34,294 nucleotides of DNA from Candidatus Thorarchaeota archaeon (GCA_004376265.1 SOKL01000224.1:1-34294); one strand, 5' to 3'; shown: positions 1 to 34,294, counted from the stretch's first letter. Notes: generated by a model from the letters alone, not told the origin. Numbers and translations: made by a program.

Positions 1-75
1 TTCCTCAGCAGTCACAAGTGACTACCGTCAGTTGCGCTTTTGCTCCAAGGCCACTCATTTCTCTACATTTATAGA

Positions 76-84
76 TAAAAAGAT
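76..84 (-). terminator. Oligo-T tract downstream of truB
   Basis: Read on the minus strand, a run of five T follows the truB stop codon by about 15-20 bases. Oligo-T runs are the usual intrinsic termination signal in archaea, and this is the end of the ribosomal cluster. A minus-strand TATA-like CTATAAATG lies just beyond, so a further gene may start left of the window. This is a motif reading only. Confidence 0.35.
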
Positions 85-98
85 GGTTGAATGACACT

Positions 99-1115
99 CT
101 AGGTTGGTTCATCCTTAGGTTTCTTCTTCCAAAGTGAGGGATAACGACCCCGTTCCATTAGAACCCGTTCACTCTTGGCAACGATACCACTCTTTGCTTT
201 GACTATCCGGTCACTGGTATCGTTACTTGTTGCCACAGCAACTGCTTCCCCCTTCAGTGTCTTCAAGGCAACCATGTCGCCCTTCTTGATCTCACTGCTT
301 ATGCTGACGACACCACTTGCCGCAAGATTAGCCCCGTGACATATCGCATCCACTGCAGAATCGCGGATGTTTATGGATGGAAGATGACCCAAAGCAAACT
401 CGATAGGAAGCAAATACTTCCTGAGTTCAGTGTCGTCTCCATCCTCTTTCCAGAACACGAAAGCATCCTTCAGATCATGTAATGAACACATGTGCTCATC
501 TTCTCTGAATTTTCCTACACGGGTTCGTCGAAGTTCGCGCATATGCCCTCCGACACCAAGTGCTTCTCCAATATCAAAACAGAGTTTACGAATGTAGGTG
601 CCCGCTTGACAACCCACACGGAAGAGAACAAGACGTCCCTTTATCTCGAGTATTTCGTTATAGTATATCTCACGAATCCTGAGAACTCTCTTCACCGAGG
701 ATCGTAAAGGGGGTTTCTGGTACAGTTTCCCAACGAACTCATTTACCACCCTACGTATATCATCATCATCTGCTTTATGATGAAGTTCGAGAACACATAC
801 ATACTCCTTCCCTGCTGGTAACAGTGCTTGCATAGCCTTGGTAGCGTGTCCCACTCCTGTAGGCAAAATCCCTGTTACACTTGGGTCAAGAGTTCCACCA
901 TGTCCTACACGATCTACTTGGAGAATCTTTCTTACCCACGTAGCAACTTCATGACTTGTTGGTCCTGCATGTTTGTCGAGAACAATTACTCCACTCTCAA
1001 GTAGATATTCGATTGGAAGATTATCTAGGGATTTGAATCCATAATCCGGATTAGTGTTATCCACTGCCCTGATAATTAGTTCACGGGGCTTATCTGCAGG
1101 CAACATGCCCCTCAA
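99..1115 (-). CDS. truB: tRNA/rRNA pseudouridine synthase (TruB/Cbf5 family)
   Basis: This is the archaeal Cbf5/TruB pseudouridine synthase. It isomerises uridine in rRNA as the catalytic subunit of H/ACA guide RNPs (with Nop10, Gar1 and L7Ae), and can also act on tRNA U55. The sequence has the archaeal N-terminal stretch with LPADKPREL, the catalytic GHGGTLDPSVTG motif with Asp77, the later YIRKL motif, and a C-terminal PUA-like domain from about residue 250. At 338 residues it has normal archaeal length. The start used is a TTG with GGAGTG 8-9 bases upstream; an ATG three codons later is the alternative. It is the last gene of the ribosomal cluster, 28 bases after eL14, which is its usual archaeal place. 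Confidence 0.95.
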   Translation of the reverse strand: MRGMLPADKPRELIIRAVDNTNPDYGFKSLDNLPIEYLLESGVIVLDKHAGPTSHEVATWVRKILQVDRVGHGGTLDPSVTGILPTGVGHATKAMQALLPAGKEYVCVLELHHKADDDDIRRVVNEFVGKLYQKPPLRSSVKRVLRIREIYYNEILEIKGRLVLFRVGCQAGTYIRKLCFDIGEALGVGGHMRELRRTRVGKFREDEHMCSLHDLKDAFVFWKEDGDDTELRKYLLPIEFALGHLPSINIRDSAVDAICHGANLAASGVVSISSEIKKGDMVALKTLKGEAVAVATSNDTSDRIVKAKSGIVAKSERVLMERGRYPSLWKKKPKDEPT

Positions 1116-1143
1116 TGATTAACACTCCTAAAGATCAATTCGT

Positions 1144-1425
1144 CTAGATGTTAAGCCTAATCTTTGTCCTGAACTTGTCAGTCAGACCAGCTTCTTCAAT
1201 AGCTTTCTCAATAGCCTCATCATCGGCATCAGCCGCAATCGTGAGTATTGTTTCAAGTGGCTCCAAGTGTCTGATATTGCAGTTACGACGCTTGACTCCG
1301 CTCAACTGCCTTGGTCCAGTCACCAAAACATAGCTCTCATCTTTCTTTTCAATTACAACACAAAGACTTCCGGCTTCGCGGCCCATCGTCTTCACACAGA
1401 TTCTTCCTTGTTCGTAGAGACTCAT
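1144..1425 (-). CDS. rpl14e: Large ribosomal subunit protein eL14
   Basis: This is eL14, a KOW/SH3-like large-subunit protein found only in archaea and eukaryotes. The start region YEQGRICVKTMGREAG is the KOW motif, followed by the VLVTGP strand and the SGVKRR basic loop typical of the family. The ATG chosen (93 residues) has GAGGTG eight bases upstream; the ORF track begins two codons earlier at a TTG. It lies between cmk and truB, the conserved archaeal order. A 124-base gap separates it from cmk, with a TATA-like CTTATAG on the minus strand near 1545, so it may have an extra promoter. Confidence 0.93.
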   Translation of the reverse strand: MSLYEQGRICVKTMGREAGSLCVVIEKKDESYVLVTGPRQLSGVKRRNCNIRHLEPLETILTIAADADDEAIEKAIEEAGLTDKFRTKIRLNI

Positions 1426-1555
1426 CTTCAATACACCTCGCCTTGTCCTTGGTCTGCATCCGAGTCACCTCGTAGCATCATTCCATCGGACCGGGAGAAT
1501 ATGGTGCCGTCACGCGATAGCAATATGAGCGTTACGCTTGGTACTATAAGACCAG

Positions 1556-2101
1556 TTACTTACCTATATTCGCAAAAAACGCCTCAATGGCGGCAATGAC
1601 GATAGCGTTTACTCCATCTAGATCATATTTGTCAGTGTTAATGATTAAATCGTATGTCGAGTGGTCTGAAACGTCAACTCCATAGTATTCGAAGTATCTC
1701 GCTTTCTCGCTCCCCTCTCGAGTTATGGTTTCCCTTCTTGCATACTCAAAATCTGTACCATCTCGTTCTGAGATTCGTTTGATTCGTGTCTCAACTGGTG
1801 CGATTAGAAGAATCTTCAGATCTGCATTATCTCCCGCCATCCATGCTGCCAATTGACCGTCAATTACAGCATCCCCCTTATCAGCTTCGGTTTTCAACCG
1901 GTCATCAATCAGTCTATCAATCTCTTCATTACCCTCTGCAACTCTGCTAAATTCCTCTAAAGTGAGATCTCTTTCCTTAGCGAGCTGACGAAAAGCGACT
2001 CCTGCAGATATCCTTCTCAAGTTAAACTTCTTAGCAATCGCGTCAGATACGGAACTCTTGCCAGTACCGTGAAGACCTCCCACGGTGATGACGCGTTTCA
2101 T
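1556..2101 (-). CDS. cmk: Cytidylate kinase, archaeal type
   Basis: This is a P-loop kinase that phosphorylates CMP/dCMP to the diphosphate in the cytosol. The protein begins MKRVITVGGLHGTGKSS, so the Walker A loop GLHGTGKSS lies at residues 9-17. It continues with the ISAGVAFRQLA segment, DGQLAAW in the NMP-binding region, and RISERDGTDFEYARRE, the arginine-rich lid typical of short archaeal CMP kinases. I start at the ATG at 2101 (181 residues), four bases after the eL34 stop. The track start is 11 codons upstream, overlaps eL34 and adds nothing conserved. Translational coupling to eL34 is likely. Confidence 0.93.
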   Translation of the reverse strand: MKRVITVGGLHGTGKSSVSDAIAKKFNLRRISAGVAFRQLAKERDLTLEEFSRVAEGNEEIDRLIDDRLKTEADKGDAVIDGQLAAWMAGDNADLKILLIAPVETRIKRISERDGTDFEYARRETITREGSEKARYFEYYGVDVSDHSTYDLIINTDKYDLDGVNAIVIAAIEAFFANIGK

Positions 2102-2105
2102 TATT

Positions 2106-2369
2106 CTACTCTCGTGCTGCTTTGATGATTCCACGACGCAGTGCTTGTGAGGATATTACACCGCCATAAGGACGGTTAGGACGTTTAGCTGAAAGGCTTG
2201 CTCCTCTCCGGCGTCCATGCTTTGCACGTCTGGATAAGTGCAGTTTTCCACCGGTAATAGCGCAGGTTCCTCCTGATTTGTAGAACTTCTGTCTGTGAAT
2301 GACTAGTTTTCCACCTGGAGTCTTCACCTTGCGATTTGCTCGTGACCGAGTAAGCATGCCTGGTCGCAT
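2106..2369 (-). CDS. rpl34e: Large ribosomal subunit protein eL34 with degraded zinc site
   Basis: This is eL34, an archaeal/eukaryotic large-subunit protein. TRSRANRKVKTPGGKLVIH and KRPNRPYGGV are clear family landmarks, and 87 residues is the usual length. Family members normally bind zinc through CxxC...CxxC. Here only Cys36 survives: the positions read CAIT and VISSQA, so three of the four ligands are replaced. This is therefore a zinc-less form. AGGTGT precedes the ATG by about nine bases. An island of some 4.8 kb separates it from the DUF106 gene that normally lies upstream, so it needs its own promoter (see the dyad at 2408). Confidence 0.92.
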   Translation of the reverse strand: MRPGMLTRSRANRKVKTPGGKLVIHRQKFYKSGGTCAITGGKLHLSRRAKHGRRRGASLSAKRPNRPYGGVISSQALRRGIIKAARE

Positions 2370-2407
2370 TTTATGACACCTGTCTTTCTCTCTGGGGACC
2401 GTCTAGA

Positions 2408-2425
2408 CTTTGCTTTTAAGCAAAG
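2408..2425 (-). promoter_or_regulatory. Dyad-symmetric TATA region upstream of eL34
   Basis: The sequence CTTTGCTTTTAAGCAAAG is a perfect inverted repeat with 8-bp arms and a 2-bp centre. Its centre gives a minus-strand TATA-like TTAAAAG about 45-50 bases before the eL34 start, which is compatible with a start site near 2390. The right arm belongs to the 177-bp duplication and the left arm is unique to this copy, so the insertion junction itself may have created this promoter or operator. It could equally act as a hairpin. Confidence 0.4.
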
Positions 2426-2594
2426 CGGTGTCGACGGAAAACTTGGTCCTAATCTATTGCAAAGTCAGGTGGATACATTGTGAAGTAGCCAATGATGATT
2501 GCAAGAATCACACCGCCTGGTATCAGACCCCGTCCCGTGGTCTTTCCTACCCTCACACCCACAAACAGCATTATTGTTCCTATTGAAATCACAA
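2418..2594. repeat. 177-bp direct repeat, copy A
   Basis: This segment matches 3716-3892 in the same orientation without gaps. By hand count 156 of 177 bases agree, including exact blocks of 39 and 29 bases. The two copies flank the CPBP protease gene at a constant offset of 1298 bases. Copy A is the damaged copy because it holds only the 3' part of the small membrane protein gene. Confidence 0.9.
2449..2594 (-). pseudogene. Truncated copy of the small membrane protein gene at 3747-4001
   Basis: Reading the minus strand in the frame of the intact gene gives IMLFVGVRVGKTTGRGLIPG and then GVILAIIIGYF, ending at the same TAG. This is the C-terminal half of the 84-residue protein, with a few substitutions such as D to G. 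Upstream of 2594 the similarity stops and the frame has no ATG before a TGA, so the N-terminal half is missing. An internal ATG could give about 43 residues, so a short product cannot be excluded. Most likely this is debris from a duplication. Confidence 0.75.
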
Positions 2595-2662
2595 TTTTCT
2601 CATAGTGCAAAAGACTTGTTAGTCAGTTCCTAGGAATTTAGACGCGTCATATTGGAACATTA

Positions 2663-3601
2663 ATGAGCCATGTCAAAACACCTCAGGAAGCTTGCATTAA
2701 GTTGGAGAATGAAAAGACAGGGATAAATCCAGAACAAGAAACCAAGGTTGCTGTAGAAACTAACATCAGCCCTACAACAAAAGGAGGACTCCTGATAATC
2801 CTCATTGCGTGCAGTTTTCTTGTCCTTGTTGTGGGTGGATACAATAATTTTCTACCTGCTGACATGACACTCCTCGTTAGAGTAAGTGTAGTATTCGTTC
2901 TTCTTCTACCAACTATCTTTCTCTACAAATCAGAAGGAAGATGGAAAGAGTACTGGAAGTTATCATTCTCATTTCTGATTGTGTCAATTGGACTAGTAGT
3001 GGCTTGGTTAGTCGGAACACTGTACGCACTTTTCCCAGGTCTCTCACCAAGCACTGTAGAAGGTGTAGCAGTATTAAAGGTCGTAGAAGTCCTCCCCATT
3101 GTCTTAACTATTCTTGTGGGCATGTGGTTGGTTGAGAAGGATTTTGCTCCAATCTTTTTACGCGGAGGTAACATCAAAAAGAGTTTCAAACTCGGTCTCC
3201 TCGTTTCTCCTGCTGCACTGTTACTTGTTATTCCTCTTGGTTTTCTAGGTCTCACCGTTAGCTTAGGGGTTGCAGTTTCATGGATGCCTTGGTTGTGTCT
3301 CTTCGCAATCAGCAATGCGTTCTACGAGGAACTTATGATCAGGGGTCTATTCCTTAGGAAATACGACTCTCTATTTGGTCCAAGACAGTCTCTGCTTCTG
3401 ACATCTTTCATTTTCGCAATGCTACACATCTCAATAATTGGACTTGCTGATTTAGTTACTTTCTCACTCTACTTTGGACTCAGCTTTATGCTGGGAGTGC
3501 TGTGGGCATATGTGATTCAGAAATCGGACAACATCTGGGGTGCAGTGCTTGCTCACACAATTGCTGACATCTTATTCGTACTCACAGTGTTTGGAGTATA
3601 A
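2663..3601 (+). CDS. CPBP family intramembrane metalloprotease
   Basis: This is a multi-pass membrane protein of the CPBP (CAAX prenyl protease 2/bacteriocin-processing, Abi) family. The key residues are present: Glu222-Glu223 and Arg227 in YEELMIRG, His255 in AMLHIS, and His298 with Asp302 in AHTIAD, all near membrane segments as in the family. About 40 charged N-terminal residues precede the first of roughly eight hydrophobic stretches. Such proteins cleave within the membrane; substrates in archaea are largely unknown. It is the only plus-strand gene in this stretch and sits between the two copies of the 177-bp repeat inside the ribosomal cluster, which suggests it arrived by insertion. 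Its substrate cannot be told from the sequence. Confidence 0.88.
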   Translation: MSHVKTPQEACIKLENEKTGINPEQETKVAVETNISPTTKGGLLIILIACSFLVLVVGGYNNFLPADMTLLVRVSVVFVLLLPTIFLYKSEGRWKEYWKLSFSFLIVSIGLVVAWLVGTLYALFPGLSPSTVEGVAVLKVVEVLPIVLTILVGMWLVEKDFAPIFLRGGNIKKSFKLGLLVSPAALLLVIPLGFLGLTVSLGVAVSWMPWLCLFAISNAFYEELMIRGLFLRKYDSLFGPRQSLLLTSFIFAMLHISIIGLADLVTFSLYFGLSFMLGVLWAYVIQKSDNIWGAVLAHTIADILFVLTVFGV

Positions 3602-3672
3602 GCACGAGACAGAATGTTGCACTTAATCTGTAGAATCCCTGGTCATCTCTTGAATACGAATAGCGGGCTAAC

Positions 3673-3710
3673 GTTTAGTCTGTAAGCACCTGACTTCTCA
3701 TAATTCACTC
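3673..3710 (-). pseudogene. Possible remnant of the 3' end of the DUF106/EMC3 gene
   Basis: On the minus strand this reads ATG AGA AGT CAG GTG CTT ACA GAC TAA, i.e. MRSQVLTD. The real DUF106 gene ends MGTQVLTS. About 30 of 38 bases match 7178-7215. This looks like a small duplicated piece of that gene's end lying next to repeat copy B. The match is short and could be chance. Confidence 0.35.
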
Positions 3711-3715
3711 CTTTC

Positions 3716-3892
3716 AAGCAAAGCGGTGTCGACGGAAAACTTGGTCCTAATCTACGTTGAAGGCAGGTGGATATAATGTGAAGTAGGCAATGATGATTGC
3801 AAGAATCACACCCCCTAGAATCAGATCTCGTCCTGTGGTCTTTCCTACCCTCACACCCACAAACAGCATGATTGCTCCTATCAGTATCACAA
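3716..3892. repeat. 177-bp direct repeat, copy B
   Basis: This is the partner of 2418-2594. It covers the last 49 codons of the intact small membrane protein gene plus about 30 bases beyond its stop codon. The 39-base identical block spans the stop codon and downstream bases, which is more conserved than most of the coding part. Confidence 0.9.
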
Positions 3893-4001
3893 GGAATGAT
3901 GATGCTCTTCCTATGAACAACAAGAAGCCCCAGATCTCTTCAAAGTAGCCACCAATCAATCTAGCAAACTCTGTCAAGGGGCTCAATAATTGCAGTATCA
4001 T
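3747..4001 (-). CDS. Small two-helix membrane protein
   Basis: I do not recognise a named family. The 84-residue protein has an amphipathic N-terminus and two strong membrane segments, at about 26-50 (ending MLFVGVRV) and 60-78 (GGVILAIIIAYF). They are joined by a short basic loop GKTTGRD. A truncated duplicate exists at 2449-2594. Its ATG overlaps the stop of a short upstream reading frame (TAATG at 4003-3999), which suggests translational coupling to a now-broken gene. It is not in the ORF set normally found in the archaeal ribosomal cluster, so it belongs to the inserted island. Confidence 0.7.
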   Translation of the reverse strand: MILQLLSPLTEFARLIGGYFEEIWGFLLFIGRASSFLVILIGAIMLFVGVRVGKTTGRDLILGGVILAIIIAYFTLYPPAFNVD

Positions 4002-4162
4002 TACTTATCAGACATGCGTCGTGAAGCCCATCCGGCAGACTTTGCAGTATCAAATGCCTCCTTGGTGATAACTGCGAGGCCATCATCCACGGGTCACTGT
4101 CTGCCCTTGATCCACAGGCACACATTCCTTCCTCCTGAATCCGTGAAGTAAAGGACCTTCAT
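4001..4162 (-). pseudogene. Short broken reading frame ahead of the small membrane gene
   Basis: On the minus strand an ATG opens MKVLYFTDSGGRNVCLWIKG and continues to RQ, then meets an in-frame TGA. The same frame carries on as PVDDGLAVITKEAFDTAKSA and so on to a TAA that overlaps the ATG of the next gene. The amino-acid composition looks protein-like on both sides of the TGA. It could be a decayed gene, a sequencing error, or a small protein restarting at the GTG after the stop. No family was recognised. Confidence 0.35.
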
Positions 4163-4170
4163 TAACATGA

Positions 4171-4235
4171 GTTGCATAAAATAGGTTAATTTATATTCTC
4201 ACACGTATAATAGTTGCATGAAATTGGTTAACTTA
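4171..4235. promoter_or_regulatory. Promoter of the HTH gene with paired 23-bp direct repeats
   Basis: Two imperfect direct repeats, GTTGCATAAAATAGGTTAAT plus TTA (4171-4193) and GTTGCATGAAATTGGTTAAC plus TTA (4213-4235), agree at 20 of 23 positions and lie 42 bases apart, four helical turns. A TATA box (AATTTATATT, 4188-4197) sits at the end of the first repeat. The start codon, at 4218, lies within the second, about 25 bases from the TATA box. This predicts a leaderless mRNA and an autoregulated promoter. Confidence 0.5.
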
Positions 4236-4718
4236 CTACGATGTGGTTTCACAATGTTCTCGCATTTCCGTTATCCTACAAAACAGCAAAGTCTCATCTG
4301 GTTAAAGAGAAGGAGAAATGTTCCTCCCTCAGTAATTGCAAAAGAGCTGAAAGTATCGCGCCCATTTGTTAGCCAGGCCCAAAAGATTGCAGAGGGTCGA
4401 ATCAAGAAGCTACTACTTACTGCAGCTCAGATGAATAGGATTTCTGTTGAAAATATAAATCCTGAATTTGGTTTTGCAATAGGATACAACCCTGCAACTG
4501 ATGCGAAGACGTACATTACCTATTCCCCTGAATTTAGGGTACAGGTTTGGTTTGATCATGAAGGTAATTGTAACAAATGCGAGTTGCACTCTGAGTGTGA
4601 TAGGATTCTCCGAGGACTAGCTGTAGAATGGGGATTCTCTATTCCTAAAGAGATGGACCCAACACAGGTAGCTAAAACTCTGTTCAATAAAATCAAGGGG
4701 GCGCTTGGATGGGAGTAG
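4218..4718 (+). CDS. HTH protein with C-terminal cysteine cluster
   Basis: This 166-residue protein has a helix-turn-helix at about residues 35-58 (PSVIAKELKVSRPFVSQAQK), the layout of a sequence-specific DNA-binding regulator. Its C-terminal part contains CNKCELHSEC (Cys118, Cys121, Cys127), which could bind zinc or an Fe-S cluster; a fourth ligand is not obvious. The predicted TATA box is about 25 bases before the ATG, so the mRNA is probably leaderless; an ATG 12 codons later is the alternative. It overlaps the next gene by 10 bases, so the two are one operon. I infer it regulates its own operon through the flanking direct repeats. No named family was recognised. Confidence 0.75.
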   Translation: MKLVNLLRCGFTMFSHFRYPTKQQSLIWLKRRRNVPPSVIAKELKVSRPFVSQAQKIAEGRIKKLLLTAAQMNRISVENINPEFGFAIGYNPATDAKTYITYSPEFRVQVWFDHEGNCNKCELHSECDRILRGLAVEWGFSIPKEMDPTQVAKTLFNKIKGALGWE

Positions 4719-6691
4719 AGAAACCGAAAAGCAAGCTTTCTGCATTTATCACAAGGGCATGTCGTTTACCAAAAGAGGTTGCTGGTAGAGTTGGTAATCT
4801 ATCAGATACGATGGCAAAAGAACGACTCAAAGCAATCCAATCACAAAACAATATTCCCTACAAGTATCTGACTGCTGCAATCCTTATCTTACTCTACCTA
4901 CCATGGATGATTTCACTCACTTGCGTTATTCCTCCACAGATTGAAGTGGTATTCGGAAGTGAAGTGGATTCTGAATCTTACAGTAATATTATCTCTACTT
5001 CCGAAGTAGGTGTTACTCATGCTGTACTTCTGAATACAACTCCTTTCTCCTTCAATGGTGACTGGGAGTTGGATCCTAATCGGTATTGGAATCAGTACGA
5101 TTTCTACAGCTATGGGTGGAATGATTCAGATGGCTACCATTTTACATCTTCACCTTCTGATTACGCCGACATTATCGTAATAGAACGCACAATGCAAATT
5201 CCAATCGCAAATTATTCTGAACTTACAGTTTCAGCTGTGTTCGAAGGTGTTTCAGGGTCCGCAGGAATTTTCTTTGAAGTCTTTGCTGACGATGCTCGAG
5301 CTGTTCAAGAAGATCTATTTCTACCCGGTAACATCACAACGGTGAATGTAACAGCGCCACTCTCTATTGCAAAACTTACAAGTGACTCTTGGCTTTGTAC
5401 GATTGTTTACCGCTTACAAATTTGGGTGACTGAAGAGTCCCACGTTAAGTTGCGAGGTATTATAATTAATGCTGAATTCACGGGAAAGATGAGCCTGGTT
5501 CAACTTGATTTCAAGAGTACCGATAATACCAGTTTCTATGAGAATCCATACATGAAATTTGCTAAGTATGCTCCCAGACTTGCGATAATTCAGAATAATG
5601 ATTATATTTCTCAAAGCACCTATTTTCCAAATCGTGTAGACGATGAGATTTATCTTCCTCCAGGAACATACGAGGGCGTCGCATATTGGAATCTTGCCAC
5701 TCAAGATCCACCTGATCCTTACAATTCATCCACGTGGGTTCCCAATGTCAATTTCGTAGTAACTGAAGATATTGTTATGGAGGTTGATGTTGGACTCTTT
5801 GCCAAACGGATCGATTTTGATGTTTCACCCTCAGTGCTTCTTCGGGGTTTATCACTCCGTTTTGTAGACGATTTCCAATATAGTGAGTCCACAGAGATTT
5901 CAGGATCAACTGTATATTCCCAAATTCCTGACTATCTCTATATCCCGGGTGAGATTGAATCTCTCTCCATTTGGCTATCTACATGGTCTTATTTGGACCC
6001 CCAAGGTGGATATGGTTGGGTACCTTTTGAACAATTTCGGATTGAAGAGGACATCACTATTGGTTCGAACAACAGATCAAGGAATCTTCAATTTAGCGTC
6101 ACCCTTCCATACACCACAATAGGTGGAGTCCTTTTTGGATTAGGTGAGTTTGTAATTCTTACCGTTATTCTGTTGCTAGTGGTTGGTTTTCTCATATCAT
6201 TACGGAGAACACTTCGATACTCCGATATACGTCATAGACTATCAGATTCTAGGATACTACCGTTAATCATGCTAAGTGCTGGTGTCTTTCTACCTTGGAG
6301 TATACAGCTTGCACAAACAACTAATTCAGGTTACGATGGAGTTTCTTGGTTTTCGTGGTTTTCGATGCCATTCATGATCAGGTGGAGTGACAGCACTGCG
6401 ATACAGATGCTATTATCCACTCCTGACTGGTGGTATGCTTCACTGTCCTTCACAATGTTTCTCTTCATCCCTCTATGTTATGGATATCTCTCATTGGTAT
6501 CTATTGAAAGTGATAAGTTCAACAAGACCTTTGCTTTAGCCCTATTATTACCCTATCTTGTTGTGTTAGCTTATTTCAATCAGCCAGCATTAAATCTAGG
6601 TACTATATCACTTGGTCCAATAGTTGCTATGGCAGCATTACCAGTGTGGTTGTTGACATTGGGTTTGCGAAAACTTGGAATTACTACGTAA
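4709..6691 (+). CDS. Large membrane protein with big extracytoplasmic domain
   Basis: This protein has 660 residues and no family I recognise. A basic cytoplasmic tail of about 50 residues precedes one membrane segment (53-73, TAAILILLYLPWMIS). A region of roughly 400 residues follows, rich in Tyr, Trp, Ser, Asn and beta-type strands and typical of a secreted domain. From about 474 to the end come four to five further membrane segments (for example FVILTVILLLVVGFLISL). The layout resembles a surface sensor or cell-envelope protein. It overlaps the upstream HTH gene by 10 bases, so the pair is co-translated and probably functionally linked. No transporter, kinase or protease motif is visible. 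Confidence 0.75.
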   Translation: MGVEKPKSKLSAFITRACRLPKEVAGRVGNLSDTMAKERLKAIQSQNNIPYKYLTAAILILLYLPWMISLTCVIPPQIEVVFGSEVDSESYSNIISTSEVGVTHAVLLNTTPFSFNGDWELDPNRYWNQYDFYSYGWNDSDGYHFTSSPSDYADIIVIERTMQIPIANYSELTVSAVFEGVSGSAGIFFEVFADDARAVQEDLFLPGNITTVNVTAPLSIAKLTSDSWLCTIVYRLQIWVTEESHVKLRGIIINAEFTGKMSLVQLDFKSTDNTSFYENPYMKFAKYAPRLAIIQNNDYISQSTYFPNRVDDEIYLPPGTYEGVAYWNLATQDPPDPYNSSTWVPNVNFVVTEDIVMEVDVGLFAKRIDFDVSPSVLLRGLSLRFVDDFQYSESTEISGSTVYSQIPDYLYIPGEIESLSIWLSTWSYLDPQGGYGWVPFEQFRIEEDITIGSNNRSRNLQFSVTLPYTTIGGVLFGLGEFVILTVILLLVVGFLISLRRTLRYSDIRHRLSDSRILPLIMLSAGVFLPWSIQLAQTTNSGYDGVSWFSWFSMPFMIRWSDSTAIQMLLSTPDWWYASLSFTMFLFIPLCYGYLSLVSIESDKFNKTFALALLLPYLVVLAYFNQPALNLGTISLGPIVAMAALPVWLLTLGLRKLGITT

Positions 6692-7180
6692 AACTAGTGG
6701 CATCTGTCGAGGAGCCGCACGTCATATCATCAAGGGAGTCAGTAAGCCCATGAGAAACACCAATCCAGTGGGAATCGAAATCATCCAGAACCCAATAGGA
6801 TCTATCACCCATATTGGTTCTCCAAACCCTAGACTTGGATAAAGCACATTTCATGGATGTAAAACTCAACAAGGCCAAGTGATACTAAATCCTGTTTTGA
6901 ATAAACCGAAGAAAAAAGAGGACTCGCGGACTGACTGAACCGCGTTCCCGCATCGATGTGTGACTTCTCGATGGTCGTTATCACGATGAAATCAGTGTCC
7001 TTCTTAATGGATGGTACTCAACAAGTGTGACTGAAAGTAATAGAGTCTACGTGTCAGATGAAGAGTTGGAAACTCCTCGTATTCTCTCATTATAACACGA
7101 TACGTTTGGCATCTCTAATATAGGATAGGGGTGGATGATTATCTGATTAGGAACGTATTGCTCCCTGAGTCAGTGGCTGT
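6692..7180. other. 489-base spacer, mostly featureless gene debris
   Basis: No convincing gene lies here. On the minus strand 6722-6847 encodes an isolated hydrophobic stretch (GFWMISIPTGLVFLMGLLTP) closed by stops at both ends, which looks like the tail of a decayed membrane protein. The rest has no long frame, no tRNA-like fold and no obvious repeat. It is the left margin of the conserved DUF106-side genes, so this is probably the insertion boundary of the island. Confidence 0.6.
6722..6847 (-). pseudogene. Hydrophobic gene fragment
   Basis: The frame runs from a possible GTG (6847) to TGA (6722) and gives about 41 residues, VLYPSLGFGEP... then WMISIPTGLVFLMGLLTP. A stop codon lies immediately upstream. 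Its composition fits the last membrane helix of a larger protein. It could be chance. Confidence 0.25.
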
Positions 7181-7750
7181 TTAGCTTGTAAGCACTTGAG
7201 TTCCCATTATTCGCTGAAGAATACTGCTCAAACCTAAACCAACTATGAAATAAAATCCGTAGAAGCTAAGACCAAACCCTGCTGCAGTGGGAGCACCAAG
7301 CATTCCGACTAGGAAAGGTAGGACTTTCTGGATATTGAATGGGAGAATAACAACTATGTCGTCAACTGCTATGCCGTCAAGTCCCACCGTGCTGTAGAAT
7401 CCTCTCAGGAACGAGAATATGAAGATGAATGGTATGAAGAATAGCAATGATGGTTTACATCTTGCCCCCATCATTGATCTCTGAATGCGATCGATGTACG
7501 CCTTTCTTTTCTTGAGTTTCTTGAGGAGCTTCTCGTTCTGTGTTTTCTTTGCTTCCTGCTCCATTTCTTTGAACCTTTTAATTTCCGCTTGTTGTTTGTT
7601 CAGTCGTCGCATATCCGTGAAACGTTTCATAGCGAGGTTACTCATTGTTGAAATACTCAGCGAAACCATCAGAATAAAAATACCCGCCATAGGGGGTTCC
7701 TTGAAGGTGAGAGTGAGCCATATCATTATGTCGCCAAATATATCCTGCAT
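7181..7750 (-). CDS. DUF106 / EMC3-TMCO1-YidC superfamily membrane protein
   Basis: This is the archaeal DUF106 protein, an Oxa1/YidC/EMC3 superfamily relative thought to help insert membrane proteins next to SecY. In 189 residues it has an N-terminal helix (about 22-40), a long charged coiled-coil with KKTQNEKLLKKLKKRKAYID (about 45-95), and then hydrophobic segments from about 103 with LLFFIPFIFIFSFL and a C-terminal pair. This is the N-out, coiled-coil, three-helix plan of the family. It sits just after adenylate kinase (6-base gap), the conserved secY-adk-DUF106 order. The next gene of that order, eL34, lies 4.8 kb away because of the island. Confidence 0.88.
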   Translation of the reverse strand: MQDIFGDIMIWLTLTFKEPPMAGIFILMVSLSISTMSNLAMKRFTDMRRLNKQQAEIKRFKEMEQEAKKTQNEKLLKKLKKRKAYIDRIQRSMMGARCKPSLLFFIPFIFIFSFLRGFYSTVGLDGIAVDDIVVILPFNIQKVLPFLVGMLGAPTAAGFGLSFYGFYFIVGLGLSSILQRIMGTQVLTS

Positions 7751-7756
7751 GTCAAT

Positions 7757-8347
7757 CTACTCCATTAGTGTGTCCGCTAATTCTGCTGCCGCTTCCTCTA
7801 CTAAACCCTCACGGTTCTTGATTATTCTGACGGTCGCTCCAGTTATGGTGCCAACTGATACTGCAGCACCTCTGCACATCTCTTGATGTATTTGTATGTC
7901 CGTCACCGTTTGGGCATCGCGTGTTCGACTTGGGTCTGCAGTCCGGCGACTTGCTATCTTCTCAGAGTCTGCTTCAACTAAGACCACAGTCTTCGGTTTA
8001 ATAGCATTTACAACCCATTCTGGTAGTCCTATCAAGTATCCATTGTTAGTTTGGATAAGTGTGTGAGTATCAACAATGGTCCTTTTTGACTTGGATTTCT
8101 CAGCAATAGATTCACCAGCTTTTCTTTGAATCTCTCTTTGAAGATATGTTGGCAACTTCCGCAACTCATCTCGGTTCTTCACGTGACCTGCTTTTGTTGC
8201 TACTTCAAACATTTCTGTCCCGATGTTCAAGATGAGAATATCCTCGCCATGTTTTTTCTTGACCTGCTCAACAGCTGTGTTAACCACTGTTGACTTTCCA
8301 ACACCCGGAATACCTGTCACGATTACGACGTTTCGGGATTCAGTCAT
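7757..8347 (-). CDS. adkA: Archaeal adenylate kinase
   Basis: This is AdkA-type adenylate kinase (ATP + AMP = 2 ADP). The Walker A loop GIPGVGKS lies at about residues 12-19, followed by LNIGTEMFEVA and the archaeal DELRKLPTYLQREIQRKAGE region. VDTHTLIQTNNGYLIGLP and VLVEADSEKIASRRTADPSRTRD, the lid with clustered arginines, come next. At 196 residues it matches archaeal enzymes, not the bacterial long-lid form. The position beside secY and DUF106 is standard, although here a toroid-protein gene intervenes before secY. Confidence 0.95.
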   Translation of the reverse strand: MTESRNVVIVTGIPGVGKSTVVNTAVEQVKKKHGEDILILNIGTEMFEVATKAGHVKNRDELRKLPTYLQREIQRKAGESIAEKSKSKRTIVDTHTLIQTNNGYLIGLPEWVVNAIKPKTVVLVEADSEKIASRRTADPSRTRDAQTVTDIQIHQEMCRGAAVSVGTITGATVRIIKNREGLVEEAAAELADTLME

Positions 8348-8412
8348 TGAGTGGATTCACCATCCATCGAAGAATAGGCGCTGGTTAGATGTACCTGTTA
8401 TAAAGTCTGCTC

Positions 8413-9387
8413 CTAATCAAGCAACCGTTTCAGGGTCCTGCAAATGACTAGATTGACCCAGAGGTTCTGACTCTTGTCACTCGTACCTCGCACTAGGTGG
8501 ATGTCCCAGAGACCGTGCTTCTTTTGATGTTCAATAAACCAATCAACTCCTTCACGAATCTGTGGGTGGTCTGCTGATAATCCCAATTGAGAGAGTGTGT
8601 CGAGAGCAGAAAGAAGATCCGTGAACCAGAATGGGAATGAGAACCTCGTCCAATATTCAGGTTTTTTTCTGTCGGTGTACGCATCCGCCTTGAAAATGCG
8701 TGACGCTAAGAGATCGCCAGCCTTCTTTACTTCTGGTCGTTTACAGTATACTGGATGAGCTGCAAACGCCCTTAGCACAATACCTGTCACCATGTGTGAG
8801 AATGGTTTGCTTCTATCATGCTCTACAAGATCTTTTCGAGCCATTGTCTCTTTGATTCTAAGATTGGCTGTCCTGAATGGGATTACCCAACCCCCATCTT
8901 CTTGGCGAATCGATAGCAACCATTTGAGTCCCAACTCAATGCGCTTGTCATCTTCATATCCCGCCTTGATGAGCAATTCCATGAATGCTGCAGAATAAGT
9001 TGGCGTATACTGGTTCCAATACACACCACGAAAATCTCCCTCGTCTGTCTGACAGCTGAACAAGAACTCAGCAGCCTTCTCCATAGCTGGATGGTTCCTG
9101 TTCAGGAGATATTTCTCAATCAGTATAGCTAGGATCCTGAAGGTTTCCACTTGGTTGTATCCCTTGATTGACCTGATGTCGACCTTGGGATTTGGATATC
9201 GCCAAGAGCCATCTTCCTGTTGTTTCCTGAGAAACCGTGCTGCCTTTTTTGTTTCCCAGAGATGTTCCACCGAATCTTGTTCTTCATCGAAAAGATCGCG
9301 GGACACTTGATACCTAATGGCTTCATCAGAAGCAGACCCGAGTAATGGAATTGGGTCATATCTCAGGTGACTACGCCATTTATCCAC
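8413..9387 (-). CDS. Alpha/alpha-toroid (prenyltransferase/terpene-cyclase-like) protein
   Basis: This 324-residue protein contains repeated QW-type motifs: RKQQEDGSWRYP, CQTDEGDFRG and IRQEDGGWVIP. They are spaced by helix-rich stretches as in the alpha/alpha barrel of squalene-hopene cyclases, prenyltransferase beta subunits and related lyases. The DxDD motif of cyclases is not visible and there is no signal peptide, so this is a cytosolic toroid protein of unknown substrate. The start is a GTG with GGAGTG nine bases upstream. It is not part of the usual ribosomal cluster and interrupts secY-adk. A CTATATAG element shared with the divergent gene at 9474 lies 65 bases upstream. Confidence 0.75.
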   Translation of the reverse strand: MDKWRSHLRYDPIPLLGSASDEAIRYQVSRDLFDEEQDSVEHLWETKKAARFLRKQQEDGSWRYPNPKVDIRSIKGYNQVETFRILAILIEKYLLNRNHPAMEKAAEFLFSCQTDEGDFRGVYWNQYTPTYSAAFMELLIKAGYEDDKRIELGLKWLLSIRQEDGGWVIPFRTANLRIKETMARKDLVEHDRSKPFSHMVTGIVLRAFAAHPVYCKRPEVKKAGDLLASRIFKADAYTDRKKPEYWTRFSFPFWFTDLLSALDTLSQLGLSADHPQIREGVDWFIEHQKKHGLWDIHLVRGTSDKSQNLWVNLVICRTLKRLLD

Positions 9388-9451
9388 GGATTATTCACTC
9401 CTAACTTAGCACCTGACTTCTACAATTAGATTTATGACATTTACCCTTGAA

Positions 9452-9459
9452 CTATATAG
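9452..9459. promoter_or_regulatory. Symmetric TATA element between divergent genes
   Basis: CTATATAG is self-complementary and could serve the minus-strand toroid gene (start codon 65 bases away, good spacing) and less easily the plus-strand small membrane gene, whose TTG is only 15 bases away. The shared sequence AGAAGTCAGGTGCT, also found at 3685-3698, lies in the minus-strand leader. Confidence 0.4.
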
Positions 9460-9473
9460 GGAAGGGAGTTAAT

Positions 9474-9692
9474 TTGCAGCACTTTCGATTCACAATTCTC
9501 ATTGTGATGCATCTCTGGTTTTCAATGTTGCTTCAGGACACTATCATTCCCACTCCCCCTGAGATAGACAGTAGACCCATTAACCTCTCTCTGGGTCCTA
9601 TCATTGGCGTCGTAGTGCTTTTGATTTTGATTTTCTTGAAACAGTGGAAAAAGGAAGAAAATAATCAAGGGAAGACGCTTGTCTTCCCCTAA
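9474..9692 (+). CDS. Small membrane protein
   Basis: This is a 72-residue reading frame from a TTG preceded by GGGAAGGGAG, with a hydrophobic N-terminus (FTILIVMHLWFSMLL) and a membrane segment near residues 42-58 (GPIIGVVVLLILIFL) followed by a lysine-rich tail. The track starts nine codons earlier at another TTG, and an ATG at 9507 is also possible. No family was recognised. It is the only plus-strand gene between adk and secY and ends just 14 bases before the convergent secY stop. The hydrophobic pattern and clean fit between neighbours suggest a real gene, but short length leaves doubt. Confidence 0.5.
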   Translation: MQHFRFTILIVMHLWFSMLLQDTIIPTPPEIDSRPINLSLGPIIGVVVLLILIFLKQWKKEENNQGKTLVFP

Positions 9693-9706
9693 TTCATCTA
9701 TATGTT

Positions 9707-11227
9707 CTATAATATTCCAAGTAGTCCAGCCGCACCTTCGCCGCCCATACCGGCAAGTTGTTCCTTGGCTATCGTCTCATAGTATTGTTTTATGATCGAT
9801 ACCATGAGTAATATCCCCGTGCCGCTTGCTAACGCTCCCATGATGTCCGCAGCTGCTGCGAGTATTCCTATCAGGAATCCACCCAGTCCTGCGACAATTG
9901 GAATGTAGCGCGATAGCAGTCTCTCGAGGACCTTCTCGCTGGTTCTGAAACCAGGAACGATGTATCCTGAATTTAAGAGCTGCCGAGACACGTCTCTAGG
10001 AGCAATACCTGAGATATCCACCCAGATCTTCGAAAAGCCCCAACATAGCAGTATCATAACTGAAGCATAGATGAAGATATGCACCCACCCTTCCATTCCT
10101 TCTTCAATGAGCCTGAAAACTCCCTGTGGCGGCGTTATGTATTTTGCTAACCCTTCCGTTGCAAGCATACGTCCGGAAGCATCATCTCGTTCAAAGATAC
10201 CTATCCAACTTAAGAACGGATTCGTTCCGTCCGCATTGAAAGACCCCCAGATTATCTGACCGAAGAAAAGGATGTTTGCAAAAAGTGCTTGTGCAAGAAT
10301 CACCGGGATGTTTGATGTATAGAGGAGCTTGATTGGATATCGTGCTCTCATACCTCGGTATTTTGCATACTGCAACGGAATCTCCACACGGACCGATTCC
10401 ATCCAGATGACCGCACCAAATATGACGAATGTAACAATCAGTGAGAGTATACTCGGGTCATACCCATTTCTGATGAAGAACCAGGCAGCATTTACTGGTT
10501 CATCTGTAGGTGAACCTATATTAAAGACTCTCAATATGTTGCTGATTAAAGCTGCAATGATTCCCTTTGGCAGACCGGTAGGGTACTGGTTCTCTATTCC
10601 ACCCCTGTAGCCTGCTGGTGAAGCAGCCTCAACGTCTATGAAGTTCAGTGAGTTGTACATCACTTGACCTGCAACGTTGGTCATGATGAACAATGATACA
10701 CCAGAACCTAGGCCCCATCCTTTCTGTATCAACTCATCCATCAGAATGACAATCATTCCAGACATGAACAACTGAGCGAATACGATGACAGACTCAGTAG
10801 GTCCAAGAGCACCATATGCATTACCTGCTATGTATGCAATTGCCTGAAACGCAGTCATGAACATTGCAATGACTTTCTGACCTCCAGTAAAGAGGGCTCT
10901 GTCTTCAGGGTTACCAAAATCTACTTTGATGATCTTTGAACCTGATAGTAGCTGCATGACCAGACCAGCAGTAACGATTGGTCCTATTCCAAGCTCCATC
11001 AGAGTTCCGCGAGTGCTAGCAAGTATGACTCGCATTGCCCACAAGTAATCAGTTCCTACATCCCTATCTACACCATAGAGAGGCAAATGTGACATGATGA
11101 GGAATATAATGAGTATAACGGCTGTCCAAACAAATTTTTCCCTGAACGAAACGTCCCTGTCTGGGGCCTTTACTTCAGGCATCATCCTTACGAATGGTGA
11201 TAATGCTCTGAGGAACGTACTGGTCAT
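9707..11227 (-). CDS. secY: Preprotein translocase subunit SecY
   Basis: This is the channel subunit of the archaeal Sec61/SecYE-beta translocon in the cytoplasmic membrane. Hallmarks include the plug region PLYGVD, the ILASTRGTLMELGIGPIVTAG segment of helix 2, LIQKGWGLGSGVSLFI, and the cytosolic loop VEIPLQYAKYRGMRARYPIKLLY. A late helix region SGYIVPGFRTSEKVLERLLSRYIP is also present. At 506 residues with about ten membrane helices it is slightly longer than many archaeal SecY proteins. It follows uL15, as in most prokaryotic spc operons, after a 78-base gap. Confidence 0.97.
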   Translation of the reverse strand: MTSTFLRALSPFVRMMPEVKAPDRDVSFREKFVWTAVILIIFLIMSHLPLYGVDRDVGTDYLWAMRVILASTRGTLMELGIGPIVTAGLVMQLLSGSKIIKVDFGNPEDRALFTGGQKVIAMFMTAFQAIAYIAGNAYGALGPTESVIVFAQLFMSGMIVILMDELIQKGWGLGSGVSLFIMTNVAGQVMYNSLNFIDVEAASPAGYRGGIENQYPTGLPKGIIAALISNILRVFNIGSPTDEPVNAAWFFIRNGYDPSILSLIVTFVIFGAVIWMESVRVEIPLQYAKYRGMRARYPIKLLYTSNIPVILAQALFANILFFGQIIWGSFNADGTNPFLSWIGIFERDDASGRMLATEGLAKYITPPQGVFRLIEEGMEGWVHIFIYASVMILLCWGFSKIWVDISGIAPRDVSRQLLNSGYIVPGFRTSEKVLERLLSRYIPIVAGLGGFLIGILAAAADIMGALASGTGILLMVSIIKQYYETIAKEQLAGMGGEGAAGLLGIL

Positions 11228-11305
11228 TCAAATTTGCTTCCTGCAGGCTTTTCGGGGTTCAGTTGACTTGTACTTTAAAAGCTAGTGGTCAGATTGAAAT
11301 CTCCA

Positions 11306-11755
11306 CTACTTTTCTGGAAGGTCAATTGTTCCTCCGATACTAGTGACCTTTTCTCTGGCTCTTGGAGTGATTGCTTTCACACCTGTTAGGTTCAATTTAC
11401 GTGTTACTTTTCCAGACCCAAGTATTCTGTCAATACCGAGTTTTGAAACATCAATGTTGTATCTCTTACCAGTCAATGTGGCTAACTCTCGCGCAACAAG
11501 TCTATCGGCAGCCTCATCGATGTCACCGACGTTTACAGCGGTAGGATGGGCGATTACTTTCTGAGGTCTCTTGAAGCCCCATTTTCCAAAGTATCGGGGA
11601 TTCTCCTGCATTATCTTGATGTAATGATGTTTCTTTGAACCAGCCATTCCCTTGCCTCCTCTTTGTCCAGAGGCTCGATGACCTGCACTGAAACCATAAC
11701 CTGCTGCACGACGTCCTCGCAACTTATTGATTTTCTTTGATTTTCGTTTTTGCAT
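11306..11755 (-). CDS. rpl15: Large ribosomal subunit protein uL15
   Basis: This is uL15, a 23S rRNA-binding protein. The glycine-rich N-terminus with RGRRAAGYGFSAGHRASGQR and GGKGMAGSKKHH is diagnostic of the archaeal form, and the C-terminal KLGIDRILGSGKVTRKLNL domain follows. At 149 residues it has normal length. It precedes secY. An Hsp20-type gene lies immediately upstream (14 bases) where uL30 would usually be. Confidence 0.95.
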   Translation of the reverse strand: MQKRKSKKINKLRGRRAAGYGFSAGHRASGQRGGKGMAGSKKHHYIKIMQENPRYFGKWGFKRPQKVIAHPTAVNVGDIDEAADRLVARELATLTGKRYNIDVSKLGIDRILGSGKVTRKLNLTGVKAITPRAREKVTSIGGTIDLPEK

Positions 11756-11769
11756 CGATTCTCTCCATC

Positions 11770-12300
11770 CTATGCTTTCTTGAGACGTACCTCCAGCACG
11801 CCGTTGCGTATGGCTGATTTCGCATCCTGTTTTTGCACTTTGGCAGGAAGCTCTACGACCTTGTGATAAGGTCGTTCAGTATTATTCGCATGAATTGTGA
11901 GGGATGTTCCCTTGATCCGGACCTTTATCTCATCCTTCTCTACACCTGGAACTTCTGCGACTACAATGATCTCATCCTCTTCTTCGACAACGTCAACAAG
12001 AGGTTCTAAGGTTGAAGATGGTTCTGCTCCTTCATCTACTGGAGGGTTACCAAACCGTTGGATAATGGGTTTTCCATCGGGACCTACATTCATTGAGAAA
12101 CCGAAGACGAACGGGCTTGTCCCTTCAGGATTTCTGAGCATCTCTTCAAAGGTTTCACTATCGAATAGTTTTCCTTCGTTCATCTCGCTCATCATCCTCT
12201 GCATCATCTCTTCTATCGTACGAAACATATCCTCTGGTATGAAATCACCAAACCAGCGCCGGAGTTTTCTCCGAGTTTCGTCATTATCGTCCCACGACAT
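11770..12300 (-). CDS. Hsp20/alpha-crystallin family small heat-shock protein
   Basis: This is a small heat-shock protein that should hold unfolded proteins in oligomers without ATP. The alpha-crystallin domain is at about residues 95-176: LVDVVEEEDEIIVVAEVPGV, EIKVRIKGTSLTI and the final RNGVLEVRLKKA, which carries the GVLxV/L consensus. The N-terminal 90 residues are acidic and methionine-rich (EEMMQRMMSEMNE). No IxI motif follows the domain. It lies between uL30 and uL15 with gaps of 11 and 14 bases in the same direction, so it is transcribed as part of the ribosomal operon, which is unusual. Confidence 0.9.
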   Translation of the reverse strand: MSWDDNDETRRKLRRWFGDFIPEDMFRTIEEMMQRMMSEMNEGKLFDSETFEEMLRNPEGTSPFVFGFSMNVGPDGKPIIQRFGNPPVDEGAEPSSTLEPLVDVVEEEDEIIVVAEVPGVEKDEIKVRIKGTSLTIHANNTERPYHKVVELPAKVQKQDAKSAIRNGVLEVRLKKA

Positions 12301-12311
12301 TCGTATTCACC

Positions 12312-12779
12312 TCAAAGCATTCGCAGGGTTAATTCATTGATTCCTTCCCCACGGTATCCTGTGATTCCTCCCATTCCCACGGGTAGGCTCTTTTTCCCTT
12401 TGTGCCCCCTACTGGGAGGAGTTAGTCTAAAGACTGGTTTTAATCCCTCAACATCAGACGTAGTTGCTTTTCCACCAGTAATTGCTTTGGCTAAAGACTT
12501 GATACTACTGAGTTTTGAGTTCTTTTTCACATAAGCATCTGTCAGTCTATTGTTTCCTGGCAAGCGCCCTCGCTTCGTGAGAAGCTTCAATATCACATCT
12601 TCGGTTGGTTCTCCCCAAGTGATGTAATCTTTTGCCTTTGTGATCATGCCCTGTAGGCTTGGAGTTACTTTGAATAACCTGGCCTGATGAAGCCGCCCCA
12701 GTAAAAGCTTGTCTAGAGTGTGTTCAATCTGAGGTCTGACTCTGACCTGGCCTCTCACTCGAATTGCGAGTACAATCAT
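12312..12779 (-). CDS. rpl30: Large ribosomal subunit protein uL30
   Basis: This is the archaeal/eukaryotic uL30 (L7-like), 155 residues. It opens MIVLAIRVRGQVRVRPQIEH and continues LLLGRLHQARLF, then the TWGEPTEDVILKLLTKRGRL region and RLTPPSRGHKGKKS, all family landmarks. It lies 11 bases after uS5 in the usual uS5-uL30 order. Confidence 0.95.
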   Translation of the reverse strand: MIVLAIRVRGQVRVRPQIEHTLDKLLLGRLHQARLFKVTPSLQGMITKAKDYITWGEPTEDVILKLLTKRGRLPGNNRLTDAYVKKNSKLSSIKSLAKAITGGKATTSDVEGLKPVFRLTPPSRGHKGKKSLPVGMGGITGYRGEGINELTLRML

Positions 12780-12790
12780 CTAGTTTTAAC

Positions 12791-13474
12791 TCATGTTTCA
12801 ACCACTCCGGATGTGCTCCACTCTTGTGGTGGTAGCATCTTGTAGGTCTGTGCCAATGCATCAACAAATGCCTTCGCAAAGTTGGATGAAGTTCTTGACC
12901 GTCCCTTTGTGATTGACCACACATCGTTTATACCGGCGATTCTCAACACAATCTTCCCAACGTCTGCTGTAACAAGACCAGTCCCTTTTGGTGCAGGTCT
13001 CAACATCACATTGACTGAACCTGATGAACCTTTCACCTGGAATGGAATACTGTGGGGGTCATGACATCGGCATTCCCAAGACCCACAACCTCTGCGGAAC
13101 ACCATGATGTTGAGCTTTGCTCGGGCTTCTGCCGCACGTATGGAGGGAACAAATTCGGGTGCCTTACCAACTCCGATTCCAAGAACGCCTTCTCCATTGC
13201 CTACAACAACTGTAATCCTGAAGCTCTTTTGTTGGCCGCTGTCAGACTGTCGCTGTACGAGTGTAACATCTACAACTTCTTGTCGAAGATCAGGAAACAG
13301 AGCGTCAACAATTTCTGACTCTCTGATTCTTAGGTTGTTCTGCAGGATTTCATCAATCGAGTTGATATGTCCCTCTTTCACAAGTCTGCCAAGCTTTGTT
13401 TTTGGAACCCAATTATCAAGCGGATTGATATCAGTGCGGGGTTGTCTCCTTCTTCTTCCTCTTTGTTTACTCAT
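12791..13474 (-). CDS. rps5: Small ribosomal subunit protein uS5
   Basis: This is uS5, at the mRNA entry region of the small subunit. The archaeal N-terminus has NPLDNWVPKTKLGRLVKEG, then the double-stranded-RNA-binding fold with VGNGEGVLGIGVGKAPEFV, and RPAPKGTGLVTADVGKIVLR near the end. The ATG used (227 residues) has AGGGGCG about nine bases upstream; the track starts one codon earlier at GTG. It keeps the uL18-uS5-uL30 order. Confidence 0.96.
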   Translation of the reverse strand: MSKQRGRRRRQPRTDINPLDNWVPKTKLGRLVKEGHINSIDEILQNNLRIRESEIVDALFPDLRQEVVDVTLVQRQSDSGQQKSFRITVVVGNGEGVLGIGVGKAPEFVPSIRAAEARAKLNIMVFRRGCGSWECRCHDPHSIPFQVKGSSGSVNVMLRPAPKGTGLVTADVGKIVLRIAGINDVWSITKGRSRTSSNFAKAFVDALAQTYKMLPPQEWSTSGVVET

Positions 13475-13489
13475 CACATATCGCCCCTT

Positions 13490-14242
13490 TTACTCTCTCT
13501 TCTTGCCTTTCTTGCCCTTACCTCTAGCGATAAGCTTCTTCGGTTTCGGTTTCCGAGGAATTGCCCGTGGAGGTTTGACAGAAGGTTTCTCCTTCTTTGG
13601 TTTCTTAGCTTTGGGCTTCTTGGCTGCTTTTGCAGGAACCTTACGTTTCTTTTTCTTCTTCAATTCAGTTGCTGGAATATCTTCGAGAGCTTTTTTGACA
13701 GTCTTGAATTTCTTTGGAATAGTCGAGATGTTTGTCTTCTTCTTACTTATCTTACTAAACATGTTTGATTCTGTCCCAAAATGGTCATAAGCTGCTACTA
13801 TGTGCTCTCCTGAAATTCTGGAATCATCAGGGACAACGTCTGGTTTGTACGGTATTTCAAGTCCGGCATCAACAGCCCCTTTCAAGGCTGCATAGACCCT
13901 TGAACCCTTAACTGGTGGGTTTAGGCCCACATCTAGCACTGCGTCTTTCACACCCCTACTTTTTGCTCGCAGGCCTGCGAGGAGTCCTGTCAAGTATGCA
14001 GAAGGAATGTTACCAGTCCCAGCAACCCATCCATGTTTTGTGAGTTCTGTGGATATCGCAGAAGCTACCGTTGAATCACCAACTACACTTGCATTAATGA
14101 TCTGCACTATAGTAATAGTGTTCGTCTTTCTCACGACAAGTCTTGGACGTCTTGATTGAAGCAAACGTCTTCGGCGATAATAGTTTGTTTTGCCTTCTCT
14201 CCTGCGTCGAAACTTTACCCTGTATGTTGGTCCATGTGCCAT
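13490..14242 (-). CDS. rpl18: Large ribosomal subunit protein uL18 with lysine-rich tail
   Basis: This is archaeal uL18, which binds 5S rRNA. The first roughly 190 residues are typical: [35 protein letters not shown], and the [20 protein letters not shown] block. Beyond about residue 190 comes a tail of some 55 residues made almost only of Lys, Pro, Ala and Arg, an extension beyond the archaeal norm that probably lies along rRNA. Its ATG overlaps the eL19 stop (TAATG), indicating translational coupling. Confidence 0.95.
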
Positions 14243-14688
14243 TATTTGGACAGCCTCCGCTCTGAGATATACGTTCTAAGGTGAGCTGTGTTACGGAAAG
14301 CGTTACCTTTCGCTTTCAGATACAACTCTCTGTATATTCTGCTTGTTATCTTCCCTTCGTCTCGGAGCTTCCGTAGTTCCTTACGCATGGGTCGAATCTT
14401 CCTCATCCAACGATCTTTGCTACTCAGCTTGGATGTCGCCTTGCCTTTCTTTCTACCAGGTCCTGACCTCTGACCTTTACGTTTCTGGCGTAGTTTATGA
14501 CGAGCTCGTCCTCTACTAACACCACGGATAGGTTTCTTATGAATTGCACCTTCATCTACGAGACGTCGAATATCATTCCTAGTTATTGCTAAGCTAATCT
14601 CGTCTTCGAAATCCGGATCCATCCAGACCCTTGATTTACCGATTCTCATTACATGTGCAGCCAGTCTTTTTTGAGTGGTGAGTTTCAT
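14242..14688 (-). CDS. rpl19e: Large ribosomal subunit protein eL19
   Basis: This is eL19, specific to archaea and eukaryotes, 148 residues. The N-terminus [20 protein letters not shown], the [20 protein letters not shown] segment and the long basic helix with [20 protein letters not shown] are diagnostic. It sits between eL32 (2-base gap) and uL18 (1-base overlap), the standard archaeal order. Confidence 0.96.
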
Positions 14689-14690
14689 TA

Positions 14691-15479
14691 CTAGTCCTCC
14701 TCCAGGTCAAGATCTGTGAAGAGGTCCTCTTCACCAATCTCATCACTAATTCCAGGGTTGAGAACTCGGAGAAGTTTGGCATCGGCAGCTGCAAGGATTT
14801 CAAGTCTTTTTCTTGCACCTACTGTTGCTCCAATTCTAACCGCATGTACATCAGGGTCGAGATTTTCCACTTCTGAAGGATTGTGAACCCTAATTTCTAC
14901 ATAGAGCGATGGGTGTAGGTTTCTAACAGCCTTCGGTGTCCGATATCCGGAGGACACCATTGCAATCCGTCCCTTTCTTTTCTCACGAGTCGCACTATCT
15001 ATTCCACGTGGCTTTCGCCAATTGTCACTCACCCGAATCCATCTATGTGTCTGCTCATGACGGAATTTAGGCATGTGCTTCTTCTTTCGTCTTGCAATCC
15101 TCAGAACACGCTGGTCAGTATTTTGAACTCTGAGAGGAACTTCTACCTTGGGCTTTTTCTTCTTCTTAGGTGCAACCTTCTTCTTCGGCTTCTCTTTCTT
15201 TGGAGCGGCTTTCTTCTTCTTCTCAGGTTTTGCTTCAGCTTTCTTAGTTGGTTTCTTCTTCTCAATCTTCTTTGCGGGGGTAGGATCAGTAAGCAATCCT
15301 TGCGCAGCTTCTATTAGCTTTGCAGCACCACTCTCACTGAGACCCTCGACCTTTTCAGCGAGCTTGTCTGCCTTAGCGCGGGACAAATTCAATACTGTCT
15401 TGATACCTACAGCTCTGAGCTTCTCCTCTTGTTTAGTTCCCACACCGGGCAAGTCTATTAGTTCGGGCTTTTTCGACAT
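14691..15479 (-). CDS. rpl32e: Large ribosomal subunit protein eL32 with N-terminal HhH domain
   Basis: This is eL32. The conserved core lies in the C-terminal half: FRHEQTHRWIRVSDNWRKPR, GIDSATREKRKGRIAMVSSG and HPSLYVEIRVHNPSEVENLD. In front is a helix-hairpin-helix domain (about 1-62, LPGVGTKQEEKLRAVGIKTV) known from several archaeal eL32 proteins, then a lysine-rich linker of about 50 residues. At 262 residues it is long because of the linker. Its last residues are acidic (DEIGEEDLFTDLDLEED). It lies between uL6 and eL19. Confidence 0.95.
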   Translation of the reverse strand: MSKKPELIDLPGVGTKQEEKLRAVGIKTVLNLSRAKADKLAEKVEGLSESGAAKLIEAAQGLLTDPTPAKKIEKKKPTKKAEAKPEKKKKAAPKKEKPKKKVAPKKKKKPKVEVPLRVQNTDQRVLRIARRKKKHMPKFRHEQTHRWIRVSDNWRKPRGIDSATREKRKGRIAMVSSGYRTPKAVRNLHPSLYVEIRVHNPSEVENLDPDVHAVRIGATVGARKRLEILAAADAKLLRVLNPGISDEIGEEDLFTDLDLEED

Positions 15480-15492
15480 GTCATTACCTCTC

Positions 15493-16056
15493 CTATACTA
15501 TTGACTTCGTTTCCTCGCCTTTCCTCTTCCTGATTACATAGATCCCATCAAGGAAGACCCGTCGGTCTTTATCACGGATTTTGCAAGCCTGCTGAATATT
15601 GGCTGCACTCTGTGATACATGTTCAATGTCGATTCCGCTAATGAAGACTTCATCTTCAGTGGTCCTGACTTGCACATCGCCAATCAAACGGGCTGTTCGT
15701 GAACCCCGCTCTCCGATGAAGTTCTTGATGATCACGGTTTCGTCTTTTATCTCCACGGTGATTGGGAAGTGGCTGTACACAATTTTCATTTCATATTCAT
15801 AACCGTGCTGCACTCCGATTAACATATTTCGAATGTGAGCAACGACTGTTCCAACTAGGGCTCTGGATCTTTTCCGATTTATGTGAGTAGATGCAATAAA
15901 CGCATCCCCTTCAATCTTGATTTGGGTCTGAGGTTCTGGGAATGACCGCTTCAATGAACCCTTTGGACCATTGACAGTAACAGTCTTCTCTTCTAGGGAA
16001 ACCTGACATTCACTCGGAATCGTGATCTGTTGTTGATAGATTGCTTCTTCAGTCAT
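15493..16056 (-). CDS. rpl6: Large ribosomal subunit protein uL6
   Basis: This is uL6, 187 residues, made of two duplicated alpha/beta domains near the factor-binding site. VSLEEKTVTVNGPKGSLKRS opens the first and the archaeal YSHFPITVEIKDETVIIKNF and GERGSRTARL segment marks the second. The gene lies 13 bases after uS8 in the conserved uS8-uL6-eL32 order. Confidence 0.96.
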   Translation of the reverse strand: MTEEAIYQQQITIPSECQVSLEEKTVTVNGPKGSLKRSFPEPQTQIKIEGDAFIASTHINRKRSRALVGTVVAHIRNMLIGVQHGYEYEMKIVYSHFPITVEIKDETVIIKNFIGERGSRTARLIGDVQVRTTEDEVFISGIDIEHVSQSAANIQQACKIRDKDRRVFLDGIYVIRKRKGEETKSIV

Positions 16057-16069
16057 TTGTCAGATCTCC

Positions 16070-16462
16070 TTAGTAAACATATGCTAGTAGTCTCCCACCA
16101 ATCCCGCGAGTCTTGGCGTCTTCATGAGTCATTACACCTTCAGGTGTTGTGACTATCAATATTCCATAGTTGTAGGCCGGTAGGAAGCGTTTCTCAAATT
16201 TCTCAAAACCATCACGTCGGACTGGGAATCTGGGTTTGATAACACCACATTTGTTCGTCCGACCCATGAGTTGAATGCGGAAGCGATCTGCTTTACCATC
16301 ATCTATTCGTTCGAACTCTCCGATGTACCCTTTCGACTGCATGACTTGCAGTACTTTCTCTATCAAGCGTGAGGCTGGAGCTATAACCACTTCGGGCTTG
16401 CCCACTATCTCACTATTGTAGATGTTTGACATTGCGTCAGCCAATGGGTCTAGTAATGTCAC
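16070..16462 (-). CDS. rps8: Small ribosomal subunit protein uS8
   Basis: This is uS8, a primary 16S rRNA binder, 130 residues. It shows [20 protein letters not shown] at the start, [20 protein letters not shown] in the middle and the C-terminal [20 protein letters not shown] and [20 protein letters not shown] blocks of archaeal members. It lies 16 bases after uS14. Confidence 0.96.
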
Positions 16463-16478
16463 TTTCTCCTTAGCCTCC

Positions 16479-16649
16479 TTACCTATATTTCCGGAACCCG
16501 AGCTTTACCGCTGTTTCTCTGAAACAGCGTCGACACATGTTCAAGCCGTATGATCTGATGATTGCTTGATGTGTTCCGCAACGGACGCATGTTCTGCTAC
16601 CCTTACCCATTTTCTTTCGTTGTTTAGGACGGTCTTTCTTTCCACTCAT
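16479..16649 (-). CDS. rps14: Small ribosomal subunit protein uS14 (zinc type)
   Basis: This gene is missing from the ORF track because it is only 56 codons, but it is plain when the minus strand is read by eye. The protein starts [20 protein letters not shown] and contains [20 protein letters not shown] and then [16 protein letters not shown]. All four zinc ligands (CxxC...CxxC) are present. It fills the space between uL5 and uS8 exactly (11 bases after uL5, 16 before uS8), the standard archaeal order. Confidence 0.96.
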
Positions 16650-16660
16650 CTTAGCTCACC

Positions 16661-17248
16661 TCAGAACAGGTATGTCCGTTCGCGCTCCTTTTCGAGTATC
16701 TCAATACCGAACTTTTTCTTGACGAAGACCATGCTCTCATCCGCAGTCAGGCGATGCCTGTATGGTACTTTCGTCTTTCTTCTCCGTCTCCGCTTTACTC
16801 TGAAGCCTGGACGCTCTAAACACACTGTAATGTTCATACCCTGGATTCCGAGTTGGGGATCGTACTTTACATCCGGGATGTCAATGTGCTCTGCAATTCC
16901 AAATGCAAAATTACCATCAAGGTCCCAATTCTTAATCAACAAGATATCTTCCTTTGCCTTCAGAGCTTTAACGAGAAACGCCTCTGCTTTCTTGTGCCTA
17001 AGAGTCACTCGAACTGCAATGGCCTCTCTTTTACGAATTCCAAAATCTCGGACTGTCTGGCGAGCTCTTGATTGAGTTGGAGTCTGCCCACTGAGTGCTT
17101 CAAGAATTGTAGTAGCTCTGGTTAGAGCTTCTCCACCACCAGTACACATGTCAACGACAACTTTAGCGATATAGGGCTCTCTCATTGGATACGCTTTCCA
17201 GTCTTCTAGGAAGACCTGTTCATTGAGCTGTTCATTCTCGATGCTCAC
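16661..17248 (-). CDS. rpl5: Large ribosomal subunit protein uL5
   Basis: This is uL5, which binds 5S rRNA in the central protuberance. Landmarks are MREPYIAKVVVDMCTGGGEA, ALSGQTPTQSRARQTVRDFG and the later FGIAEHIDIPDVKYDPQLGI and GMNITVCLERPGFRVKRRRR. At 195 residues it has archaeal length. The ATG overlaps the end of eS4 by four bases, so the genes are coupled. Confidence 0.96.
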   Translation of the reverse strand: MSIENEQLNEQVFLEDWKAYPMREPYIAKVVVDMCTGGGEALTRATTILEALSGQTPTQSRARQTVRDFGIRKREAIAVRVTLRHKKAEAFLVKALKAKEDILLIKNWDLDGNFAFGIAEHIDIPDVKYDPQLGIQGMNITVCLERPGFRVKRRRRRKTKVPYRHRLTADESMVFVKKKFGIEILEKERERTYLF

Positions 17249-18000
17249 TCGGAACTACCTCCTGTTGCTTCAAGACTGACTTCTGGTTTGCTTTTACCAA
17301 CTACAAAGACATACTCAAGCGCAGTCTGGAATTTGTTTCCGTCAGGGTCTTGGATTGTCACAGTACTGGCATGAGTACCAATTCGTTTAGCAATCTCAAT
17401 GATCTTACCTTCTATCCCAATGTTCTTTCCTCGTGTGACAATCGCGTAAGCTCCTTTGTCGAGATTGATAGACTTCATAAGCTTCTGTTGGGGTATTCCA
17501 ATCTTCAGAGTATCAAGCGTGTTATATTCAGAAGCTTTCTCGCTCTCTGCAAGCAGTAGAGTTCGACCATCGTGTAGACCAAGCTGTATCTTTCCACCCT
17601 TGACCATAGTCTTGTTTTCAATTCTGCAAAGTTTGTAACCGGTTTCTGCTTTATCAATATTGACAAATCGTAGTCCGCCATTCTGTTTTGGGAGGAGTCT
17701 GAAACGGTCACCAGATGTAGTAATCTCAATTACATCCATGAGTCCCACTGGAAATCGAGGATTTTTTCTAATCTCGCCGTCAACTTTAATCTGACCAGTG
17801 GAGAGAATCGCTTTCACTTCGCGCATATTCTCTGCGAAACCAAGAATCTCTCGCAGAACTAAAGCAAGTGTGAGGCTGTGCTCTTTAGGATGCGGCCCAG
17901 GAATCACTCGAGTGGTGAACTTCGCTTCTTTTCTCTTGATTGGCCAGTGTCTGGGTGCTGGTAGACGTTTTAGATGTCTTTTTTGACCTCTTCTTGCCAT
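17245..18000 (-). CDS. rps4e: Small ribosomal subunit protein eS4
   Basis: This is eS4, specific to archaea and eukaryotes, 251 residues. It has the N-terminal RGQKRHLKRLPAPRHWPIKR, an S4 RNA-binding domain (about 42-105, including VKAILSTGQIKVDGEIRKNP), the eS4 central domain, and a C-terminal KOW-type segment with AIVTRGKNIGIEGKIIEI. Its start overlaps the uL24 stop by one base (TAATG). Confidence 0.96.
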   Translation of the reverse strand: MARRGQKRHLKRLPAPRHWPIKRKEAKFTTRVIPGPHPKEHSLTLALVLREILGFAENMREVKAILSTGQIKVDGEIRKNPRFPVGLMDVIEITTSGDRFRLLPKQNGGLRFVNIDKAETGYKLCRIENKTMVKGGKIQLGLHDGRTLLLAESEKASEYNTLDTLKIGIPQQKLMKSINLDKGAYAIVTRGKNIGIEGKIIEIAKRIGTHASTVTIQDPDGNKFQTALEYVFVVGKSKPEVSLEATGGSSE

Positions 18001-18389
18001 TATTCGTCACTCTCCGCGAACTTCATTACTTTGCTTTGTATGAGACTCTTTCTTTCATCATCTAGTTCTAATTTTACTAGCATGATGTTTGAGGGATGAA
18101 CTGGAACCGCTGCTTCCTTACCATCTGCTTTGGTAATTGTAGCGTTTTCCAGAAACACACAAATCTTCTTGTAGTTAACAACGGTGACCTTTCCCTCTGT
18201 GTCCCGAAATTGACCTCTCATGACTTTCACAAGATCGCCTTTTTTGACAACAAGTGAACGAAGGCCGTATTCCTCTTGGAGGAATTCATCAAGTCGACAC
18301 TTGAGCAGGCTCTTTCGCTCATGATTAGCTGCATTTCGGATTCGCCTTCGCTGCTTCCTAGGTGACTTTGTACTTGGTTTCTTTACCAT
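18000..18389 (-). CDS. rpl24: Large ribosomal subunit protein uL24
   Basis: This is uL24, an early assembly protein near the exit tunnel, 129 residues. The basic N-terminus PSTKSPRKQRRRIRNAANHE, the RSLVVKKGDLVKVMRGQFRD and EGKVTVVNYK KOW motif, and PVHPSNIMLVKLELDDERK are all as in archaeal members. It lies 9 bases after uL14. Confidence 0.96.
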   Translation of the reverse strand: MVKKPSTKSPRKQRRRIRNAANHERKSLLKCRLDEFLQEEYGLRSLVVKKGDLVKVMRGQFRDTEGKVTVVNYKKICVFLENATITKADGKEAAVPVHPSNIMLVKLELDDERKSLIQSKVMKFAESDE

Positions 18390-18398
18390 TTTTCACCC

Positions 18399-18821
18399 TC
18401 ACACTATCTTTGAGGCAATAGCAGAAACTCTTGGCCATTTCAGAGTGACTTCTCTTGCCATGGGTCCTCTCAGTTCAGAACCTTGAGGTTCACCCCCAGG
18501 TTTAATCAGAACTGCTGCATTATCTTCGAACTGCATCCAGGTACCATCAGGTCTTCTGAACGGCTTTCTCTGTCGTACTATGATTGCCTGAAGCACCTGT
18601 TTACGAAGTTCTTGTTTTCCTTTGGTCACTGACACATTGACCCTATCGCCAACGCCTGCCTTTCCCAGTTTTCTCAATTTGCCCTTGTAACCAAAGACGG
18701 TTATCACTCTGAGTTCTTTTGCTCCTGAGTTATCCGCACACAAGATTTTAGCACCAATCGGGAGTCCTCGGGCTATTCGTGGGATGAATTTTCTGATTCC
18801 TCTTCCAACTTTCCTTGACAC
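18399..18821 (-). CDS. rpl14: Large ribosomal subunit protein uL14
   Basis: This is uL14, 140 residues, at the subunit interface. RGLPIGAKILCADNSGAKEL, GVGDRVNVSVTKGKQELRKQ and the C-terminal FEDNAAVLIKPGGEPQGSEL and RGPMAREV are diagnostic. The start codon is GTG; the archaeal N-terminal extension before GLPIGA is present. It lies 3 bases after uS17. Confidence 0.96.
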   Translation of the reverse strand: MSRKVGRGIRKFIPRIARGLPIGAKILCADNSGAKELRVITVFGYKGKLRKLGKAGVGDRVNVSVTKGKQELRKQVLQAIIVRQRKPFRRPDGTWMQFEDNAAVLIKPGGEPQGSELRGPMAREVTLKWPRVSAIASKIV

Positions 18822-18824
18822 AGA

Positions 18825-19193
18825 CTACTCCTCCTCTGTCCTCACTTCAGCAGGTATGACCGCCACGACCACTGCTGATACATTCTTACTCAATGGTCTA
18901 CACTCAACTACTTTCACGGTGTCTCCAACGCTCACTTCAATGCATGGAGGCAAGTGTGCAAGTTTCTTTGATCTTCGACGTTCGTATCGAGCGTATTTTT
19001 TGATTAGACTAAGATAGTCAGTCTGAAACACGATCGTTTTGTGCATCCGAGTACTAGTGACGATTCCCTCCCTGATTTTGGTTCTTACAGAAAGATTGCC
19101 ATGAAATGGACATTGTGAATCATCACATGTCTTCTCTGGGGGCTCCACAGTTGGGATACCAATGTTTCGGACTTTACTCTTGGTTTCAGCCAT
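18825..19193 (-). CDS. rps17: Small ribosomal subunit protein uS17
   Basis: This is uS17, 122 residues from the ATG chosen. The archaeal N-terminus IGIPTVEPPEKTCDDSQCPF and HGNLSVRTKIREGIVTSTRM lead into the OB-fold with KTIVFQTDYLSLIKKYARYE and SVGDTVKVVECRPLSKNVSA. The track begins two codons earlier at a GTG overlapping the rpp29 stop; the ATG has GGAG nine bases upstream. Both are possible. Confidence 0.95.
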   Translation of the reverse strand: MAETKSKVRNIGIPTVEPPEKTCDDSQCPFHGNLSVRTKIREGIVTSTRMHKTIVFQTDYLSLIKKYARYERRRSKKLAHLPPCIEVSVGDTVKVVECRPLSKNVSAVVVAVIPAEVRTEEE

Positions 19194-19195
19194 AA

Positions 19196-19480
19196 TCACC
19201 AGCTCCTGTTGAGGCGCTTCTTCATTCTATCCTCAGGTCTCCCCCTGAGCAACCCGCCATCAACGCGCACCACTGTGCCATCGGGGAGTGTAATATCGAA
19301 GACACAGATTTTCTTGGTAACTGCTACAGTCCCTTTCTCTGTGTCAATCTGGATCATCTCCTTGGATTCTCCAAGGATAGTACCTTTCATACAAACATGA
19401 TTGGGATCCTTTGAGTCAACTATGTGAGTTGACAACCCCACAAGCTCATGTGTTACAATATTCTGAGGAGCGATTTTCAT
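19196..19480 (-). CDS. rnp1: RNase P protein component 1 (Rpp29/Pop4)
   Basis: This is the archaeal Rpp29 protein, which binds the RNase P RNA specificity domain and helps process tRNA 5' ends. It is an Sm-like beta-barrel of 94 residues: IVTHELVGLSTHIVDSKDPN, CMKGTILGESKEMIQI and FDITLPDGTVVRVDGGLLRG followed by RPEDRMKKRL. It lies between uL29 and uS17, its normal archaeal place, and its ATG overlaps the uL29 stop by four bases. Confidence 0.95.
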   Translation of the reverse strand: MKIAPQNIVTHELVGLSTHIVDSKDPNHVCMKGTILGESKEMIQIDTEKGTVAVTKKICVFDITLPDGTVVRVDGGLLRGRPEDRMKKRLNRSW

Positions 19481-19689
19481 TCAGATGCCTCCAACTCCTC
19501 TTCACGATTGATTGTCAGAATTCGAGCAACCGCCTTCCTTACGTTACGAATCTTATACGGATTTTGAGTGCCACCGCCTGTTGCTGATTCGATTCTGATG
19601 CTGGACATTTCATTGTACAGCTCTTCCAATTTCTTCTGACGTTCTGCAGGGGTAAGTTTTCGGATTTCTTTTGCATTCATTCCAGGCAT
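19477..19689 (-). CDS. rpl29: Large ribosomal subunit protein uL29
   Basis: This is uL29, a short two-helix protein near the exit tunnel. The sequence NAKEIRKLTPAERQKKLEEL and the later TGGGTQNPYKIRNVRKAVAR and ILTI are typical of archaea. GTGATG at the start overlaps the uS3 stop; the ATG used has GGAGG nine bases upstream, giving 70 residues. An ATG three codons later is another option. Confidence 0.94.
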   Translation of the reverse strand: MPGMNAKEIRKLTPAERQKKLEELYNEMSSIRIESATGGGTQNPYKIRNVRKAVARILTINREEELEASE

Positions 19690-20597
19690 CACTCAACCCC
19701 TCCTTCTTCCAAATCATCCAGTTCCTTGAGGTCTTCAAGGATTGTTTCCTCAGCAGGTTCACTGGTTTCTTCCTCCGCCTTGGTTGCTTCTTCTTCCGGA
19801 GGTTCTTCTTTGGTTTCGGGTTTCTCCTCTTTCACTACTTCTGGAGGTTCCTCTACGAGTTCAAGACCATCTAGTTCTTCAAGTTCTCTAAGCTCGTCAA
19901 TGTCAGTGATTCCCTCAAAGGTTTCTTCAACACCTTCAACCTCTTCAGGCACATCTTCTTCTGGCTTCTTGACCAGTTCGATTTCTTCTTTCTTCCTTGG
20001 CTTTGGTGGTTTGATGTTAATAACCCCGGGAAGCTTGGCAGTAGGTCCCATGATTCGCACTGTTATACCTATCACACCGGGTTTGAGGATTGCCATGTCA
20101 TTTGCATGATCTACATAGAGATCTGCTGGTTCACCAGTCTTTGCGATTGTACCTTGCTTGAATTTCTGATATCGGGCTCTTCTGCTCGAAAGTTTGCCCT
20201 TTACAATAATCTCACAGCCAATGGCTCCTGCTCTCATCACTCGTCTGAGAATCCAATAAGCCATTCTTCGGAAGCGAACACCTCTCTCGAGTTGTCTTGC
20301 TAACCGTGAAGCCATTACAGCTGCATTTAACCAGGGATTCTCAATCTCACTGACCTCAATCTGAACACGTTCGATTCCAAATTCGTTTTCAAGAATATAG
20401 GTAAGCTCTCTGATCTTTGCACCACGGCGACCAATTACGACTCCTGGTCGAGAGGCATGAATAACGACCTCTGTCTTCATAGGCATCTTTCTGATTTCTA
20501 CCCCACCGTAACCTGCAGCGTTGAGCTCACGTGCTAAGAACTCATCAATTGCCAGTTTACGAGAATTTTGTTTAATAAAATATTTGACAGCTGACAT
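19689..20597 (-). CDS. rps3: Small ribosomal subunit protein uS3 with long acidic tail
   Basis: This is uS3, at the mRNA entry. The KH domain is clear (HASRPGVVIGRRGAKIRELT, GRRG loop at about 57-60), followed by the C-terminal domain with ARQLERGVRFRRMAYWILRR, GAIGCEIIVKGKLSSRRARY and GVIGITVRIM. From about residue 205 a tail of nearly 100 residues made mostly of Glu, Pro, Val and Leu follows. Archaeal uS3 often has some acidic tail, but this one is long (302 residues in all). The ATG overlaps the uL22 stop (TAATG). Confidence 0.96.
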   Translation of the reverse strand: MSAVKYFIKQNSRKLAIDEFLARELNAAGYGGVEIRKMPMKTEVVIHASRPGVVIGRRGAKIRELTYILENEFGIERVQIEVSEIENPWLNAAVMASRLARQLERGVRFRRMAYWILRRVMRAGAIGCEIIVKGKLSSRRARYQKFKQGTIAKTGEPADLYVDHANDMAILKPGVIGITVRIMGPTAKLPGVINIKPPKPRKKEEIELVKKPEEDVPEEVEGVEETFEGITDIDELRELEELDGLELVEEPPEVVKEEKPETKEEPPEEEATKAEEETSEPAEETILEDLKELDDLEEGGVE

Positions 20598-21061
20598 TAA
20601 TTCACCTCTTCCAAAACAATTTCAACATGTGATGTTTGTTCGAAGTAGGGCGAACTTTTACCGAAAGCTCTCTCGATGTATTTCTTGTAGGTTCTACCCC
20701 TTTGAGTTGCTGCATGAGCAATCCTCAATCGATCAATATCCAGACCCTTGGTGTCTGCATTCGCTTCTGCGTTACGCAAAATGTCTATGATATGCCCTGA
20801 CGCTTTCACAGGATGACCACCTGCTGGCCATTTCTTCATCCCTGAATGATGTCCTCGTTTCTTCTTATGACGTCTATAAGGGATCCAAGCTTTCTCCTCG
20901 ATTACTAGCTCGAGCAGGTCTATTGCCTTATCCAGCATCATCCCTTTGATCTCATTACAGACCTCTCTACACTGTTTCGGGGAAACCCGCATGTTCCTTC
21001 CACTTGCTATGGCTGTCCTATCCGGGTCAATGCCTATGATTGAATATCCATATGTCGGCAT
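20597..21061 (-). CDS. rpl22: Large ribosomal subunit protein uL22
   Basis: This is uL22, which lines the exit tunnel, 154 residues. RNMRVSPKQCREVCNEIKGM, RRHKKKRGHHSGMKKWPAGG and the C-terminal AHAATQRGRTYKKYIERAFG are archaeal-type landmarks. It is the first ribosomal gene of this cluster. Normally uS19, uL2, uL23, uL4 and uL3 precede it; none is present here. Confidence 0.96.
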   Translation of the reverse strand: MPTYGYSIIGIDPDRTAIASGRNMRVSPKQCREVCNEIKGMMLDKAIDLLELVIEEKAWIPYRRHKKKRGHHSGMKKWPAGGHPVKASGHIIDILRNAEANADTKGLDIDRLRIAHAATQRGRTYKKYIERAFGKSSPYFEQTSHVEIVLEEVN

Positions 21062-21312
21062 GATACCTCACTTCCGCTGTGGGGGACTTGTTCCAGCTTA
21101 CTTTCTTTGAAAGCTGTAAAGTCATCATTGCGCTCTCACAATCACTCCAGAACCTACCGGCACACGTTTACAGACTGTTCTCGCGAGCAGAACTAGTTGT
21201 CTGCACTGCTTCCATCGGTTTTGAAACAACTGTCTCAGTTGAGCTGCAACGACTGCTGGCTCAACCATTTCCATTTAAATCTATTCAATTGTCCGAATCA
21301 CAGGGATGAAGT
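21062..21312 (-). promoter_or_regulatory. Leader and candidate promoter of the ribosomal-protein operon
   Basis: This 251-base gap precedes uL22. A minus-strand TATA-like ATTTAAAT lies at 21273-21280, predicting a start near 21250 and a leader of about 190 bases. The leader contains hairpin-capable CTTTCAAAGAAAG close to uL22. Archaeal ribosomal operons are often regulated by proteins binding the leader; I cannot assign one here. No protein or tRNA is visible. Confidence 0.4.
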
Positions 21313-21711
21313 TCAAGGATTATTCCCGAATTCTGCAGTTACTCTTCTCAATGATGGTGTTTTCACAGACTTCTTGATTAGATCAACACCTGCATCAGTG
21401 AGAGTTCCCTTCACATAGTGAACTCCTGCAGATTGGATGTATACGAGACCCTTCTCTCTCAGTTTCTGAAGACTACCTAAAGCAATCTGTGTGAGTTCCT
21501 CCTCTGTTATGTCCAAACCGCCCCCTGGCACTTGTAGAGTTTCAGACATCTTGAGGATATTACGCATCGAACTCAGTTGTCTTCTATTGCTGTCATAAGG
21601 ATTCGAATACATCCAAAGCAGAACAATCAGGTCAACCACACCGAGACCTATGTCTGGATTGAGCTCCAGTGTCTTCTTTGCTACAAGTTCTACCATAGGC
21701 ATTTGTACCAC
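21313..21711 (-). CDS. Winged-helix-like protein of unknown function
   Basis: This 132-residue protein has no family I can name. The N-terminal half is helical with GLGVVDLIVLLWMYSNPYDS. The second half, LDITEEELTQIALGSLQKLR then EKGLVYIQSAGVHYVKGTLT, reads like a winged helix whose wing carries the YVKGTLTDAG turn. It is probably DNA-binding or part of a larger complex. It lies 40 bases after the zinc-ribbon gene and directly upstream of uL22 on the same strand, so co-transcription and a role in ribosomal gene control are possible, but only by position. Confidence 0.65.
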   Translation of the reverse strand: MVQMPMVELVAKKTLELNPDIGLGVVDLIVLLWMYSNPYDSNRRQLSSMRNILKMSETLQVPGGGLDITEEELTQIALGSLQKLREKGLVYIQSAGVHYVKGTLTDAGVDLIKKSVKTPSLRRVTAEFGNNP

Positions 21712-21751
21712 CTCCTAAGACTCCTGAGTCCTATTCAAGTAATCGAAAAGT

Positions 21752-22465
21752 CTACACTAGTTGAACTTGACCGCTTCGCGGCTCAAAAATCTCTCCCCGC
21801 CGCATGAGTTTTTCTAGGGATGATTCCACAGATGTTTCTGAGATTCCCTTCTCTTCAAATATTCTGATGAGCTCACTTACTTTGAGTGGTCGTTTTGATT
21901 CTGAAAGAAGTGCGAGAATTTCAACTGTAACATCTTTGCTTTTTGCGTTAGGAAGATTATCCTTCTCCTCGGTAGCCACCAATAATACAGACCATGGTCT
22001 TGGGAATATGAGAGTGCCATTATTGGAAAGTTTTTCGAGTTGACCTTCGACCCATTTCCATTCAAGCTCATACTCCACACATAGCTCCTCAATTCTATCA
22101 AGAGAACAGGGTGATTTCTTAGCCTCCTTTTCAAGGAGAGTCATTAGACGTTTCCTTTTTCCAGGTGGAAATTGTACCAATTCTCCATCAGAGATGTCTG
22201 ATGCTTTCACAGGATCTTTTGGCATGTGTGCGAGCACTCTCTCTCGGGAACGCTCTACTGATTTCTGGAATTCATCACCACCTCTGGTGGCATTGAACTC
22301 CTTCACCGCAGCTGTGCCCAACTTAGGGGCATCAAAGATTGCACACTCAGCCTTGGTGATGTCAATGATAGTGCCGCAGTAACTACATCTCCTACGTTTT
22401 TGACCAGCTGGTGCATTAGTGAAATTTTTACACTTGGGGCATCGAAAGACAAGAAAAGGCTTCAA
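21752..22465 (-). CDS. Zinc-ribbon protein with two winged-helix repeats
   Basis: The N-terminus has a zinc ribbon with Cys9, Cys12, Cys27 and Cys30 (FRCPKCKNFTNAPAGQKRRR then CSYCG), resembling the DUF1922-type ribbon. After a charged linker come two similar winged-helix units at about 105-165 and 178-237. Each ends in a wing: LSNNGTLIFPRPWSVLLV and LMRRGEIFEPRSGQVQLV. The latter recalls the C-terminal winged helix of archaeal MCM and similar proteins. The length is 237 residues. The likely role is nucleic-acid binding; the target is unknown. A minus-strand TATA-like TTAAATAC near 22505 gives it its own promoter. Confidence 0.7.
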   Translation of the reverse strand: MKPFLVFRCPKCKNFTNAPAGQKRRRCSYCGTIIDITKAECAIFDAPKLGTAAVKEFNATRGGDEFQKSVERSRERVLAHMPKDPVKASDISDGELVQFPPGKRKRLMTLLEKEAKKSPCSLDRIEELCVEYELEWKWVEGQLEKLSNNGTLIFPRPWSVLLVATEEKDNLPNAKSKDVTVEILALLSESKRPLKVSELIRIFEEKGISETSVESSLEKLMRRGEIFEPRSGQVQLV

Positions 22466-22501
22466 TAATCAGACACCTACTCCAATCTCATCAGACCAGA
22501 C

Positions 22502-22509
22502 GTATTTAA
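22502..22509 (-). promoter_or_regulatory. TATA box of the zinc-ribbon gene
   Basis: Minus-strand TTAAATAC lies about 40 bases before the start codon at 22465, consistent with a short leader. It may drive the two winged-helix genes and possibly the ribosomal operon behind them. Confidence 0.4.
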
Positions 22510-22539
22510 TGCTCGCTCTTGTGGGACGGATGAGAACCA

Positions 22540-22550
22540 TTATATCGCGA
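22540..22550 (+). promoter_or_regulatory. TATA box of the ferredoxin gene (TTATATCGCGA)
   Basis: TTATAT sits about 40 bases before the ferredoxin ATG, predicting a short leader that contains the GGGAGG ribosome-binding site. The same 11 bases TTATATCGCGA recur at 24700-24710 upstream of another plus-strand gene, so the palindromic TCGCGA may be a shared control element. Confidence 0.4.
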
Positions 22551-22581
22551 TTACTTGCGGGAGGAATCGGAGAATCTTGCG

Positions 22582-22806
22582 ATGGCAAAGAAAGCGAAAG
22601 CAATCTTCGTAGACCCAAGGATGTGCAAAGGTTGCAACATATGCATCTCCATCTGTCCCCATGGTGTTCTAAAAAAGTCCGACGTTGTTGATAATAGAGG
22701 ATTCTTTCTGCCTATTGTAGCTGATCTTGAAGCCTGCAAAGTATGTGCGTTGTGTGAGCTGGAGTGTCCTGATTTTGCTATCTCTGTTGCACCACTCGAT
22801 GAATGA
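22582..22806 (+). CDS. 2[4Fe-4S] ferredoxin (2-oxoacid oxidoreductase delta-like)
   Basis: This is a small electron carrier of 74 residues. Two complete cluster motifs are seen: Cys15, Cys18, Cys21, Cys25 (CKGCNICISICPHGVL) and Cys52, Cys55, Cys58, Cys62 (CKVCALCELECPDFAI). The spacing and the NRGFFLPIV linker resemble the delta subunit of 2-oxoacid:ferredoxin oxidoreductases (KorD type). No alpha, beta or gamma subunit genes follow, so it acts alone or with subunits encoded elsewhere. I start at the ATG; the track's TTG nine codons upstream lies inside the GGGAGG ribosome-binding region. Confidence 0.85.
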   Translation: MAKKAKAIFVDPRMCKGCNICISICPHGVLKKSDVVDNRGFFLPIVADLEACKVCALCELECPDFAISVAPLDE

Positions 22807-22868
22807 TGACTTGATTGTAGTCTTTATCTGATTAGAAGTGTTATAATAATACAACGAGTGATATAACC

Positions 22869-23483
22869 GTGGATGTTTCTCAGAGATATCCGCATGACAT
22901 GTTGGTGTATGAAGTGGAAAATCCCGAAATCCGTGCATTGCTTGAATTGCGAACTCAGCTCGGAGAAGAGCTTGATAGGTTAAGAGAAAGAATTGAACAA
23001 CTTGAGGAGTTCATTCAAGCTTTAGATGCAACTATTGGAAAAGGCAGTTTCACAACAGCTGACGTTGCAATAGAAGATACTGAACGAGCTCCGGTGTTGA
23101 CACCAACGGAAACCCTTGCAACCTCAGGCGAACCAAGGAGTATTGTGATAATGAACAAGTCAGGAGACTTGGAAATGGCTACCGTTGAAGTGATAGAACA
23201 AAATCTGAGGATCATACCAGCGGATCATGCCATTTACAATATTACACGTGGAGCTTTTGCAAGGTTTTTCATTCAAGAGATACTGGGAAAATTTCAACAG
23301 GAAGACCGTCATAGGGTTGAGAGCGGTGAGATAAGTTGGGATAATACTTTTGATTTTGAGGTAAAATCAGACGATAAAATCCTTGATGAAGTGGTTGTGA
23401 AGAATTTTGGCGACGAAGCTAGGTTGGAAGAGATTCAGAGAACTCTGAGATGGACATTGGAGAAAATCTATAGAGCTCGATAG
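22869..23483 (+). CDS. Coiled-coil protein of unknown function
   Basis: I do not recognise this family. The 204-residue protein has a coiled coil at about residues 18-55 (LLELRTQLGEELDRLRERIE), a low-complexity Thr/Glu/Pro linker, and a compact C-terminal domain from about 90 (SIVIMNKSGDLEMATVEVIE to LEEIQRTLRWTLEKIYRAR). There is no signal peptide or membrane segment. The start is a GTG; an ATG ten codons later is possible. It lies 62 bases after the ferredoxin in the same direction, so the two may share a transcript. Confidence 0.6.
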   Translation: MDVSQRYPHDMLVYEVENPEIRALLELRTQLGEELDRLRERIEQLEEFIQALDATIGKGSFTTADVAIEDTERAPVLTPTETLATSGEPRSIVIMNKSGDLEMATVEVIEQNLRIIPADHAIYNITRGAFARFFIQEILGKFQQEDRHRVESGEISWDNTFDFEVKSDDKILDEVVVKNFGDEARLEEIQRTLRWTLEKIYRAR

Positions 23484-23619
23484 ACCCTCTTCGCTTTTTA
23501 GTACAAACGGCGCGAATTTCACAGACCTTGATTTCTATTGCAAAAGAGTAAAATAGCTCAAGCCAAGCATTGCACTCAAGATGCTCGCATAGCGCACGAT
23601 AGTTTTTGGAGCGGAGACA

Positions 23620-24246
23620 ATGGTAATACGCTTTGACGATGAACACTTGGCTGTAAATCCCCAAGAAATCGTTAAAGTCGTTCGTGATGCCCATGAATTC
23701 TTCAAGGAGAATAAGATTGACGAACGTTATGAGAATCTTGCACTGGATCTCATTCGAAGGTTCATCTCACGAGAGGGAGTTCCACGTGATGTTGATCCAT
23801 TCTTTGGTGCAGCCCTCTATTTGGTGACAAGACACCCATGGAGTCATCCCAATCCCTTAACAAAGACCGAGTTTGCTACAAGGCTTCGGATGAAAGAGTC
23901 TAGCCTTGAATGGTATACTGAGAGCATAGTCGAGAAGCTCGGGTTCACAACATTGCATGACAAATCTCACCTTCCGTTCTTCATGGATCCCAAGGGTACA
24001 ATCGCTAGTGTTGTTGATTCAGTAGTTGGAGGAAGCGTTGGAGAAGTTGTTGTTCGTGGCATCGTAACAGGGAACACCCCTTCTTACGAAACTCTCGCCG
24101 AAACCATTGCAGACCGGCTCTGTAATATTGTGAAAATAGTCCCAAGTGCCTTTGAACAGACAATCCACACTCTTGTTAGACGTAAAATTGAGGAAGAGAG
24201 CAAGAAACTGACAGATCAGCTCTCTGGACGAAAATTAATTGACTAA
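23620..24246 (+). CDS. Cyclin-fold (TFB-like) protein
   Basis: This 208-residue helical protein resembles one TFIIB/cyclin repeat: PFFGAALYLVTRHPWSHPNP then LTKTEFATRLRMKESSLEWY at about residues 60-105. This is the pattern of a cyclin box with a helix-turn-helix. The N-terminal zinc ribbon and B-finger of a true TFB are missing, so it is not a full initiation factor. The C-terminal half (SVVDSVVGGSVGEVVVRGIV) has no match I know. The ATG has GGAG six bases upstream. Its stop overlaps the convergent DUF211 gene by four bases. Confidence 0.6.
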   Translation: MVIRFDDEHLAVNPQEIVKVVRDAHEFFKENKIDERYENLALDLIRRFISREGVPRDVDPFFGAALYLVTRHPWSHPNPLTKTEFATRLRMKESSLEWYTESIVEKLGFTTLHDKSHLPFFMDPKGTIASVVDSVVGGSVGEVVVRGIVTGNTPSYETLAETIADRLCNIVKIVPSAFEQTIHTLVRRKIEEESKKLTDQLSGRKLID

Positions 24247-24554
24247 GAATTCTCTGGTTGAATTTTTACTTCTTCAACAAACCTTCTTCCTGCAACGACT
24301 TGGTCGATTGAGTGAATCACCGCACCAGCCTGCTCAAGTATCTCTTTGATTGAGTCATAGCTGAGATCGTCACCCTCAATATATATTGTGATACTTTCTG
24401 TGTTCTGGTCTACCTCTTTTAGTGAGATGTTCAGTCCGTTCACGCGCTCATCTCTTGTTAGCATAAGGGCGAGGTCGGTTAGACGAGGACTGTGAGGTTT
24501 CAATACATCAAGAACTATTCTTCGTATGCCATGAGGCAATGATTCATTCCCCAT
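24243..24554 (-). CDS. DUF211 family protein
   Basis: This is an archaeal DUF211 protein of 103 residues. The family hallmark is plain: GIRRIVLDVLKPHSPRLTDL, a ferredoxin-like fold with GLNISLKEVDQNTESITIYI and EGDDLSYDSIKEILEQAGAV, ending IHSIDQVVAGRR. Structures of relatives are small homo-oligomers; the biochemical role is unknown. It is the only minus-strand gene in this plus-strand stretch. Its 5' end overlaps a possible small ORF on the other strand. Confidence 0.88.
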   Translation of the reverse strand: MGNESLPHGIRRIVLDVLKPHSPRLTDLALMLTRDERVNGLNISLKEVDQNTESITIYIEGDDLSYDSIKEILEQAGAVIHSIDQVVAGRRFVEEVKIQPENS

Positions 24555-24685
24555 TTATTGACCCGGAGGTCATGTTCATCCTGTCAGGTTTCATGGAATA
24601 CCTTGTTAAACTTTACGACATGGGAATGGCGCCTTCCGGTTTGGCCACACTGTCATACAGCTACAGTTGCAATGAAACATGGTAA
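24539..24685 (+). CDS. Possible 48-residue small protein
   Basis: This is an open frame starting MIHSPFIDPEVMFILSGFME and continuing YLVKLYDMGMAPSGLATLSY to a TAA. A strong GGAGG lies inside it, one base before an internal ATG (24571), too close to serve that start, but possibly serving the ATG at 24592. The hydrophobic/amphipathic pattern looks protein-like. It overlaps the DUF211 start on the opposite strand. It is too short to be sure. Confidence 0.3.
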   Translation: MIHSPFIDPEVMFILSGFMEYLVKLYDMGMAPSGLATLSYSYSCNETW

Positions 24686-24699
24686 ATATTCCCGAAGGC

Positions 24700-24710
24700 T
24701 TATATCGCGA
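24700..24710 (+). promoter_or_regulatory. TATA box repeating TTATATCGCGA
   Basis: This has the same 11 bases as at 22540-22550, here 79 bases upstream of the TTG start of the gene at 24779. The predicted transcription start is near 24728, leaving a leader of about 50 bases in which a 26-codon basic frame (MKSQLFRWVRRELRLG...) overlaps the main start. Confidence 0.35.
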
Positions 24711-24778
24711 CAACAGAGGTTCAATGAAGAGCCAACTTTTTCGTTGGGTTCGCCGGGAATTGAGGTTGGGACGCTACC

Positions 24779-25090
24779 TTGACAAAACAAGAGAGACTCG
24801 ATAAAAACAGAAGAGAAGAATCCGATTCTAAGCCATTACGAAAGGAGAAATATAGCAAATCGGGTAGAAATATCAACATCACTAGAGCAGACTTCAAAAG
24901 CGAACCTCTTTGGTCACTACTTCTTGAAACCGCAAGAAACAACCCGCTCCATGCAGGCAATGTTGGATATGTAAAAGAATACATCCTACCAAATAACCCA
25001 AAAATCGATGCTAAGGAATTAGCGAATAAACTCTCTATCACTGTAGGAGAAGCACTTGCTATCCTTGATCGGCTTTTACCTGAGAAGTGA
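24779..25090 (+). CDS. Small protein with C-terminal HTH-like domain
   Basis: This 103-residue protein starts at TTG. The first 35 residues are almost all charged (KQERLDKNRREESDSKPLRK). The rest is folded-looking: EPLWSLLLETARNNPLHAGN, then KIDAKELANKLSITVGEALA and ILDRL, which reads as a winged helix or HTH. The opposite strand also has a 124-residue frame, but its composition is that of a shadow. No named family was recognised. It probably binds nucleic acid or a protein partner. Confidence 0.6.
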   Translation: MTKQERLDKNRREESDSKPLRKEKYSKSGRNINITRADFKSEPLWSLLLETARNNPLHAGNVGYVKEYILPNNPKIDAKELANKLSITVGEALAILDRLLPEK

Positions 25091-25156
25091 ACCATTCACA
25101 CACACATCTGAATTTTTATGCGATATTAGGTTGAATTAGGTGTGGATTGAGATTAG

Positions 25157-26233
25157 ATGACTGAGCAGGCAGGTTTTCGTGATGCCCGATATGCACACGC
25201 TGTAGTCAAAAAGATCGAATCTTTGAACCAGGGACGTGAAACCCGAATAGTCCATGTCTGTGGAACTCACGAGGACACCATTGTTCAGCATGGTGTACGC
25301 TCACTATTACCCAAATCCATTAAGCTTGTTGCAGGCCCCGGTTGTCCTGTCTGTGTCTGTGCAGCCCAGGATGTTGATATGGCTATTGAACTTGCCCGAC
25401 AAGGGCACATCATCACAACATTTGGTGATATGGTTCGTGTTCCATCAACGGACTCATCGCTCGCGAAAGAACGTACATCCGGGGCTGATGTGCGTATTGT
25501 CTATGGTGTAAGTGAAGCAGTAGAGATAGCTCGAGAGAATCCTGACAAGGAGGTTGTGTTTATTGGAATTGGATTTGAAACAACTGCACCAACAATAGCC
25601 CTCGAACTCATTCGAGGGCCGCCTTCTAATTATTCCGTATTCACCTCACTCAAGGTAATCCCTCCTGCCATGGACCTCCTTGTGAATTTGGAAGGGTTTG
25701 GTGTGGACGGTTTCATAACCCCAGGTCATGTGTCAACAATAATTGGGAGTAATGCCTTTCAACCGTTTGCAGAAAAGACAGGTGTTCCCTGTGTAGTTGC
25801 AGGTTTTGAACCACTTGATGTTCTTGAGTCTGTACGAATGATTCTTGTACAGATTGAAGAGGGACGAGCAGATTCCGAGAATGAATACACTCGGGTAGTC
25901 AAACCTGAAGGCAATCTTGCGGCGCAAAGGGTTATTGAACAAGCATTTCGAGTTGATGATGCACCTTGGAGAGGCTTAGGCATCATTGAGAAATCTGGAT
26001 ACTCTATTCGTGAAGAGTTTGGTGAACATAACGCACGGTTACGATTCGAGTTTCCCGAGATTGAATCTGTGGATATCCTTCCTGGATGCAGATGTCATGA
26101 AGTGATCCTAGGTATGATTGGTCCGGTTGATTGCGCTCTCTTCGGAAAAAGATGCACAATTGAGGATCCTTATGGTCCCTGTATGGTGGGACGTGAGGGG
26201 ACTTGCAGAATCAGATTTGAGAACCTAGAATGA
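25157..26233 (+). CDS. hypD: Hydrogenase maturation protein HypD
   Basis: HypD builds the Fe(CN)2CO group of NiFe hydrogenases with HypC and HypE. All family motifs are present: IVHVCGTHEDTI (Cys35), LVAGPGCPVCVCAAQDVDMA (Cys63, Cys66, Cys68), VFIGIGFETTAPTIALELIR, FITPGHVSTIIG and PCVVAGFEPLDVLESV. The C-terminal cysteine set that holds the 4Fe-4S cluster (PGCRCHEVILG, FGKRCTIEDPYGPC) is also there. At 358 residues it is full length. No hypC or hypE lies next to it here. It implies an NiFe hydrogenase elsewhere in the genome and converges on the hdr operon. Confidence 0.97.
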   Translation: MTEQAGFRDARYAHAVVKKIESLNQGRETRIVHVCGTHEDTIVQHGVRSLLPKSIKLVAGPGCPVCVCAAQDVDMAIELARQGHIITTFGDMVRVPSTDSSLAKERTSGADVRIVYGVSEAVEIARENPDKEVVFIGIGFETTAPTIALELIRGPPSNYSVFTSLKVIPPAMDLLVNLEGFGVDGFITPGHVSTIIGSNAFQPFAEKTGVPCVVAGFEPLDVLESVRMILVQIEEGRADSENEYTRVVKPEGNLAAQRVIEQAFRVDDAPWRGLGIIEKSGYSIREEFGEHNARLRFEFPEIESVDILPGCRCHEVILGMIGPVDCALFGKRCTIEDPYGPCMVGREGTCRIRFENLE

Positions 26234-26236
26234 AAC

Positions 26237-26857
26237 TCATTTTCTCGGACTTTTTCTCTCAGCTGCTCTGAGTTCTTTTGGAGTGTTGATGTTCGTAAAA
26301 GTGTTAAGATCCGAATCAAACTGTTTCAGGGTTTCAGTTGAAACAAAGAGAACACTGTGTAATCGGTCTAAGAGGGCTCTCATTCTATGAAGGCCCTCCG
26401 CCATCACCTTGAGTCCATGAAAGTAGGCATGTTCAGCTAAGTAGACCGAATGAAGTGGTTCAATATATCCTGATGGCCATGCAGGCACAACCGCACCATG
26501 CCCTGGACTCATCCTGATTAGCATTTTCAGGAGTTCAGTATTTGCCAGAGGAGTATCTATAGGTAGAAGAAGAACATGTGATGTGAGTGTGTATTCAAAC
26601 GCAGTGAGTGCTCCCGCAAGGGCGCTTTTTATCTCACTTGGTGGGTCAACAACGATACGAACGTCAGACACAATCCCTCGGAGGTTTTCTTCCTGAGTTT
26701 CATCAGAGACCACAATCATGATTTCAGACGATAGTTTCTGTGCAACATCAACCATGTGTGCGATGAGCGGTCTCCCTTGAAACTCAGCGAGTGCTTTCTC
26801 TGATCCAAACCTCTTGGCAGAACCACCTGCGAGAATTGCGACCGTTGTTTTTTCCAT
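26237..26857 (-). CDS. mobA: MobA-like molybdenum cofactor guanylyltransferase
   Basis: This is a nucleotidyltransferase of the MobA/MobA-like fold, expected to attach GMP (or CMP) to molybdopterin. It opens TTVAILAGGSAKRFGSEKAL, the nucleotide-binding loop, then FQGRPLIAHMVDVAQ, VDPPSEIKSALAGALTAFEY, LLLPIDTPL (metal-binding Asp) and FTNINTPKEL near the end. I use the ATG at 26857 (206 residues), preceded by GGGGA; the track's extra 41 residues overlap hdrB and are not family-like. It is last in the hdr operon, 61 bases after hdrB, which hints at a Mo/W enzyme working with the Hdr module. Confidence 0.85.
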   Translation of the reverse strand: MEKTTVAILAGGSAKRFGSEKALAEFQGRPLIAHMVDVAQKLSSEIMIVVSDETQEENLRGIVSDVRIVVDPPSEIKSALAGALTAFEYTLTSHVLLLPIDTPLANTELLKMLIRMSPGHGAVVPAWPSGYIEPLHSVYLAEHAYFHGLKVMAEGLHRMRALLDRLHSVLFVSTETLKQFDSDLNTFTNINTPKELRAAERKSPRK

Positions 26858-26918
26858 GGTTGAATGTCCCCACTGCAAACGACTCGCGCGGTCAATTGGT
26901 TGTAATAAAGTGTTTTGG

Positions 26919-27821
26919 CTAGAGTCCCGTCGGTATGGATTCACTGTCTTCTTTCGTGTCAACGAACTTGGGCAACTCAATCTTCACTCTGTGATCGGCA
27001 AGTAGCATATCTGTATCGGGCAGACCCATTGCGATGGCGAGAAGCTCTGTGTAGTAGAAGACTGGCAATTTGAATTCCGTACCAAAGAGTCTATTCGCTA
27101 TTTTCTGTCCAGATTCGAATGTGATGAAACAAGTTGGACAGAAGACAATCATTGCATCTGGTTCAACCATTGTAATACTCGTCATCTTTTCTCTTAAGAC
27201 AGCATAAGATGTTTCAGAATCGGTTTTTCTGACACCCGCTCCGCAACACATGACTTTGTCCATGTACTCCAACGATTCCATTCCTATCGCTTCACATAGC
27301 ATATCAAGCTTGATCGGAGCCTCAGCGTTATCCACTTGCATAATCTTCTGTGGTCTCAAGAGATGACATCCTGAGTGTGTGACGACTTTGATGGGGACTG
27401 GTCTAACTACCTTTGATGAAATCGTTTCCACTCCAATCTCATCGAAGAGAAGTTGATGAACATGAATGATTGAAGATGTTCCCTTGTATTCAAGGCCCAT
27501 TTCTTTTAGAACCTCGTTCGCTTTCTCCTTCTGTTCAGGGTTTGTATCAAGTTCATATTTAGCAACTGTGAGGGATTCGTGACAGCCAGCACATGCAGTC
27601 AAGATATCTAGACTCTTTGCTTCTGCAAGAGCAATATTCCTTGCTGCGAATGTTACCCATGTATCTTCAGAGAACGACCTAATTGCATTAGGTTCTGGAC
27701 AACACGTGAATGCAAGATCCACCAGTTCAATCCCGAATTCAGGAACTACCATGCGGACTGATTTCTCAGCAAACTGCAACCGATTTGCCATTGTACAACC
27801 TGGGAAGAAAGCGTACTTCAT
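26919..27821 (-). CDS. hdrB: Heterodisulfide reductase subunit B-like protein
   Basis: HdrB carries the noncubane Fe-S clusters that reduce disulfides. Both CCG domains are complete: Cys9, Cys40-Cys41, Cys77 and Cys80 (FTCCPEP, CAGCHE), and Cys152, Cys192-Cys193, Cys228 and Cys231 (SGCHLLRP, VMCCGAGV, FCPTCF). At 300 residues it matches the usual HdrB length. It overlaps hdrC by four bases (ATGA). In a non-methanogen the substrate may be a disulfide other than CoM-S-S-CoB; the sequence does not tell. Confidence 0.95.
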   Translation of the reverse strand: MKYAFFPGCTMANRLQFAEKSVRMVVPEFGIELVDLAFTCCPEPNAIRSFSEDTWVTFAARNIALAEAKSLDILTACAGCHESLTVAKYELDTNPEQKEKANEVLKEMGLEYKGTSSIIHVHQLLFDEIGVETISSKVVRPVPIKVVTHSGCHLLRPQKIMQVDNAEAPIKLDMLCEAIGMESLEYMDKVMCCGAGVRKTDSETSYAVLREKMTSITMVEPDAMIVFCPTCFITFESGQKIANRLFGTEFKLPVFYYTELLAIAMGLPDTDMLLADHRVKIELPKFVDTKEDSESIPTGL

Positions 27822-28324
27822 TCTGCTTCCTCCTTTACAGATGCTCTGTTAGTTTCGAGGACATCATAGGCACCCGTAGCTTTGAAAATCACTTTGACTT
27901 GCTCGGGATCTGGTTGGGGTAAATCAGGAAGACCCAATTCACTACGTTTTTTGTCTGACCTATTTGATTGTGGTGATAGACATCCCCGTGCAAGTAGTGC
28001 CTCAGCAGCCTCGATAAAATCTGCGGGTGCTTTACCTTCTTTCGAAGAGATGTTCTTAATTCCCATGAGAATATCTGCAAGCGAAACTCCCATTGGACAG
28101 CGTTCTTCACACATCAAGCAGTAAGCACATAGCCATTCAGTCCCTTCACTAGGGATCTCCCCATCAGTAATGATGGAGTCGACAGATATTCGTGGGTTCA
28201 TTTGTGGTGTAACTCTGAAAACCGGACAAGAAGACGCACATATACCACACTGAAAACAAGGTCGAGCAGCTTTTCGGAGTTCTTCAAATTCTTGGTTGAA
28301 ACTATTATCTGCCAATCTACTCAT
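27818..28324 (-). CDS. hdrC: Heterodisulfide reductase subunit C-like protein
   Basis: HdrC is a 2[4Fe-4S] protein that passes electrons from HdrA to HdrB. Both motifs are intact: CFQCGICASSCPVF (Cys23, 26, 29, 33) and CAYCLMCEERCPMGV (Cys66, 69, 72, 76). The length is 168 residues. It overlaps both hdrA (stop) and hdrB (start) by four bases, so the three are translated together. Confidence 0.95.
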   Translation of the reverse strand: MSRLADNSFNQEFEELRKAARPCFQCGICASSCPVFRVTPQMNPRISVDSIITDGEIPSEGTEWLCAYCLMCEERCPMGVSLADILMGIKNISSKEGKAPADFIEAAEALLARGCLSPQSNRSDKKRSELGLPDLPQPDPEQVKVIFKATGAYDVLETNRASVKEEAE

Positions 28325-30870
28325 TTCCCTCCTTTCTTCTTTTTCGTAGCAATCTTCTTGGCACCACTACTTTTCGATTTTGTCTTCTTCTTTAGCTTAG
28401 CTGCTGCCTTTGATTTTGGTTTGGCTTTTGTTGCTGTTTTTTTCTTGGGCTTCACACTTGATTTTCTAGGCTTGAGCTTACTTTTCTTGTGCCTCTCTGC
28501 GACTTCAGCCATCTCGCTCATGATAGTTTGCCATTTCTTGCCTTCTCCAGCCGAGATCCACTCCACTCGAAATCGTTCATCCTCTATGTTGTTCCTCTTC
28601 ATCCAACCTCTAATTCTCGGCTCGCGCTTAGCCATCCAGTGATTACCCGTCTGGAAATGACAATCTGCTGGAAGATGACAACCAGAGTAGAGTATTGCTC
28701 CCGCACCAAGTTCAAAAGCTTTCTGGGCAAATCTAGTAGAGTAACGTCCTGAACACATTGACCGAATCACTCTAGAGTTTGTTGGATATTGCATCCTTGA
28801 AACACCTGCGAGGTCAGATCCTCGATATGAACAGAAAGCACATGCAAATGCTAGAATCTTTTCCTCGGGCTTCTCAGCTAGAGCAATTTCTATCTGAGCC
28901 TCAATCTGTTCATTCGTAAAGTTAGGCATGTAAATTGCGTCATTTGGACAATCACCAGCGCATGTCCCACACGCCTGACAAAGAGCTCCCATCACAGTGA
29001 ACTTACCGGTACCGTCTTCTGAAATTGCTCCATATGGACATCGCTTCACACAAGTGCCACATCTATTGCATTTATCTTGCATAATTCGAGCACTGAGGGC
29101 TTCTATTGGATATCGGCCTTTCTGAAGGATTATCGCAGCACGACCAGCCGCAGCACTGGCTTGAATGACAGAGTCTCGAATATCCTTGGGACTCTCTGCT
29201 CCTCCACAGATGAACACTCCTGCAGAGCTTGTGTCCACAGGTCTCAATTTCGGATGTGACTCGATATAGAATGAATCTGCCGTACAGGATATTGGCAGCG
29301 GAAAATTCCCAGACTGGCCCTCTGCTCCCATGGACAATATAACCATGTCATAGTCTAACAGATCCAATTTGTTGTGAGTTGTATCTTCAACACTCACTCG
29401 CAAGTTCTTGGTCTTTGGATACTGCTGAATCTCACCAACTCGACCACGAACAAACTTGACACCCTCTTCTCGCGCTTTGCGATACTGATCTTCGAAATAC
29501 TTACCATGCATTCTGAGGTCTTGGTAATAGATTACTACCTCTGTATCAGGATAATGTTCTTTTATTAGCAGGGCACACTTCACTGATTCTGCACAACAGA
29601 AATTCGAACAGGCAGGTGTCGTGTCAATATTACGCGACCCGACGCACTGTGCAATTGCCACTGATGTTGGTTTGGTAAGATCCGAGGGTCTCACAAGCTT
29701 GCCTTCTGTAGGTCCAGCGGCATTGATCAATCTCTCAAACTCAAGTGAGGTGATTACGTTGGGATACCTTCCCCAACCAAGACGAGGAATCTTCTCTGGA
29801 TTTGCAGGATTGAAACCTGTTGCCAATATGATGACTCCAACTTCAAAGTCTATGTACCTATCTTGGTCTGAAGATACAATGGCTTCCTGTTCACATCTAT
29901 CGATACACTTTCCACAACGAATCAAATCCATTCCAAGACAAGTATCAGGGTCAATGAAATACGATGAGGGGACTGCTTGAGGGAATGAAATCTGTATTGC
30001 CTTCTGCCAAGTCAAGTTCTGATCTGTTCTACTTGGAACATCTACGGGACAAACTTCTACACAGTCTCCACATGATGTGCATTTGTCCATGTCCACGAAC
30101 CGTGCCCGTTGTTTCACTCGAACATCGAAGTTACCCACATATCCCGAGATTGTTTCGACTTCGGCCATAGTCATAAGATTGATGTTGGGATGTTTTCCGA
30201 CATCTACCATCTTTGGTCCAAGAATACAAATGGAACAGTCATTTTGTGGGAAAACTTTGTCTAAGATGGCCATAATGCCGCCTATAGTTGATTCTCTCTC
30301 CACAAGATTGACCTTGAATCCTGCATCAGCAAGGTCAAGGGCTGCCTGCATGCCAGCTACTCCAGCTCCAACAACCAAGGCTGCCTGTGTCACAGGAACA
30401 TCCTGTTCTTTCTGGGCTTCGAGCGTTGCGGCTTTTGCAACGGACATGGCAACCAGTTCTTTCGCCTTCTCTGTTGCAGCTTCTGGATCACCTCGGTGCA
30501 CCCACGAAACGTGCTCACGAATATTGGCCATTATACAGAGATATGGATTGAGCCCTGCGGCTTTCACTGCCTTTCTGAATGTATCCTCATGCATCGTTGG
30601 GCTACATGATGCAACAACAACTCGATTGAGGTCATGCTCCTTGATAGTTTCCTCAATCTCTCTCTGGCCAGGGTCTGCACATGTGTAGCGATTAACTTGT
30701 ACAAAGACAACACCTGGCAGTGTTTTAGCATACTCCGCTAATGAATCAATGTCTACAACTGCACCGATATTTTTACCACACATACAAGGAAATACACCGA
30801 TGCGCAATTCTGAATCCACGGATACAACCTCAATTTCCGAAGATTCAGCATTATGGTCGCGTGTGGTCAT
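28321..30870 (-). CDS. hdrA: HdrA fused to MvhD, with lysine-rich tail
   Basis: HdrA is the flavin-bifurcating subunit. Visible are an N-terminal cluster region (GVFPCMCGKNIG), the FAD-binding LVVGAGVAGMQAALDLADAG at about 165, cluster motifs CTSCGDCVEVCPVDVP and CGKCIDRCEQEA, and a C-terminal ferredoxin pair CNRCGTCVKRCPYGAI and CQACGTCAGDCPNDAI. An MvhD-type domain follows (about 680-790; FACAFCSYRGSDLAG, MCSGR, YSGCHLPADCHFQ), normally a separate protein linking Hdr to a hydrogenase or formate dehydrogenase. The last roughly 55 residues are almost all Lys, Ser, Ala and Pro. I start at the ATG at 30870 (849 residues); the 46 extra residues in the track are not family-like. Confidence 0.94.
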   Translation of the reverse strand: MTTRDHNAESSEIEVVSVDSELRIGVFPCMCGKNIGAVVDIDSLAEYAKTLPGVVFVQVNRYTCADPGQREIEETIKEHDLNRVVVASCSPTMHEDTFRKAVKAAGLNPYLCIMANIREHVSWVHRGDPEAATEKAKELVAMSVAKAATLEAQKEQDVPVTQAALVVGAGVAGMQAALDLADAGFKVNLVERESTIGGIMAILDKVFPQNDCSICILGPKMVDVGKHPNINLMTMAEVETISGYVGNFDVRVKQRARFVDMDKCTSCGDCVEVCPVDVPSRTDQNLTWQKAIQISFPQAVPSSYFIDPDTCLGMDLIRCGKCIDRCEQEAIVSSDQDRYIDFEVGVIILATGFNPANPEKIPRLGWGRYPNVITSLEFERLINAAGPTEGKLVRPSDLTKPTSVAIAQCVGSRNIDTTPACSNFCCAESVKCALLIKEHYPDTEVVIYYQDLRMHGKYFEDQYRKAREEGVKFVRGRVGEIQQYPKTKNLRVSVEDTTHNKLDLLDYDMVILSMGAEGQSGNFPLPISCTADSFYIESHPKLRPVDTSSAGVFICGGAESPKDIRDSVIQASAAAGRAAIILQKGRYPIEALSARIMQDKCNRCGTCVKRCPYGAISEDGTGKFTVMGALCQACGTCAGDCPNDAIYMPNFTNEQIEAQIEIALAEKPEEKILAFACAFCSYRGSDLAGVSRMQYPTNSRVIRSMCSGRYSTRFAQKAFELGAGAILYSGCHLPADCHFQTGNHWMAKREPRIRGWMKRNNIEDERFRVEWISAGEGKKWQTIMSEMAEVAERHKKSKLKPRKSSVKPKKKTATKAKPKSKAAAKLKKKTKSKSSGAKKIATKKKKGGK

Positions 30871-30881
30871 ATGAGGGTCCT

Positions 30882-30895
30882 CGTTCTGCAGAACG
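30882..30895. promoter_or_regulatory. Perfect 14-bp palindrome ahead of hdrA
   Basis: CGTTCTGCAGAACG lies 12 bases before the hdrA ATG. A minus-strand TATA-like CTTTATTA lies about 25-30 bases further upstream (near 30925), so the palindrome falls at or just after the expected transcription start, a good site for a repressor dimer. Chance palindromes of this size are expected about twice in a window this long. Confidence 0.4.
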
Positions 30896-31086
30896 CACCT
30901 TACGAGCTTCAATCGATACTGGTAATAAAGGTTGAGAATAACGGACTTGTGCTCTTCACAATATTCCTTGTATATGGTAGAAACTCGACGTTTCTTTCCT
31001 TCCTTCAAATAAAATCAACGACGAGGCTTTCACCAAAAGCGTAAAAAGTACGTCAAGAGGGGTTCTCTATATCTGGAGACTACATC

Positions 31087-31860
31087 ATGACCGGCAAGGT
31101 TTGGAAGTATATCACTGAGAAGCTAGAGTCTGAGGGTGCTTGTCACTTCTCTCTCCTCGACCCTGATCCATTGTCCACAACGATCGAGAATGTTGTGGAA
31201 ATTGCTACTCTTGCTGAGAAGGCAGGTAGTGATGCACTCATGATCGGAGGTAGTACACTCTTTGGAGTCATCGATGATGCGGTGGAAAAGATTGGCGCGG
31301 CTGTGGATATCCCCACCATATTGTTCCCAGGGAATGTCAGTGGAGTCTCAGAACAAGCAGATGCAATGTTCTTCATGACCCTTCTGAACAGCACAAATCC
31401 ATACTACATCATTGGAGCGCAAGCGTTAGCGGCACCAAAAATAAAGATGGCTGGGATTGAAACAATAGCAATGGCGTACCTAATGATTTCACCCGGAAAG
31501 ACAGCTGCTTGGGTAGGTGATGCAAAACCATTTCCACGGGATAAACCCAAGCTTCCAGCAATGTACGCAATGGCCGCTGAGCTATTTGGAATGAAACTAG
31601 TCTATCTAGAAGCTGGTAGTGGAGCTGAGGGCGGAGGTGTACCACCAACGATGATTGCCGCCGTATCTAAGGTCATTGATATTCCTCTGATCACTGGTGG
31701 CGGTTTTAATGATGCAAAATCAGTAGTGAGCGCTGTGGATGCCGGGGCATCAATTGTTGTTCAAGGAACATATCTTGAGAAAAACGTGCAGCGCGACAAT
31801 GGAGCTGAACTTGCACTAATAGTCAAAGCTCTCAAAGAAGCCGGCGCCAAGAGAGTTTAA
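31087..31860 (+). CDS. Geranylgeranylglyceryl phosphate synthase
   Basis: GGGP synthase joins geranylgeranyl-PP to glycerol-1-phosphate, the first committed step of archaeal ether lipids. It is a TIM barrel of 257 residues: HFSLLDPDPLSTTIENVVEI, SDALMIGGSTLFGVIDDAVE, ILFPGNVSGVSEQADAMFFM, the YLEAGSGAEGGGVPPTMIAA motif and LITGGGFNDAKSVVSAVDAG, which binds the phosphate. The ATG has GGAG eight bases upstream. It is divergent from hdrA (216 bases between start codons). Its stop codon is embedded in the TATA box of the following Roadblock gene. Confidence 0.95.
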   Translation: MTGKVWKYITEKLESEGACHFSLLDPDPLSTTIENVVEIATLAEKAGSDALMIGGSTLFGVIDDAVEKIGAAVDIPTILFPGNVSGVSEQADAMFFMTLLNSTNPYYIIGAQALAAPKIKMAGIETIAMAYLMISPGKTAAWVGDAKPFPRDKPKLPAMYAMAAELFGMKLVYLEAGSGAEGGGVPPTMIAAVSKVIDIPLITGGGFNDAKSVVSAVDAGASIVVQGTYLEKNVQRDNGAELALIVKALKEAGAKRV

Positions 31861-31864
31861 ATAC
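31855..31864 (+). promoter_or_regulatory. TATA box overlapping the GGGP synthase stop codon
   Basis: GTTTAAATAC contains the TAA stop of the lipid gene. It is about 50 bases before the Roadblock start codon, predicting a start site near 31885 and a short leader. The Roadblock gene can thus be transcribed independently of its neighbour. Confidence 0.5.
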
Positions 31865-31908
31865 TTGTCAACCTTTTTGACGGAAAGACGCCATGGAGAT
31901 GCTTTACT

Positions 31909-32304
31909 TTGTCCTCAAAAACCGAAATGTTGAATGAGCTTCTTTTCGACCTGAGCCGGGCGTCCCAGGGGAACGTCGAAGCAAGCGCAATCATTTCGAA
32001 ATCACAGGGCCTTACGATCTGCACTCACTACCCTGAAGGAGCAGATACAAGTAACGTCCCAGATGAGGATGTTATAGCTGGAAGGTCCACTCAGATACAG
32101 GAAGCAACTCGAAAAGTCTTCAAACAACTTAAACGAGGTTCTCTTGTTAGAATGCTAATCGAAGGCGAAGTCGGTTATGTCATAATCTGTGATGCAGGAA
32201 GCGATGCAATCCTCTCAGTCCTCACAAACAAACGTGCTAACATCGGTTACATGTTCTTCATGATGACTCGCGTCGCGAAGAGGATTGAGAAGGTCCTCTC
32301 GTAG
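31909..32304 (+). CDS. Roadblock/LC7 domain protein
   Basis: This 131-residue single-domain Roadblock/LC7 (MglB/longin-like) protein has the pattern LNELLFDLSRASQGNVEASA, IISKSQGLTICTHYPEGADT, then strands with GSLVRMLIEGEVGYVIICDA and ILSVLTNKRANIGYMFFMMT followed by a C-terminal helix. Such proteins form dimers that scaffold or regulate small GTPases; they are common in Asgard archaea. No GTPase gene is beside it here. The start is a TTG; the ATG six codons later is equally possible. Confidence 0.88.
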   Translation: MSSKTEMLNELLFDLSRASQGNVEASAIISKSQGLTICTHYPEGADTSNVPDEDVIAGRSTQIQEATRKVFKQLKRGSLVRMLIEGEVGYVIICDAGSDAILSVLTNKRANIGYMFFMMTRVAKRIEKVLS

Positions 32305-32461
32305 CTGGTCTGGTCCATCCGTCACTCTTCTGACCAAATCTTGCATTTTTGGTGAGTGAACCTCAACTGCAAGAAATTTCTATGTTCCACCACTCCCTTG
32401 CCAGTGTCACCACCTATCAAAATCCGGAAGACTTTGAAATTAGCAAGAGCATTGTCAACAT
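32305..32461. other. Gap between the Roadblock gene and TnpB; likely transposon right end
   Basis: The 157 bases contain no convincing gene. They lie directly downstream (minus strand) of tnpB, where IS605-type elements have their right end and guide RNA scaffold. The boundary of the element cannot be fixed from one copy. Confidence 0.4.
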
Positions 32462-32660
32462 TCATCGGGATGGAATCCCTCCTGAAGACCTGGCCTCCTT
32501 CTCCTGTACTGATGCCGGTACATCACTCCCAGCGACAGAGAGAGTTTCCACAGTTCTTACCACGGCGGGGTCATAATCACTCTTATCAGCTTCATCGCTG
32601 AAACTGACAAGGTCCGATTGGACGAAGTGAACAGCCGCGGACTCTCCAAGATTTGATGTT
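32462..32660 (-). ncRNA. Candidate omega (guide) RNA region at the tnpB 3' end
   Basis: In TnpB elements the guide RNA overlaps the 3' end of the tnpB gene and runs into the right end. Here the last roughly 65 codons have unusual composition (SDEADKSDYDPAVVRTVETL) unlike a TnpB core, as expected where the DNA is constrained as RNA. The extent is a guess from family knowledge, not a fold calculation. Confidence 0.35.
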
Positions 32661-34138
32661 TGATCCTTAGAGGAGAGTAAGGACTTCCCTTGAGAAGGTT
32701 TCTTCTTTCGGGCTTTCAGTCGCACACGTCGAACCTTGTCCAAGGCTCTAGTCCACATACCTAGTCCTCTCACAGAGTGCAGTGACTTTGTGAGCATGAG
32801 CATGCGTGCTGCGATGTTGATACTACCATTTCTGTCTGCATTAAGTTGTAGTCCGCAAGAGGGACAGTGGAAGTAGTTCTGCTTGGGTCTCTTGCCCTTG
32901 CTTCCACACTTCCAGCAAATAATGGATGTCCACGATTCAGAGACTGCTCCAAATTTAGGATTCTTCCCATCGACCTTCCAACCCTGTTGAGCCAGTCCGT
33001 GTTTCAGACTCTCGGTTATCCGAGCAAAGGCCCAAGAGTGTATCAGTCCTCTGAATCTTCGTCCCCGGTAGTTACCTCGCTTCGCACGCATTCGTATATT
33101 CTTCAGGCGACCAATAGCAACGTAGAGTGTGTGTTTTTCAGACAGTTTGTTGATGTAGTCGAGAAGCTGACGTACGAGAACTCTGTCATACTCCCGAGCA
33201 ACGTTCTCTCGTTTGGACCTCATTCGACGGAGCCTCTCAGCAACTCTATCTGATGGCAGTCCATTGTTTCTTCGGGTGTACATTTCCCTCTGCAGATCCG
33301 CAACCAGTCTGTCACAATTCCTCATGACTTTAACCTTCTCTCTCTGGACGAAATATCTAGTTTCTCTCGTCTTCTCAGGAGTGAGAAGGGTGGAGCATGC
33401 AGCCTTCTCGATACCCAGGTCGATTCCAAGGATTGCAACAGGAAGTTTCTGTTTTGAAGAGTTGACAATAGTGACCCTGACTGCGATGGTCACCCACCAC
33501 TTTCTCTTCCTGTCTGTGAAGATCTGTAATGCCTTCACCTCACCCTTTCTTATCTGGTTTAGATGGAAGGGAGACATCTTGAGAGGAATATATAGTCGGT
33601 CATGGTTGAATCTTCCTTCCTGCATAGAGTTGAGGGAGTCTCTGATATCAAGCCACCATCGAGCGACAGATGTCTTCTTCTCAATAAGCTTGAACCTCTG
33701 ATTGAACGCCCATCGGGGTATCCTTCTACTACCATTGATTGAACAAGGTCGAGAAGTTCTCAACCCGTTCATCATCCTGAGTTTGAGATAACTTTCATAC
33801 AATGAGACCGCAGTCTGTCGACACTCTGTCATCTCGTTCTGAGAGATACGGGGAAATCGGACCTTGAAGTCGTGAGGAACACTTGTCCTCTGACTGTATC
33901 CAGACCTGACTTTGTGGGCAGTCATTGTAAGCTGGTTCAGTTTTCCACCATCAATCCTGTTTTTGGTTTGTCCAATCAATAGATTGCACTCGTGTTGTTC
34001 GATTATTCCAAGAAATGCACGAATCACTCTAGTGTCTCGTCCAACGGTCTGTCTAAGCCTCTGCTTAGTCCTCTCAGTCATTGATTCCCAATTTATTGGG
34101 ACCTTAACTGCGATTGTTACACCCTTGGATCGTGCCAT
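32462..34138 (-). CDS. tnpB: TnpB (IS605 OrfB-type RNA-guided nuclease homologue)
   Basis: This is a TnpB protein from an IS200/IS605-type element. RuvC I is ILGIDLGIEKAACS (Asp240). The zinc finger is IICWKCGSKGKRPKQNYFHC then PSCGL (Cys408, 411, 425, 428). RuvC III is LNADRNGSINIAAR (Asp435). At the RuvC II position (AIGRLKNIRMRAKRGN) the expected Glu is Gly343, so nuclease activity is uncertain. About 115 residues follow RuvC III, more than usual, ending in SSGGIPSR. I start at ATG 34138 (558 residues) rather than the TTG at 34210. No TnpA transposase gene is in the window, so movement would need help. Confidence 0.88.
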   Translation of the reverse strand: MARSKGVTIAVKVPINWESMTERTKQRLRQTVGRDTRVIRAFLGIIEQHECNLLIGQTKNRIDGGKLNQLTMTAHKVRSGYSQRTSVPHDFKVRFPRISQNEMTECRQTAVSLYESYLKLRMMNGLRTSRPCSINGSRRIPRWAFNQRFKLIEKKTSVARWWLDIRDSLNSMQEGRFNHDRLYIPLKMSPFHLNQIRKGEVKALQIFTDRKRKWWVTIAVRVTIVNSSKQKLPVAILGIDLGIEKAACSTLLTPEKTRETRYFVQREKVKVMRNCDRLVADLQREMYTRRNNGLPSDRVAERLRRMRSKRENVAREYDRVLVRQLLDYINKLSEKHTLYVAIGRLKNIRMRAKRGNYRGRRFRGLIHSWAFARITESLKHGLAQQGWKVDGKNPKFGAVSESWTSIICWKCGSKGKRPKQNYFHCPSCGLQLNADRNGSINIAARMLMLTKSLHSVRGLGMWTRALDKVRRVRLKARKKKPSQGKSLLSSKDQTSNLGESAAVHFVQSDLVSFSDEADKSDYDPAVVRTVETLSVAGSDVPASVQEKEARSSGGIPSR

Positions 34139-34150
34139 TATCTTTCGCCA

Positions 34151-34260
34151 TCCTATAAAAACTTCTGACACATTTCGGTCAGTCGAGTTCACTCCCCTTC
34201 TTGTTTCCAAGAATAGGTTATTTACTCATATTATTAATCCTTATTATCCTATAAAAACTT
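34151..34260 (-). promoter_or_regulatory. Duplicated TATA-like element upstream of tnpB
   Basis: The 14 bases TCCTATAAAAACTT occur at 34151-34164 and again at 34247-34260. On the minus strand each gives AAGTTTTATAGGA, a TATA-like signal. The distal copy is well placed for transcription starting near 34220. The very A/T-rich last 100 bases probably hold the left end of the element. Confidence 0.4.
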
Positions 34261-34294
34261 ATTAATACGTAAATACATATTTTTTAAAATAAAG

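Follow-up and report, generated by a model that had tools for sequence, protein, structure and literature searches.

To our knowledge, transcription regulators of archaea that are coupled to the membrane are few and poorly known. The closest described systems are Tfx-type regulators and sigma/anti-sigma pairs. EnfR (TON_1525; 8HNO, 8HNP) is a dimeric Tfx protein whose best structural match is region 4 of sigma-L bound to the anti-sigma factor RslA, and it combines a sigma-70 region-4-like HTH with a long stem helix, an alpha/beta head and a palindromic operator (PMC10570040). The SigI-RsgI systems have a constant inner part, a variable ectodomain and multiple paralogous pairs (PMC12203970). 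The window analyzed here, a stretch of 34,294 nucleotides from a Candidatus Thorarchaeota archaeon, is one entire contig (G000:C188) of a genome of 3.04 Mb in 393 contigs, and it contains an HTH gene followed by a membrane protein gene, bigM, which very probably form a conserved two-gene regulatory cassette. The cassette is apparently undescribed; we found no description of such a pairing in the papers searched. Its regulator is predicted to resemble Tfx and EnfR in the HTH, the long stem helix and the alpha/beta head, and may likewise have a palindromic operator, but has an extra strand, a His/Cys3 motif and a regular membrane partner, and it scored below the Tfx cut-off with a weak fold match. 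With SigI-RsgI and other sigma/anti-sigma pairs, the cassette shares a soluble regulator with a co-encoded membrane partner, a constant cytosolic N terminus and swapped outer domains. Unlike SigI-RsgI, however, it is archaeal, its HTH protein is not a sigma factor, its target is apparently only local, and the inner part is a tail of about 30 to 60 residues with one cysteine rather than a folded domain. Archaeal RNA polymerase uses TFB, and the likeness of the HTH protein itself to sigma factors is confined to the region-4-like HTH.

Layers between eL34 and EMC3

The start of eL34 (2369, minus strand) and the stop of EMC3/DUF106 (7181, minus strand) are separated by 4.81 kb with genes on both strands, in agreement with a preliminary description that had given about 4.8 kb of extra DNA. 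This composite island (2370 to 7180, no strand assigned) has a GC content of ~41 to 43%, compared to 44 to 46% in the flanks. When the locus was compared across 20 relatives, as had been proposed, most same-genus genomes had near-empty or sm-only sites and the island was not common to all. A spacing of ~75 to 110 bp without sm was found in 9 same-genus genomes (exception, G008 with 250 bp), and one small two-TM gene, sm, lies 3′ of EMC3 in 6 sister genomes, in 4 of which (G006, G009, G011 and G015) it stands alone before eL34. The island is a genuine lineage-specific insertion. In G002 and G003, an ABC transporter gene follows sm in the gap, and a second contig of G002 carries a permease gene, the eL34 promoter and eL34, apparently the far end of that insert. 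In G022, which belongs to another genus, the same place is taken by a gene for 295 residues that looks kinase-like by eye. Since sm, ABC transporter and kinase-like genes occupy the gap in other genomes, it is a recurrent insertion point. In G031, also of another genus, sm likewise lies between EMC3 and eL34.

Read on the minus strand, EMC3 is followed in turn by bigM-HTH, smB, a decayed promoter copy, a 37-nt EMC3 tail, CPBP, smA, the eL34 promoter and eL34. The BRE/TATA-like eL34 promoter CACCGCTTTGCTTAAAAG (2413 to 2430, minus strand) is intact and identical at 18/18 positions before eL34 in seven relatives, and therefore, the inserts fall between transcription units. The preliminary description had seen an essential operon split by unrelated DNA; accessory DNA was indeed inserted, but between two transcription units, with the eL34 promoter intact and the gap filled in other genomes too. 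Accessory DNA can thus settle within the ribosomal cluster at places where one transcription unit ends and the next begins, with none broken, which removes the apparent paradox.

Remnants within the island point to its history. smA (2452 to 2594, minus strand) is a 5′-truncated duplicate of the two-TM gene, and the corresponding direct repeat of 182 nt (2413 to 2594 and 3711 to 3892) is 88% identical, whereas the sm genes of relatives are only 70 to 76% identical to smB; the duplication should therefore be recent in the lineage of the window. smB (3747 to 4001, minus strand) encodes an intact two-TM protein with 66 to 86% identity to proteins encoded at the same site in six genomes. It is followed by a decayed copy of the eL34 promoter (3711 to 3728, minus strand; TTAAAAG changed to TTGAAAG), right after which comes a remnant of the EMC3 3′ end (3673 to 3709, minus strand; 81% over 37 nt to 7179 to 7215), the mark of a tandem-duplication junction. 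A further gene remnant (6731 to 6850, best strand minus) has 60 to 72% amino acid identity to short stretches in several genomes of the genus. The gene fragments mentioned in the preliminary description are thus the truncated sm, the EMC3 3′-end copy and this remnant, and its observation that all intact products except the HTH protein are membrane proteins (CPBP, sm and bigM) was confirmed. Insertion as a single block is ruled out by the sm repeats and the EMC3 tail. The island consists of three layers, namely, a tandem duplication of ~0.5 kb comprising EMC3 tail, sm and eL34 promoter, CPBP in one copy and HTH-bigM in the other, and the simplest history would be the duplication followed by the two insertions. 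The sm product is an 84-aa two-TM protein of a family with 1 to 6 copies in every genome of family f1 searched.

The CPBP/Rce1-like intramembrane protease gene (2663 to 3601, plus strand; PF02517, E = 2e-15) exceeds the gathering cut-off (57.3 versus 22.4 bits) and is by score an ordinary member of its family, with relatives at other loci (43 to 67% identity). It was also considered as a member of the cassette, but close relatives lack the Cys tail described below and CQKPP was found only in a 27%-identical homologue in G007; there is no sign that CPBP is more than a neighbor. The suggestion that the island is a membrane-related system placed beside the Sec/EMC3 genes was not supported: its parts arrived separately, homologues of CPBP and HTH-bigM occur at unrelated loci in relatives, and there is no recurrence with Sec genes. 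One distant HTH-bigM pair (L126, 2389 to 6549, in G030) has a second EMC3/DUF106 paralogue ~1.2 kb away, which we treat as a coincidence. Most f1 genomes encode two EMC3-type proteins.

The HTH regulator and its predicted operator

The HTH gene (4254 to 4718, plus strand) encodes a Tfx/sigma-region-4-like protein of 154 residues. Its start was moved from 4218 to 4254, a conserved ATG, because 4218 falls within an operator box. Homologues were taken from many places in the family and 22 sequences were aligned; the AlphaFold model built on this alignment (pLDDT 92.8) has an HTH, a stem helix of 25 residues and an alpha/beta head, with four strands and two helices. The order of elements agrees with the flag-stem-notehead fold of Tfx and EnfR, with poor superposition. 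The nearest PDB structures were those of EnfR (8HNP and 8HNO), and these matches were weak (E = 0.036, TM = 0.32 to 0.35). Against the Tfx family (TIGR00721), the protein reached 15.7 bits, below the cut-off of 60.25 bits, and 13/22 members matched weakly.

The motif H102-x3-C106-x2-C109-x5-C115 (4557 to 4598, plus strand) is invariant in the 22 aligned sequences and kept in all but two (L242 and L243) of ~70 HTH loci. The model places H102, C106 and C109 in the loop that follows strand 4, with C115 in the next helix. The ligands of NuoG cluster N5 have the spacing H-x3-C-x2-C-x5-C, and the motif resembles the NuoG-type His/Cys3 site for a [4Fe-4S] cluster (PF10588) and the sites of IscR-like regulators. 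PF10588 gave a weak match in 7/22 members (best E = 0.011), and the gathering cut-off was not reached by any member (best, 15.6 versus 27 bits). The His/Cys3 site may hold zinc or an Fe-S cluster, or it may stay empty. PCYCGC (PF13798) was over its cut-off in one member from f20, another Asgard family (25.3 versus 25 bits), which we took as an artefact of the Cys motif. Most f1 genomes also encode a distant single-copy HTH paralogue of ~190 to 230 residues (e.g., G001:C57:13680 and G034:C1:1165062), from which the HTH of the cassette may have descended.

Upstream of the gene are two predicted operator boxes 42 bp apart, box 1 GTTGCATAAAATAGGTTAA (4171 to 4189, plus strand) and box 2 GTTGCATGAAATTGGTTAA (4213 to 4231, plus strand), both conserved upstream of HTH genes; the TATA-like sequence between them (4190 to 4197, plus strand) would belong to the core promoter. 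The boxes come in three flavors with the half-site GGTTAA common to all. The strict form of the operator pattern occurs in 34/53 HTH upstream regions and nowhere in 659 kb of background, and the other 19 upstream regions may have diverged. In the genome of the window, a search allowing up to 2 mismatches found only two box pairs, both at class-I HTH genes: the pair described here and one at the second such gene. In 12 genomes, class-I boxes were likewise confined to class-I HTH promoters, except for chance-level sites that were nearly all lone and had 2 mismatches (a control pattern gave one). By inspection, the TATA element in many f20 upstream regions is closely followed by a palindrome, for example GTTAACC-N6-GGTTAC. 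The HTH promoters have conserved palindrome-like boxes, by sequence a possible counterpart of the palindromic operator of Tfx/EnfR. That the predicted operators are confined to HTH promoters in the genomes scanned fits local autoregulation, and the position of the boxes over the core promoter points to repression.

Membrane partners and their cysteine tail

bigM (4709 to 6691, plus strand) starts 10 nt inside the HTH gene and encodes a protein of 660 residues, predicted to be N-in, with a beta-sandwich ectodomain of ~400 residues and C-terminal TMs (model pLDDT, 75.5). A fold search gave a generic beta-sandwich with adhesin/CBM-like matches only. Before TM1 is the motif ACRLP (C18; 4757 to 4771, plus strand), which is present in HTH-linked bigM homologues and absent from nine unlinked ones. 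The gene after the HTH gene begins 4 to 40 nt inside it in nearly all loci, and its products, 113 to 944 residues long with large, varied ectodomains, belong to different families (bigM, NosD-like beta-helix, propeller-like, short two-TM proteins and others). Their bodies fall into ~18 BLAST families, and the tail type tracks the HTH clade.

We compared partners with control membrane ORFs whose first TM begins by residue 75. C-x(1-4)-P was found in the N-terminal tail before TM1 in 46/49 partners and 13/178 controls; the Fisher P value of 1.9e-32 overstates independence since the loci are related. At least 5 of the 13 motif-positive controls are partner-type genes at HTH loci where the HTH gene escaped detection or is more distant (L058, L151 twice, L183 and L222). 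A simpler pattern was found in 24/30 partners and 5/572 controls. Its six misses are three members of one family with the motif at approximately residues 105 to 147, a contig-end fragment of that family, one protein with CKFP and one gene that had been mis-called and has CPLTP in its true overlapping frame. The tail has a single Cys in 45/46 partners (median residue, 17). Since the tails are basic (+5.2) and the residues after TM1 acidic (−1.9), the partners should be N-in.

For HTH homologues found in other Asgard families, the expectation of the same kind of partner and the same His/Cys3 was fixed before the sequences were fetched. In f20, both were found in 17/18 loci, with tails such as PVCLKHP, PFCLEQP and HCPQKP; the exception was L218. 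His/Cys3 is kept in all 18 f20 loci and in the single f12 locus, where the tail has a Cys without Pro. A partner was not findable at three HTH loci (L218, L240 and L241), and at L187 it lies 1.4 kb from the HTH gene. At L151 (4009 to 6565) and L146 (4005 to 6008), a single HTH gene precedes as many as four partner paralogues in tandem, mostly with the Cys tail.

Spread of the cassette and a proposed circuit

The cassette (4169 to 6711, plus strand) has 76% DNA identity over 2554 nt to a non-syntenic locus in G012. The similarity begins at 4169 with the first GTTGCATnAAATnGGTTAA box of a pair 42 bp apart and ends 20 nt after bigM, so that the shared unit is exactly operator, HTH and bigM. The recorded names of the carriers are Candidatus Thorarchaeota and Hermodarchaeota, and the cassette is found in several Asgard families. 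bigM identity is 73% between the window and G012 and 57% between G012 and its near relative G013, whereas core proteins show the opposite order. Lateral movement of the cassette would be the simplest reading of these sequences, although differential paralogue loss could also produce the incongruence at G012. A search for an ancestral site in the genome of the window gave only a weak WD40 match.

On balance, we favor layered insertions between two transcription units with, at the core, a self-contained mobile cassette whose autoregulator is in feedback with its membrane partner. The Tfx/sigma-4-like HTH protein, presumably a dimer, would bind both boxes over the core promoter of its own gene and probably repress it, and translational coupling would link its synthesis to that of the partner. 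The Cys in the basic cytosolic tail of the partner would dock on the His/Cys3 site, and the partner, through its interchangeable ectodomain or by mere abundance, would set the amount of free regulator reaching the operator, much as in a sigma/anti-sigma pair but with a local target. For a direct contact of tail and regulator, we see the chances as evenly balanced, and it is doubtful that the Cys of the partner is involved with a metal or Fe-S center. A new membrane-to-DNA switch, in which a metal or [4Fe-4S] center at His/Cys3 is bound or exchanged by the tail Cys and the state of the outer domain or redox state shifts the regulator between membrane and promoter, is accordingly put forward only tentatively, as an unlikely case. 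If true, Asgard archaea would have a set of self-wired sensors working in parallel, generated by exchange of the outer bodies. The cassette, with its own operator in several Asgard families, makes sharp predictions: one tail Cys, four head ligands and one operator.

The same gene order could also mean that the HTH protein is a mere local repressor of a surface-protein gene and that the Cys tail serves targeting, modification or assembly without ever touching the regulator. Operators only at the promoter of the module itself and partner bodies resembling surface or adhesin domains would fit, but the same tail is found on unrelated bodies when they are encoded 3′ of the HTH gene and is missing from family members without such a link, and its type follows the HTH clade; we consider this rather unlikely. 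At the other extreme, a released regulator could activate a separate regulon as in SigI/RsgI, with which the architecture of constant inner tail, variable ectodomain and several paralogous pairs agrees (PMC12203970). The restriction of the class-I operator (up to 2 mismatches, 12 genomes) to HTH promoters, lone chance-level sites aside, makes such a regulon improbable.

Overlapping, autoregulated genes that are multicopy, patchy and laterally moved are also expected of a toxin-antitoxin-like or defense cassette with an HTH antitoxin and a membrane toxin. However, the size range and large ectodomains of the partners argue against it, PADLOC gave no match to HTH, bigM or CPBP, and no viral contig matched; a defense system and a viral origin were therefore rejected, and a toxin-antitoxin-like function is quite improbable. 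An ancestral arrangement or a misassembly is highly improbable: the window does come from a MAG in many contigs with 8% contamination, but relatives have empty sites, full homologues of the cassette exist elsewhere, and the duplication remnants with the EMC3 tail are hard to produce by chimerism.

Variation in this region extends beyond the island. The gap between secY and adk (8348 to 9706) is variable among relatives, in which a toroid gene is present, absent or replaced by other genes; in the window, this gene (8413 to 9387) encodes a squalene-hopene-cyclase-like alpha/alpha toroid protein of 324 residues.
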